NCBI GenBank assembly: GCA_964035015.1
Contig: OZ035997.1
Span: forward strand, 84,477,982 to 84,541,981
Direction: 5' to 3'
Source: Corallium rubrum
Taxonomy: Eukaryota > Cnidaria > Anthozoa > Scleralcyonacea > Coralliidae
Length of the DNA: 64,000 bases
Numbering within the stretch: position 1 is the stretch's first letter; each line of letters opens with the position of its first letter. The notes under the pieces were generated by a model, which was not told the origin of the DNA, searched no databases, and was given only the letters and a program-made list of their open reading frames with translations. Shown here piece after piece: positions 1 through 64,000 of the stretch. The position numbers and the translations under genes are program-made.

Positions 1-803
1 TCTGTCACTATTAAAAGCGATAATCTCACATGTGTGATTATTTATGATAATCTCACATGTGTCAATTATCATGAAACGCATTAGAGTTTACTGCTCTATT
101 TTTGTGGGGAAATAGGATTATTTTTTTATATAATAAACAGAACAATATATGAATGCTTGGAAACATGAAATTTATTTCTCATGTTGACCAAGATATCTCA
201 CTCATTCGCTTTGCTCACTCGTGAGATATCCTAGTAAACACTCAAAATAAATGTCATTCCCGTGCATCCATGTATTTATTATTCTCTATGTATATATAAT
301 ACAGTAACAATAATTTCCTGTATCCCCTAGTATGGGACTAGGGAAATATTTTTATAAAAGTTCATACTGTCCACTGCAAAATATGGTTTGTTTTTCTTGT
401 TTTTATATAAAGCAGATTAATTTTAAAAAAACTGTCGAATAATAAAACGTACTGACAACTCATAAAACATTTAGGACAAAAAGACTGTTAATTTTCAAAG
501 TAACTCTTGAACGAGTTACCCTTTAGCAAACTAAGAGTCAAAATAGTGTGAAACAAGCGATTTTCGACAAGGGAATCGTGTAGCATCACGAACAGACAAT
601 TCACAACAGCTTTCCCCTGCGATAACGTGAGAAATACCTAGGCTACGTATGTATTTATAATACCTGTTAACTGTAACTTACTTACTATTTCATATGATAT
701 AATCGGTCATCCATGTCTTAACTACACACACATGACAAGAAGCCGAGGCGAGCGATACATTTAACAAGAAAACGGCCAGAGCTTTTATTAAACAACTTCT
801 GTG
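1..803. other. AT-rich intergenic or intronic DNA
   Basis: No gene is recognised here. If the exon at 812-965 belongs to SPA17, this stretch is its first intron, because that gene runs leftward off the window. A short palindrome at 192-230 (arms GATATCTCA and TGAGATATC) is of the small hairpin type seen many times elsewhere in the window. No further SPA17 exon could be identified. Confidence 0.5.
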
Positions 804-811
804 CTACTTAC

Positions 812-965
812 CGTGACGCTGCTCGACCAGACTTCGGAAATACTTTGCACAGAACTCGACACAGTCGTGCGGCTGTTCCCTGAGCACTTCCCGCGCTAAA
901 CCTTCGAGCAAGGCCTGAAATCCGGGAGGAACACGGAGTTTGTTCGGCGCGTACGACACAGACAT
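812..965 (-). CDS. SPA17: SPA17-like RIIa-domain protein, first coding exon (partial)
   Basis: The exon encodes about 51 residues from Met at 965. The block PPGFQALLEGLAREVLREQP followed by a C-A-KYF-SLVEQR segment closely matches the RIIa dimerisation/docking domain at the N terminus of sperm surface protein Sp17. In that family it forms a helical dimer that docks A-kinase anchoring proteins in cilia and flagella. The exon ends in a consensus donor (CACG, then GTAAGT on the minus strand) one base into a glycine codon. An upstream in-frame Met at 1043 exists, but family alignment favours 965, whose start is followed by SVSYAPNKLRVPPGF. Downstream exons (linker, IQ motif) would lie left of position 1. 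ROPN1 and CABYR share the fold, but the sequence is nearest to Sp17. The assignment rests on recognised similarity, not on a search. Confidence 0.8.
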
Positions 966-1350
966 GGTTTTCATGAGAACGGCCGCGATCCGATGATGAT
1001 CACAAGTGCTTTGAAATCTGGAACCGATGCTATCTGCGAGCAAATCTCAACTCAAGGGAATATTATAAAGTTATGAAATAAACATGCCATAGCAACGAAA
1101 TGCCAAGATATTATAGCAACGAACCGAGTGGTTTTGGGCAACAGTTCCCGCGGGCGACGCATGGTTGACCGAAGGGAAACAGCTGGACGGTCTGCGTATT
1201 TTGTTCGGCGCAGCTTGCAAGTGGTGAGAGGACCGACCGGCTGGCCAGTAAACAAAGAAGTCATCATTTAATACAGTTTGTTTCATCTTTGAGAGGCTTC
1301 AGGACTTTGGACGTCGATTTGTCGGCTTTAGATCACGCACATTACGAGGT
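966..1350. promoter_or_regulatory. Upstream region of the SPA17-like gene, possibly bidirectional
   Basis: This stretch precedes the SPA17-like start and is more GC-rich than its surroundings, with repeated TTATAGCAACGAA-type words. On the plus strand a possible noncoding first exon could end at a GT at 1349 (context ACGAG then GTACGA). No transcript support can be seen, so a divergent promoter is only an inference. Confidence 0.25.
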
Positions 1351-1813
1351 ACGACACAAATTTCATTACATTTTTTTTAATTATACCATTTAGTGATTAG
1401 TTAAGTGTGGTTCCACGTGTCACATATGTTGGAGAAGTTATAATTTTGTCGCATAAATTTTGGGGTCGAAAATTGTCTCGGCGCCATATAGTAGCTGAAA
1501 AACTTTCTCAACTTGTACTGTATTTTAACCTACAATGTAGTTTAATCCACAAAGAGTGTATTATAAATACAAGCAGCTTAATGAAATCGATATTACATCA
1601 ACGACAATCGATATCAACTGATAACGATTGATTGATGTTGCATATATATCATTTGTGTGTGGAACACAGTTCAAGAAGAATGAAAATAGAATGTTAGGTC
1701 AATCAGGTGGATGAACTACCACAGTTGATTACCTGATGACATGTAAGCCAACAGAAAATATCTCTGGCATGCAAATTAAAGCAATTTCTGGCAGTGTTGT
1801 AACACTATTATAT
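1351..1813. other. No recognisable feature
   Basis: AT-rich sequence without a convincing coding frame, RNA gene or clear repeat structure. Confidence 0.4.
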
Positions 1814-2104
1814 CATAGTCAATCGAGATATGGTCTGGAAACTCAGCTAAAGTCTTTGGTCTATCTTTTTGTTCGCCTTTACGCATTTTTGTGCACGGTC
1901 ACTGAACACATTGTATTTTAGTATAATGAACGAATTGTCCAATAGCAACGTTTCAGTTCAATCACTCAACCATGCTATTTAAATATTAATAAACCTAAAA
2001 CAAAGGATGTGCATGGTGTAAGGTACGGTTCAACATAAAGTCCCAGCTCATTATAGGTGCTTTGAAGTTTGCCGAGTTTCCAGACCATATCTCGATTGAC
2101 TATG
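1814..2104. mobile_element. MITE, CATAGTC family, copy 1
   Basis: This 291-bp element has about 30-bp terminal inverted repeats. The left end starts CATAGTCAATCGAGATATGG and the right end finishes with its complement. It is flanked by a 7-bp direct repeat ATTATAT (1807-1813 and 2105-2111). Copies lie at 24309-24605 and 30279-30576, each with its own 7-bp duplication. It has no coding capacity. A 7-bp duplication with CA ends would fit a P-like or hAT-like transposase, but that assignment is inference. Confidence 0.9.
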
Positions 2105-2111
2105 ATTATAT

Positions 2112-4735
2112 TGGCCAATATGAAAGTGAAGGGTGCAGTGAAGGTCTGGTAGGAGAAATTCCACCCAAGGAGAAAAGTGTTGAGGCTAAAAGATGAAATT
2201 GTGCAAAGACAATTTGAAGCTAAATTGGTTCTACATGGGAGAAGGCTCGGGATCAGGGATGTAGCCAGGGGGGAGCCAGGCACAACAGACACATAAATAA
2301 ACTGTAAACAGTGTATTCAACCTACTGAGTGTATGCATTTTGAGTATCTATGTGATGTTTGCATGTTTTGAGTACTTTATATGATGATTTTTAGCCTTTA
2401 GAGTCTATAAAATCTTCCTCCAAAAGCCAGGAAATGGCATTTCAGTGACTCTCGATTTCAAAATTTCCCAGGGGAGCATGCCCCTGGACCCCCCTAAAAT
2501 TTATTTTCATTTTCGCTCTCCCCCTTTCCAAATCCTGGCTACATCCCTGCTTGTGATGGGTTCTTGAAAGCAGCTAATGAAGCATTGTGGATGGACAAAG
2601 GGCCCACCAAGGCATGTACAGACATGGTGGTGGAATGAAGATGTTGGCAAGAAGGTGAATGAGAAGAAGCTGAAGTTCAAGAAGTGGTGTCAGGCAAAGG
2701 GGACTGTTGAGGAGAAGGCAGTGTTGGCAGAAAAGTTAAAGAAGATTGCAAAGAAAGTAGTTGCATACATAGGATAGAAAATACAGAAGGACAGAAAATC
2801 CAGAAATCTGTGTTCAAGATAGCAAAGCAGATGGTGAAGAAAAGGCAGGATGTAGTTGGAGTAAACTACCTGAAGGATGAGCATGGGAATATACTGTTGT
2901 GAAACCGGAGATGATAAAAAAGAGATGGAAAGAATATTATATGGAGTGGCTACTGAATGTAGAGAATGTCACAGACATCACATTTGAATGGTTTGGGATA
3001 TAATTGTAGAATGTGGAGTAGTTGAATGTCTAGAGTAGAGAGTATATCACAGAGACAGAAGTAGACAAGGCAGTAAAGCAAAATGAAAAGTGGGAAGGCT
3101 GACAGGGTTGATGGGTGAGATAATCCATGCAGCTGGACATCCAAGGGTGAAGAAAATGATGGAAATCTGACTACTGTAATACAGTGGTGAATGAGGAAAA
3201 GATCCCAAAGGACTTTGAGTTAGTACTCTTATACCTACAGTATATAAGGGAAAGGTGGTCCATTAGAGGATGAGGTGCACCATGCAATAAAGCTGCTAGA
3301 ACATGGAATGAAAGAATTGGAGAGGGTTGTGGAAAGAAGGCTGAGAAAGAAAGAAAGTAAGTATTGATGGAATGCAGTTTGGATTCATGCCAGGGAAGGG
3401 AACAATGTATGCAATCTTTGTAGTACGGCAGATACATGAGAAGTTTCTGGCAAAAAAGAAAACACTGTTTTTAATGCATTTGTTGATCTGGAGAAAGCAT
3501 TTGACAGGGTATCAAGAGAAGTGGTTAGGTGGGCATTGAGGAAGCTGGGAGTTGAGGAATGGCTAGTGAAAGTGGTGATGATGATGTATGAGAAAGCAAG
3601 GACAATCCATGTGAAAATGAAGCATGGATTAAATAGTTAAGAGTTTGAGGTGAAGGTTGGAGTGCATCAGGAGTCAGTCCTGAGCCCATTATTGTTTGTG
3701 ATTGTGACGGAGGCACTGATGCAAGAGGTCAGAGAGGGGCTGCTGCTCATGGGAGGTGTTGTGTGTGGATGATTTGGTTTTGATGGCTGAGAGCATGGAG
3801 GAACTGAAGGTATAAAGCTACTGTTCAAAGTGGAAGGAGTGCATGGAGGCAAAAGGGTTGAATTTGAATATGTATTGGCAAAGCTAAGGTGATAGTATCT
3901 GGGAAGAATTGCAGTGATGTTGAAAGGACAGGGAAGTCATGGCCATGCACTGTATGTCAGAAAGGTGTTGGGAGTAATTTCCGGAAACGAGTAGAGTCTG
4001 CATGCAGGCTAGGAATGGGTCCACAAGAGATGCTCAAGAGTGTGCAGGGTTTGTTCATTAGAGTTGAATATTATTTTGTGTTTGCAAAGTGTGTAAGACT
4101 GAGCAGGTCATGGAGAGGATTGTGGCATAGATGAAAACTTGGATTTGGGAAAAGGGGTGCGTTTAGAAAATGTACTGTACATACTCGTAGGTCTGGGTAG
4201 TTGTGTTATCTGGGGGCTATGCTCAGTGGGGGGTGGAGGTGCAATTTCGGCATCTGCGGCAAGGGTGTGTTGTGCGTGGAAGAAGTTTAAAAAGCTGTCA
4301 GTGAGGGATCCTGACAAGGAAGGAAGTGTCATTAAAACTTGAAGGGAAAGTGTATGTGACATGTGTGAGGAGTGCAATGGTGTATGGAAGTGAGACATGG
4401 GCCATACGAGGGATGTGTCATGTGGTGTATCTTTCCAGGATATGGGGATTCCAAATGAGTTGGTGACTGATGTTGTGAGGTGGAACCAGTTGAGATGGCT
4501 TGGGGCATGTATTACAGAAACATGATAATGACTGGGTGGGAAAAGCATGTCATGAGGAAGGTGTGAGAGGAAGAGGAAGGCCAAGGATGACATCTAAGTC
4601 AAGTTGTGGAGAGGGACATGAGAGAGAGTGGTCTAAAAAGGGAGGATGTGCAGGAGAGAGAGAGAGAGGTGGAGGAAACTGCTGTGGGGAGACACTAGCT
4701 AACCCCTGCGTAAGTGGGAGAAATGGCCGTAAAAC
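2112..4735 (+). mobile_element. Decayed non-LTR retrotransposon (LINE, CR1/RTE-like)
   Basis: The reading frame is broken by many stops and frameshifts, but the LINE order is recognisable on the plus strand. Near 2190 there is a linker of the KLKDE-type. A Trp-rich stretch with QTWWWNEDVGKKVNEKK lies at about 2610-2680. The reverse transcriptase core AFVDLEKAFDRVSREVV lies at about 3475-3530. The following V-VHQ-SVLSPLLF block is at about 3655-3700. The C-terminal GHVLQKHDNDWV and RGRGRP motifs are at about 4500-4590. The FADD/YADD box is no longer readable. A MITE at 2254-2549 interrupts it. Clade assignment is tentative because no intact domain can be aligned. Confidence 0.8.
2254..2549. 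mobile_element. MITE inserted in the LINE
   Basis: Terminal inverted repeats CAGGGATGTAGCCAGG and CCTGGCTACATCCCTG bound an insert of about 296 bp that separates two parts of the decayed LINE. It contains a GAGCATGCCCCTGGACCCCCC block that also occurs, diverged, near 5180 and 35895. The ends resemble the element at 35830-36222. Confidence 0.75.
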
Positions 4736-6229
4736 GAGTGTCACTGTTTCGTTGTTCATGTTGATTAATATATCAATTATCAATCAAGTCTTACTAAGAT
4801 TTGTTTCTCATCAGTGCATGCATGGCACCCAAGTTTAGAGCATAGCATTGAACTGGTCATGTTATAGATGCAAATTAGAAATTATCCAGGCATTAACCAA
4901 TATTGATCATGCAATTGAAATTTATAATAGCCATGCAACAATAGTCTGAGTCAAGCTAAATATACCCAGGGCCCGAAGCTTCCAGGTCCTCCCCCCCCCC
5001 CCCCAAAAAAAAAAAATATAAAAATTTGATTATAAAATTTTGATAATTTGCCAGGTAAAATTTGTGCAAAGATTTGAGTAAAATTGTTTATTCATACAAA
5101 ACATGAAATGACTCGAGATCACTCTAAAAATGCAGGAAATGCATTTTAAAAGACTCAAAAGTTGCATTTCAAAATTTTGCAGGGGGGCATGCTTCCAAAC
5201 CCTCCTGCTACAGTAGATTGTGGACTTCCCATTTGCGCCACAGTCATATTGTATGCTAGATCCACCCTTGGGTTGAGGGCCCAACTTTCTCTAGTCCCCA
5301 GGGCCACAACAGAACTTAATGCCTGCCTCCCCCGCAGGCCCTCATTGCATGTGTCAGAATCAAGTGAACCTTTGCACACACCTGCAAGATCCTGAAAAAA
5401 ATTTGGCAAAACTTGGCATGGAATAAATTTGCATAATTAACCACCATTGTTAATAGCCATGGCTATTTCCGAAGATTTTGAAGGACATTGAAGACTTACG
5501 ACATACGAATCCTAGCTTTAAAAGGAATTGTTGAGAAAAGGTTGAACTTTGTCAACTTTCGGCTGGAATAATCAACGAAAATGCACTTTAGTCTACCCAG
5601 AGACCCTTGGATTTATACTTTTTCGGTTTCCACAACAACTGAAACTTGAATTACGCTAGTAATAACACTATAGCCTACAATTTAACAAAATTAAATCTCA
5701 TTAACTCTTGGTCAGTTGACAGTCTTTGATAGCTAAATAATTAAAAAACAATAAGAAAAACCTGTACTTTTCTTGACCGTCGAATTTGCTTTTGTTCGGC
5801 AGATATTTTTTCCTTCAATCAATTCCTTTTTGTTGCTAAAAATATTATTGGCAGAAGGTCGGTAATTCTAAAACATACTGGTTTCTTCATTGTCATGGTG
5901 GGTCACAGTGTTAAAAGAACTTGGACGTACGTTTGTCGAACAGCGGCCAGAAAGATTTTGCAGGCCCTCTCAAAACTATCACCTCTGGGGCCTAGTCTCG
6001 CTGTGCATAATGGGATCAGTCCCCATTTTGTTTACAGGATCTGGCAGGCCCTTTCAAAAGTGTGACCTGTCCATGATGCAATGAAGTCCTGCGAATTGAA
6101 GGAGGCAGACTTAACGGTATATACAGTATGTATGACTGATCAATTGGATTTCCTTTTTATTATTAAATGTTTTGTTTGACAAAAATGAAGGTACCTGGTA
6201 CAGTATACTGTATTTAAGAGATTTAAGCC
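4736..6229. other. Non-coding region with poly-C/poly-A tract
   Basis: A run of C then A lies at 4991-5017. Near 5180-5215 is a degenerate copy of the GGGGCATGC-type repeat. The stretch 5440-6229 shows no convincing gene, RNA or repeat boundary; small open frames there have no recognisable similarity. Confidence 0.4.
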
Positions 6230-6535
6230 TGTTTATACCTGATCACTGGCAGCATAAGCTGAACTGGTGAAGTAATACGAGCAACAAATTGCTGCAACTT
6301 TGCGTTGCAAATTGAAAAGTGTTGCTGCACGTATTACCACCCACCTCAAACATTGTCACGCAACATTGATTTTGTTGTAAGTTGAAACAGCATGTTGCAG
6401 CAAGTACAACTGGAGTCTACTTTTTTCAACGGTAATACGTGCAAAAACGCTTCTCAAAAACGCAACAAAGTTGCGTTGCAAGTTGAAGAGAAATGTTGCC
6501 CGTATTTCCTCGCCTACATGTATATGGCTACACAT
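6230..6535. repeat. Palindromic repeat rich in GTTGC/GCAAC words
   Basis: Dense alternation of TTGCGTTGCAA, GCAACATTG and GTTGCAGCAAG words gives many short inverted matches. The ends (AATACGAGCAAC and its rough complement near 6500) suggest a degenerate MITE. A second region of this style, built on GTTGTTCACG words, lies at 13960-14395. Confidence 0.5.
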
Positions 6536-6929
6536 CCATTTTCATGATTTTTATAGAATGACTGAGAGTATGTTTTACACAGTAAATGATACAGTTGATC
6601 AGCTTCCACTATAAGGTGGGGTCAGGGGACCTTGGGCTGTACCCACTGATGACAATGTATGGAAATTTGAAAACTGTAAAGTAATTTGTGCAGTGTATAC
6701 TAAGAGAAACTGGCTGATTATTAAATTGTGCGTTCGAGGGCCAGCTTGCAACGTGTCCATTTTGCCTTTGTGTAAAATGTAAATTTGCCAGCTCTACTAC
6801 CGCAACTACTGTATATTAAACAAGACGCTTGGGTCGAGGAAGATCAGCTTGAAGGCTGAATGTGGTGCATACTTCACAGTCATATTTACGATCAGGACGA
6901 TCTTGAAAGACAGTTGCCAGCCACATCTG

Positions 6930-7205
6930 ATCGCTATCAAATAAACTACAAATCTAGCCAGTCAGTTTCGAAATCTACCAACAGCTTGAAAGAACACCTT
7001 GATCAAAAGGCAAAGCTGTTCAACTTTTTGTCCAACTCCAAAAGCGAAAGGAGCAAAGAACTTACAACATGCCTCACAGCCTCACTCAGTCACACGACTA
7101 ACAACTCACTGGAAAGCGTGAATATAGTAGTGGAAGTAATTAAGTGCAAAAATGCAAAATCGTGATACCCAAAAAACCAAGCCGAAACCTAGACTCGGCC
7201 TACCA
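6930..7205 (+). repeat. Dispersed repeat shared with 62745-63205
   Basis: This segment, ending in a CGAAACCTAGACTCGGCCTACC-like block, recurs as its reverse complement at 62745-63205. The terminal block also recurs near 41515-41550, downstream of the fibrinogen-related gene. The open frame at 6860-7165 follows from the repeat and has no recognised product. Confidence 0.6.
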
Positions 7206-7479
7206 TAGGTAGCCCAAGTAATTATTTAAATGGGAATAAAGAATAAGAACGACAGGTGTGGGTGCATGGAGGCTTTCTAAAACTTTGTTGCCCATTTTGT
7301 GGGGAAGAAATGAAAATTTCAAAATTACAGTCGAACCAGATGTTCAAAAACATAAAACAATGACTTTTGTCCAGCTTTCTAACCATATTTATTTTCTATT
7401 ATAAACAGAGTGTGATGAGACTACCTTTAGGTCGGTTGTATGGTTTTTACTGCAGATCGTTTTCATGAGTCCGGCGATT

Positions 7480-7725
7480 CAGTTCACACCAGCCTCATCT
7501 CAAGGCGCCTGCTAGACCGAACCGAAATTTTGAGGCCAGCCTAACCCCAGGCCGACTTTCCATGCAAACAGAATCCATAAGTCTAATTCGAACCGATTCG
7601 GACTACGAAAAAAACGGTTTTTAATCGACCTAATAGGAACCAAGGCCATATAATTTTTAATGCAAAATTTAGTCCGGCCTGTCAGTTCGGGCCGACCTCG
7701 TGTAAACACCCCTTACATGTACTGC
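7480..7725. repeat. Degenerate MITE-like repeat
   Basis: GC-rich words such as GGCCAGCC and CAGGCCGAC alternate with complements, and the right side carries a CGTGTAAACACCCC motif like the ends of the element at 15805-16528. The boundaries are unclear. Confidence 0.35.
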
Positions 7726-7769
7726 ATGACATGTACTGCATGCAGTATATTGGTGGTTTGCAATCAATC

Positions 7770-8005
7770 CCTTGAGATATACGGCGGCCATGTCGGAGGA
7801 AAACGTACTCCAAATGCAATAAAAGGCTTCTAGGACAGCGTCGGCCACGGTTGAAATCCAAATATTACCAGGGTTAAGTCACGTTGGCCTGAAAAACAGA
7901 GAAAAATCTTCTCGACGTTTCGAGCGAAGGCAATAGCTGTTAATGAGATTCGATCTTTTGTTAAAGTTCGTCCAACATGGCCACCAAGACGTAGACATAG
8001 AGTGC
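7770..8005. repeat. Imperfect inverted repeat upstream of PAFAH1B exon 1
   Basis: The left end GGCGGCCATGTCGGAGGA and right end CGTCCAACATGGCCACC are inverted matches enclosing about 235 bp. One end recurs near 40055-40090 (GGCGGCCATGTTGGAGGAAC), so this is a dispersed element rather than a dedicated promoter. Confidence 0.5.
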
Positions 8006-8127
8006 AAACCAAGAATTGTATTGAAATCATTTTTCAAACTTTTGTAGCCCAGTCGTATAACTATCCAAGAGACACTGATCAGAACCAACCCATACTGTAT
8101 ACGCTAGTTAATTGGAAGGGAGAAAGG

Positions 8128-8202
8128 ATGAGTACTACTAATCCAGCTGCAAACCCACAACCTGTGGAGGATATTCAGGGAGATGGAAGGTGGATGAGCA
8201 TG
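8128..8202 (+). CDS. PAFAH1B2: PAFAH1B catalytic subunit (SGNH hydrolase), exon 1
   Basis: The exon encodes residues 1-25, starting MSTTNPAANPQPVEDIQGDG and ending RWMSM, then a consensus donor GTGAGT. The Asn-Pro-Ala-Ala and VEDIQGD-RWMS features match the N terminus of the platelet-activating factor acetylhydrolase IB alpha subunits. The ATG at 8128 aligns with the family start; the frame is open upstream but without similarity. The five exons found (8128-8202, 9037-9132, 10910-11026, 16754-16888, 23920-24171) join in one frame, all at phase 0, to give 224 residues against 229 in human PAFAH1B2. The family hydrolyses the acetyl ester of PAF-type lipids in the cytosol and partners LIS1 in dynein regulation. 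Confidence 0.88.
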
Positions 8203-8221
8203 GTGAGTTACACACTAATTA

Positions 8222-8908
8222 TATAAACGTGGCACAATAGACGAATTTAACTCAGACGAATTTAATTCAGACGAATTTAATTCAGACGAAGTTAATTCAG
8301 ACGAATTTAATACGAATTAACTTCGTAAATGCGACGCTGAGTTAAACGTCGAATTTCAGTCGAATTTAATTGTTTTTACTTGAACTCGTCGAGCCTGAAA
8401 ATGATTTCTTGAAAACATGACATCGAATAGGCGAGTTTCAGGGTGTTGCGCACGCATCGTTTTGCAAAGGAATTGGCGGGCTCTTGGTGGGCTTCCAACA
8501 AAGTAAGCAATGGCAAACAGGCTTGCTAGCGAGGCAACAACAGCAGAATAACAGTGTTAAACATCCAGAAACTGTATCTATACTTTGTTTATCTTCAACA
8601 GTATGTTTACTTTGAGTGGAGCTTGCCAGTTTCTTTGAAAAATGATGCGCTCAACACCCTGAAACTCGCCTATTGTCACAGACTGAAGAGAAACACTTAA
8701 TTCGACGCGACGATAATTCGTCATGTAAGTCGAACATGCATTATCGTCGCATTATCCGTTTAACTCAGACGAATTTAATTGCTGAGACGAAATTAATTTG
8801 TGTCGAATTTAATCGAGTTATACGTCGCAGTTTCGTCGAATATAATTCAAACAATTAAATTCGTCTGGATTAAATTCGTCTATTGTTCGACGTTTAGCGC
8901 AGGCCTAA
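8222..8908. mobile_element. TIR element with GACGAATTTAATTCA repeats, intron 1
   Basis: Multiple direct copies of AGACGAATTTAATTC mark the left part (8236-8310) and inverted copies mark the right part (8765-8885). The right terminus reads GACGTTTAGCGCAGGCCT. A related element spans 28821-30009. Another MITE (8424-8675) is nested inside. The element sits in intron 1 of the PAFAH1B gene. Confidence 0.7.
8424..8675. mobile_element. Nested MITE, AGGCGAGTTTCAGGG family
   Basis: The ends ATAGGCGAGTTTCAGGGTG and CACCCTGAAACTCGCCTAT are inverted repeats. The interior matches, in opposite orientation, the element at 29160-29406. It lies inside the larger TIR element at 8222-8908. Confidence 0.8.
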
Positions 8909-9036
8909 TACGCCAATTAATACAGTGGTTTTACTTTTGTCATACAGTCCTGTGTCATTAGCAAAGTGTGATGTATAAGGGGAGAGGTATACCGGCCAGC
9001 CATAACGCATTTTGTTTGTATATCTTATTCCTGCAG

Positions 9037-9132
9037 CATAACAGATTTATAAGGGAAGCGAAGAAGATGTCCACTCGTTGCGAAGTGTTGTTTATCGGTG
9101 ACTCGATTATTTTTGAAATGGCAGAAACTGAG
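9037..9132 (+). CDS. PAFAH1B2: PAFAH1B catalytic subunit, exon 2 (catalytic Ser)
   Basis: The exon opens after a CTGCAG acceptor and encodes residues 26-57. It begins HNRFIREAKK and carries VLFIGDSIIFEM, the SGNH block I with the catalytic serine at residue 48 of the joined protein, the position of the nucleophile in the vertebrate alpha subunits. It ends in GAG before the donor GTATGC, at phase 0. Confidence 0.88.
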
Positions 9133-9548
9133 GTATGCTTAGCATATTCAACTTTGAGTTTTGTCAAGAGACAAATATATATATAGTGACTGTACATAGT
9201 GGCAAATGGCAATGAGTTTAAGACCTATATACGTGCTGCAGAAGTGCGACGACCCTATCTATTAGCCTCCTCCGCAGGCAACTCTGTGTCTTCTCAGTTG
9301 TTGGGTACTATTTTTCCCGAGCCCGAGAGCTTTGAGAACTATCATCAGAGTCGTGCCAGCAACGCAAACATGGTAATGGCCCAGCAAGAAAAATTGAGGT
9401 CTTCGTTTAGGTTTGCAGACTCATTTGCGCTCTCAATTCGTCAAAATTTATGCAACAAAAGTAGAATAGATATCCTTAGAAAGCTATTAATTTGTAGAAT
9501 ACAATGGTGTATTTGATTTTTGCGATAAACACAAACCAATAATAGTTG

Positions 9549-9937
9549 CGTTCGAAGTTTTCACGTAAAACCAGAGGACTTCACTCGAGGCGACTTAAGA
9601 ACAAAGCGTTTCATTTTGTTCAAAAAAAAATTTTCGCAGTTCGATTCCGAGATAAATTTCCAGCAAAACGGTGTCAGCGTTTGTTTTTTTACTTATTGTC
9701 TGGTTTCGATTTTATGACTTATTTTGTCCGAATATTTGTCGAAAATAGCATTTTCAACTTTGGTCGTCAAAAAAATCAGCAAAACTCGACATATTAAAAT
9801 TCAAAAAACGCTGACACGGTTTTGCTGGAAATTTATCTCGGAATTAAACTTCAAAAAAGATTTTGAACAAAATAAAAAGCTTTTTACTTGAGTCGCCCCG
9901 AGTGAAGCCTTCTGGTTTTAATTTAAAAATTCACAAC
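9549..9937. mobile_element. Palindromic MITE in PAFAH1B intron 2
   Basis: Inverted arms of about 150 bp (9549-9700 and about 9800-9937) share blocks such as GAGATAAATTTCCAGCAAAA and its complement and GTGTCAGCG/CGCTGACAC. The loop is about 100 bp. Open frames across it are by-products of the palindrome. Confidence 0.8.
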
Positions 9938-10384
9938 TGTTATTACTTTGTGTTACTCTGTGTATCACAAGATAGCACCATGTTGATCCGCGGTGAGTTA
10001 AATGTCTGAAGATATCCGAGCAACACTGTACTGTATGTAGTACAAAAGCTCAGCTTTAATATTACACACATGGCGGTATCGGCAAATTACCAAAATAAAA
10101 CGAAGTAATTTACGAATACGAGACTTCTCTGTATCTACCAGATCAAATAGATTTCTGATTCTTGTGGCTTTTCTTCGAAGTGTTGTTATATTTAGGTTTA
10201 TTCACGCCATATTTCTTGTTTGTTTATCATTGTGGGTTATGCGAATTAGGTTAACCAGAACTGGAGGCACGCTGATTGGATAACGCTCTGAAGCGAGTCT
10301 TTCAAAATAAAACACCTACGTATAGTTTGCATCACTCCATAGAAATCCCTTTCATCCCATTGTGCCTTTAAAAAACCCCAAATT

Positions 10385-10570
10385 TTAGTATATAAATTTC
10401 AAATTACGACTGGTAACCCCCCTCACCTTCAAATATACACTATCCGATACTATCTGGCATGGTTACCTACTTGTAGCAAAAAAAATGCCATGAACGATGT
10501 TTTTGAGACACTTTTATCGAGGTTGGCCGACCGTCTAATACCCAGGGACGCCGGAACAACTTGCCAAAGG
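10385..10570 (+). repeat. Dispersed repeat shared with 57262-57480 and 59130-59270
   Basis: Blocks TTGAGGTTGGCC-like, ACACTATCCGATAC-like and the AAATGCCAT segment occur here, in reverse at 57262-57480, and partly at 59130-59270 (GAGGTTGGCCGGCCGTCTA). A poly-C run at about 10709-10725 lies just downstream. Confidence 0.6.
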
Positions 10571-10909
10571 ACAATCCAATCTTTAACTGAATGCTTTAAC
10601 ATAGGTTTTGGTTAAGTATTTAAAAAGTTTTTTATTGAAATTAAAAGGGCACTTCAACCCCCCTTGCCCCTCCTAGTCAGAAGGCAAGAGGGGCGACTGC
10701 CCCTCCTGCCCCCCCCCCCCCCCCAGTTCAGGCGTTCCTGCTTATACCTATATATCTATGGATTTTCCCCTCGTTTATTCAAACATGAGAGGATCCCTTT
10801 AACTTCATTGAAATAATACAAAGTTGTTTGGATGTTGCATTTCAACCTTTAGATTTAGTTTCTGCTTTCTTGTTCAAGTCCAATTTCAATTCCTTCGTTT
10901 ATTTCTTAG

Positions 10910-11026
10910 ACTTGGGACACACTCTTCCAGCCTTTAGGTTCATTGAACTTTGGTCTTGGTGGCGACAGCACGCAACATGTGCTATGGAGAATACAAAACG
11001 GCGAGTTACAGCATATCAGTCCTAAG
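10910..11026 (+). CDS. PAFAH1B2: PAFAH1B catalytic subunit, exon 3
   Basis: After a TTTCTTAG acceptor the exon encodes residues 58-96, TWDTLFQPLGSLNFGLGGDS and then TQHVLWRIQNGELQHISPK, before the donor GTACAG. LNFGLGGD is SGNH block II, whose glycine helps form the oxyanion hole, and the Arg-Trp/Leu-Trp region matches the family helix. The frame with similarity is not the longest open frame here: a longer shadow frame starts at 10828. Confidence 0.88.
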
Positions 11027-11302
11027 GTACAGGAGCCAGTTGCACGAAGCCCGGATAGCCTATACGGCAGATAAGTCCCAGCGAGTGAGCAGCGTTATCA
11101 TTGCTTTGAAAAACTAAACTTAACTTTATCTGCTGAATGCCTCTGTCAGATGCATAAGTCGCCCTTAAGCCAGTGGATAAAATTTTAAATTAGGTTGTTC
11201 AAAGCACGACTAGTGTGGTTCTCTAGCTGGGAATTATTCACCGTATATGTAAGCTATGTGGGCTTTATATAACCGGTCCCATGGTGTACGAATAAACACT
11301 GA

Positions 11303-12935
11303 TTAAAGTGGTTCTCAGATGAAAATATTGTTGGTACGTCACGCTGCATGAAAACGAGGCTCCCAGGCCAAAGTTTCACAATTTTGATTATCGTAGTAAT
11401 CCCGTCATATTTGTTTATGGAAGAAGATGGCTAATAACGTCCAAACTATATATGGTAGAAACACATCGTGTACGTATGTTATTAGGCATTTCATAAGCTT
11501 TCATTTGATGTATATTTTAAGTTTCTGTGACGTGTGTAACTTTTTAAAATGTCCAAAATGTTCGCACCATTGCTCGTCAAGTAGTAATAATGGATTCCCA
11601 CAACTGTTGTAGAATTTCGGATATTGTTTTTAAATATATAACGCACAACTTTGAAACATATATCAAACAGAAGATACTGTAAAATTCTATTTGCGGTACA
11701 ACTTTCAAGTTTCTAGTTTAAGGGAAAGTATTTTAAGACTGATGGGAAAACGTACTATTATCTTGGTCTGAGTTGTAAACCAGAAACAAACTTAACAATT
11801 CATCCATCAGACCAAGATAATAGTAAGTTTTCCCATTTTTAAAATACTTCCCCTTAAGCTAGAAACTTGAAAGTTCTACCACAAATAGCATTTTACAGTA
11901 TCTTCTGTTTGATATGCATTTAAAGTTGTACGTTAAATATTTTAAAAACTGTATTCGAAATTCTACAACAGTTGTGAGAAGTCCATATCATATTTATTAC
12001 TTGACGAGCAATGGTGCGAACATTTTGGACATTTTAAAAAGTTACACACAACACAGAAACTTAAAATATACATCAAATGAAAGCTTATGAAATGCCTGAC
12101 AACATACGTACACGATGTGTTTCTACCATATATAGTTTGGACGTTATTAGCCATCTTCTTCCATAAACAATATGGCAAGATTACCATAATTATCAAAATT
12201 GTGAAACTTTGGCCTGGGAGCCTCGTTTTCATGCAACGTGACATAATTATCGAAAAGGTGTATTGACTGTACCGAAAAAGATGTCGACTTGTACATTCAA
12301 CCACAATCCTCTGCGTGCAGTAAATTTTGTTTCTTGCAGAATTATTGGAAGATATGGTCTTAAAACAATCAACTTTGGTAGGAATGAAGTTCTTGCTTAC
12401 TTAATCCATCTTAGCATGACAAACAATGTTTAGTTGTTATTTGAGCTGATTTGAGGTCGCAAAGCATTGTGGTTAAATGTACCGCCGCCATCTTTTTCGG
12501 TGCCGTCAATTCTAAAGATATCACGGTAGATGGTAATTGCGCATGTAAGTTTCATTTCAAATTCTCAAAATCAAAGCTGTATTTTACGTTCGAAGTTTGT
12601 ATTTTGGAGCAGCGCCATTAAATTGGCCGAGTTTGAGATGAATGAATTGAGGAGAACTTATGACGTCATAGACTCAACAAAAACAAAAGATCGTTGTTGT
12701 CAACAAAAAGGTGATTGTTGTTATTGAGTCTATGACGTCATAAGTTTCCTCGACTCATTCTTCTCAAGCTCCACTGCACTTTAATGGCGGCGCTCCAAAA
12801 TACAAACTTCACACGTAAAATGTCATTCACCTTTTCTTCAGCGAATTTTGAAATGAAACTTTGCACGATTACCAACTACCAAAACATCTTTGGGTGCAAA
12901 AACATTGGAAACAATATTTTCGTCAGAGAACCACT
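11303..12935. repeat. Complex nested palindrome, copy A, PAFAH1B intron 3
   Basis: Two long inverted arms (about 11336-11785 and 11790-12262) share GAAAACGAGGCTCCCAGGCC, ACCAAGATAATAGTA and ATCGTGTACGTATG-type blocks. Short outer inverted matches at 11303-11335 and 12905-12935 and a further palindrome at 12520-12890 lie around it. The arms carry the same 60-113-residue frames in both directions, so none is taken as a gene. Confidence 0.75.
12520..12890. mobile_element. Palindromic MITE nested in copy A region
   Basis: The left half GTAGATGGTAATTGCGCATG and right half ending ATTACCAACTACC are inverted, as are TATGACGTCATAGACTCAA and TTGAGTCTATGACGTCATA around the centre near 12690. The arms are about 160 bp with a very short loop. 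Confidence 0.8.
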
Positions 12936-12993
12936 TTAAGACTATAGGTAGTGTGCAACTGATCCCTCGAGATTCGAAGGACAAAGGAATTTT

Positions 12994-13798
12994 CGCCATG
13001 TTGGATGAAATTATAATAGACCTTTTCGATAATTACGTCACGCTGCATGAAAACGAGGCTCCCAGGCCAAAGTTTCACAATTTTGATTATCATAGTAATC
13101 CCGTTAAGAAGATGGCTAATAACGTCCAAACTATATATGGTAGAAACACATCGTGTACGTATGTTGTTAGGCATTTCGTAAGCTTTCATTTGATGTATAT
13201 TTTAAGTTTCTGTGTTCTGTGTAACTTTTTAAAATGTCCAAAATGTTCGCACCATTGCTCGTCAAGTAATAATAATGGGGTCCCAAAACTGTTGTAGAAG
13301 TTCGGATATTGTTTTTAAAATACATAACGCACAACTTTGAAACATATATCAAACAGAAGATACTGTAAAATGCTATTTGTGGTACAACTTTCAAGTTTCT
13401 AGTTTAAGAGAAAGTATTTTAAAACTGACGGGAAAACGTGCTATTATCTTGGTCAGAGTTGTAAACAAAACAGACTTAACAATTCATCCATCAGACCAAG
13501 ATAATATTAATTTTTCTCATTTTTAAAATACTTCCCCTTAGCTAGAAACTTGAAAGTTTTACCACAAATAGCATTTTACAGTATCTTCTGTTTGATATAC
13601 ATTTCAAAGTTGTATGTTAAATATTTTAAAACGGTATTCGAAATTCTACAACAGTTGTGAGAAATCCATATCATATTTATTACTTGACGATGAAACTTTG
13701 GCCTGGGAGCCTCGTTTTCATGAAGCGTGACTTAATTATCGAAAAGGTCTATTGCAGATGATGAAAAACTTTTGTCAAATTCATCCAATATGGCGGCA
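12994..13798. mobile_element. Long palindromic element, copy B, PAFAH1B intron 3
   Basis: A second copy of the palindrome at 11336-12262, about 805 bp. The ends GCCATGTTGGATGAAATT and AATTCATCCAATATGGCGGC are imperfect inverted repeats. The arms diverge slightly, and the right arm has lost the block between TTACTTGACGA and GAAACTTTGGCC that is present in copy A. Confidence 0.75.
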
Positions 13799-13959
13799 AT
13801 GACGTAAGATGCACACCACCTGTATGTGCACACGGTGTCGTTTTCGAGTGTTTTCAGTTCATGCAAATGCATTTCAAAAAGCATCGTTTTCACGACGTGT
13901 TCACACACAAACGGATGAAAACCACGTCATTTGACGAAAACGTTTCTGTTACATGCGTA

Positions 13960-14395
13960 AAAACGCACAAGTTGTTCACGGTTGTTAACAGGCGTGAACA
14001 ATGTTGTGCTGCACCCCGTGAACAAGTTGTCAACAAGTTGTTCACTTATAGTTTGAACAACTTGTTCACGGATAAATCAACGGTCATGAAGTTGTTCCAA
14101 CAGCAGATTTTTTATAGCCAACAACGTTGTTCGCACAAGATGCAGTACAACATGTTGTAACAGCATGACGAAGTAACAACGATGAACAACAAAGTTACAA
14201 CAATTGTGAACATGACTGGTGTATCAACACGTCCTTCGGTTGTTTCAACATGCGTGAACAACGGTTGTTACATCGAGCAGTAACAACTTGTTGAAACAAT
14301 GATGAACAATGTTGTTAATTCATCAAGGTTGTTCACACCTGATAACAACGTTGTTACAGCATTGTTCAGGCAACAATGCTGTAACAACTTGTGAG
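13960..14395. repeat. Degenerate GTTGTTCACG/TTGTTACAAC repeat array
   Basis: About 430 bp is built from short variants of GTGAACAAGTTGTTCAC, GTTGTTACA and CAACAATG, giving many overlapping inverted matches and no fixed period. It resembles the GTTGC-rich repeat at 6230-6535 in style. It lies in PAFAH1B intron 3. Confidence 0.6.
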
Positions 14396-14992
14396 ATTTT
14401 TACGCGTGTACTGGAAACGATATCTGATAATCATTTTCACTATTGAAAACTTGTTCATCTGCGTCGTTTTGCTTTTTATTCTTGTACATGAAAACGCTAA
14501 AAATTCCAGATGGCGAAAAATTTCTGGAAAATTCGTTAATAATTCATGAGAAAAAAACACAAAGAAAATCAGTACCATGTCTATGGTTTTCTATCTGGTA
14601 AAAAATTCTTCTGATTGACATAAACTTTAGCTTTGATTTTCTCGGATTAGACAACGTTGTTTTTCAAAATTACTACGCCAATGAACTTACCAAATTGGTC
14701 GTTTTTGAAGTTATTCAAAACATTTGCAGTACGTGTTTTATGAAATCTGAAACACTCGGCTATATATTGCCTCGTGTTTTATCTATTACTTCTAAAAGTC
14801 ATTAATAATTCATGAGGAGAACACAAAGAAAATCCATGTTTAATGAGGGTCTCTATGTGATATAGATTCCTCGTGATTTATATAAACTTTAGCTTCGATT
14901 TTCTCGACTTGGACAACGTTTTTTTAGAAAAATTACTATACGCCAATGAACTTACCGAATAGATCGTTTAGATGTCATTCACAGAATTCGTG

Positions 14993-15318
14993 TCCGTTCT
15001 GTATCGGGATACAGAATCCGTTCTGCATGTATCGGGATACAGAATCCGTTCTGTATCGGGATACAGAATCCGTTCTGTATCGGGATGCAGAATCCGTTCT
15101 GTATCGGGATACAGAATCCGTTCTGTATCGGGATACAGAATCCGTTCTGTATCGGGATACAGAATCCGTTCTGTATCAGGATACAGAATCCGTTCTGTGT
15201 CGGGATACAGAATCCGTTCTGTATCGGGATACAGAATCCGTTCTGTATCGGGATACAGAATCCGTTCTGTATCGGGATACAGAATCCGTTCTGTATCGGG
15301 ATACAGAATCCGTTCTGT
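14993..15318. repeat. 24-bp minisatellite with palindromic monomer
   Basis: About 13 tandem units of ATACAGAATCCG plus TTCTGTATCGGG. GATACAGAA and TTCTGTATC within each unit are inverted around TCCG, so every unit can form a stem of nine base pairs. Because the unit is a multiple of three, is nearly its own complement and lacks stops, most reading frames stay open on both strands, producing several spurious ORFs. A few units carry single-base changes (for example near 15085, 15178 and 15198). Confidence 0.95.
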
Positions 15319-15650
15319 GTCGCCTCGTGTCTGTACATCCCGACACAGAACGGCCACTCATTCTGTAAATACTTCAAAAACTCATTAATTATATATTCAT
15401 GAAGAAAACACAAAGGAAATCAGAACCATGTCTGCGATTTTATATCTGATAAAAAATTCTTCCGATTTACATTTACTTTCTATGACTGCAAAAAAAGCAA
15501 CAGAATACCCTGTGTGCCACACTTACAGAAAAACGAAGCCAATTCTGCTTTGTTATATTCTGTCTTTCTCAAAGCCGTAATAACTAAAGATTTTCGTGAC
15601 ATTAAATCAGCCTGGTAACCGGACTAGCCCGCCTCTTATAAACAACCCCT

Positions 15651-15804
15651 AAAGCCGGTTTTCCACTAGGCGATTTTTTTCGCGCGAAGCGACTTTCTTT
15701 TGTTCGAATTCAATGGATTTCTGATTAGTTCCAGCTCAGAGCTCATGAGACAAAAGAAAAAGTCGCTTCGCGCGAAAAAAGTCGCCTAGTGGAAAACCGG
15801 CTTT
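15651..15804. mobile_element. MITE, AAGCCGGTTTTCCAC family, copy 1
   Basis: This 154-bp element has long terminal inverted repeats: AAAGCCGGTTTTCCACTAGG followed by CGCGCGAAGCGACTTT, and the complement at the right end. A near-complete copy lies at 26988-27139, a truncated one at 33513-33650, and a related element split by other repeats at 24744-25577. Confidence 0.9.
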
Positions 15805-16528
15805 AGGGGCTGTTTATATGGGAGGCGGGACGGGACGTTTGCCGGGATCCCGCCATGCATGTATATATCTCTTATTTGTCCCGTTCCGTTTATATGGAAA
15901 GAATTTTCCCGGGACGTTTTTCGTCCCGTCCCGACAAAGCGGGATCCCGGTTCGCTCAGCCAGGATCCCGGCAAATGCAAGAGAATTTTTCATGTAAACA
16001 CTCCGTCCCGCTTTGCCGGGACATTTGCTAGGACGATATTATGCTGACTTGGCAAAAATTCTGACTGAAAATTCTGACAAAGTTTGCCTAGTCCGTCTAT
16101 TCCGAACGTTTTCTCAAGAAATAATCAACTGTAGAAGTTATAAAATATATTGGCAGAAAGATAATTCACCTTGCTACAACATACGTACAGTTTATCCGAC
16201 CAAATAGCTTAGTTTCCCTAAAAAAAGCGAATAACAGCGGCCGCTCTATTTTGAATTTTTTTTCGTTTGTATTATAATCTGTCTTCTCCGAATGCTTTCT
16301 CGTGGAAGAAAGATAATTCATCTGGCTACAACATACGTATAGTTTATCCGACAAAATAGCTTAGTTTTCTTAAAAAAAAGCGAAATACCGAACATGTCCA
16401 ACACGAACTAGAGATGTTTGTTGAACATCCCAGGTATTCCAGGGTGAAATCGTCCCGGTAGGAACATTCTCATGTAAACCCGGAATGAAATACGTCCCGT
16501 CCCGCCTTCCATATAAACAGCACCTTAG
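15805..16528. mobile_element. MITE with GGGACGGGACG termini
   Basis: The left end GGGGCTGTTTATATGGGAGG, then CGGGACGGGACG, matches the complement of the right end CGTCCCGTCCCGCC then TTCCATATAAACAGCACC. The internal part has further GGGATCCCG palindromes and an imperfect direct repeat near 16150-16210 and 16300-16360. A fragment of the same family lies at about 23800-23870. Confidence 0.75.
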
Positions 16529-16753
16529 ACAACGTTGTTTTTCAAAATTACTACGCCAATGAACTTACTAAATGGGTCGTTTTTTAAGTTCTTCAAAACG
16601 TTTGCAGTGTAGCTACGTGTATTATCAGATTTGAAACAAGAGGCAATAGTATCAGATTTAAAGCACACGGTTATTGCATCGTGTGTTAACTGATTTGATA
16701 AAACACTGCCGCTCGTGTTTCAAATATTACTTTACAATATGATTTGTTTTTAG

Positions 16754-16888
16754 GTCGTCGTTCTTCTTGTTGGAACAAACAACGTGGCCCACACGCCATC
16801 ACACACCGCCGCGAATATTATTGAAGGCATTGAATCGATTGTGTGGTATATCAACGGTATTAACTCTGAAATTAAAGTCGTAGTCCTG
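16754..16888 (+). CDS. PAFAH1B2: PAFAH1B catalytic subunit, exon 4
   Basis: After a TTTTTAG acceptor the exon encodes residues 97-141, starting VVVLLVGTNNVAHT and continuing to IEGIESIVWYIN and EIKVVVL, before the donor GTAAGA. GTNN is SGNH block III, whose asparagine completes the oxyanion hole. The joint with exon 3 (ISPK/VVVLL) matches the family and is at phase 0. Both neighbouring introns exceed 5 kb. Confidence 0.88.
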
Positions 16889-17112
16889 GTAAGAACGTTT
16901 TCTGAAAATAAGATGAAACTTGGGTGGTAAATTATTTTCTGTGGTTATTTCGACTGTCTATAAAGTGAAAAATTCGTTGGTATCTTTATGGTTTTAATTA
17001 ACAGAGTAGCGTGGTAGGAGCACTCAATGAAAGTTTGAAGAAAATCTTATGTATCGTATTGATGCACGCTATTCACTATCAAATTTTGCAATAGCTAGTT
17101 CGTTTTATCATA

Positions 17113-17252
17113 GATAATGGAAGGGGAACTGGATAGGAAACTTACGAAACCAGCAATGTTTGCACAACTTGCTATGGTAATTATACACGTATAAGGGCTA
17201 ATGCACCTAACTGGTGGTCCCACATGGCTAAAATCAGACACTGCTGAACTTA
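17113..17252. mobile_element. Truncated MITE, ATAATGGAAGGGGAACTGG family
   Basis: Left half of the element seen complete at 30603-30892 (shared start AGATAATGGAAGGGGAACTG and GTTTGCACAACTTGCTATGG). It breaks off at about 17252, where the next repeat begins. Confidence 0.75.
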
Positions 17253-17560
17253 ATGTGCAAATGAAACGAAAATTATGTTTGTCTTATTTGAAAGAACACT
17301 TAAAATGATAGAGTAACATCTTTTGCAGTTTTTCGTTTCCTTGCTTCGTTCTCGAGATATTTTAGTTTGTTTGAAATGTAAATTAAACAACTTGACATCA
17401 CATGTGCATAATGAGTTATCAGAGAAGGTTATATATCTTTGCTATTATCAAACCAAACTTAATTCGAAGGAAGTATGTGCGTGTGTTTCTCTCACAACGC
17501 CAAACATGTAGAATTTTCAAGTGATTATTGTTATTAAACTTAAATAAATACGTTATGTAC
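17253..17560. mobile_element. Partial MITE, GAAACGAAAATTA family
   Basis: Shares GAAACGAAAATTATGTTTGTC, the GAACACTTAAAATG block and the ATCTTTGCTATTATCAAACC block with elements at 21069-21601, 45808-46311 and 46312-46893. It lacks a clear right terminus. Confidence 0.65.
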
Positions 17561-17942
17561 AATTAATTACTGTACGTTTTTACGTATAAGTTCGTGTCTC
17601 TACAAAGGTGATTAAAGTTGTCGCCATTTCTTATATGAACAGGAAGATTATTGTATAATTCAGCAGCAATTTTCAGAAAAATATAATAGATGTGGCGTGT
17701 TTCAAGATATAAAGTGCTAAACGTGCCTTCCTGATGTTACAAAGTAAGGAAAGACTTCATGGATTGAATATATAGGCCATGTTATTAAATTCCATCGTTG
17801 TTATGCATGCTGTCCAACTGATACACATCATCAAGTATTCTAACCGAACGATTAATGGCATTTTTCTAATCAACGGATCCCAATACATTACAAACAGTAA
17901 AAGATAATTAATTCTTTGAAAGTTTTCATGGCGTTAATGTAA

Positions 17943-18024
17943 TATAAATAAGTTTTGTGGAAACACCACGTAAAATATTTCTTTGCTAAATATTTTACGT
18001 GGTGTGTCCACAAAACTTATTTAT
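17943..18024. repeat. Short near-perfect hairpin
   Basis: Arms of about 35 bp (TAAATAAGTTTTGTGG ... CCACAAAACTTATTTA, with ACACCACGTAAAATATTT inverted inside) around a 4-6 base loop. It is too short for an autonomous element and is likely a minimal MITE. Confidence 0.8.
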
Positions 18025-18209
18025 AGTAAAAGATGAGTTTGATAAGGGGCTAGCGAACGGACACGAGGTCCCAACTAGGCGAACCCCGTACATAAATCAA
18101 TAAATTCGTGACAATACACGTAATGGTCCACTATTTACTACTTTACAGAATGCGCCATTATCCGCACCTGACACTGAACTCAGCCCCCGGCCCCCGAAAT
18201 CAAAACGAT

Positions 18210-18345
18210 TTAGTTTAAAATATTATAAGTAATATTGGGCATTTCACTCGATTATACATAGCATATTCTGAGGATTTGGGGTGAAGGAAAATTCGAGTGT
18301 AGAATATATACATTTTAAAAGGGCCGATCCCGACGTCAAGCACTG
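18210..18345 (-). repeat. SINE tail fragment
   Basis: Matches the 3' body of the tRNA-derived SINE at 47340-47590, including GGGCATTTCACTCGATTA and GAAAATTCGAGTGTAGAATA. The tRNA head is absent here. Confidence 0.65.
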
Positions 18346-18513
18346 AAAAAGACGCATCCTGCTATTCCTGCATCTTATTCCTAAAATTCTCAGTACCATA
18401 AAGGTCTGTCAATTGTCCTACCATATGCCATCAACTAGAACCCGCTGAGATCTGGAGGTTAGGTAGTCGGTAAACCACGCGTGTAGAGGACCCTTCCCCC
18501 CTTTTTTTTTTCA

Positions 18514-18850
18514 GTCATCGCAAAAACCAGCTCGCAGCTCACTGCGAGTGTTTGCATCTAATTAAAAACATCTCACCGTGCTTGTTTTCGCGTTGTGAGT
18601 TCTCGAACTTGAATTTCACGTGAGTAGAGTTTAGTTGGTCTCTCCTGTGCTTCGAGGGTTTTTCGCAGGGTTCTGCGGTTTTCCGCCCTCCATAAAATCA
18701 ACACATAGGTCTTTGCTTATGTCGTGCACTTTAATCATGAGCCTCTGGCTCGGATGATTGGGCAACCACATCCTGTGTTTAACGACGTTAAATAAATCAT
18801 TACTCATGCAAGTACTCGCAGCAAGCTGCGAACTGGTTTCTGCGATGAGT
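18514..18850. mobile_element. MITE carrying a SINE-like core
   Basis: Terminal inverted repeats TCATCGCAAAAACCAG then CTCGCAGCT, and AGCTGCGAACTGGTTTCTGC then GATGA. The interior GGGTTCTGCGGTTTTCCGCC then CTCCATAAAA resembles a widespread cnidarian interspersed repeat, so the element may be composite. Confidence 0.65.
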
Positions 18851-19021
18851 GGAAAAGAGCCTTTATTTCTTCACCAATGGCCTGGTAAGCCATGGGAAAT
18901 TTTGAGAGTTTATATAGCTCAAGCAAATTTGCTTGGAATTTTCAGTGAGTGCTCTTGTCAGGCTTATTATTAAAGGTTTTTCGCTGACGAATACCCTTTC
19001 CAAGTGTACATTCTTATGCTC

Positions 19022-19548
19022 AAGGTGCTTATATCACTCGTGGGGTTTTATCGTGTTTGAATAGAGCAAAAAAAGTTAGTTTAATAAGTTATTTTGCCGT
19101 TTCTGATTTAGTCAAATAGTTCCTGACATATTGGCTTCTGAACATGCCAATTTTCAAAAATTTCCGTCATTCATTTTAACACCTTGGGGGTCTGGGACTC
19201 AGGAACGAGTCAATTCAAAACAACTACGTTTCGGCTTATTGATTCACAAAAACACGTATATTTGACTGAAAAATTGAAATGTCGAGCTCACACCCGTTTT
19301 CCAGTAAGCACGAGAGTTTATATTATCGTTCCAACTAAGACGACGGTCGTCTTAGGCTCCTGAGTCCCAGGCCCCCGTGCTTAAAAATGAACGACGGAAT
19401 TTTTGGCGAAAGGCTCAAATTGGCATGTTTAAAGGCCCATATCTCAGAAACTATTAAACTAAATCAAAAACAGCAAAATAACTTATTAGCTACCCTTTTT
19501 TGATCTATTTAAATACGTTAAAACCCCACAAGTGATATAAGCACTTAA
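19022..19548. mobile_element. Palindromic MITE
   Basis: About 527 bp with arms of about 165 bp. AAGGTGCTTATATCACTCGT is at the left and its imperfect complement ends the element. CTGGGACTCAGGA/TCCTGAGTCCCAG and the ATTTTGCCGTTTCTGATTTAG region are also inverted. The loop is at about 19215-19340. Confidence 0.8.
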
Positions 19549-19808
19549 AGTAGAAAAACAGTCCTTGGAGTGCTCCGTGGACTCACTCCTGGTACGAATT
19601 GTGAACAAAGCGGGAGACTGAATATAATGAGCTTGTAAACCAAAAGCTGGCGACATTTATCGCACCGAGAGTGTAAAAGAGTAGAGTACTGCCTACGGAG
19701 TGTTTTAGATAGACGACTCACGGCATAATGAAATATCATTAATGAAATATCATTTTTATTGTGTAAAGTTACACTTCTGTAAAACAGGCGCTATTTTCTT
19801 GATTAGTA

Positions 19809-20039
19809 TACATGGATCGCGAATCTCAACTGCGCATCAGAATGACGCGTTCTGAGTCGGGATAAAACTTATTTCAATTTATAACATTAAGCTGAGGAAT
19901 TGAGTACAATGAGTTCAGAAATGTAAATGAAATGCAAATGAAAACTGCAGCTTTAGCCTGATGTTATAAAGTTAATTAAGTTTTATCCCGACTCAGAACG
20001 CGTCATTCTGATGCACAGTCGAGATCGCGATCCATGTAT
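19809..20039. mobile_element. MITE with about 65-bp terminal inverted repeats
   Basis: TACATGGATCGCGA, CTGCGCATCAGAATGACGCG and TTCTGAGTCGGGATAAAACTT at the left are mirrored at the right as AAGTTTTATCCCGACTCAGAA, CGCGTCATTCTGATG and TCGCGATCCATGTA, with small changes. Confidence 0.85.
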
Positions 20040-20134
20040 TGACCAAGATTGAAATTAGGTTCGGTTCATAGCAACTCTAGCATATGAATAATCATAGTTA
20101 ATAGAAAATTTCATGGTTTGGAAACCCGGTGTCG

Positions 20135-20995
20135 GATGTGGACCCCCCAGTAGATTTGGACCCCTAGTAGATTTGGACTGGGGGTCCAGATGTACTAGGA
20201 GATTTGGACACCCCCCCCCCCCCCCCCCCTCTTTTTTTTAAACATTTTTTATACCCAAAACAACCCAGAAAACGATGAATATGTTACATTCATTAATTTT
20301 CATATCCAAAGCCACTTATAAACCCCACATAGTCGAGCTTATTGTGTTGCAATAGCGAATAGAAAACATTGTTGGGCGACATAAAATTCTATTGCCAGTA
20401 ACATTATCTAAATTCAAAAATCTTAACACTGTTATTAAACTGAGTAAGTACTACAAAAAAGCTATAGAAAGTTACCAAATGGAAAAAAGGTATACAACTA
20501 CAAGGATAAATAAACATCGCTAAAAATGTATATACAAAATTAGTGCTGTTAAGAAAGTTTCAGCTGGTATAATCGTTTATGACCAAATATGTAAAAGATA
20601 AAAAAAAAATACTAAAAAATGTATATCACAACATTAGTTCTGTTAAAAAGACGTTTCCCGTCTGGTATATCCATTGCAACTGAATTATATATCGTATAAA
20701 TCACCAGCGTTCTTCACCCTGCTATGGAGAGCGTGGAAATCGCTTTTACTAACTCTGGTAGTGGTTTTTATTTTACGGCTTGTGTTCTTTATCACTAATA
20801 TGAAGTGACAAAAAAATTTCGTTTATATTATTGTGTTCACAATACATATACTTAACTTTTGGAGTGGGGTTCAAATCTGCCAAGGTGGTCCATATTTACT
20901 AGTAGATTTGGACACCCGGGGGTCCAAATCTATCAGGAAATTTGGACCGGGGGGTCCAAGCGAGTCCAAATTTAGGGGGGTCCAAATTAACTGGA
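20135..20995. mobile_element. Element bounded by GGTCCAAATCTACTA repeats
   Basis: Both ends carry several copies of TAGATTTGGACCCC or TAGATTTGGACACC in mixed orientation (20150-20210 and 20880-20990). A 20-base C tract lies at 20211-20229. The interior is AT-rich and non-coding. Confidence 0.6.
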
Positions 20996-21068
20996 ACTCC
21001 AGCAAGATAGGCCTCAGTTATTTTGCAATCTCATTTATTTCGCGCCTACACGCGCGATGTTAGAGACC

Positions 21069-21601
21069 TTAAAGTGCCTATGAAGCGAAAATTATTATTG
21101 TCTTAAATGAAAGAACTCTTAAAACTACAACGTAACATCTTTTGCAGATCTTCGTTTCCGCGCTTCGTTGTTGAGATATTTCAGTTTCTTTGATATGCAA
21201 ATTAAACACTTTGACATCACACGTGTATAATGAGTTATCGGAGAAAGTTCTATATCTTTGCTATTGTCAAACGAGATCACTTCGAAGCCGATCCTGTTCG
21301 TCTATTTCGCATACAGCATTAGGATAAAGGACTGGGTGGCTAATCATCCTTACTTGCAGCCAGCGGCTGAATTGCGAAGGACGCAGATCAACGTGGCCGT
21401 GTTTTTACATATTTTTAATTGATTTCGTTTGATAATAGCAAAGATACCGAAGCTTCTCTGATAACTCATTATACATCAAAAAAATTGAAATATCTCAACA
21501 ACGAGGCACGGAAACGAAGATCTGCAAAAGATGTTACTTTGTCGTTTTGAGAGTTCTTTCATTTAAGGCAATAATAATTTTCGCTTCATGGGCACTTTAA
21601 G
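21069..21601. mobile_element. MITE, GAAGCGAAAATTA family, with captured insert
   Basis: The ends CTTAAAGTGCCTATGAAGCG and CGCTTCATGGGCACTTTAAG are inverted, and AACATCTTTTGCAGATC/GATCTGCAAAAGATGTT lies further in. The middle holds a segment of about 75 bp (21318-21392) nearly identical to 26306-26378 and absent from the related copies at 45808-46311 and 46312-46893. Confidence 0.85.
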
Positions 21602-22040
21602 CAACAGACGTTTTAGAGCCATGGACGGCGATTGAATTCAATAGCATTTTTCATTCAAAACAATGATAATGAGCAATTTAAAATTCCAAGAGCAAAGTGA
21701 ACGCCGTCGTCGTTCTACACAACGTCGTTGAGAGCATTTTCATGTTCTTGAGACGACGGGAACTTCTAGAAGCCTGTTTTACTACAATCAGACATGCATT
21801 TAAAGTAGAAAACTTGTATTTTAAGGGGGATAATTTCATTACATTACAATATAAAATAAAGAAATAAAGATGAAATTTAAGCTTATGAGCTATAACAGTT
21901 TAGATATGTGATTATTCATAACCTTTGTTTTGGGTAAAAAAATCTTTTCAAAGAATACACGGTTCAGTAGTTCTGTATTGTATTCCTATTCTTCCGGTCA
22001 CCGTCCATGTGTCAAAAACACCTAATTGCTTTATAATTAA

Positions 22041-22140
22041 CAATTAGACAACGAGCCCGAGTTTTCTATGAGCGAATAGTCAACGAGGCGAAGCCGAGTT
22101 GACTATCGCTCATAGAAAACGAGGGCGAGTTGTCTAATTG
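22041..22140. repeat. 100-bp hairpin
   Basis: Arms CAATTAGACAACGAGCCCGA and TCGCTCATAGAAAAC-type blocks are inverted around GGCGAAGCC. It belongs to the class of compact palindromes that recurs at 22761-22898, 27972-28107 and 57999-58076. Confidence 0.85.
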
Positions 22141-22760
22141 TTTTAGTATAAATTTACCAGCAAAAGTGAAATAAATTCTCGACGATAACATATTCTTTGA
22201 GGCTCGTTTAATGCATTTTTTAACTGCCACATTCACCCGTCATTTCGGACATCTCCTTGGCCCGTACAGTAACTGATGCAAAAGTAACGTTTTCTTGCAT
22301 AATTTAGCATGGATTTTCGTGTACAGTATTGAAACAATATATATCCACTCATTTGATTTGTAAAAGTGACAAAAAGTTGAAAGAAACATTCAATTTAGCG
22401 TACAGTTTACATCACGAAATCTTGTCAACAGCAAGCGTAATTTTGAAATGTGTTTTGTTTGCAGTTATTTCGTTTTAAACGAACACAGATAAACAATTTA
22501 ACGATCTTACCATTAATATTTCCATTCTAACCATTTTGTAGCCGTTTTTGTTTTCTGTAGAACGTATTGCTTCGCCTAAATGTTCAATTTCTTCTTTCAT
22601 TTGCCCACTCCATTATAATTTCGGCGCCATTGTTGCTTAACAGAACAACCGCTGGCTCTAATGATCATTGTTCGTGCTATATACTACTCATTTTGTCATT
22701 GGTCAATTTTTTTAAAAGAATGACTTTCATTGGTTTATCCCAGAGGTTTATATTATACAC

Positions 22761-22898
22761 TTGTTGACTGGCGCCGAGGGAAACATCGAGTTTTACGGAC
22801 TCGAAGACTTCAATGTCACCCGAGGGCTTTAGCCCGAGGGTGACATTGAAGCCTGAGGGACCGTAAAACTCGATGTTTCCCGAGGCAAAAGTCAACAA
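22761..22898. repeat. About 138-bp hairpin
   Basis: TTGTTGACT, GGGAAACATCGAGTTTTACG and AATGTCACCCGAGGGCTT are mirrored around AGCCC. A related GTTTCCCTC palindrome cluster lies at 23250-23340. Confidence 0.85.
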
Positions 22899-23249
22899 GC
22901 GTTTTGTTATATACCAAAGACTTTTAAAATACAAAACACCAAACTGACTCGAAACTTGCAAAAGGCAAAAAGACTTACCAAAATACTTTGGCTTTGTCTT
23001 CGTATTTCAATTCAACTAAACAAATACACCAGACTCAACAAGTACAAAGAACAGCTTTAAATTTATCCAGGTTTTCTTCAGACCTTCTTTTAAGATATGT
23101 ATAGATATTCTTTCTTTTGGAAAATGGACTATTTCGTACCAAACAAGCTCGAAACAAGCTCTTGTTTTCAAAATGTTCCGAAAAGTCCAAAGTTCTGAAT
23201 CTGATGCAATAATCATTGTGTATTCACGTGAACAACGCATGATTAAAGC

Positions 23250-23345
23250 TGACGTCAGAGGGAAACATTGCACTGTTTCCTTCTTCATTGTTGACGTCAG
23301 AGGGAAACAGTGCAATGTTTCCCTCAGCAGAAAGAAACATTGAGT
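23250..23345. repeat. Palindrome and direct-repeat cluster
   Basis: TGACGTCAGAGGGAAACA occurs twice in direct orientation (23251 and 23293), and AACATTGCACTGTTTCC is matched by an inverted copy. It is likely a rearranged member of the hairpin class at 22761-22898. Confidence 0.6.
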
Positions 23346-23509
23346 TTGTTGAACAACACGTGACCATGATTTGACCAATAGGATTTCATCTTTGGCAAAC
23401 AAAAGTCTTTGGTATATAACAACACCAATTATAAACTCCTGCAATAGCCAATGAAATTCGAGGATTTGCATTATAAACTTTTAAATTTATACTAAGCCTA
23501 TATAGTTTT

Positions 23510-23738
23510 AGCCTGCGTGCAGTCCCAGACTTCCAAACTTCCAGACTGCACGCAGGCTAATATAGTTTACACGAGCAATTTTTCCTTGACAAGTCTCCTT
23601 GTTGAAAAGCTGGCATGCCAGCTTTTCAAAAGGGAGACTTGTCAAGGAAAAACTTGCCATGTTTCCTCATACACACGGGAAAATAAAACTTGTAAAGTTG
23701 AAAATTGCCAAAGAAAAATTGCCCGTGTAAACTAGGCT
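23510..23738. mobile_element. Two adjacent small palindromes
   Basis: AGCCTGCGTGCAGTC/GACTGCACGCAGGCT forms a hairpin of about 50 bp at 23512-23560. It is followed by a MITE at about 23568-23735 with TTTTCCTTGACAAGTCTCC, the GCTGGCATGCCAGC centre and CACGAGCAA/TTGCCCGTG ends. The GCTGG-ATGCCAGC centre is shared with 33815-34270. Confidence 0.7.
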
Positions 23739-23919
23739 CTCTATTTATGACTCGTCACGCTTGGTCAGGTTTTTCGCAGAGGTCACAAATTTCCGCCTGA
23801 CACCGGGATGAAAAACGTCCCGTTCTGCTTACTTGTCCCGTCCCAGCTCATGTAAACCGCCCCTATATTAGGAAAGCAGTGGCCAGATAAAACATCTACG
23901 ATTTATTCCTGTTATCTAG

Positions 23920-24171
23920 GGTTTGTTACCTCGAGGTGAAAAGCCCAACCCTCTTCGAGTGAAAATCCTCGACATTAACAGCCAACTGGAAAACGTAGTG
24001 AAAAACATTCCGAACGCCACATTTCTTAACGTAGATCCTGGCTTCGTAGGACCCGATCAAACAATATCACCACAAGATATGGCGGATTACTTGCATTTGA
24101 CTCGAAATGGCTATAAAAAAATCTTTAAGACCATACATGATGCAATTATCAAGATAATTAAATATTCGTGA
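23920..24171 (+). CDS. PAFAH1B2: PAFAH1B catalytic subunit, final exon (Asp/His of triad)
   Basis: After a TATCTAG acceptor the exon encodes residues 142-224: GLLPRGEKPNPLR, the family signature after block III, then FLNVDPGFVGPDQTISPQDM and the C-terminal ADYLHLTRNGYKK. Asp197 and His200 in DYLHLT occupy the positions of the catalytic Asp and His. TGA at 24169-24171 ends the gene. The protein lacks the short C-terminal tail of vertebrate PAFAH1B2. An ATTAAA about 45 bases downstream could serve as poly(A) signal. The frame is intact across all five exons, so the gene is probably functional. Confidence 0.9.
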   Translation, partial: GLLPRGEKPNPLRVKILDINSQLENVVKNIPNATFLNVDPGFVGPDQTISPQDMADYLHLTRNGYKKIFKTIHDAIIKIIKYS

Positions 24172-24308
24172 GGGATATCCGTTGACAATATGTAGGTAAT
24201 TTGAATTGAATACCAGTAATTAAATAGTAAAGTAACGTTCTCGTACGTATTAAATCAAAAATGTTAATAGAATCTAATCTATCATGCATGCATGTTAATT
24301 AGTTAATT

Positions 24309-24605
24309 CATAGTCAATCGAGATATGGTCTGGAAACTCGGCAAACTTCAAAGCCCCTATAATGAGCTGTGATTTTATGTTGAACCGTACCTTACACCGT
24401 GCACATCCTTTGTTTTAGGTTTATTAATATTTAAATACACGGTTGAGTGATTGAACTGAAACGTTCCTATTGGACAATTCGTTCATTATACTAAAATACA
24501 ATGTGTTCAGTGACCGTGCACCGTGCACAAAAATGCATAAAGGCAAACAAAAAGATAGACCAAAGACTTTAGCTGAGTTTCCAGACCATATCTCGATTGA
24601 CTATG
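24309..24605. mobile_element. MITE, CATAGTC family, copy 2
   Basis: 297 bp, in opposite orientation to copy 1, with the same about 30-bp terminal inverted repeats and a 7-bp direct repeat GTTAATT (24302-24308 and 24606-24612). It lies about 135 bp downstream of the PAFAH1B stop. Confidence 0.9.
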
Positions 24606-24743
24606 GTTAATTATTTAATTTAAAGTGTCTTATCTTGTGTTTAGGCTTCTTGTTTTTTGCGGTGCCCTGACGTGCCGCTGAGCGGCTGCATGTTCGTAAT
24701 GTATAGCTTTATATTCTGGGTGTCCCTTTTTTGTGGCACCCGT

Positions 24744-25577
24744 TAAGCCTGTTTTCCACGAGGCGGAATTTTGCGCGCGGAGCGGAAATTTTCTTTGTCT
24801 TGTGATTTCTCGTTTGGAACTAATTAGAAAAGACAAAGAAAAATAGGCATGTCTAGACATGCATGTATCTACTGCGTTCAATCATGCCTATAGCTACTAT
24901 GGTAAAAACAGTGTTGTAATTACTGTATGTACTTGTAGTGACCTTGTATTCAGAGCTGAACAAGATTTTTGTCAAGATTGTCAATGCTAGCCATGCTGTG
25001 TTTTTACCTTAATTAATTTGATGACCTAACCCAAACAAAAACCCTAACCCTAATCAGTAACTGTGTTTACCGCTTATATTATATGCTTACCGACCCACTA
25101 ACATGTTTATTGCCTAGCTTTATACGCTAACCTGACACAGTGACGTGATTCGGGTACGATAAAGTGTTAGCTACCCGACTGCTGAATACATGTCAACATG
25201 TTGGTCATATAAATTGCCTCGTCTGAATATGAAATTGTCCAAAGACTATTTTAAAGAGGCTTTCAAAAACGTATCATTCCAACAACGTCTATAATACATC
25301 ACATTTAAAAATTGACAACGATTCATACTTAAAATACTTACTAAGCTTGTAAAAACTTCTATTCTTGAAATAAATATCTCACTCCCTGAATATATGTTTT
25401 GATTGGCTCCGAAGGCATTCTATTGTTACATTAACTTAACTTAACTTAACTTAACTTAACTTAACTTAACTTAACTTAACTTAGCTTAACTTAACTTAAC
25501 TTAACTTAACTTAACTTAACTTAACTTAACTTAACTTAAGTGCGCAAAATTCCGCCCAGTGGAAAACCGGCTTAAGC
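24744..25577. mobile_element. Split MITE of the AAGCCGGTTTTCCAC superfamily
   Basis: The left part (24744-24845) has AAGCCTGTTTTCCACGAGGC and GCGCGCGGAGCGGAAA. The right part (25543-25577) has GCAAAATTCCGCCCAGTGGA then AAACCGGCTTAAG. About 700 bp of other sequence, including a CCTAACCC-type repeat near 25020-25060 and the TTAAC satellite, lies between them. Confidence 0.6.
25431..25539. repeat. (TTAAC)n microsatellite
   Basis: About 21 tandem copies of the pentamer TTAAC, with one TTAGC variant near 25483. Confidence 0.97.
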
Positions 25578-26135
25578 CACGGACACAGAAACGTGGTCTC
25601 TGGGAACGAGAATACAAGCGATGTTTTTGGCGGCTTTTTGACGACATGTTTGTGGGGGAAAGCGTTGAGCATTCCGCAGGTATAGATACAATTGTGGTAC
25701 CCTGACGTGCTAGCGGCTAGCTCGTCGGTCAGCTAGCTTTATAATTTTGCTTGTACGTTTGTGCAGAATTGATAGCCACAGGCACACAAACGTCATGGGC
25801 TCTGGCATTGAGAATGGAAGTCAGGATGTTTTTGACGCGAGAGATTTTGGCGGCTTTTTGACGATCCCTATGAAGCGAAGGATTCCGCGGGCAAACAAAA
25901 ATGCATAAAATTGCAGTGCCCTGAAAAATTAGCGGAGAACTAGATCGTCAGGCAGCTTCATATACTACGCCGACAAGCCAGTCACTGCCCTGACCTTTTT
26001 AGGTACCTATATATTCTGGGTGTTTCATAGAATGGCGCTCTATGCTGTGGAGGACGTACAGCCACGGACACAGAAACGTGGACTCTGGGAAGGAGAATGC
26101 ATGGAAGCGATGTTTTTGACGCCAAACAGGGCACC
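25578..26135. repeat. Degenerate tandem duplications of about 230 bp
   Basis: The block GCCACGGACACAGAAACGTG plus CTCTGGGAA plus GATGTTTTTGACGC occurs at about 25575, 25780 (diverged) and 26050. TGCCCTGACGTGC and TAGCTTTATA-type blocks occur between them and also at 24660-24715. No coding function is recognised. Confidence 0.55.
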
Positions 26136-26191
26136 GCTCTTTAGCACTTTGTCTGGTTTATTATATCTGTTACTTTATGCCTTTTTCCAGG

Positions 26192-26386
26192 GTCCACAAT
26201 ATAGGTTTACTGGGACGGGATAGGGGTTATTTTGATAACGAGATACAAGAGAAAAAATCGACGATATTCGGGATTTCAAAAAATGACGGGAAACGAGATC
26301 TAAAGGATAAAGGACTGGGGCGTAATCATCCTTACTTGCAGCCAGCGGCTGAATTGCGAAGGATGCAGATCAACGCTGGACAGTAA
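26192..26386 (+). CDS. Candidate orphan coding exon, unknown product
   Basis: After a TTTTTCCAG acceptor-like site an open frame of about 64 residues ends HPYLQPAAELRRMQINAGQ and TAA. Its composition (charged, with GYFDNEIQEKKSTIFGIS) looks more protein-like than the surrounding shadows. About 73 bp of it (26306-26378) recurs inside the MITE at 21069-21601, where the residues AAELRR-QIN are preserved. It may be a terminal exon of an unassembled gene, or simply a repeat fragment. I do not recognise the family. Confidence 0.3.
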   Translation, partial: VHNIGLLGRDRGYFDNEIQEKKSTIFGISKNDGKRDLKDKGLGRNHPYLQPAAELRRMQINAGQ

Positions 26387-26484
26387 ACGAGTTAGCAACG
26401 TGCAATTAATTGAAATATTACTGTTTTTAAACTAACCAGTCAGATGACAAGTTTCGTCGGTGTTTCCCAGCACCCATTCCTCAC

Positions 26485-26837
26485 GTTGTAACCAATAAAC
26501 TATTGTAATTGTAATTGTAAGAGCATTGTAGGCAATAAATTATTGCATTGTAATATGCGCCAATTGACGGATTGAAATTCACTGCGCATCCCACAATCTT
26601 TGCCAACAACTGTTGACCGTAAATTACCAACAATATTAGGGTTTTAGGGGTGGTCGGACGGAGAGGATAAAAGAACCCCCCGACACTTTTCAGGTTAGGG
26701 TTACCCCCGGAAATTTCACATTTTTGAGATTAGGGGGTAGGGGAGAAGGGTTTCATTAATAACCTCTTTCAGCATTACAATGCAATAATTTATTGCATAC
26801 AACGCTCTTACAATTACAATAGTTTATTGGTTACAAC
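26485..26837. mobile_element. MITE, GTTGTAACCAATAAAC family
   Basis: The ends GTTGTAACCAATAAACTATT and AATAGTTTATTGGTTACAAC are perfect inverted repeats that extend, with gaps, through GCAATAAATTATTGCATTGT. The interior has GGGTTAGGG-like stretches. It interrupts a CCCAGAGCCT palindrome related to 37350-37410. Confidence 0.9.
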
Positions 26838-26987
26838 ATTAGGAACGGCTGTCCCCAGAGCCTCCGTTGGTATCGACCAAAACGATCGCAGGCTCTGGGA
26901 CAGTGCGCGGCACGTGTAAACAGGCAGTACCGTACAAAATCGAGTACGCGGGTCCGAATTTGGCCTGTACCGTGTATTCGTAGTCTT

Positions 26988-27139
26988 AAGCCGGTTTTTC
27001 ACTAGGCGACTTTTTTCGCGCGAAGCGACTTTTTGTTTTGTCTCATGAGCTCTGAACTGGAACTAAGTAGATCTATTGAATTCGAACAAAAGAAAGTCGC
27101 TTCGCGCGAAAAAAGTCGCCTAGTGGAAAACCGGCTTTA
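26988..27139. mobile_element. MITE, AAGCCGGTTTTCCAC family, copy 2
   Basis: Near-complete copy of 15651-15804 with the same CGCGCGAAGCGACTTT stem arms and a short loop containing CATGAGCTCTGAACTGGAAC. Confidence 0.9.
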
Positions 27140-27970
27140 GGCGTCTCTAAATCTATATTTTTCATCGATGGCGCCTTAGCCTGCGAGCAGGCCACGATCG
27201 AGAATCACATGGGGCAGTTCGCAGGCCACGTGCGTGCTGGCTCACGTGAGTTGTCGGCCAAGCTTGATGAAATTTACTAAAAACAACAACAATAACAAGT
27301 GAACTCTCCATATATAGCCAAAAACAAAATCAAGACAAAGAAAAGATCGATCAAAGTCATCTGATAGTTGAGATATTTAATGTTTTATGTCAACTCGTCA
27401 CTTCGTCAGTCGTCAAGTATACTTTCCACGACTGATTCGAACTTTAAAATCCGTTTTAAATGTCAATTGGGTACACACATCTACAAAAAAAAAACCCAAA
27501 ACAACCCGACTTCTTTTAGGGGTAGTAAACGGCCAACCAACAACACATTTTAGTCATTTAACATGGAAGTTTACGATACTAGATCGCACCTTGTTCTTCG
27601 TCTAATTTTCCTGCCATATTTGATTTCAAGTCAGCAAATGCTTGATATCCTGCATTATTTTTTTTCGGACCGTATTTTACCAAATCCTGCTTTCTGATTG
27701 GCTAACGAGCGGTCCGTATGAGCCCGTATGGACCGCTCAAAATAATTATTTTTTAAATGTGTTTTATAGGCCGTAAAATATTTTTAAAACGTTTGAAAAT
27801 AAACTTAAACGAAATCAAAAATTTTAAAATCGAGTTTTTCATCCGTGAAAGAGACCAAAAATCTAATTTTCTTTTTCGAAAGAAACAGCAGAAACTTCCC
27901 TTTTTTATTCACTCTAAACACTGATGAAGACCAAAAGAACCAAGCGAAGATAATTAAAAAAAATAAATAT
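27140..27970. other. No recognisable gene
   Basis: Contains a GCAGGCCACG duplication (27190-27245) and AT-rich sequence. Small frames at 27368-27605 have no recognisable similarity. Confidence 0.4.
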
Positions 27971-27971
27971 G

Positions 27972-28102
27972 TTATTTACCGTTTTGGTCGGTCCGTATAG
28001 AGAAATATTTCCCTTGGTCTCAAAAATGACCCTCGGCCTGCGGCCTCGGGCAGTTTTTGAGACCTCGGGAAATATTTCTCTATACGGACCTCCCAGCCGG
28101 TA

Positions 28103-28107
<5 letters not shown>
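27972..28107. repeat. About 136-bp hairpin
   Basis: TTATTTACCG, GGTCCGTATAGAGAAATATT and TCTCAAAAA are mirrored around GGCCTGCGGCC. A CGGTAAATAA end leads directly into the TA tract. Confidence 0.85.

Positions 28108-28166
<59 letters not shown>
28106..28166. repeat. (TA)n microsatellite
   Basis: About 30 TA dinucleotides directly after the hairpin. Confidence 0.97.
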
Positions 28167-28170
<4 letters not shown>

Positions 28171-28820
28171 AGTATCCTCATCAATGGATCCATTATTTTC
28201 CTTTATCTTCCTAATTTTATCGTATGAACCCACATGTACCACAACGCTCCTTCGCTTCTCATTCATCTCGCACCAGCCTCGGTTGGTCTCGCGTGTATTG
28301 ATGACGTTTACAAGCAAGATATTCGTTCTACGCATGCGTAGCTAATCCAGGTGGAGGGAGAGAGGGAGACAGCCTGCACGGATGCTATAGAACTTTTAGA
28401 TATCTGCGTCCTAAATCATGACGCAAATTCTCATTGGCCGGCTTGCCTTATAATGTCAATCATAAATGCAAATCTTAAAGTGTGTTATTAACGTATTCAA
28501 CTTATATGTTGTGTACTGAAGTCTTAAAAGGCAAAAGATCGGATTTTGGAATGAAATGCGAGAAAGTATATAGTCAAACCGTCATCTAGACTTGGAGTGA
28601 AACGAAGAAACAGTGTACTTATTGCAATATATTCAGCAACTGATCTTGCAAGAAGGAAGAGAAAATTGCCAAAAATACCAGTATGCAAACCATATAAAGA
28701 ATAACAATGACAAAATATTCAATAATGCACGCACAATGGAAACTTTCCGACCGACCGATCAGTTTCTCGCAGTCGACAAGAAAGAAATGCTATTATTTGA
28801 TTTGCTTTGTTCAGTTTAAA
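28167..28820. other. No recognisable gene
   Basis: Ordinary mixed-composition sequence. An open frame at 28613-28819 has no recognised similarity and no clear splice context. Confidence 0.4.
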
Positions 28821-28831
28821 TAGGCCTGCGC

Positions 28832-29137
28832 CACCCTGCGAGTCAGAGCCCCTTTCCGACCTACGCAAGCTTCGGGGGAAAGTGGGCTCTGCCAACAAAC
28901 TCGATCTTCGCCCCAAGTTTGGGGCGAGTCAGTCAGGTTTTTAACTGGTCAAACAAGTTCTAGTTTACGAACACGCGTAAGCAGGAAAATAGAAAGTGGC
29001 GCGTTAGAGCCTGGGCCCAAAATAATATCTTGGCAACCGTTCACGCATACTCAAAAAGAAATATCGAGTTTGTTGGCAGAGCCCACTTTCCCCCGAAGTT
29101 TGCGTAGGTCGGAAAGGGGCTCTGACTCGCAGGGTAC
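28832..29137. mobile_element. MITE with about 75-bp terminal inverted repeats
   Basis: ACCCTGCGAGTCAGAGCCCC, GACCTACGCAAGCTTCGGGG and GTGGGCTCTGCCAACAAACT at the left are mirrored at the right. An 8-bp direct repeat GCCTGCGC flanks it (28824-28831 and 29138-29145), which suggests hAT-type mobilisation. Confidence 0.85.
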
Positions 29138-29159
29138 GCCTGCGCTAAACGTCGCACAA

Positions 29160-29406
29160 TAGGCGAGTTTCAGGGTGTTGCGCGCGCATCATTTTTCAAA
29201 TAAACTGGCAAGCTCCACTCAAAGTAAACATACTGTTGAAGATAAACAAAGTATAGAATCAGTTTCTGGATGTTTAACACTGTTATTCTGCTGTTGTTGG
29301 CTCGCTAGCAAGTCTGTTTGCCATTGCTTACTTTGTGGAGAGCCCGCCAAGAGCCCCCAATTCCTTTGCAAAACGATGCGTGCGCAACACCCTGAAACTT
29401 GCCTAT
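29160..29406. mobile_element. Nested MITE, AGGCGAGTTTCAGGG family, copy 2
   Basis: Ends ATAGGCGAGTTTCAGGGTG and CACCCTGAAACTTGCCTAT. It is an inverted copy of 8424-8675, including GTAAACATACTGTTGAAGAT. Confidence 0.85.
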
Positions 29407-29572
29407 AGAGCGTTTTCATCTTACGTCACGGCGGCCATATTGGTGTACCAAAACAATGAAATGGCGGCCATATTAGTGTACGGTATGGGAATTAGCTCTT
29501 TCTTATTCAAATATTTCGTACCGTTTCACCACCCCAATGGGCCACCGATCACGTGAGTGAAAACGCTCTTTA
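29407..29572. mobile_element. Nested MITE with AGAGCGTTTTCA ends
   Basis: AGAGCGTTTTCATCTTACGT and the right end ACGTGAGTGAAAACGCTCTT are inverted. The interior has two GGCGGCCATATT-GTGTAC direct repeats. Confidence 0.75.
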
Positions 29573-29601
29573 AACGAATTTAATTCAGACGAATTTAATT
29601 C

Positions 29602-29768
29602 GAATAGCGAAGCGCGGTAATGACGTCAAATTCATGTTTGTCTGAGTTTATAATTTATTCTTGCGTTTCCAACAAAAGAAAATGGCTCATTAAAAATCCT
29701 TCGCGATTCAATTTTGGTTTGTTTGTCTGAGTTTTGGTCGATAATTAGGATTACCGCGCTTCGCTATT
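29602..29768. mobile_element. Nested MITE with AATAGCGAAGCGCGGTAAT ends
   Basis: Terminal inverted repeats AATAGCGAAGCGCGGTAAT and ATTACCGCGCTTCGCTATT are perfect. The interior has a TTTGTCTGAGTTT direct repeat. Confidence 0.85.
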
Positions 29769-30278
29769 GACCTCGTCGGAAATGCGACGTAAATGCGACT
29801 TCGCGTTAATAAACATCGAATTTCACTCGAATTTAATTGTTTTTACTTGTCGCATTATCCGTCTGACTCAGGCGAATATATTGTCGAGACGAATTTAATT
29901 CGTGTGTCGAATTTAAACGAGTTATACGTAGCAGTTTCGTTGAATAAAATTCAAACAATTGAATTCGTCTGAATTAAATTCGTCTATTGTTCGACGTTTA
30001 GCGCAGGCCTTACGCACGAACGAGCACGCCAATTTTCTGGGCTGAAGAAAAATCGGGCGTTTGCACGCAGGCTAATCCCGGCTTTATCGCTGCATGTCCC
30101 ATTTCATTTACCTGATTTAGCTTATGACCATGCAATCTCGTTCCCAGAGTCCACGTTCCCCACCTGGGAAACGAGAGACTCTGGGATAATCCGTTTCACA
30201 TCGATATTTCATTGGATGATGAACACAGTGAACTCTATATAACTCTTCTTCCGGATAACAAGAATCCTGTGATGGCGT

Positions 30279-30576
30279 CATAGTCAATCGAGATATGGTC
30301 TGGAAACTCAGCTAAAGTCTTTGGTCTATATTTTTGTCCGCCTTTATGCATTTTTGTGCACGGTGCACGGTCACTGAACACATTGTATTTTAGTATAATG
30401 GACGAATTGTCCAATAGCAACGTTTCAGTTCAATCACTCAACCGTGCTATTTAAATATTAATAAACCTAAAACAAAGGATGTGCACGGTGTAAGGTACGG
30501 TTCAACATAAAATCACAGCTCATTATAGGCGCTTTGAAGTTTGCCGAGTTTCCAGACCATATCTCGATTGACTATG
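30279..30576. mobile_element. MITE, CATAGTC family, copy 3
   Basis: 298 bp with the family inverted repeats and a 7-bp direct repeat ATGGCGT (30272-30278 and 30577-30583). Confidence 0.92.
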
Positions 30577-30602
30577 ATGGCGTGAACGGATTATCCCAGC
30601 AT

Positions 30603-30892
30603 AGATAATGGAAGGGGAACTGGATAGGAAACTTACGAAACCGGAAACGATGTTTGCACAACTTGCTATGGGAATTATACGCTTATAAGCGGGCAATGCA
30701 CCTAACGGATGGTCCCACATGGCTAAAATCAGACACTGCTGAGCTTAAGTGATATTACACTTTTGTCTAATTTCAGCAAAAGGTGCATTAGCTGCTTTTA
30801 AGTGTGTAATTACCATAGCAAGTTGTGCAAACAACGTTTCCGGTTCTTTAACCTCGTTTGAAGTTTCCTATCCAATTCCCCTCCATTATCTC
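30603..30892. mobile_element. MITE, ATAATGGAAGGGGAACTGG family, full copy
   Basis: ATAATGGAAGGGGAACTGGA and GTTTGCACAACTTGCTATGG are mirrored at the right end with minor changes. The truncated copy is at 17113-17252. Confidence 0.85.
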
Positions 30893-30955
30893 TGATCCCA
30901 GTCTCTCGTTTCCCGCCCGCTGGATAAGGGTAACGTGGGCTTTGGGAACGAGATT

Positions 30956-32120
30956 GATGACCATGCAGTATTAATAAACATCAAAAGTACAATCCTGCTG
31001 CCGGATTTTATTGAATGTAAACAGCAGGGAAATTTGTTACCGCTATTGAAAAATACAGCAGGCTCATTGAGTTATGTGGCTGTTTACATCGTAAACATCA
31101 TTTGAAAATGTGAAGAAGACATAACCACCAGGATGTTTGCAATATTTACTAACTATCTGTCGGTTAACCAGAGCTTTAACATATGTCAATAATTTCCTGC
31201 CAACACGGACTTTGTTCTGAGATTTGAAAGGAGATATTGCAGGTGACTATGAGAAACCACATTAGAGCCAAATCGGTGGGGGGTGACTGATCGACTATAT
31301 CGTAAAATTTACCTTTTGCTCCAAAATTTAATTACCGGTTCATGTTTATCCAAGTTCTGCTCTAATGGGAAAATTGCCGTTGGTGATGACTTGTTTACTA
31401 GTTAATGCTTTCTGTGAAACGAACTTAGATTCTGTCTTATGTCGAGCAAGACCTATTAACTGCCACAATGTTGTGCTAAATTTATGTATAATTCCGTTCG
31501 TACATAGAAATATATAATCAGTTTTTTTGTCTTGCTCAGATCTTACAATGAAGTTTGACTTGTCTATGCTACTAATTTCAGTGTGACGACGACATGCAAA
31601 TATTGTTAATTTCTGCAGTTTGCCTTTTGCTCCAAAACGAAAATCATGTGATTTCATTCTCTGGTTGTATGGGAACGCATTGTTGATAGATGTTTACCGA
31701 TAAAAATTGCCGTTGACCCCTCATTTCGTCTTCGAAACCATGAGTTATACCGCTGTCATTCTGGACATGCCACACGTTTGTAAATATATTGTTTCACTTT
31801 GACTTTCGACATTCCGCATATTTTTTTTATTTTATTTACAATTTCTATTACAGGCTATGCATGTAGCTTTTGTCGGGACCCTTTTTCAAAATGCAGAAAA
31901 GCAACCATATTAAATAGCAAACCTTTTCCTGGCAATCCGACCGCCATATTTGCTTACACTGAATTATCTTTGGAAAACCCCAGTGGAAAACCCGCACTAG
32001 ACTTGCGGCTGAAGCATGCGCAGACAGATTTCCCTGCTCTTTTGAATGTATAATTATAGAGACATACTTCATTAATTTACGCAAAGTATAGGCCCAATTA
32101 GCTTGAAGTAACCGTTTCGG
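30956..32120. other. Upstream region of the fibrinogen-related gene
   Basis: No MITE boundary or known coding similarity could be assigned. Two CCTTTTGCTCCAAAA words (31313 and 31623) mark a weak repeat. Small frames on both strands around 31346-32123 lack similarity. Confidence 0.4.
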
Positions 32121-32122
32121 CA

Positions 32123-32135
32123 TTATATATACGGT
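32123..32135 (+). promoter_or_regulatory. Candidate TATA box of the fibrinogen-related gene
   Basis: A TTATATATAC motif about 75-80 bases before the ATG at 32206 is the right distance for a core promoter with a short 5' UTR. Position and composition are the only evidence. Confidence 0.35.
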
Positions 32136-32205
32136 AGTTGTGTCAACACATAACCAGCTAAAAGAAACAGTGTATGCTCAGAAAAAACAGTTTTCTGAAA
32201 GAGCC

Positions 32206-32511
32206 ATGACTTTTTGGGCACTCCTTTTCCTTTCGGTTTTTCTCCCAGAGTTGGGAAACTGTTTGAACGAAGCCCTGTTTCACAAACAACCGGGAAAGTA
32301 CTTGCCTGACAACGTAATTCGAATAGAGCAGACAAACAGCGAATTTGAATGCAGTGCGTATTGTTCGAGAGAAGATGGGTGTGCATCGGTGAATTACAAG
32401 AACACGGGCGAAGGTCAGGGGCTGTGCGAACTGAATAGCGGGTCGCTTTCGGAGTTTCCCGAGGATGGTGTAGACAAGCCTGAATTCAACTATCTTGGCA
32501 TCATTAAACGG
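32206..32511 (+). CDS. Secreted PAN/apple plus fibrinogen-related protein, exon 1
   Basis: Encodes 102 residues. Residues 1-19 (MTFWALLFLSVFLPELGNC) are a hydrophobic signal peptide. Residues about 20-100 form a PAN/apple-like domain with the cysteine pattern C-x3-C-x5-C ... GLCELN (ECSAYCSREDGCASVNYK). PAN domains mediate protein or carbohydrate contacts outside the cell. The exon ends ..GIIKR before the donor GTGAGA, at phase 0. ATG 32206 is chosen because it starts the signal peptide; no upstream ATG fits better. In corals this domain precedes fibrinogen-related domains, and matching exons lie 7.5 kb downstream. An EGF-like exon often lies between, but none could be found. Confidence 0.75.
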
Positions 32512-33512
32512 GTGAGAACAATTAAGCATGTACTGTGATTTTGAATTTGAGGACATGTCCACACATGCGTTTTCATAGCGTTTTTATATTGTGCTCGGTC
32601 CTCAGGGGAGCAGAAAACAATGGTCTCATTACCTGAAACAATATGAAAACGCTAGGAAAACATATACGTGTGGATGGGGTCTGAAACACTCGTGTATTAA
32701 TTATAGTTGCTGCAGGTGCAAGACAATATTTTTATTGAAATAACACTATCAGACAGGTTATTTTAGTGGGCGGAGTTTTTTAGTGTAGCAAAGCGAAAAA
32801 TTGTTGAACTGGCGAGATTTTTAGTTGATTTTTAGGAACGAAATACCGCTATTTATAGTGTACCATTCTATAGGGGACAAAGGGTGACATACATTTTTGA
32901 AAATTAAGGTCTTTATAGTAAACGAATATGTATGATAGCATTTGCTAAAATGTCATTTTCTATCATTTTTCAGAAACGTCCGTTAGCACATCAGTTATTT
33001 TGCCTTATGCCACCATGTTAGATAAATCTAAACTTCTATATTTTGCGTTTAGGGTCTAGAAAATATTTTGCAAATTATCGGGACAAAATGGTTCTTTTTT
33101 GTTGCACTGGGTATGATGTTTTTTAGACCCTAAAATGTTTAATATAATATATTATAGTACTATAAAAGTATAATAAAGAACCAAAAACAAATTAAATAGC
33201 GATGTAATGGTGTTTCTATAACTCTCGTGCTGGAAAACTGCCTCTGTTGGGCCCTCAAAATGACAAAATGACACATCTGGAAATGCTATCAACCAAAAAT
33301 GTAAACTAGCTAGGGATGTTAAACTCCGTCACCATGAACATTAGCCTTTGTCCCCCCTTAGCCTTTACCAATCGATCAATTTTGTGATACTGGCTGGCTT
33401 CGTGCACTATATTAGAGTAAAATAATTATGTGATAAAGGGGGCCGCTCAGAAGACATATTTTCATTTGAATAAATAGCACCTTTTCGTGTGTACGATTAA
33501 TTTTATCGGACT

Positions 33513-33650
33513 AAAGCCGGTTTTCCATCCCACTAGGCGACTTTTTTCGCGCGAAGCGACTTTTTCTTTTGTCTCATGAACTCTGAGCTGGATTTAAACT
33601 AATACTAATCAGAAATCTATTGAATTCGAACAAAAGAAAGTCGCTTTGCT
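33513..33650. mobile_element. Truncated MITE, AAGCCGGTTTTCCAC family, copy 3
   Basis: Matches the left and middle part of 15651-15804, with an extra TCCC and a small internal duplication. It stops at GTCGCTTTG, where the element at 33655 begins. Confidence 0.8.
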
Positions 33651-33654
33651 TCAT

Positions 33655-34400
33655 GTTTATATGAAGCGGATTCACAGTCGAATAGGAGATGTTTACACGA
33701 AGAATCCGGTCTGTTTGGAGCGCTATTTTCAGTTTTGAAACACTATTTTCTGTGCTTTCCAAAACCACATGTTTATCAAGTAATTTTCAAGTGAAACCGC
33801 GTGTTTACATGAATTAAGCGCCGCACAGACGACCAAGTTTTCCTTGGCAAGTTTTATTTGTTCGTGTGTACGACACAAATTGACAAGTCTTTCCTTGACA
33901 AGGAGCTTTGTTCAAAAGCTGGTCATGCCAGCTTTTGAACAAGGAAAATTGTTCGTGAAAAATGTTCGTGTGTATAGTCGTAACAAGGAAAATGTTCGTA
34001 ACAAGGAAAATTGTTCATGCATTGTGTATAGTCAAGGAAAACTTGACAAGATCATCTCCGAAGTCCGAAGCTTGTTGATTTAATGATTTAATGATAGCTT
34101 CAGCCACTACATTATAAATAAGCAGAGTTCGCCACAGGTAACGCCGAGCATTATAAATTGACAAGGAAAATGTTTGGGGAAAAAATTGTTCATCGTACAC
34201 ACGAGCAAGGAAAGCTACCAAGTACCAAGGAACTTATCAAGGAAAACTTGGTCGTCTATGCGGGGCTTAATTAGATTGGAAACATTCAAGTCGATTCTTG
34301 CCTGAATCTGATCTCAAGTCAATCCACACAACTTCGTTGGAGAAATTTGAGAAGTGCGAGATTTGACTTGGACATTCAATCCACGCCTGAATTAAATATT
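33655..34400. mobile_element. TIR element related to 50502-50903, split by a MITE
   Basis: TATGAAGCGGATT, GCACAGAAAATAGTGTT-type and GTCAATCCAC blocks correspond to blocks of the 50502-50903 element. It is divided by the MITE at 33815-34270. Confidence 0.6.
33815..34270. mobile_element. MITE with CGCACAGACGACCAAG ends
   Basis: AAGCGCCGCACAGACGACCA and the right end TGGTCGTCTATGCGGGGCTT are inverted; TTAA lies at both borders. The interior has GAGCTTTGTTCAAAAGCTGG palindromes and AAGGAAAATTGTTCGTG direct repeats, resembling 23568-23735. Confidence 0.75.
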
Positions 34401-35340
34401 ATATGTGATGACTAATGAGGGGGTCCGCTCAAAACGTCGTGTTTCGTCCGTAAAATTTCGGCAGTTCAACGCCTTTTCACTTTATAATTGCTATAATCAA
34501 AACATTCAAGTCATTCATGTCTTGCTCAGCACTAGATTATAAGGTTCAGACCGTTCAATCCTCTTTTATCGAGAATTCCTTTTTCTAATAAATAAATTAT
34601 TTAATGCGTATTGACAATCGCTCTTCGAAGCATCGTGTGACGGAAAGGCAATTCTTTCTGCATACATACATTTCCTAAAATCTAATTGACCAGTTTTTAT
34701 ATATATATCTTTTTTAACATTGTTTAAAATCGTTTTGACTTCCATTTTTCTTTGCATGCACGTGCGCGTGAAAGGAAAAATTCTCGAAAAAGCAATTGTC
34801 TAAAATGGAGGAAATTAAAATTTCCAATTTAACTATGTCAATATGTACTTATAAAACAACTGTTCCAGCTGATCGATCACTTATATGTATACTTTCCATA
34901 TTATTCTCTGATAGCTATATGCATATATGATTATATGAATAGAATAGTCTATATTTACTTATCTCATGCAGTAGCTGCATGCCCCCGAGGCAAACTGAAA
35001 ATCATTAATTTTTTTCAATTTTCAAAAAATATAGAACAAATAATAATTATCTTCAAAAATCATCATCTTAGGCCTTGTACACGTATGACGTATCCGTCTT
35101 CGCTTGAAAACGCACTGAATTTTTTTATCCGTTTTCAAAAAAATCCGCGTCCACACAAGAACAGGGAAACGACGTTTTCAAAAAGTTCCACGTTAGAGAC
35201 CGCGTCTTCGAAAAGTTCCGTTTTTGATAACCGCTTCACGGTTTGTGTGTGGACGGAAGGAACAAAAAAAGTTGCGTTTTCAAAAAAAATCTGGATACGT
35301 GTGGACATGGGCCATGAAAAATTTATTATGTTTTGTGAAA
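34401..35340. other. AT-rich DNA with a CGTTTTC-rich repeat
   Basis: 34401-35070 shows nothing recognisable. At 35080-35325 an imperfect palindrome (GTACACGTATGACG ... ATACGTGTGGAC with repeated CGTTTTCAAAAA) is probably another degenerate MITE and explains the open frame at 34935-35525. Confidence 0.45.
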
Positions 35341-35453
35341 TATCTTACACTTCATATATATTATTATTATTACGGCACCCACTAAGTATTTTGATAAAAT
35401 ACAAAAAAACGGTAACTCCGAAAATAGTAAAAAATTTTATTAATGATTCGACG

Positions 35454-35480
35454 TTTCGACTAAATTGTAGTCTTCATCAG
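35454..35480 (-). ncRNA. Hammerhead-ribozyme-like core (Penelope-type)
   Basis: On the minus strand: CTGATGA, one A, stem GACTA-CAATT-TAGTC, then GAAACGTC. This matches the CUGANGA ... GAAA catalytic core with a perfect 5-bp stem II. The extra A after the first core box is shared by most other copies in the window. Hammerhead motifs with very short stem III are known from Penelope-like elements. Activity is not shown. Confidence 0.5.
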
Positions 35481-35829
35481 GAATGCTCATTATATACTAT
35501 TATAATGACAACTGTCAAGTCGTAAAATGATACTTCCGGTAGTGTCGTAAAAATCAAATTACCCCATCGGCGACGAATATTTTAATACGATAGTGTTTAC
35601 ATTACTTCGATCTTTGTAAAATAAAACAAAAGCGAAGCATGCATATAATAAAAACCTTATTAATCTTGCTTGGTCGGTACTTTAACGCCAAAACGCTTGC
35701 CCTTAAATTGGTCTTTTTGGACAAACATCGCTCCTTCAATTCATGATAACCCTTTGCAGCCGCGTTTGCGGACCTCCCGCTCGGTCAATAAGTTTTGAAT
35801 ATTGCAATAATTGTAATTTGTACCAGATG

Positions 35830-36222
35830 CAGTGGCGTAGCCAGGGTCTTGAGTTTCGGGGGTGGTGGTGGGGGGAAGAACCTCGATCTCCTAGAGCATG
35901 CCCCCCTGGAAAATTTTGGATTTCCAAAAGCCATAAATTACATAATTTTGTTGAAGTTAAACCAGAACATAGAATGATACGCATCAGGATATCTTTAGAT
36001 TTATTTATAAACAAGTCGTAAATGTAAAACCAAGTTGGAAGCATTTTGTATTGACCGACCCTTAGTATTGTAATTTATAGCATGTGCATGCCTGCTAAAT
36101 ATATAACACATTACATCCCCCCCTACAAGTTTCTCAACGGATTTAAACTTCTCACGAGAACGGTCTTGGAGATCATCGCCCCCCCTCCCCCCCCTCCCCC
36201 CCCCCCCTTGGCTATGCCACTG
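35830..36222. mobile_element. hAT-like MITE, CAGTGGCGTAGCC family
   Basis: The ends CAGTGGCGTAGCCAGGG and CCTTGGCTATGCCACTG are inverted, with a perfect 8-bp direct repeat ACCAGATG (35822-35829 and 36223-36230). CAGTG-type ends plus an 8-bp duplication are typical of hAT elements. G-rich and C-rich tracts near the ends create several shadow frames. Confidence 0.92.
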
Positions 36223-36819
36223 ACCAGATGCTGCATGCAAGTGTATAATTTATTTTTTTTTAGAAAATCAGTAACTCTCATCACTGACACTGCAAGGGAT
36301 TAGAATGAGACACAATTCTACACTAAGAAATAAAATATGATTTTTCATTGCTTTATCAATCGTTATTGATAAGAGGCCGCATGCATAGACGATTTTAATT
36401 TGAAAATTGACAGCTGTTTCTAACCACTGGCTGGTTAGGGGGGCGGTCTTGCGAATAAATTTAGGAAAGGTTTAAAACAAAATTGCTTAGGTATATTCCA
36501 AACTGAAATTCAACCCGGCTACAAACCTTCTGCCCTTCCAGCCCGGTGTAATGCACGGTCTCAGCGACCCCCAGTCTGAGTTACCCCCTAAGACAACTGC
36601 GCAGTTATCTCCTGCTTTTCTGCATTGATATTGTCGTTGTTCTAACTCAAAAATACGTCCTATAATCATGGAAACAGGAAACCATACTTTTATCACGTTC
36701 TTTTAAACATTTGGTCGCAAGGTAATCAATATATCATAAGTATAAATATAAAACGTCTGTGATTATTACGAATGGCATGGCAATACCATGTAATTCATGT
36801 AAATAATAGTTCGCTAAGC

Positions 36820-36856
36820 TTTCGTCTTGATCTCGCTAAACTCGATACTTCATCAG
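36820..36856 (-). ncRNA. Hammerhead-like core, left arm of palindrome
   Basis: Minus strand CTGATGA, A, GTATCG-loop-CGAGA, a short insertion, then GACGAAAGC. The insertion (ATCAA) before the second box makes it more degenerate than its mirror copy. Confidence 0.3.
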
Positions 36857-36914
36857 AGCATCAAAGATTCTAAGAATATGTAAATTTAATAAGACGTAAG
36901 TAGTCTTCGATGCT

Positions 36915-36946
36915 CTGATGAAGTATCGAGTTTAGCGAGACGAAAG
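36915..36946 (+). ncRNA. Hammerhead-like core, right arm of palindrome
   Basis: CTGATGA, A, stem GTATCG-AGTTTAG-CGAGAC (five of six pairs), then GAAAGC. The architecture is the same as at 35454-35480. Confidence 0.42.
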
Positions 36947-37130
36947 CTTTAGTAGCGAACTATTATTTACACGAGTTACATGGTATCACAGACGTTTTAT
37001 ATTTATACTTGCGACCAAATGAGAACGCGATAAAAGTATGGTTTCCATGATTATACGTATTTTTTGAGTTAGAATAACGACAATATCAATGCAGAAAAGC
37101 AGGGGATAACAGATAAGTGAGAAATTTCTT

Positions 37131-37559
37131 GGGACGACGAAGCCGGGGAATAATAATAGTTTTAAATTGTAAATTGTCTGGGTTTTTGCTGTTTTGAATT
37201 ATTTCATGTGTTCAATTGTATTTTGGGTCTATCGTGTATAATTATGTTTACTTACAAAACGTCGAGAAATCGATTAAACAAGTTAGCAACGTTTACATTA
37301 TTTGAAATTTTACTGTTTTTAAACTAACCAATCACGTGACAAGTTTCATCGGAGTTTCCCAGAGCCTCGAATCCTTGGTAATGACCAAAAGGATCGCAGG
37401 CTCTGGGTACGAGATTGCACTAAAAAGTGCACTAGCTAGCAAAGGAATCATCTTGTATTTGAAGGATTGCTATGAATGAACAAACGAACGTACGAACCGA
37501 TTCGCACACCGTTCGCATGCAGCTTTATATTCTGCCTCACACACACACGTAGGCGCACA
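37131..37559. other. Non-coding sequence with dispersed repeats
   Basis: 37270-37415 repeats sequence at 26390-26480 and 26850-26910 (GTTAGCAACGT, ACTGTTTTTAAACTAACCA and a CCCAGAGCCT/AGGCTCTGGG palindrome). Confidence 0.5.
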
Positions 37560-37926
37560 AACACCGCTGCCAAACGTTTGCGCATGCGTGAATTCGCTGA
37601 GTAAACATTGCAAGAGAAGTGGGAACTAGCCGTGGCGACAACAACCAGACAGTGAAGACCAAGTAAGACTCGACTATTCATTTGCGTTTTAAAAAAGGGT
37701 AAAGAAAATAACGAAGGGGTAAATTCAGAACATGTTACAATATTGACAAGGAAGCCATGTACAAATTACCTACCTTATCTTTTTGGTAGTATGCTTATAA
37801 TTTTCACTTTTGTGTCGGACTCTTGGACAAATCCAAATATTTCAGTGTTTTCCCGCTCTTTTTCGGAGGACGAGCCTGGGACGAGCTCGGACGTCGTGCA
37901 TGCACAAAACGTTTGGCAGCGGTGTT
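37560..37926. mobile_element. MITE with 9-bp duplication, AACACCGCTGCC family, copy 1
   Basis: 367 bp. The ends AACACCGCTGCCAAACGTTT and AAACGTTTGGCAGCGGTGTT are inverted and a 9-bp direct repeat AGGCGCACA flanks it (37551-37559 and 37927-37935). Nine-base duplications are typical of Mutator-like elements. The second copy is at 49335-49702. Confidence 0.92.
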
Positions 37927-38688
37927 AGGCGCACAGCAGTTGTTGGACTCTTGCCATAGAAAAATAACTGAGCATTTGGAACAATGGCTGCCCATTGTTC
38001 TCAAGCCAAAATGGCACAATCAGTGGGCACAATGGCTATGGCTACCGCCCGCACCCGAACTCCCTAATACCACCAGCAACGCAGGTTACATGCAATGGCT
38101 AGTCTAAGCCTGACATGCACAGCATACTTGAATTGCACTAACTCGGTTCTTTCTCGAAAGGAATAGTTGTTCACTGAGTGCTTTTTTCTAACGTGTCTAA
38201 CCTGTTCTTCTTTAGACTAACATATTTTCTGCATTGCATTATCATTCTTTAGAATTGTGAAGATAGGAAGAAAATTTTTTCACCAAGTAAGTTTAGCACT
38301 TATACTATAGTAATAGTCTAGTCTAGCTGCCGCATACTCAAATATGTCGACTATAATACTATATACGCGGGGGCATGCCGCACTTCACAGAGTATAGAAA
38401 TTCTTTGTAGTATAACACAAATAACCTTTTAGTCTGTAACACCAGTAAAATTTTACCCAGTAAGATCACAGAAAATGCAATCCCTTACGGGTTTAGTTTG
38501 GCAAAGCGTCTGCGTGGGTTTCAAAGGTATATTAATACGCCAATCTCTAATGTTATACCTTATAAATGTATTTACTTAAATGGACATTGGTTGATTATAA
38601 TTTAAGAGGTATAAATGGTATACAATGCTTAGCCAGCTACATTTTAATGGTATAAAATACTTAGCCAGCCACATTTTAACTTAATGTG

Positions 38689-38806
38689 GATCAAAAAGTC
38701 TTATTCTTATGTAGTTACCAAGTATTGGAATAATCTTCCGCTGGATGTTCGTCAACCCTTAAACTTTAATGAATTTAGAAACAAGCTCAACAATATTGTA
38801 TTTTAG
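38689..38806 (+). mobile_element. LINE 3' end, C-terminal ORF remnant
   Basis: In the + frame the end reads KSYSYVVTKYWNNLPLDVRQ followed by about 18 residues and a stop at 38804. The tract W-N-LPLDVR near the C terminus is typical of CR1/L2-like LINEs of cnidarians. The downstream tail (39268-39326) has CGAGCTTTAATAGCTCATAGG and AATAAATAAATT, typical of such LINE ends. The 3' UTR between them is filled by the TAATG satellite. Confidence 0.7.
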
Positions 38807-38857
38807 AAATACTATCTACATTTTTGATTTTTTAATAATATTTATTATATAAATTAT

Positions 38858-39256
38858 ATGTAATGCAATGCAATGCAATGCCATGCCATGCCATGCCATG
38901 CCATGCCATGCCATGTAATGTAATGTAATGTAATGTAATGTAATGTAATGTAATGTAATGTAATGTAATGTAATGTAATGTAATGTAATGTAATGTAATG
39001 TAATGTAATGTAATGTAATGTAATGTAATGTAATGTAATGTAATGTAATGTAATGTAATGTAATGTAATGTAATGTAATGTAATGTAATGTAATGTAATG
39101 TAATGTAATGTAACGTAATTAACGTGATGTAACGTGATGTAACGTGATGTAACGTGATGTAACGTGATGTAACGTAATGTAACGTAATGTAATGTAATGA
39201 AATGTAATGTAATGTAATGTAATGTAATGTAATGTAATGTAATGTAATGTAATGTA
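38858..39256. repeat. (TAATG)n satellite with variants
   Basis: About 400 bp of TAATG pentamers, starting with CAATG and CCATG variants and containing GTAACGTGAT-type variants at 39113-39185. It is open in long frames on the minus strand, which are repeat artefacts. Confidence 0.97.
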
Positions 39257-39325
39257 ACAATTCTCACGATCGTATTTTGAACGAGCTTTAATAGCTCATA
39301 GGCGAAACGTGGTTAATAAATAAAT

Positions 39326-39547
39326 TATTCTATTCTATTCCACTCCACTCCACTCCATTCCACTCCACTCCAATCCATTCCATTCCATTCTATTCTATTC
39401 TATTCTATTCTATTCTATTCTATTCTATTCTATTCTATTCTGTTCTGTTCTGTTCTATTCTATTCTATTCTATTCTATTCTATTCTATTCTATTCTATTC
39501 TATTCTATTCTATTCTATTCTATTCTATTCTATTCTATTCTGTTCTA
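39326..39547. repeat. (TATTC)n satellite
   Basis: About 44 TATTC pentamers with CACTC, CATTC and TGTTC variants, starting directly from the LINE tail AATAAATTATTC. Confidence 0.97.
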
Positions 39548-39976
39548 TGGCTTGCATGTAATAGAATACCCTTTGTACTCAACCTCGTCCCCAGGGCCTT
39601 TTGCTTTGTTATATGTTATTCTGCATTTCTCAAATAACCGTAAATTAAATTCGTAACATAAAATCAGCCCGGTAACGGGGCTATATATACCCGCCTCATA
39701 TGAATGGCCCTTGTAGAGATCATCCCTATCCCTGAATCCAAGGAGTATATACCTTCGGGCAATTATTCAACAATGCCACTAATTGCCTCGTGGCATTCGT
39801 AGTTTTTCATTTTAATTCTGCACACTAATTATGCAAACGAAAATACTTGATCCAAGTCTAGGGTTGGGTGTACAGACCCAGTGTTTCATATCACGCTGGT
39901 AGTAGCTAAACTGTTCTTGTATACTGTCACACTATAAAGCATGCATGGCGTTTTACTTGTATTTTTAGAAACAAAG

Positions 39977-40023
39977 AGATGTGAATCATTTCGAAGTTGT
40001 AAGGAAGTACTGAAAGAAGACGG
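39977..40023 (+). CDS. Fibrinogen-related protein, exon 2
   Basis: Reads RCESFRSCKEVLKED and two bases of a Gly codon, before GTATGT. The -SCKE- start is where fibrinogen-related domains of this coral family begin. The end phase (two bases) fits exon 3 exactly. The acceptor is uncertain. Using the AG at 39975 gives phase 0, matching exon 1. The stronger polypyrimidine AG at 39967 would give a different phase and imply a missing exon between 32511 and here. Confidence 0.6.
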
Positions 40024-40100
40024 GTATGTTTATTCTTGGTTTGCAATTGACGTCATGGCGGCCATGTTGGAGGAACTTTAACAAAAGAATCTTATTAAGA

Positions 40101-40292
<192 letters not shown>

Positions 40293-40294
40293 AG

Positions 40295-40430
40295 ATCGTT
40301 AGGAAATGGTGTTTACCATCTACAATTGAACGATTCCTTGCAACAATACCCAGTTTACTGTCACATGATTGATATTCCTGGATGTGGATGCGGTGGATGG
40401 ACACTGGTTATGAAAACAAATGGGAATAAG
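40295..40430 (+). CDS. Fibrinogen-related protein, exon 3
   Basis: Begins with one base completing Gly, then SLGNGVYHLQLNDSLQQYPV followed by YCHM and PGCGCGGWTLVMKTNGNK, before the donor GTACGA. G-GVY-L, P-YC-M and GGWT-VMK are the N-terminal motifs of fibrinogen-related (FReD-like) domains. The protein family includes coral skeletal matrix and secreted recognition proteins. Phase 0 at the end matches exon 4. Confidence 0.82.
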
Positions 40431-40800
40431 GTACGACATGCATGCAGCCTCTGTACATTTGTCAGAACTACATCCTGGGATTAACTTGCCCATGCAGTTT
40501 CTAACCTCATAACGTCTACTATTGCTATAGAAACGTAGACGCAAAATATTTTGAAGCTACCTAGCAATATAGCAGTTCTTAATCTTAAATATACATATGA
40601 TTTTCTAATAAGTCACAATGACCAGCGCATAACTTTCTAACTAACCTGTGAACAAAGTAATTAAGTTATGGAAAAACTGTGACAGCCATTCTTTAGCACT
40701 TTCAGGAGATCTTACAGATGAAGAAAACTCAATTTTTATTTTATTTCCTCTTTAACGATGAGGTATATACGTATCAACTAAAAGATATAATTCTTTACAG

Positions 40801-41337
40801 AATACGTTTGGCCATGATTCTTCATACTGGAGCGACAAGAAAACATATCAAGTTCAACAAGGACTCGAAGGATTAACAGAAAAAGAAAGCAAGCTGGCCT
40901 CATACTGGAACACTCCTTTCACAAAAATATGTCTAGGCATGAGCGTCAATAATAGTGCCACTAAATGGATAAAGTTGGATTACGAAGCAAGTTCGCTGTA
41001 CAGTGTGATAGCAGGCGGAGTATTCCAAGCGACCACCGCTGGACGGAATACGTGGAAAACGCTGATCGACGGCTCGTCTTTACAGCCGCATTGCGACCGA
41101 GAGGGATTCAACAATAACGAGTACAATTCTAAGGTTGTTTTTGTAAGCGCACGTCTTGGAATCATCGCTAACAATGAAGATAATTGCGCTACATGTGATT
41201 CTTGGATTGGCTTTGGTATTTCGTTTAGCGGTTGCGGTATTGTGTCCGCCATAACCAACGGTAACCAGGCGATCTGTTCGGATACCGACAATGGACACAA
41301 GACTACTGCAGCATTTGGATACTTGTTAGTGCAGTGA
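40801..41337 (+). CDS. Fibrinogen-related protein, last exon
   Basis: After a TTTACAG acceptor it encodes 178 residues and TGA. Visible family features are SSYWSDKKTY, SYWNTPFTKICLGM, TKWIKLDY-ASSLYSVI, GRNTWKTLIDGSSLQPHCD, the RLGIIANNEDNC block and the end NGH-TTAAFGYLLVQ. With exons 1-3 the product is about 341 residues: signal peptide, PAN-like domain, FReD-like domain. A role in extracellular matrix, skeletal organic matrix or immune recognition is inferred from the family. Confidence 0.88.
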   Translation, partial: NTFGHDSSYWSDKKTYQVQQGLEGLTEKESKLASYWNTPFTKICLGMSVNNSATKWIKLDYEASSLYSVIAGGVFQATTAGRNTWKTLIDGSSLQPHCDREGFNNNEYNSKVVFVSARLGIIANNEDNCATCDSWIGFGISFSGCGIVSAITNGNQAICSDTDNGHKTTAAFGYLLVQ

Positions 41338-41583
41338 TAAAACAGTCACAAAACAACTGGTTTTCTCATTCTATGGTAGCTAATTGAGCGGGAAATCTGA
41401 CCCCACTAGTCTAGTCGCACGACTTGTCTGCTACAACTTATATTAATAATATGTATGGATGTTTTCACAAACACTTAAAGTGCATATGAAACGAAATTTC
41501 ACTTCAGTTTTTACTCGGGCAATGTGGTAGGCCGAGTCCAGGTTTCGGCGCATTTTTTGTTTGTTTTTTTTCCTTTCAGCATA
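41338..41583 (+). other. 3' flank / probable 3' UTR of the fibrinogen-related gene
   Basis: The sequence to about 41560 recurs at 62589-62800 together with the end of the coding exon, so the duplication included 3' UTR or flank. It contains an AAAGTGCATATGAAACGAAA-like MITE end and a TAGGCCGAGTCCAGGTTTCG block also found at 7180-7205. Confidence 0.6.
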
Positions 41584-41939
41584 TCCTCCTACCTAGAATT
41601 ACCAATAATCAGTAAGTGCGAAATGCTACCAATAATCGTTAATTTTAAAAACTAATTCCCAACCCCCACAGCCCAACCCTAACCTCTAAACTTTACCCTA
41701 AACCTAACCACAACCCCCCGGCAACCCTAACCCACAACCCCCCCCCCCCCCCGATGGACCTAAACCTAACCACAAACCTCCCTGCTCTCAAACTCCGACC
41801 ACAACACCCCTACTGTTTTTTTACTTATATTAGTTTAACATCCCGCATGTGGGACAGAGAATGACTTACAATTACCAATTATTGGTAATTCAAGGCCGTT
41901 TCACACTTACTGATTATTGGTAATTCTAGGTAGGAGGAC
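41584..41939. mobile_element. MITE with TCCTCCTACCTAG ends
   Basis: The left end TCCTCCTACCTAGAATTACC continues with AATAATCAGTAAGTG; the right end is the exact complement (about 35 bp). The interior is rich in AACCCTAACC-type words and a 14-base C run. It abuts the Penelope-like copy. Confidence 0.88.
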
Positions 41940-43114
41940 ATGTTGTTTTCTTTCAATGCCCAAATATATTTCGAAAGTTTGGTGTCGTTTGCATGCTTTT
42001 TATGCTGATTGCTGAAAAGATTTAGTGTGGTTGGCCAATCGCTCTTTGAATGTGGTTGAAGTCATGCCAATGTAATTCTTGATCGTGTTTGTGTTGTTTA
42101 CTGTGACTGTTGCTTTGTATACTATGTCCCTAGTCATGCATTGTTTTCTAAGTGGACAATTCGTGTTTTTCTTACAATTGCAACTGCTAGTGTCCTTATC
42201 CTGTGGCATGTTATTCCTAGATATGTGTGCATTGTGTTTAGTGATTATTGACTTAACATTGTTCATGCAGCTGTAACTTACTTTGACTGTGTTTCTGTTA
42301 AAAATTTTATGGAGCTTATGGTGTGGTGGGAAGTGTTTGTCAATTAGGTTTAGGAAATTACGTCCTATGTTTGTGCTTACACTCTTGCTAAAAGGTGGGT
42401 TGAACCAAGTGATGTTGCGTTGCCTATATTCCTGCGTGGTTGCTGTGCTGTGTGTTGAGTGTAGCTAAGCTCATGATCAAAGTTGCTGTGCCTAAGTGCG
42501 TTCTGATATATGGGTGCAGATTCCTGAAAAACTTGTTCATCTGATGAGAGAAGTGCAATGCGCTTGTTGATTGATGTAGGTAACTGTCTTGTGATGCTTG
42601 GTGGGTGGTTAGAGTGCTTATTTATGTAAAGCGGATCGTCATTGGGCTTCCTATAGGGCCTATAATTTCCATTGTTGAGGTCGTAAGTTACATCTAAAAA
42701 GTTTACTATGCGTAAATTTGATTCGGCGGTAATTTTTAGGTCAAACTGCTCGAAAATTTTGTGGAGTTCTTTCCTTGTTTTGTCTGCTAAACGTGCTGAT
42801 TTACTTTTTATAATAGCCAAACCGTCATCTCTATATAGGCCAATGCTTTCTTTGCCAAATTTCTTACTTAGGTGATTTAAAATGAAAAGGCCTACTAACT
42901 CACAAACTTCCGCGCCGTCGAAACAACCCATGGTAACGTCAAACAAACTATTGCTATCTTTTTTTATCCATGAAATTCCGGTATTGAAAAGGAGAGATTT
43001 TCTAGCGTGTTTTATTATTGAAATGTTGTTTTCAGTTATAGTAGCCAAATTCGAAGCCCAAGATAATGCTTGGTCCAATAGTTTTTCAGAAATAGACGGA
43101 TAGAAATCGACAAT
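41940..43114 (-). mobile_element. Penelope-like retroelement, minus-strand copy (5'-truncated, frameshifted)
   Basis: Reads from 43114 leftward. It has reverse transcriptase motif IVDFYPSISEKLLDQALSWA, the catalytic box GLYRDDGLAI (DD intact), then NFLDVTYDLNNG. A 2-base insertion breaks the frame near 42440. The following part encodes the Cys-rich segment and the GIY-YIG endonuclease start NYIGMTSTTFKERLANH, and it ends near 41940 inside that domain. It is a mirror of 43169-44755. The N-terminal part of RT is missing. Confidence 0.85.
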
Positions 43115-43168
43115 ATAACAAAAAACAATATAAAAGATAAGGACAGACATAGTTTTATTTCGTTTGAC

Positions 43169-44746
43169 ATTGTCGATTTCTATCCGTCTATTTCTGAAAA
43201 ACTATTGGACCAAGCATTATCTTGGGCTTCGAATTTGGCTACTATAACTGAAAACAACATTTCAATAATAAAACACGCTAGAAAATCTCTCCTTTTCAAT
43301 ACCGGAATTTCATGGATAAAAAAAGATAGCAATAGTTTGTTTGACGTTACCATGGGTTGTTTCGACGGCGCGGAAGTTTGTGAGTTAGTAGGCCTTTTCA
43401 TTTTAATTAAATCACCTAAGTAAGAAATTTGGCAAAGAAAGCATTGGCCTATATAGAGATGACGGTTTAGCTATTATAAAAAGTAAATCAGCACGTTTAG
43501 CAGACAAAACAAGGAAAGAACTCCACAAAATTTTCGAGCAGTTTGACCTAAAAATTACCGCCGAATCAAATTTACGCATAGTAAACTTTTTAGATGTAAC
43601 TTTCGACCTCAACAATGGAAATTATAGGCCCTATAGGAAGCCCAATGACGATCCGCTTTACATAAATAAGCACTCTAACCACCCACCAAGCATCACAAGA
43701 CAGTTACCTGCATCAATCAACAAGCGCATTGCACTTCTCTCATCAGATGAACAAGTTTTTCAGGAATCTGCACCCATATATCAGAACGCACTTAGGCACA
43801 GCAACTTTGATCATGAGCTTAGCTACACTCAACACACAGCACAGCAACCACGCAGGAATAGGCAACGCAACATCACTTGGTTCAACCCACCTTTTAGCAA
43901 GAGTGTAAGCACAAACATAGGACGTAATTTCCTAAACCTAATTGACAAACACTTCCCACCACACCATAAGCTCCATAAAATTTTTAACAGAAACACAGTC
44001 AAAGTAAGTTACAGCTGCATGAACAATGTTAAGTCAATAATCACTAAACACAATGCACACATATCTAGGAATAACATGCCACAGGATAAGGACACTAGCA
44101 GTTGCAATTGTAAGAAAAACACGAATTGTCCACTTAGAAAACAATGCATGACTAGGGACATAGTATACAAAGCAACAGTCACAGTAAACAACACAAACAC
44201 GATCAAGAATTACATTGGCATGACTTCAACCACATTCAAAGAGCGATTGGCCAACCACACTAAATCTTTTCAGCATAAAAAGCATGCAAACGACACCGAA
44301 CTTTCGAAATATATTTGGGCATTGAAAGAAAACAATAAGGATTTTAGTATTAATTGGCAAATTTTAAAACATTCCATTTCGTACACGGGAGGTTCAAAAC
44401 GATGTAATTTATGTTTAGAAGAAAAATTTTATATTTTGAAAGATAAAAACAAGAATTGTTTACTCAACAAAAGAGCAGAAATTATCAGTCAATGTCGTCA
44501 TCGAAACAAATTCCGCGCAAACAGCGCAACAAAGCCATGAATGCATGTATTGTTTCGCCCCCACACTCCCACGTTCCGACAAGAAGGATATAAGCACCCC
44601 CTGTTTTCGAAAATTGTCATCTGCCTGAAGATTCTTTTTTGGATGAAACAGCCTGTAGCAGACTTTTGAAGTAAGCGAAAATCTATATTTGCTCTAACTA
44701 TATGTTATCGAGCACTCTTTGCGTTTCGTAGACCAAAACCCACACG

Positions 44747-44755
<9 letters not shown>
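43169..44755 (+). mobile_element. Penelope-like retroelement, plus-strand copy
   Basis: Begins at RT motif FDIVDFYPSISEKLL and runs through a GLYRDDGLAI catalytic box. A 4-base insertion near 43407 shifts the frame after VGLFIL. From 43440 the frame is again open through FNPPFSKSVSTNIG, the Cys-rich SCNCKKNTNCPLRKQC and the GIY-YIG domain (NYIGMTSTTFKERLANH, LSKYIWALKE, with CNLCLEEK further on) to a stop at 44538. The 3' tail includes a hammerhead-like core at 44625-44649 and ends before the TA tract. It is 5'-truncated and non-autonomous as it stands. Confidence 0.87.
44625..44649 (+). ncRNA. Hammerhead-like core in Penelope tail
   Basis: CTGAAGA, stem ATTC/GGAT around T6, then GAAAC. It lies about 85 bases after the stop codon of the plus-strand Penelope-like copy, where terminal hammerhead motifs of this class are expected. 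Confidence 0.5.

Positions 44756-44822
<67 letters not shown>
44755..44822. repeat. (TA)n microsatellite
   Basis: About 33 TA dinucleotides directly after the Penelope-like 3' tail. Confidence 0.97.
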
Positions 44823-44878
44823 GTATGTGTTAAAAATATTTTATTAAAAATCTGATCTAGTGTAAAATATATTGAAAT

Positions 44879-44908
44879 TTTCGGCTGCAGACTGTCAGCC
44901 TTCCTCAG
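44879..44908 (-). ncRNA. Hammerhead-like core
   Basis: Minus strand CTGAGGA, A, stem GGCTG-ACAGTCTG-CAGCC (five perfect pairs), then GAAAATTTC. It is probably the terminus of another Penelope-type fragment in opposite orientation. Confidence 0.5.
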
Positions 44909-45006
44909 CTACTAAAATATTTACAAGACGTTAAAACTATTCGACGTGGTGCCTTTATAATTAATGTTCGCTATTGATGCATTGAGTACATACAGACTCG
45001 CAGGCC

Positions 45007-45365
45007 CGCGGGGGTACTCTCGTATATAAGGGGTACAATAAAAGTAGAGTGCTGCGTAGGCAGTGTAGAAACAACAATCGAAATATAGTAAGGTTAGATA
45101 TACTGCCGAAACAGAGAACGTAGGAGTCTAACGTTTCGAGCGAAGGCCCTTCGTCAGAGAGAAACCTGCCGCCCTCTAGGGTATGGTTTTTGAGCTCCAG
45201 GGTTTGGAATAGGGTATACAAATTGCCCATTTTGGTCTGGAATAGGGTGCCGATGTGACATCAGTGCTGAGATGGGGTATTGATTTTTAGGTCTGGGATA
45301 GGGTCAGGATTTTGAGGTCAGGGCGGCACACCCTTACCCAAAAATTGCCAGAGTACCCCCCTGGC
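45007..45365. repeat. GGGGTACTCT-bounded repeat region
   Basis: CGGGGGTACTCTCGTATATA and AGAGTACCCCCCTGG are inverted ends. Inside, GGAATAGGGT and GGGATAGGGT words repeat. A hammerhead-like core lies at 45134-45157. Confidence 0.55.
45134..45157 (-). ncRNA. Hammerhead-like core
   Basis: Minus strand CTGACGA, A, stem GGGC-CTTC-GCTC (one G-T pair), then GAAACGTTAGA. The layout is the same as in the other copies. Confidence 0.45.
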
Positions 45366-45807
45366 TCGCAGGATAGTAGTGTATATGTGCGTGTGAAGAA
45401 TAAAAACAGCGATATTCGGTAAATTTTTGCGTTTATTTAATACTACAAATGCATTAAATGCAAATTAATAAAGAACAAAAATAATATTTAACAATGAAAT
45501 TAGTAAGAAATGTTAATTGTTTCATTTAATGGTATAAGTTTTAAATACTCAAATAGTATATAATAATTTTTTCAACCTCGTACATATGAGACCTTTGCCT
45601 TCGACAAAAATGGTCATTCAACGCCCAGAAGTTTTGGATTTACAAGACAGTTTATGCAGTCTTTGTCTAATTTGTTGATTGGAGCCATTTCGGAGTCAAG
45701 GTAAAACTCATTTCATATACACATAAGACTGAAGCAACCATAGTAAACAATGCACTTTTGCAATTTGAAAGCGAAGCTTTATTGTGTATGAATTAAGTTA
45801 TACTTTA
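45366..45807. other. AT-rich, no recognisable feature
   Basis: No coding frame or structured repeat was recognised. Confidence 0.4.
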
Positions 45808-46311
45808 AAGTGGCCTATAAAACGAAAATTAAGTTTGTCTTATTTGAAAGAACACTTAAAATCATAGAGGAACATCTTTTGCAGTTTTTCGTTTCCTTGC
45901 TTTGTTCTTGAGATATTTTAGTTTGTTTGATATCCAAATGAAACATTTTGACGTCGTAGGTGCATAATGAGCTATCGGAGAAGGTTAGATATCTTTTCTA
46001 TTATCAAATCAAATTAATTTAAATGATCGAAGTATGCATGTGGATGTGTTTCATCCACAAAACCAAACATGTAGATCTTCAAGTGATTATTATATTTGGT
46101 AATAGCAAAGATATATAACTTTTTCGATAACTCATTAAGCACGTGTGACGTCAAATGTTTAATTTGCATATAAAAAAAACCGAGAAGAAAAACGAGAAGT
46201 ATCTCAAGAACAAAGCAAGGAAACGAAAAACTGCAAAAGATGTTACTCCATACCATTTTAAGTGTTCTTTCAAATAGGACAAACTTAATTTTCGTTTCAT
46301 AGGCACTTTAA
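45808..46311. mobile_element. MITE, GAAACGAAAATTA family
   Basis: The ends AAAGTGGCCTATAAAACGAA and TTCGTTTCATAGGCACTTTA are inverted. The inner arms AACATCTTTTGCAGTTTTTC and its complement, and two copies of the ATCTTT-CTATTA block in opposite orientation, match 21069-21601. Confidence 0.85.
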
Positions 46312-46893
46312 TGTGCATATATACGAAACGAAAATTAAGTTTGTCTTGTTTCAAAGAAAACTTAAAATGACAAAGTATCATTTTTTGCAGTTTTTGGTTT
46401 CTTTGCTACGTTTTTGAGATACTTTTGTTTGCTGGAAATATAAATGTCGCATGTTGTGACGTACATGTACATGACTTATCGCAGGTTATATATCTTTGCT
46501 ATGATCAAACCAAACTAAATTTGTAGGACGCGCATGTACGTCTGCATGTTCCTCACACTACATCAACCATGTAGAATTTCAAGTGGTTTCGTTTGATAAC
46601 AGCAAAGATATCTAGGACGCGCATGTACGTCTGCATGTTCCTCACACTACATCAACCATGTAGAATTTCAAGTGGTTTCGTTTGATAACAGCAAAGATAT
46701 CTAACCTTATCCACTTGGCATGGCACTCATTATGCATGTGTACGTCACAACGCGTGACATTTACATATCAAACAAACCGAAATATCTCAAAAACGAAGCA
46801 AGGAAACCAAAAACTGCAAAACGTGTTACTTTGTGATTTTAAGTGTTCTTTCATGTCAAAGACAAACATAATTTTCGTGTCTTCTCCATTTTA
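46312..46893. mobile_element. MITE, GAAACGAAAATTA family, with internal tandem duplication
   Basis: A second copy is placed head to tail after 45808-46311. A segment of about 89 bp starting TAGGACGCGCATGTACGTCT is duplicated in tandem (about 46525-46613 and 46614-46701). Confidence 0.8.
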
Positions 46894-47265
46894 ACTGCAA
46901 AAATGTTCGAACTTGTAACTTTTGGACAATAAACTTCCTTGTGCCAACACGCAATCGTGTTATCCGCCATCTTGTTCTAATACTTTGACGTCACAACCAA
47001 AGTAAATAAACATGATGAAACTTATAGCTGAAGTTGCGTGATATTCTCTTGTAAGTGATGTGTTTTAAAGTTGAGAACAGAAACCATCCACAAAAGATCG
47101 AGTTACAGACTTTACACAAGTGTAAATCAAAGCAGGATATCGCACTCTTCCCAGACTGTTTTTCCCTGTGAATATTATATACGTGCAAATGTATAGACGA
47201 CTATAGCTTGCACTTACTCCCTTGATAGAGAACAAATGTTTCTAAACAACGAAATTTGTGCAAGA
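46894..47265. other. No recognisable feature
   Basis: Ordinary AT-rich sequence. The short open frame on the minus strand (46991-47188) lacks similarity. Confidence 0.4.
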
Positions 47266-47274
47266 GGTCTGTAT

Positions 47275-47339
47275 AGCTTGGTTCAGACTAGGGCCATAAG
47301 CATTTATGCTTATTCGCTAGTGTGAACCAGGCTTATAGT
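47275..47339. repeat. Small MITE-like hairpin
   Basis: The ends AGCTTGGTTCAGACTAG and CTAGTGTGAACCAGGCTTAT are inverted around GCATTTATGC. Confidence 0.7.
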
Positions 47340-47590
47340 GGTATATTATAAGTACTATTGGGCATTTCACTCGATTACATAGCATGTTCTAAGGATTTAG
47401 GGTGAAGGAAAATTCGAGTGTAGAATATATACATTTTAAGACCAAACCGGGAGCAGTTGCGAAAAATGCAACTACACAGGCCCTCCGGCAGGAATCGAAC
47501 CCACGACCTTGCGACTCTAGTGCAATGCTCTGACCACTGAGCCACGGAGGCCGTTGCCGAGAGCTTGATCGCGAGTTCTGTATATATAAG
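47340..47590 (-). mobile_element. tRNA-derived SINE, full copy
   Basis: On the minus strand a tRNA-like head (47551-47479) has the A-box TGGCTCAGTGGT and B-box GGTTCGATTCC, an anticodon loop CTAGAGT and acceptor arms GCCTCCG/CGGAGGGC with one bulge. The body then follows, containing TGCATTTTTCGCAACTGC and TTCTACACTCGAATTTTCC. Body fragments occur at 18210-18345, 61785-61855 and 62245-62373. The bulged acceptor and attached body argue for a SINE and not a functional tRNA. Confidence 0.85.
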
Positions 47591-47866
47591 CTTGTACCTC
47601 ATTACATATTTGACAAACAAAAGCATTCTAGGAAAATTGCAATATCATCCTTTGTGTGTATCTGACTCAATTTTTCACTTTACCCTGGTTGTGACTTCAC
47701 ATGCATGGAGGACAATGACGAGCCGGTGCTAGTAATAGCAATAATTTCTCCGGCACATGATTGGTACTGCACAGTCATCTCAGTCTTTAACTATTAAATC
47801 TACAGACGAGTCACTGACAAATATGTACACTAACCGATAAACGAGTTTCCTATCATTCGTTCATAG

Positions 47867-48178
47867 CATAGGTAATAGAACGTATACATGGTTTGGAAAG
47901 TCATCCAAAGTCATTGTTCTATGTTTTTGTCGTATATAAAGTGTTTGGAAATTTGTGCAACTTAACGGTATTGTATTTTCTGTATAACGAAGCAGTTATC
48001 CAATAGCAGCGATCGGGTTTAATTTGTAGTCCTTCATCGTCACGTGTTGTGGTGCTTCGTCGTCACGTGTTCATAGAATTTACTTCCATATAAGGAACTC
48101 CATTGTCTTTCAACATGACCATTACTTCAAGTTGAAAGACAATAGAGCTTCCAAACCATATGTTCTATTAACTATATG
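47867..48178. mobile_element. MITE with ATGGTTTGGAA ends
   Basis: CATAGGTAATAGAACGTATA then CATGGTTTGGAA at the left; TTCCAAACCATATGTTCTAT then TAACTATATG at the right. A TTGAAAGACAATAGAG/CTCCATTGTCTTTCAA hairpin lies near the right end. Confidence 0.75.
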
Positions 48179-49137
48179 TTCAGGGTCGGCATCTACCTAT
48201 ATTAAGGTTTTTGATTGGTTTAGTTCACCTGTCTAACCCAAACAAAAACTCTAATCAGTAACGAGAGTGGAAACAAATTGTCAATTGTCAATGCGATTTG
48301 TTATTTATAGCCAATCAAAAAACTTGTTCATATTACGCAAGTCTTTACTGGTCGTTGACCATTATTTTCATCGACGACATATTTTTAGCGCGAATTGTCG
48401 ACTAGTTCAAGTTAAAAAATTATTAGCTACTTAGTTACATAAAATATTCTAACTGAAAAGCAAACTAGTACACTAGCTCGTCAATGGAAATAATGAGCAT
48501 TGAATAATACGAAACGTGTCTATCAGTCAGTGTATTCTGACTATAAGAAGTGTCACTCAGTGAATCTATCTTCCTCGTCTGTATTTTCATGTAATATTTC
48601 ATAAACGAATGGGAGTGTTTTACCAGGAGTTACAAATACGAGAGGACAATGAAAATCACGAGGCCGTTAACCGAGTAATTTTCATTGTCCTCGAGTGTTT
48701 GTAAAACATTTTTATTGTTTTCGAATGTTTTACAAACATGAGAGAACATTGAAAATTACGGGGTAATATAGGCCGAGTGATTTCTGTTGTTCTCGAGTTT
48801 TTGCAACCCCACGACACACGAGTTTATGAAATAACTTCTCAATCCGAGTTAATTATAGTAGAGGGACTTGATGATGTTGGTCATATTGTATTATACAATG
48901 GTTTCAATGCACGTTGAATTTATAATTAAGAAATGTGGTAATAAACGGTTCTTTGTTTGTGTCGTGCATTATCTGATTTCTTAATTGTAAATTCAGTTAG
49001 CGCGACCGGGTTTCAAAACTCATGCACATGACCAAATATTTTCCTCTGATTGGCTAATTAGCTCAATGAATTATTGAGTTTGAGAAATCAATTATAGACT
49101 GAGGCGACTACACTGTTAAAACATCAATATGTTTTAC
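48179..49137. other. Repeat-derived non-coding DNA
   Basis: Includes the AACCCAAACAAAAAC word shared with 25025 and 58540, GAGGACAATGAAAAT/ATTTTCATTGTCCTC inverted motifs at 48640-48800, and an inverted AATTTATAATTAAGAAAT/ATTTCTTAATTGTAAATT pair at 48917-49004. No gene was recognised. Confidence 0.45.
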
Positions 49138-49890
49138 CATAGTTGATAGAGGGAGATGGTTAGGAAACATCATAAAACCCATTGTTCTAAGGTCTTGTGC
49201 ACGGTCACGGTTGAAAATTCTATTGTTTTACTATTGTTTTACTATTGTTTTACTATTGTTTTACATTTGCGAACTAAGATAGCAGTGTAAAAGAGATTGG
49301 GCACTACGTGTTTGTTTTGGCTTCTGGTTCGAGGAACACCGCTGCCAAACGTTTTGCGCATGCGCGACGTCCGAGCTCGTCCCAGGCTCGTCCTCAGAAA
49401 AAGAGCGGGAAAACACTAAAATATTTCGACTTGTCCAAGAGTCCGACACAAAAGTTAAAATTATAAGCATACTACCAAAAAGATAAGGTAGGTAATTTGT
49501 ACATGGCTTCCTTGTCAATATTGTAACATATTCTGAATTTACCACTTCGTAATTTTCTTTACCCTTTTTTAAAAACACAAATGAATAGTCGAGTCTTACT
49601 TAGTCTCCACTGTCTGGTTGTTGTCGCCACGGCTAGTTCTCACTTCTCTTGCAATGTTTACTCAGCGAATTCACGCATGCGCAAACGTTTGGCAGCGGTG
49701 TTGGTTCGAGGTATTCCAGTACCTACTGTATTTCAATAGAAAACGTTTGTGCTCAGTCGTTTGTTCATATCAAATGAGCTTTAAAAAACTTTGTGCACGG
49801 TCAAACCCCGTTCAACCTCCAAGTGGGTTCTTTGTTCAATATATTTGAAGTTTGCCGGGTTTCCTAACCATCTCCACCTATCAAATATGG
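49138..49890. mobile_element. TIR element carrying the 9-bp-duplication MITE
   Basis: The ends ATAGTTGATAGAGGGAGATG (then GTTAGGAAAC) and GTTTCCTAACCATCTCCACC (then TATCAAATATG) are inverted. A GTGCACGGTCA pair is inverted relative to the outer ends. The MITE at 49335-49702 is inserted within it. Confidence 0.8.
49335..49702. mobile_element. MITE with 9-bp duplication, AACACCGCTGCC family, copy 2
   Basis: 368 bp, inverted relative to 37560-37926 and highly similar throughout. Direct repeats GGTTCGAGG lie at 49326-49334 and 49703-49711. Confidence 0.93.
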
Positions 49891-50501
49891 TTTTAGAAAC
49901 TGTCAAAAGATTTGAGACTAATCTATATTGATCAACGAATCAGGAACCGGATAGATTTCTGCTATATTATATATACCGCCTAATAACTTAGGGTAGAAAC
50001 TTTAAAAGTCATTTTCGTCTCATTGGCTTGCTTTTAAAAACTTTGGTTTCTTTATTGCTAACACGCTTTAACAGCGCACCTAAAAACGCCTCAATCAAAA
50101 CATCATTTAAATTATATATACCAAGAGCATGTAGAGCTGGCGAGGACTTACGATTTGCGCCCTCAGGAAGCTTATATAACTACATTTCAATTCCAAATAA
50201 TAAATCATCTATCTAAATTGTACGATCTATTTTATAGTGCAATTAAAGTAACTTAATTCAAATGACAAAGAATATCTCGTGCACTTAAGTTGGATAAAAC
50301 TCGCCTCCAATCCCTGTGCTAGTTCTTAAAACAAATTAATAAAGTGCAGTGTAATATACCTACCAATCCGGACACTATTATTATAATTACTATTATTACT
50401 ACTTCGATCTAGTGACTTCACCAAAACCTAAAGGTACTGAAGTATTGGGAAAGAACAGAGAAAAGAAACTATTTAATACTCCTTTCCGTGCAATGAGTAT
50501 A
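49891..50501. other. No recognisable feature
   Basis: AT-rich sequence; the frame at 50028-50216 has no similarity. Confidence 0.4.
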
Positions 50502-50903
50502 AGGCCCTGTGGACATGAAGCGGATTGAGTGTCCAAGTCAAATCTCGCATGTTGTTTCTCCTTGTTGTGTTTACATGAAGAAGATTGAAAGTTTTCGATC
50601 TGATCGAAACGGATGGCTGAAGTCAATCCACGCAGTGGAGTGGATTGACTTGAGATCCAAGCAAGGTTCGACTTGAATGTCTCCAATCTGATTCATGTAT
50701 TAAAACACGGTTTGACTTCAAAATGGCTTGATACGTACGAGTGAAGTTGGTGCGTGTCATGCTAAATGGCAGACAGTGAGGGAAGCACAGAAAATAGTGT
50801 TCCAAAACCGAAAACAATGTTCCATGCAGATCGGATTCTACATGTAAACATGTGCTCGGATTGACGGTTTTCGATCCCATTCGCTTCATGTAAACAGGGC
50901 CTA
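50502..50903. mobile_element. MITE with AGGCCCTGTGGACATGAAGC ends
   Basis: The right end GCTTCATGTAAACAGGGCCT is the imperfect complement of the left. The interior has several ACATGAAG and GGATTGACTT inverted blocks. It is related to 33655-34400. Confidence 0.8.
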
Positions 50904-52330
50904 ATTAGGAGTATATCGGCCAAACCAAACGTCAGTTTGGTACGCGGTTAAAAGAGCACGCGTGCCGCGTGGGATGATTCCAAAATTATTATCATTAATC
51001 CACGATACCATCAAAAACGTTGTATGGAGGTATGGTATGGCATATTAATATTGCTCACACGCTATTGAATCTCGACTACAACGGTCTATTACCAGAAGCC
51101 TATATTTGGATATTGTTGCGGCAGACAACGTTACGAGTGGTTGTCTTGTAAAGATCATCTGATGAAGTCACTAGATCGGAGTGTCGAAGCGTTGGGTATG
51201 AACAGTAACTTTTTAAGTTACGTTAATTCACAAACACGTAGCGATGTTCATACTGTATATGTACTGTGAGAAAATTCAATATAATAAAAATATAATTAAA
51301 AATGACTGTCCTAACTTATTCTGCAACTTATACAGTCTGTATTATACTGTTTGCATACTTAATAGCTACATGTAAGTTGTAACTAAAAAAAAATAGTGTC
51401 TTCCGTGACAGCGCGAGAATCAGTAAATTATATAGCCCGTACAGTATATACCCTCTCGTAACAGCCTCATCTAAAAAACTGTCTAGCAATTCCTGCAACC
51501 TTGGATGGAATGCTATGTCTGTTGGTATTCGTTACAGACCTGTACCGCTGCATAGGAAATACACTAGTATAATATCAGATACATGTAAATATACTAAGCT
51601 ATAAAGCTATTAATTAAAACTAAATGTGCCAAATACATTCAGAAATGGTTTTTTTTTAAACATTTTTAACAACTTTCCACATGTAAACATTTGCACTAGT
51701 AATTACATGTCTTTGAGAGTTTGAGGGCAATTTGGGATATACAGGTAGTCAGTTTTCAAAAACATTATGAAATTGCCCAATTGTGAACGAAGTGAGTTGA
51801 AAACTACTGAGGGCTATTTACCCGAAATTGCACGAAAAAACATGTACATGCAATTACTAATTAATTACATGTTACATGAAATTTTTGTTTCCTGCTTTCA
51901 GCCATTTTGAAGTGAAAAGCAGAAAGACTGGAGACGGAGTTTCCTGCCAAAAGAGGTCTTGGACGAAGGCAATTTCAAGCAGTGGGCAATTTCAAATAAT
52001 TGTACTGTTTGTGTGGTGAAACATATGGCAATTGCATGTAACATGTGATTACACAAGTTAATTAAATGTTTGCATAGTGACAAATTGTAAATACTGTTCA
52101 TAATCATTGTTTGAACAATATTGTTCAGCAGTGACAAAGCAAGATTTCTCATGTTGTTGGAACAGGGAAAATTAGTCGTATTCATTTGATGAAACAACTA
52201 TGTTCACTATTTTTGATAATCATGTCTGTTCCAACGTTTCACAAGTTATTACAGCATTGGAAAAATTGAATAATGTTGTAACAACTTAATATCATAGCAT
52301 TGACCATTTGCTGGTCAGTGCTCTTGTTTA
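50904..52330. other. Non-coding DNA with one hammerhead-like motif and a palindrome
   Basis: A CTGATGA ... GAAG motif lies at 51159-51190. An inverted region at about 51670-51890 has AATTACATGT/ACATGTACATGCAATT-type ends and TTTGAGGGCAATTTGGG against its imperfect counterpart. No gene was recognised. Confidence 0.45.
51159..51190 (+). ncRNA. Degenerate hammerhead-like core
   Basis: CTGATGA, A, stem GTCACT-AGATCGG-AGTGTC (one T-T mismatch), then GAAGC. The second box has G for the last A, so activity is doubtful. Confidence 0.25.
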
Positions 52331-52332
52331 CA

Positions 52333-52496
52333 GGGGCAGATCCAGGATTTTGGAAAAGGAAGGCCTCTACAAGTCATCGATCATATATGTAGCATCAGCA
52401 GTTGTTCAAAAGCAAAAATTTTTCGGGAAAAGTCTCTTTTTTATTTTACAATTTGGAAACAACAAGGTGCCATGAGCCCCTCTCCTGGATCTGCCA
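52333..52496. mobile_element. MITE with GGGGCAGATCCAGGA ends
   Basis: GGGGCAGATCCAGGATTTTG at the left and CCTCTCCTGGATCTGCCAC at the right are inverted. An AACCCTTTCCCT/AGGGAAAGGGTT pair at 52540-52650 marks a further palindrome just downstream. Confidence 0.65.
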
Positions 52497-52949
52497 CAGG
52501 TTCACACTGGTCAGCACACTGTTGCTCAAGCCTGTTAAGTAAACCCTTTCCCTATTAGGCCACCCAAAACCAGCCACTTTGTTATTTTACTCTGTCTAAC
52601 ACCAGATGATTTTACTCATCAAGTGAGAATACCTAGAGGGAAAGGGTTAATGCCCGTTTGCACAATAATTATGATTCTTGTATACGATTGTCATTCTGGT
52701 ATATGTGATTGTTCGTACACAATGCAACAGTTGCTGGTTGCTCGTTTCTGATTTTGATGAAAGTTGCACACTTGTCAGTAGAGCACATATAAATTATGTC
52801 ACCATGACAATCATATACAAGCACTGTATTGTGTAGATTACAATATAGAACAAAACATACAATAATTTCTAATTTATATATTTTAAAATAATTGTGAATC
52901 CTACCGTTTGGTAAATAAGTTGTGCACAGTCAAGCATGTAGGTCCTCTA

Positions 52950-53970
52950 TTACATCAAGCAAAGATCATTACAAGCTGACATTGCTGCTCTTTCGATGGC
53001 TTTATCTTTGGATGGTTGGGGACTCAGGCTTTCATACTCCTCCACAGTATAAAAACAAAGGCTACCATAAAAGCTAGCTTGGCCTCCATCAATACTATAC
53101 TTCAAAGAGGGCACATTGCTTTGTGTTTGCCAAAACATATAAAGCTTGCCTCTTGAGTTGGTTGGACCTGTCTTTGGAATTGGCTTTTTTTCTTCTTCAA
53201 GAAGCTTTAGAGCTTGTTTAGCCAAAGCTTCCTCTGCATCTTTTTTCCTTGGCTGTGGCTCCTGTCCACTCAAGTTAATATTCCATTCCTTCACCACATG
53301 GACCACAACACTGAATTTCTCTCCATCAGTGCACGTTGCTTCTTCATATTTTGGAAATTCAGTGTGAACACTCAGTTTTTTCTGGTATTCTTTCAACATT
53401 TTTTGGCAGCGATCTGTTGATTTACAATTACGGCCCTTGAGCTCTTCCAATGCATCCTTGGCAGTATTTTGCTCAGCATCTTTTTTCTTTTTTGCCTTTT
53501 TACCTTTGAAGCAACGTTTACCAAGATAAACTTTGCTGAAGTATTCCTTTGTTTCTGGCACTTCTTGGATTATATATGTCAGAACTATTTTGCTTCGTTT
53601 CACATGTTCAGCAAGAAGCCCTTTGAAATTTGATGTAATCGGAGCTGCTTGGGCTTCAGCTTGGTTGCCCTGATGTTCAATTGTATCTTGCAACTGATTC
53701 TTGTCGCTTTTCTTGTTTCCTGTCTGCGCCTTAGGTAGCACAATGGGGTTCTTTGTTGTGGGCAGATTTGAAGGTGAAGGTGAAAAGTCATTCTCTTTGC
53801 AATCATCTGTTGATTCATTGATGAAAGATTTCAAGGCCACCTCAGCAGCACTTTGCTCTGCCTCCTTCTTAGTTAATTTAGCCCCTTCAGATGAGAACGA
53901 TTTTCCCGCAACAGAAACTTTGCTGAAAAACTGGTGAGTTGCAGTTTCTTCATGAGTATACTTTGGAAGG
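52950..53970 (-). CDS. HEPN/dsRBD protein, 3' part (dsRBD 1 second half to dsRBD 4)
   Basis: Read from 53970 leftward. The frame starts in the target duplication (Leu-Pro-Lys) and continues YTHEETATHQFFSKVSVAGK ... KKEAEQSAAEVALKSF, the second half of a classic dsRBD (beta strands then the Lys-rich helix 2). Three more dsRBDs follow, numbered from the Met at 53840: residues 70-135 (KKKKDAEQNTAKDALEEL), 143-216 (RKKDAEEALAKQALKLL) and a degenerate one at 230-293. TAA is at 52950-52952. Such domains bind double-stranded RNA without strong sequence preference. No start codon of its own is expected before 53840, because the natural 5' half lies beyond the transposon at 55885-56949. No intron is visible. 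Confidence 0.85.
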
Positions 53971-55885
53971 GGCTATCTTTAAAACCAGGAACGGGGAATC
54001 AGGGAACGGAACGGGGAACGGAACCGGGAACGCGAAAACCAGGAACGGAAAAAGCCGGAATCTTTAAAACCAGGAACGGAAAAACCCGGAATCTTTAAAA
54101 CCAGGAACGGAAAAACCCGGAATCTTTAAAACCAGGGACGGAAAAAGCCGGAATCTTTAAAACCAGGAACGGAAAAACCCGGAATCTTTAAAACCAGGAA
54201 CGGAAAAAGCCGGAATCTTTAAAACCAGGAACGGAAAAACCCGGAATCTTTAAAACCAGGAACGGAAAAACCCGGAATCTTTAAAACCAGGAACGGAAAA
54301 ACCCGGAATCTTGCAACAAAACAGACGTTGGATTCTACTGACATACCCTGCTCCACGATGCTTCTTTCAGATGTAATTCCAGTGCTTTTGATTATATAAC
54401 GTATATTTCCTTTATTCGCTGGTTTGACAGCGGACACGCCAGCCGCGCTTATATATCGATTACGCAAATTGAAAATCGTTATTGTTGGAAATCGTCTTAA
54501 GCGAGTGTAACTATAAGTCGAGGGTCGAGAGTCGAGAGTCGAGGGTTGAAGTCGAGAGTCGATAAATTGACCAGAAAATACCAAAAAATCACTAATACTA
54601 TAATCGATTATATATCGCAACATTGTATCTTATTTCTACGCGCCGCGGGATATATTTATAACCTTTGAGCCTTTGATCTAAAAACCGGGGGAAAGCGGCC
54701 ACTTTCACGAACAGCTTACACAGGGGTCTAAGAACCGGGGGAAAGCGGCCACTTTCACGAACAGCTTACATACTTTCACGAACAGCTTACACAGAAATAG
54801 TGATGTATGCGTCGCTTTTTAGCACCGCGGGATGTATTTATAACCTTTGAGAATTTGATCTAAAAACCGGCGAAGTCGTTTTCAGGCTTGACGAGTCTAA
54901 ATAAAAACAATTAAATTCGACTAAAAATTCTTTTAATCTTTATAAATAAGAAAACGAAACGCACTCGGCAAGTCTCTAATTCTAGAATGAAGGTACACAA
55001 GTAACTTTTGTGAAGTTTCTTTTACAACAGCAGGAAACGAATATCTGTCATACGCCGTTAAGCCTTCAATTATCCTTTCAAACAAAACGGCGCCTGGCGT
55101 TACGCAGTATATAAATATATATTTGCTAAAAAGCGACGCATACATCACTATTTCTGTGTAAGCTGTTCGTGAAAGTATGTAAGCTGTTCGTGAAAGTGGC
55201 CGCTTTTCCCCGGTTCTTAGACCCCTGTGTAAGCTGTTCGTGAAAGTGGCCGCTTTCCCCCGGTTTTTAGATCAAAGGCTCAAAGGTTATAAATATATCC
55301 CGCGGCGCGTAGAAATAAGATACAATGTTGCGATATATAATCGATTATAGTATTAGTGATTTTTTGGTATTTTCTGGTCAATTTATCGACTCTCAACTTC
55401 AACCCTCGACTCTCGACTCTCGACTCTCGACTTATAGTTACACTCGCTTAAGACGATTTCCAACAATAACGATTTTCAATTTGCGTAATCGATATATAAG
55501 CGCGGCTGGCGTGTCCGCTGTCAAACCAGCGAATAAAGGAAATATACGTTATATAATCAAAAGCACTGGAATTACATCTGAAAGAAGTATCGTGGAGCAG
55601 GGTATGTCAGTAGAATCCAACGTCTGTTTTGTTGCAAGATTCCGGGTTTTTCCGTTCCTGGTTTTAAAGATTCCGGGTTTTTCCGTTCCTGGTTTTAAAG
55701 ATTCCGGGTTTTCCCGTTCCTGGTTTTAAAGATTCCGGCTTTTTCCGTTCCTGGTTTTAAAGATTCCGGGTTTTTCCGTTCCTGGTTTTAAAGATTCCGG
55801 CTTTTTCCATTCCTGGTTTTCGCGTTCCCCGTTCCGTTCCCCGTTCCGTTCCCTGATTCCCCGTTCCTGGTTTTAAAGATAGCCC
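53970..55885. mobile_element. 1.9-kb foldback transposon inside dsRBD 1
   Basis: Near-palindromic element of about 1915 bp. The ends GGGCTATCTTTAAAACCAGG and its complement are terminal. Arms of about 850 bp (left) and 760 bp (right) surround a unique loop of about 300 bp at 54824-55126. Each arm has a tandem array of a 31-bp unit (AAAACCAGGAACGG plus AAAAACCCGGAATCTTT), about nine units on the left and six on the right. CTTTGGAAGG occurs directly at both borders (53961-53970 and 55885-55894). The exact edge is ambiguous by one base each side, so the duplication is 8-10 bp. Matching 134-residue frames in the two arms (54219-54623 and 55325-55729) are mirror images and are not taken as genes. 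Confidence 0.92.
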
Positions 55886-56949
55886 TTTGGAAGGTCAAGC
55901 TTTTTCTTTTGAGCATAGCACTGAAGTGAATTCTTCATCAACGACTTGTCATGCTGGGTACCTGTCGAGGTTGCAGCCTGGTTAGCTGCGACACCACTAT
56001 TTTTTTCAATTTCACTCATTCTTGACTCCATACATTCAATTTTTCCTTTCTGCTCACCATAACTGAATTCAACAGTGTACATCCTTGCTTCTAAATGATC
56101 TGTGACATTTTTTAAATGATCACTAATGTTATTTAATTTCAGGTCGAATCGCGTCTCCAAATCTTTGTTGTGCTTAATCCAGTCTGAGAAATTATCAAGT
56201 GCCTCGCGAGTCTCTGGACTGACTTCATCTCCGGACTCCAGAAGCAGTTCGTGGGTTCTCAAACTGCCTTCGATACAACGAACTTCTACTTCCGGGAGGA
56301 TCTGAAAATCGCCATCCCTCAATGACTTTATTATTTCTACCTTCTCCTTGCAAACTTTCAAATTCTTCAAGAACAGTTCGTCCTCTAGAAGCGCGATAAT
56401 GGAGTCAATGAAGCTTTTCATATCCTTCTCGGGAAAAGTCATTGTCGGACAATGCATGACTTTGTTTCGAATTTTACGAACATTCTCGGGTTGTTTTTTC
56501 TCTTTTAAATAAATACGACCAAACTCCTTGCAGTTCACCAAGACGTTGAGAATGCCAGACAGGTCGGTTTTCTCGGGTCCCGTGTTTAGAGCCGCCGTGG
56601 TTTTGCTCCCTTGCGGATTCATAAAGCACTTGGCGATTTCCCACGGGGTTTCGTGCCATATTGTTGGCTCGGTGTTCTTCCAGTTCAACAGGCCTTGATT
56701 TCTGTATGCCTTGATTTCCTTTACCCATTTCGAACAGCTCGCACAGCTCGGTTCTTTGCCCTTGTTTGTCTTGCATGTACCGTCGCAACGACTCTCAGCT
56801 GTCTTTTTCAGAATATTCCCGTGGACTTTTTCTATCACGTCTTTTGTGAAATCGTGCAAGGCTTCCTTCGACTGGATAAGAGCAAAGGAAACTTTCAACC
56901 AGTTCTTATATTCGTCGTCGTTCAAGCGATTTTCTAGTTCGGACCCCAT
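55873..56949 (-). CDS. HEPN_DZIP3-type domain protein, 5' part, truncated by the transposon
   Basis: As it stands the frame gives 358 residues; the last three (GYL) come from the transposon. Residues about 12-200 resemble the HEPN domain of DZIP3-like proteins: EYKNWLKVSFALIQSKEALH, a Cys cluster (C55, C59, C69, C72), WEIAKCFM, LNVLVNCKEF, then VRKIRNKVMHC. The RNxxxH motif (RNKVMH, 161-166) is the catalytic signature of HEPN RNases and is intact. Residues about 255-320 look like a coiled coil, and SLMKNSLQCYAQKKKLDLPK (336-355) is the first half of dsRBD 1. ATG 56949 is the first Met of the frame. The product would be a cytosolic RNA-binding, possibly RNA-cleaving, immune-type protein; function is inferred from domains. 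Confidence 0.82.
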   Translation of the reverse strand: MGSELENRLNDDEYKNWLKVSFALIQSKEALHDFTKDVIEKVHGNILKKTAESRCDGTCKTNKGKEPSCASCSKWVKEIKAYRNQGLLNWKNTEPTIWHETPWEIAKCFMNPQGSKTTAALNTGPEKTDLSGILNVLVNCKEFGRIYLKEKKQPENVRKIRNKVMHCPTMTFPEKDMKSFIDSIIALLEDELFLKNLKVCKEKVEIIKSLRDGDFQILPEVEVRCIEGSLRTHELLLESGDEVSPETREALDNFSDWIKHNKDLETRFDLKLNNISDHLKNVTDHLEARMYTVEFSYGEQKGKIECMESRMSEIEKNSGVAANQAATSTGTQHDKSLMKNSLQCYAQKKKLDLPKGYL

Positions 56950-57261
56950 ACAAATATATTTTCGTCCAGCGCCACTGAATCTTAGAAAACTTCTTACCGT
57001 TATATGAGTCGCTTTTAGACCGCGACTGCGACCGCAACGCTGATTTTTTCGCCAAACGCTTTCGCTTTTACCATGGATTGTAAAAATGCTTTTACTTTCG
57101 CTTTTAGTTTAATAGTTTTGACAGTTTTGTGACCAATGTTTTGTTTACCGCCACATCGGCGATTTAACCAAGGTACCCGGCCCCTAGGATCAGTGCCCTC
57201 GCTTTCTCGGGTGACTTAAAAAAGTTTGGGAAAAAGTTTGCAAAGCGGGAGAAAAATATTA
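56950..57261. promoter_or_regulatory. Upstream region of the HEPN/dsRBD gene
   Basis: The 5' flank contains GCTTTTAGACCGCGACTGCG and repeated CTTTTAC/CGCTTTT words. No clear TATA box or splice site was identified. Confidence 0.3.
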
Positions 57262-57480
57262 TTAAATAATAGACGGCCGGCCAAGCATCCAAAATATTAC
57301 TGTTGATGGCATTCTTTGTTACAAGCAGGCAACCACGCTAGATCGCATCGGATAGTGTTTACTTTGAAGGTTTGGGGGGTTGCCATCCGTAATTCGGGAT
57401 TTCAATATAAAAATTTGGAGTTTTTTTGAAAGCACACTACGGCTTTGAAGTTGCAGGCTATTGAAGTTCCGCTTTGACGA
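57262..57480 (-). repeat. Dispersed repeat, reverse copy of 10385-10570
   Basis: Contains GACGGCCGGCCAA, AATGCCATC in reverse, ATCGGATAGTGTTTACTTTG and GGGGGGTTGCCATCCG, the complement of the intron 2 repeat. Confidence 0.6.
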
Positions 57481-57524
57481 CAGATGGGTTTTTGGTGGAG
57501 CAATGAAATGAGTCCTAATGTTTT

Positions 57525-57575
57525 ACGACGATTGGCTAATGTTTTCGGTCATCCAATCAGCGCGCGTAAAGTTTC
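57525..57575. promoter_or_regulatory. Candidate CCAAT-type promoter
   Basis: Two CCAAT motifs in opposite orientation (GATTGGCTAATG and ATCCAATCAGCGCG) are about 22 bp apart, followed on the plus strand by a possible donor (GACAAGAAG then GTAAAC at 57678). It could start an unseen plus-strand transcript. The frame at 57484-57681 spans it and is not supported as coding. Confidence 0.3.
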
Positions 57576-57689
57576 GGATGTCATAATTCGCATCAGCCAC
57601 AATGACAAACAAACAAGAAACGTGGCGTGGATACACCTAAATTTGAACACAACACATCGAAAAAAGGCGACAAGAAGGTAAACTTGTAA

Positions 57690-57998
57690 AGTTTTATAAT
57701 TGTTTTGGATCTGGTAGCTACGGTAAAGTCCTTTATATTAAGGGCTACAGTTGGTTTTGGTAATTTGCTGATACAACCATAATATATTTCCTTTTTATAA
57801 AGCAAAGCAGTCGTCCCGTGTTGCTCTGAACTTGAACATCAGAGTCAGAGCTAGCGAACCAAACTGAGTTGTTGTTCCTTATGACTTACCACTTAAATAT
57901 AAATATTAACCTTGGACGTGGTAAATGTGTGTACTGTCTTTAAGTTTTATATGTTATTCTGATTTCGTTTAACAATATTAGTTTACCGTATTTGTGTC
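57690..57998. other. No recognisable feature
   Basis: Ordinary AT-rich sequence. Confidence 0.35.
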
Positions 57999-58076
57999 AA
58001 CCTCGTACCCAGGGCCCTTATCTCCGCTCCCCCGCCCGGGCGGGGGAGCGGTGATAAGGGCCCTGGGTACGAGGTT
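57999..58076. repeat. Near-perfect GC-rich hairpin
   Basis: AACCTCGTACCCAGGGCCCT and TTATC-CCGCTCCCCCGCCC are mirrored around CGGGCGGG, giving a stem of about 36 bp. Confidence 0.9.
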
Positions 58077-59129
58077 GTATTTGTGTTCGCTATTGTATAA
58101 AGCTTATAATTATTTTGAAAAGTGCTGTCTAGTATCGAGAGGTTGGCCTTCTTGAGAAATAGTTTGATGTTTATGAATTCTTGTTGATTTCCTAATCCAA
58201 GCGGAGAAGTAGTTATCTTCAGTACAGATGAGAGAAGCTTCTTTCCAAATAATTTTGTGGTCCGTTGCCCAGATGTATTTGGCAGCAGAAGATTTTTCAC
58301 AGCGACTATATTTTGAACAACAACCGAGATGCATGTTCTCTTCCAGACATTTGGCCAATTTTCCCGTGTTTTGGTTGAAAGCCAGAGTTAGTTATTCAGA
58401 TAGTCCATGAAATTAGAGATTCTTGTCTGTCTGTCTGTCTGTATAGCATAGCCAAGTGTTGAAAGTATACACTGCTGTCAAAAGTTTGGTTTGGTGTGCC
58501 AGATCGTTGCTTAGATCGTTGCTTCCAAAGACTTGAGTTTTTTGTTTGGGTTAGGTCATCAAAATAATCTCGTTTGGTGGCACTTGAATCGCTGGATCAC
58601 TCGGGTACGGTAAACTGTAAAATTTCCAAATATTCAAACAAATTCGTCTTCTGTTGCCAAACACAATTGAAGAATGAATCACAAATTCTCTGCAAACAAG
58701 CTTCATTCATTTGCAACCTGTCAACCCCACTTCAACAATAAAATAGCAAATATAACTTACGATATTGTAATAATATATTATAACAATAAACGCTTGAATA
58801 TATCTACAATCTTATACAAACTTTCAATTGTTGTCGTTTTGCCTTCTTGCAATAACATAGCCTGATTTCTCTCAATATAAAAACTTTGGAGTTGAATATT
58901 CAGATCGAATATAATTTGCATGAAATGCGCCGGTATCAATGTGCCGGGGGGCTTGTTTTGCCATTCGCGTGTTCTCATTGGCTATGTAATTATAACCTGG
59001 CCAATCACAGGAAAGTACGGGTACTTAAATTGTTGCTAGGGAAACCGAACTTGGAATTTTCAATCCAGCTCGTAGCGCGTGAAATAGCTGTAGAAAACCT
59101 CAAAATTTTCACATAAAAACGCCGAAACT
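58077..59129. other. Non-coding DNA
   Basis: A short CTGT run at 58423-58442 and an AAACCCAAAC-type repeat word (58540-58560) are present. Small frames on both strands have no recognised similarity. Confidence 0.4.
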
Positions 59130-59306
59130 CGGATGGCAACCGGCCTAGTCGTCTTTGTCGAAGTCTAAGCTACATTTCTGTGGTGGTTGCCTGCTTGTAA
59201 CACGAAATGCCATCAAAGGTGTTTTCCAGGCACTTTTATTGAGGTTGGCCGGCCGTCTATAACATCTGCTAATAGCAGTCCAGCTCCTCTTCCTCCTTTT
59301 CCTCTT

Positions 59307-59319
59307 TATCATCATCATC

Positions 59320-59417
<98 letters not shown>
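59307..59417. repeat. (CAT)n microsatellite
   Basis: About 36 trinucleotides. It creates artificial poly-His (plus) and poly-Met (minus) frames. Confidence 0.97.
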
Positions 59418-59616
59418 ATCACCACCACACAATTGAAGGTGAAGATCGGAAAGGCGCTGCAGTCTGCGCAGAAAACTCCACTGAGCCTAAACACTGGGAG
59501 TTGGGGTTTGGCAATTTGCATATGTGGGGGCCCGAAGGCAAGCGGGAATTCACCTTTTGGGCATAAATATCCAAAAAGTCTTATAAACCATAACCAGCCG
59601 ACAATTTTAAAAAATA

Positions 59617-60790
59617 AAGAATAAAACATAATCCGAAAATCGTCATCTTGTGACTTGATATTCAAGTTAAAAACAAGATAAGACAAAATGAGAGGTAATA
59701 TTTCGACTCTATTTCAAAGTCATTATCAAACCAATAATTTACAAGCTTACTGAGTCCTATATATATACAATAATCACAAGGATGATGTCACCGCTTGGTA
59801 ACTGGAAAGGTCAGCAAGTTGACAAAACAGGTTAGACTGACATGTCAGCTGAATTGTTTCGAGTAAATGTAGATAAAAAAATAAAAGTTGACAGTGGTGA
59901 AAGGATATATACATATTAAAGTTCTAAAAATAAAGCTAAGGAAATAGAGATAGTTCTTTGCTGGCCTTTAGGCCATTGTTCAGTTCAGGCTTTCTAAATT
60001 TGATTAGAAGAGCTTCTAAAATAAGTAATTGATTTGTATTACCAAATTTACAGGAGTGAATTATTTTAAAGTTATTAAATATTTGGTTCGATATACTAGG
60101 TCCAAGAAGAGGGAGATCAGAGGTGAAAACTGAAAACTGAACGCTGCCTTCAAACTCGCCTTTCTGAACACTCTAATATCAACACTAGCGCTGTAGCACA
60201 GCACCTAATTGACTGTCCTCTTGCTCAACACCTTGCCAACCTCAACATTCTTTATGACAACCTTAATAACACCTCTGATCTCCCTCTTCTTGGACCTAGT
60301 ATATCGAACCAAATATTTAATAACTTTAAAATAATTCACTCCTGTAAATTTGGTAATACAAATCAATTACTTATTTTAGAAGCTCTTCTAATCAAATTTA
60401 GAAAGCCTGAACTGAACAATGGCCTAAAGGCCAGCAAAGAACTATCTCTATTTCCTTAGCTTTATTTTTAGAACTTTAATATGTATATATCCTTTCACCA
60501 CTGTCAACTTTTATTTTTTTATCTACATTTACTCGAAACAATTCAGCTGACATGTCAGTCTAACCTGTTTTGTCAACTTGCTGACATTTCCAGTTACCAA
60601 GCGGTGACATCATCCTTGTGATTATTGTATATACAGTGTATATAGGACTCAGTTTAAGCTTGTAAATTATTGGTTTGATAATGACTTTGAAATAGAGTCG
60701 AAATATTACCTCTCATTTTGTCTTATCTTGTTTTTAACTTGAATATCAAGTCACAAGATGACGATTTTCGGATTATGTTTTATTCTTTAA
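59617..60790. repeat. 1.2-kb palindrome made of Penelope-like 3' ends
   Basis: Arms of about 500 bp (59617-60118 and 60277-60790) are almost exact inverted copies around a 158-bp centre. On the plus strand from about 60142 to the stop at 60459 a frame reads RLSEHSNISTSAVAQHLIDC, LLGPSISNQIFNNFK and ILEALLIKFRKPELN, which match the C-terminal GIY-YIG endonuclease region of Penelope-like elements. The arms end in TCGAAATATTACC near a GACT/AGTC stem, a degenerate hammerhead-like motif (59701-59728 minus and 60685-60712 plus). Confidence 0.85.
60142..60459 (+). pseudogene. Penelope-like element, C-terminal endonuclease fragment
   Basis: Open frame of about 105 codons with no start, containing the EH...HLIDC and EALLI-FRKPELN motifs of the GIY-YIG domain end. 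Most of it lies in the right arm of the palindrome; the first part lies in the unique centre. The RT domain is absent. Confidence 0.7.
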
Positions 60791-60845
60791 GTCTCATAAA
60801 CATCCGACAAATACACAAAACGCGTTAGATTTTGACTGTGTTCCT

Positions 60846-60863
60846 GCCCCCCCCCCCCCCCCC
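60846..60863. repeat. Poly-C tract
   Basis: 18 consecutive C. The GC-rich DNA following (60890-60965) has no recognised function. Confidence 0.9.
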
Positions 60864-61048
60864 TTATGAATATTTCCAACAACTTAACTCTTTGCGGGAG
60901 GTGGTGGGGCGCCTGACCCCTTCCCCATCCCCGAGCCGGGCGACGGGCCGAAGGCCTGGAGCCTGGTGAGGGTGCTAATCTCGACACGCGTGGAGTTCAT
61001 TTTACACGCGTGTAGAAAAAGCAGGCAGACGAAAATCTGGAAGCTGTT

Positions 61049-61050
<2 letters not shown>

Positions 61051-61109
<59 letters not shown>
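61051..61109. repeat. (TA)n microsatellite
   Basis: About 29 TA dinucleotides. Confidence 0.97.
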
Positions 61110-61186
61110 GTCGTAGGGTGTCATGCGGTAAGAATTGTTGTACTGGTGACTGACAATGAAGCACCACAAAATTTTAGACTAAATCT

Positions 61187-61357
61187 ATGGCTATATTTTG
61201 CGAACGAAAGAAACGAAATGGAGGCCGCTCTACTAAAACAACAAACGGCGGTTTAATATATCTTGAAGAGAAACCTAGAAAACCTGAAGATACTAAAGAC
61301 ACTAAACGCTGTATGGTAAACAAAAAGGCGATCCGAATTGGCAGTGTTTATGGTAAC
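61187..61357 (+). other. Possible coding exon, unrecognised
   Basis: A frame with GGLIYLEEKPRKPEDTKDTK and KAIRIGSVYG ends near a GTAACTCAG donor-like site at 61354-61357. The composition is protein-like, but no family, acceptor or partner exon is evident. It could be chance. Confidence 0.2.
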
Positions 61358-62244
61358 TCAGGTAGGGGATTTATATATTTATTTTGCTGATTGGATTCAT
61401 TGTATTAACTTCCAAGACCGGCAATACGTTTAAATAAAAGCCCTTTTATAGTCACTCGTCCGTTAAACCTAATCTAGCATCTATTATATAAAGTTTAATA
61501 CATTGTGTTGTTTTCATTGACTGTGTATATGCACTTCTTATTATTATAATACTCATGGGCCGACTTTGCCGATTTTCTAGGCAGTATTTCCAAATTTTCG
61601 CCAGAAACGTTGTCTGTTTAATATTTCTTTCTGGAATCCGATTCTACTGAATTGTTTTCAGACTTTATATTATAAATGTAGTTTTGGAGCTGTTAGCTTT
61701 TAATTCTGCCTTTGCAAAACATGTATGCAGAACAGCAGAGGGAAGCCACTTAAAGACTTGCTAAAAATAATTCCCTTGGAAACCTACACTCGAATTTTCC
61801 TTCGCCCTAAATCCTTAGAACATGCCATGTAATCGAGTGAAATGCCCAATATCCAATTACAATATAAACAATGAATATATGTTTTACAGCTATAGTTCAA
61901 TTAATGAAACCTAAGTTTTGCTTCCATATGTTCAATTTTCAAATCAGAAATCTGAAAGTAAACAGTTAGTCACCCTATAAATGCATATCAGGAGGGCTTT
62001 AATATTTTAATCAGGGTATAAAATTTAAAGATGATCTGTGTGTCATTAATGCAACAAAAACAGAAATTAGGGGAGGGGAGGGGGGGGGGGGGGGGGGGGG
62101 AGTGGGGTTAAAAAATGCATATAAAGCAGGCGAGGGGTTGTTGCATTCATGTATTTCTAGTATATTATAATACTCTTCCTTCAAAATACGTGAATTCATC
62201 AGCCTCCATGCAAACGTGGCCTGAAGCCGAGTCCTTGAAGGACG
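61358..62244. other. Non-coding DNA with SINE tail fragment and poly-G
   Basis: A SINE body fragment in plus orientation lies at 61785-61855 (CTACACTCGAATTTTCCTTC). A G-rich run lies at 62070-62106. No gene was recognised. Confidence 0.5.
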
Positions 62245-62373
62245 TTCTAAAGATTTTGGGTGAAGGAAAATTCGAGTGTAGAATATATACATTTTAAGAC
62301 CAAACCGGGACCAGTTGCGAAAAATACAACTATACACAGGCCTTCCGGCAGGAATTGAACCCACCACCTTGCG
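62245..62373 (-). mobile_element. SINE fragment broken in the tRNA anticodon arm
   Basis: Matches the body and 3' half of the tRNA head of 47340-47590, with B-box GGTTCAATTCC. It stops at the anticodon arm, where sequence of the fibrinogen-related exon begins. Confidence 0.8.
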
Positions 62374-62588
62374 ATTCTAAGGTCGTTTTTGTAAGCGCGC
62401 GTCTTGGAATCATCGCTAATAATCAAGATAATTGCGTTACATGTGATTCCTGGATCGGCTTTGGTGTTTCGTTTGGTGGTTGCGGTATTGCAATGGACGC
62501 CATAACCAACGGCAACCTGGCGATCTGTTCGGATACCGACAATGGACACAAGACCACTGCAGCATTTGGCTACTTGTTAGTGCAGTGA
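62374..62588 (+). pseudogene. Duplicated 3' fragment of the fibrinogen-related gene
   Basis: About 70 codons equal to the end of the exon at 40801-41337 (from SKVVFVSARLGIIANN to GYLLVQ and stop), with a few substitutions and one extra codon (GIAMDAITNG for GIVSAITNG). The 3' flank is also duplicated, to about 62800. The 5' part of the domain is missing and is replaced by the SINE fragment. The conserved frame suggests recent duplication or a partial exon of a second gene copy. Confidence 0.85.
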
Positions 62589-62744
62589 CAAAACAGTCAA
62601 AAAACACTTTTCATATTTAACCTGGTTTTCTCTTTCTAACAGGTAGTCTAGTCGCACGACCTGTCTGCTACAACTTATATTAATAATATGTAGATGTTTT
62701 CACAAACACTTAAAGTGCATATGAAACGAAATTTCACTTCAGTT

Positions 62745-63205
62745 TTTACTCGGGCTACTGTGGTAGGCCGAGTCCAGGTTTCGGCTCGTTTTTTGTGAGT
62801 TTTTTTCCTTTTTGAGTGTCAAGATTTTGCATTTTTGCACTTTTTACTTCTGCTACTATTCATACTTCCGGTGAGTTGTTAGCAGCGTGACTGAGTGAGG
62901 CCGTGAGGCATGTTGTAAGTTCTTTGCTCCTTTTGCTTTTGGAGTTGAACAAAAAGTTGAACAACTTTGCTTTTTGATCAAGGTGTTCTTGCACGTTGTT
63001 GGTAGATTTCAAAATAGACTGACTGTTCATACTTCGGGTGAGTTGTTAGCCGTGTGATGGAGTGTTGGAGTGAGGTCATGAGGCATGTTGTAAGTTCTTT
63101 GCTCCTTTCGCTTTTGGAGTTGGACAAAAAGTTGAACAGCTTTGCCTTTTGTTCAAGGTGTTCTTGTACGTTGTTGGTAGATTTCAATATAGACTGACTG
63201 TGACA
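62745..63205 (-). repeat. Dispersed repeat, reverse copy of 6930-7205
   Basis: Carries the same TAGGCCGAGTCCAGGTTTCG block and GCATGTTGTAAGTTCTTTGC segment. The latter occurs twice here (about 62908 and 63080), so an internal part is duplicated. Confidence 0.65.
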
Positions 63206-64000
63206 ACTGTCTTAATCGTAAATATGTTCACCGCACCAACTTGTTTTAAATTGTATTTGGAAGAAAATCTAAGATAATGAAAAATGGCTTTTATATGCCT
63301 CCACGGTTGAATTATTGGTTATGCAATTTGAGCAATTACGTCACACGACGTTGTGGGAGAAAATCTGAACACGCAGAATCAGTCCACGGAGAGTAACTAC
63401 ACGACAATGCACCAATGAAGGAAAATTTCCAACGTTTGATTCATTTCAGTCAAAGCAATCCATAGATCTAGATGACTAATTTCCGTTTTCTCCCACATAC
63501 AATTTGTCACGTGTAGCGAGCGGAGCTTTAACACACACACATGCACACAACAGAGTTGGAGTGGAGAACAATTTAATAAAACAAAGTACAATTTAATTTT
63601 ATATAACAAAACCTTTCGTATGAACCTTACCCAAAGTAGGAAACTACGTCATTTACCTATTTTGTGGGAACGGCTAAACAGAGAGTTAATATTGGAGAGT
63701 TAAATCGGAGAGTTAAGATTTCGGAGAGTTCAATTTGAGCCACGCCCACGCTACGCCCGCTTTTCTCAACGACCACATCTAATTTCTTAACTCTCCCGAT
63801 GTTGTCTTTGGACTAACGTCAGAGAGTTAGTTTTAACTGAACTTTTTTCCTTCAAAAAGTAAAATAACACGCGGGAGTTAACTTTGTCTTAAGAATTTCT
63901 GAGTTCCGATACTAATAGTGTTACTTACCATCGAGTTATTTGGATTCAGGTAATACAGCGAAGATTCTAAAATTAGAGGTCTTTCTTGCCTTACTTTCGT
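63206..64000. other. Non-coding DNA with GGAGAGTTAA direct repeats
   Basis: Several GAGAGTTAA words lie at 63680-63735, and inverted TTAACTCTC near 63797 suggests a degenerate element. No gene was recognised at the right edge. Confidence 0.4.

What the first reader, a model, noticed from the sequence alone, without database searches (positions are those of the whole stretch)
52950..56949. HEPN domain with intact RNxxxH motif joined to four dsRBDs
Seen: a DZIP3-type HEPN region with RNKVMH, a coiled-coil stretch, then four dsRBDs in one reading frame (691 codons once the insert and one duplication copy are discounted). Known: HEPN RNxxxH domains include RNases such as RNase L, and dsRBDs bind dsRNA. 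Inferred: a dsRNA-directed sensor or nuclease, a plausible undescribed antiviral or anti-transposon effector in cnidarians.
Basis: partly seen in the sequence, partly recalled or inferred. Interest (0 to 1): 0.88.

Follow-up and report, generated by a model that had tools for sequence, protein, structure and literature searches.

The report
Broken copy of HEPN–dsRNA-binding gene
This is a transposon-broken duplicate of an animal gene that joins a probable RNA-cutting domain to double-stranded-RNA-binding domains; an uninterrupted sister gene nearby carries eight such binding domains and looks like an untested antiviral RNA sensor of a kind already predicted in other animals.

Summary
The anatomy is real: on the minus strand a HEPN half (55895-56949, RNKVMH intact), a coiled-coil stretch and four dsRBDs lie in one frame of 691 codons, interrupted inside the first dsRBD by a 1.9-kb foldback transposon with a duplicated target site. 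The family label is wrong: the HEPN half is DUF4559, the CXorf38 family, not DZIP3. The window copy is a broken duplicate. About 21 kb away on the same contig and strand lies an uninterrupted paralogue, 1199 codons with HEPN, coiled coil and eight dsRBDs; the window copy also lacks 510 of its codons. The genome has at least 16 DUF4559 places; only these two have dsRBD matches beside them. R, N and H of the motif are invariant in 11 of 11 aligned sequences. The CXorf38-dsRBD fusion was described in 2013 for vertebrates, cephalochordates and hemichordates and suggested to act on viral dsRNA, so the kind is known. New here: a form with eight dsRBDs in a genome that looks anthozoan, beside a broken duplicate. 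Most likely mechanism, inferred and untested: dsRNA brings HEPN domains together into an active RNase.

The parts
55895..56949 (-). N half of the gene: ATG at 56949, DUF4559/CXorf38-type HEPN domain and coiled-coil stretch, up to the target site
   Evidence: heptad test
56452..56469 (-). RNKVMH (Rx4H) motif, residues 161-166 of P0001
   Evidence: R161, N162 and H166 invariant in 11 of 11 sequences
56734..56787 (-). four cysteines C-x3-C-x9-C-x2-C (residues 55, 59, 69, 72), zinc-ribbon-like insert of the HEPN domain
   Evidence: sequence of P0001, also in the paralogue; only C59 is invariant in 11 of 11; zinc binding not tested
55885..55894 (.). target-site duplication, one copy (8-10 bp; exact length ambiguous)
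   Evidence: single in the paralogue (L015 4298-4307)
53971..55884 (.). foldback transposon inserted within the first dsRBD; inverted ends, arms with 31-bp tandem repeats
   Evidence: inverted arms of 697 nt (99%) and 260 nt (96%); related copies genome-wide
53961..53970 (.). target-site duplication, other copy
52953..53972 (-). C half of the gene (frame 52953-53972; its first codon overlaps the element end): rest of dsRBD1, linker and three more dsRBDs; stop at 52950-52952
53683..53685 (-). junction where 1530 bp (510 codons, in frame) present in the paralogue are missing: most of dsRBD2 and all of dsRBD3-5
50001..59523 (.). stretch with homology to the neighbouring paralogue region (tandem segmental duplication): near-continuous 51219-57269 apart from insert and deletion, patchy outside; left limit not explored
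   Evidence: query was window 50001-64000; shorter patches at 60867-62379, some inverted, may be dispersed repeats

Best explanation
The window holds a disrupted tandem duplicate of a CXorf38-family HEPN gene with C-terminal dsRBDs. The working version is most likely the paralogue about 21 kb away (HEPN, coiled coil, eight dsRBDs, 1199 aa). Proposed mechanism: several dsRBDs dock along long dsRNA such as viral replication intermediates or inverted-repeat transposon transcripts; the coiled coil and the shared dsRNA bring HEPN domains together; paired HEPN domains form a metal-independent RNase active site with R, N and H and cut RNA. Shown here: domain content, single frame, intact motif, tandem duplication, insertion and deletion. 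Inferred: RNA binding, dimerisation, RNase activity, antiviral role.
For: DUF4559 at 4.6e-43 and dsrm at 2.3e-18 in the two window halves. The paralogue is one open frame with both (DUF4559 4.3e-40; dsrm 1.8e-57, 7 stretches); 7 of its 8 dsRBDs exceed the Pfam cut-off singly. R161, N162 and H166 are among 19 invariant columns in 11 aligned sequences (window copy and paralogue included) with mean column identity 47%. HEPN_Swt1 matches 11 of 11 at E up to 0.1 (best 7.8e-7). A profile of the 11 hits a PDB CRISPR-associated protein over its RNxxxH motif (E 0.0015 whole sequence, 0.0041 for the stretch). The two copies differ less at nonsynonymous than at synonymous sites (dN 0.047, dS 0.108, Fisher P 4.5e-5). 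Role of H, R and the next residue in related HEPN RNases: PMC3710099, passages.
Against: No activity, expression or binding data. The structure model of the N half failed (mean pLDDT 41.8), so the HEPN fold rests on profiles, and HEPN_Swt1 stays below its curated cut-off for the window protein and for all 8 proteins scanned. The third basic residue of the usual KKxAK RNA-contact motif (recalled) is absent in 5 of 8 paralogue dsRBDs (alignment), so several may not bind RNA. dN/dS of 0.435 is only moderate constraint. No orthologue in another cnidarian could be examined, and expression of the paralogue is unknown.
Confidence: 0.6

Rival explanations
1. A dsRNA-binding adaptor without RNase activity: the HEPN domain is a dimerisation or RNA-binding module and the protein works as a cofactor of RNAi or RNA localisation, like TRBP or Staufen (recalled).
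For: Multiple dsRBDs, several with incomplete RNA-contact motifs; weak Dicer_dimer matches.
Against: R, N and H are invariant in 11 of 11 sequences, nine of them only 20-30% identical to the window copy, as expected of an active site.
Confidence: 0.2
2. The window copy still works in a shortened form: HEPN plus coiled coil ending three codons into the transposon, a dsRBD-free product.
For: The N half is open from ATG to a stop just inside the insert. Its DUF4559 score is no worse than the paralogue's (148.3 against 138.5; 148.1 against 143.4), while its last two dsRBDs score lower than theirs.
Against: Equally expected if the insertion is recent; no transcript evidence.
Confidence: 0.15
3. DZIP3-type HEPN protein.
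For: Profile-profile comparison aligns the two groups over the RN...H region (E 0.011 for this single comparison), as distant members of one superfamily would.
Against: Probability only 3.9 in that comparison; no HEPN_DZIP3 match in 11 of 11; the seven DZIP3-type domains aligned from this genome have R-x5-H, the window R-x4-H.
Confidence: 0.02
4. The foldback insert or the eight-dsRBD paralogue is an assembly artefact.
For: Inverted repeats and tandem duplicates are hard to assemble; reads were not available.
Against: The insert has inverted ends and a target-site duplication at a site that is single in the paralogue and many relatives. The eight dsRBDs are 12-43% identical to each other, so they are not repeated reads.
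Confidence: 0.03

Closest known systems
CXorf38 family HEPN proteins (DUF4559, PF15112)
   Same: Same Pfam family over nearly its whole length, RNxxxH, four cysteines in the place of a Zn ribbon; dsRBD fusions reported in vertebrates, cephalochordates and hemichordates (PMC3710099, passages). That human CXorf38 carries DUF4559 is stated in PMC4554924 (passage).
   Different: Here in a genome that looks anthozoan, with eight dsRBDs in the uninterrupted copy; the passages seen give cnidarian fusions as NACHT and DEATH only and no dsRBD count.
DZIP3/hRUL138 HEPN proteins
   Same: HEPN superfamily; common in cnidarian NLR-like proteins (PMC8260672, PMC10236652, passages).
   Different: Different HEPN family; no profile match, different motif spacing.
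RNase L and PKR (recalled)
   Same: Proposed logic: dsRNA-triggered pairing of an effector domain.
   Different: No ankyrin 2-5A sensor and no kinase were matched in the window halves or the paralogue.
Bacterial HEPN-RNase III-dsRBD proteins (cyanobacteria)
   Same: HEPN and dsRBD in one protein (PMC3710099, passage).
   Different: Contain RNase III; our pattern scans found no confirmed relative in prokaryote genomes or viral contigs.

Membership tests
CXorf38 / DUF4559 HEPN family | Match to PF15112 over most of its length | tested here: met
   window 148.3 bits, profile 1-295 of 305, cut-off 27; paralogue 138.5
CXorf38 / DUF4559 HEPN family | RNxxxH motif | tested here: met
   RNKVMH; R, N, H invariant in 11 of 11
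CXorf38 / DUF4559 HEPN family | Zn ribbon inserted into HEPN | tested here: inconclusive
   four cysteines in both dsRBD copies, but only one of them invariant in 11 of 11; zinc binding not testable
CXorf38 / DUF4559 HEPN family | Membership of the Swt1-like HEPN group | tested here: inconclusive
   HEPN_Swt1 in 11 of 11 at E up to 0.1, best 7.8e-7, but 20.4 bits against a cut-off of 27.5 for the window sequence
HEPN fold | Four-helix HEPN structure | tested here: inconclusive
   single-sequence model too poor (pLDDT 41.8)
DZIP3-type HEPN | Match to PF18738 | tested here: not met
   12 matches elsewhere in the genome, none in the window
dsRBD (PF00035) | Profile match over the domain | tested here: met
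   paralogue 7 of 8 over cut-off; window 2 of 4 over cut-off, 2 weak
dsRBD (PF00035) | RNA-contact lysines (KKxAK, recalled) | tested here: inconclusive
   KKxAK or KKxAR in dsRBD4 and 5, IKEAK in 3, third basic residue absent in 1, 2, 6, 7, 8 (alignment)
HEPN RNase | RNA cleavage | not testable with these tools
   needs biochemistry

The most novel reading that the evidence does not exclude
A directly dsRNA-activated RNase outside vertebrates: eight dsRBDs act as a ruler that only long dsRNA fills, pairing HEPN domains without a 2-5A second messenger, and the dsRBD-HEPN fusion predates the split of cnidarians and bilaterians (an independent fusion is not excluded by one genome). The foldback element that broke one copy could itself give hairpin RNA, the kind of trigger such a protein would sense.
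Probability: 0.3. Interest if true: 0.75.

Novelty: new variant of a known kind. Interest (0 to 1): 0.42.

Why it matters
The CXorf38 family was predicted in 2013 to be an RNase group with a possible role against RNA viruses (PMC3710099, passages). The two other CXorf38 papers opened here (PMC12196990 and PMC9623088, passages) treat it as an uncharacterised human protein; a term search found no mention of RNase in the first, and no cleavage test is in the passages seen. A form with eight dsRBDs in one open frame gives a clean protein for testing whether dsRNA switches on a HEPN RNase directly, and, if the genome is cnidarian as it seems, suggests that the HEPN-dsRBD pairing may be older than Bilateria.

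Tried and rejected
DZIP3 assignment: rejected on profiles. Prokaryotic or viral relatives: 6 and 36 pattern matches, none confirmed (the patterns come from one or two short stretches). PADLOC: one hit, PDC-S05 at E 0.02, outside the HEPN domain, ignored. PDB by single sequence: the C half gave 7 hits up to E 1, best a double-stranded RNA-binding protein 4 at 8.8e-5, others weak dsRBD proteins and chance-level hits such as saporin and ribosomal S6; the N half gave 5 weak coiled-coil-type hits. Structure of the N half: unusable; no fold search was run on it. The C half was never accepted by the queue. Literature: 'dsRBD', 'HEPN', 'coral' together gave 0 papers; 'CXorf38' with 'double-stranded RNA' gave 1, the 2013 paper; two searches aimed at proteins with many dsRBDs gave listings of 15 and 1, of which one paper was opened (PMC4718636), and I saw no eight-dsRBD protein named; this is not proof that none is published. 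A listing on foldback elements in corals was not followed. 8Y7F and 8Y6Z could not be tied to a paper. The target-site length of the foldback family was not settled from three other copies: for one the right end lay outside the fetched stretch, two had flanks only partly alike. The heptad test is home-made and slightly generous, because shuffles were sampled at every third start and the real sequence at every start.

Full report
Observation. The finding lies on the minus strand. Two open frames carry it: 55873-57108 (411 codons stop to stop; ATG at 56949) and 52950-53972 (340 codons). Between them is a 1.9-kb element with long inverted arms (697 nt at 99%, another pair of 260 nt at 96%) rich in 31-bp tandem repeats. 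The same 10 bp flank it on both sides (53961-53970 and 55885-55894).

What the halves are. Pfam puts the N half in PF15112 DUF4559 (4.6e-43, profile 1-295 of 305) with a weak HEPN_Swt1 match (0.003, below its cut-off) over the motif; the C half matches dsrm at 2.3e-18. DUF4559 is present in human CXorf38 (PMC4554924, passage). HEPN_DZIP3 does not match. In the same genome HEPN_DZIP3 has 12 matches, none in the window. Seven of these 12, aligned, have the spacing R-x5-H, the window R-x4-H. A profile comparison between the two groups gives probability 3.9 and E 0.011, aligned over the RN...H region, which fits distant members of one superfamily. So the call HEPN is supported and the DZIP3 label is wrong.

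The paralogue. The window lies on contig C1 of G000, a genome of 474 Mb. Searching with each half found a second copy on the same strand about 21 kb away (N half 92% identical; C half in two pieces, 89% and 85%), all inside one open frame of 1256 codons. From its ATG it encodes 1199 residues. It has no insert, the target site being single at L015 4298-4307, and has 1530 bp (510 codons) more than the window copy. By alignment it has eight dsRBDs of 12-43% identity to one another. Scanned singly, 7 of 8 exceed the Pfam cut-off; the seventh scores 20.6 against 23. The genome-wide dsrm search reported 6 of the 8. The window copy keeps only the first few residues of dsRBD2 and resumes before dsRBD6, which points to a deletion in the window copy rather than a gain in the paralogue (inference). 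Homology continues into flanking DNA on both sides, so this is a tandem segmental duplication.

State of the window copy. Apart from the insertion and the deletion there is no frameshift or stop in 687 compared codons. dN is 0.047 and dS 0.108, ratio 0.435, with proportionally fewer nonsynonymous changes (P 4.5e-5). Its third and fourth dsRBDs score 14.5 and 14.4 bits against 20.6 and 30.7 in the paralogue, while its DUF4559 score is slightly higher (148.3 against 138.5; 148.1 against 143.4). The insertion is therefore probably recent, or the HEPN half is still used; the data do not decide. The four dsRBDs that the window copy lacks (2-5) include the two with a full KKxA(K/R) motif, 4 and 5 (alignment; the motif is recalled).

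Relatives in the genome. Pfam DUF4559 finds 16 places, a lower bound, the two dsRBD-bearing copies scoring highest. Of the others, two scanned at full length (L017, L018) continue into NB-ARC/NACHT-like and TPR domains. dsrm has 23 matches genome-wide: 6 in the paralogue, 2 in the window copy, 15 elsewhere; none of the 15 lies near another DUF4559 place (the search reads exon by exon, so weak or split dsRBDs could be missed). Eleven of the 16 N-terminal regions were aligned (left out: a near-identical copy on C22 and four on C28); R161, N162 and H166 are invariant at a mean column identity of 47%. The set includes the window copy and the paralogue, 94% alike; the other nine are 20-30% identical to the window copy. 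HEPN_Swt1 matches 11 of 11 at E up to 0.1 (best 7.8e-7), HEPN_RiboL-PSP 2 and HEPN_AbiU2 1. The profile of these 11 hits a CRISPR-associated protein in the PDB at E 0.0015 over its own RNxxxH (four distinct sequences listed up to E 10, all named CRISPR-associated protein). This is good evidence for HEPN by sequence. The structure model was too poor to add anything.

Coiled coil. The stretch before the dsRBDs has a heptad pattern reached by 1% of shuffled sequences for the window copy and 0.5% for the paralogue. This is a simple home-made test, slightly generous to the real sequence.

Organism. The one GFP-family match found in the genome is an exon whose best PDB matches are red fluorescent proteins, drFP583 (DsRed) among the first (60 of 290 listed). 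This fits an anthozoan; the species was not determined.

Prior work. Anantharaman et al. 2013 (PMC3710099; [quoted passage not shown] Two cnidarian surveys mention DZIP3-type HEPN in NLR-like proteins (passages). A search for HEPN, dsRBD and coral together gave 0 papers. So the kind is known and the prediction of function is not new. The eight-dsRBD form in a probable cnidarian and the broken tandem copy are what this adds.

Mechanism. HEPN RNases use R, the next polar residue and H for metal-independent cleavage (PMC3710099, passage). That they act as dimers is recalled. With a coiled coil and many dsRBDs, the simplest mechanism is dsRNA-templated pairing of HEPN domains, followed by RNA cleavage. 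Shown: domains, frame, motif. Inferred: everything about activity. Several dsRBDs lack the usual RNA contacts and may serve in protein contacts instead, as the third dsRBD of TRBP does (PMC4718636, passage).

Noticed in passing
window 59615-60789: Second long perfect hairpin: arms 59762-60125/60270-60633 (364 nt, 100%) and 59615-59749/60655-60789 (135 nt, 100%), probably another foldback or palindromic element.
   Followed up: no
window 53971-55884; C295, C8, C1:83.96 Mb, C46: A 311-bp arm segment of the foldback element has 49 matches (40 of 171 candidates scored, window's own two included), several paired and 97-100% identical over the full segment, so the family looks recently active.
   Followed up: partly
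window 40762-44537: Several open frames (up to 377 codons) on both strands; four of them (40762-41334, 42003-42464, 42380-43201, 43407-44537) were scanned with no Pfam match over a cut-off, one sub-cut-off Dam hit; possibly remains of a retroelement (guess).
   Followed up: no
L017, L018 (scanned), L019 and L021 (by eye), contigs C1 and C28: NB-ARC/TPR proteins with an N-terminal DUF4559 HEPN domain, clustered on C28; one C28 match (L041) has an internal TGA.
   Followed up: partly
L023, L026, L027: DUF4559 frames with a hydrophobic tail followed on the same strand, 0.7 to 1.7 kb on, by long frames with NTPase-like and ankyrin-like sequence (judged by eye), perhaps exons of one gene.
   Followed up: no
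G000 C1:84740513 and C1:84990346: Two HEPN_DZIP3 matches lie about 0.20 and 0.45 Mb beyond the window on the same contig.
   Followed up: no
window 47479-47551: tRNA-Ser (aga) gene, minus strand.
   Followed up: no
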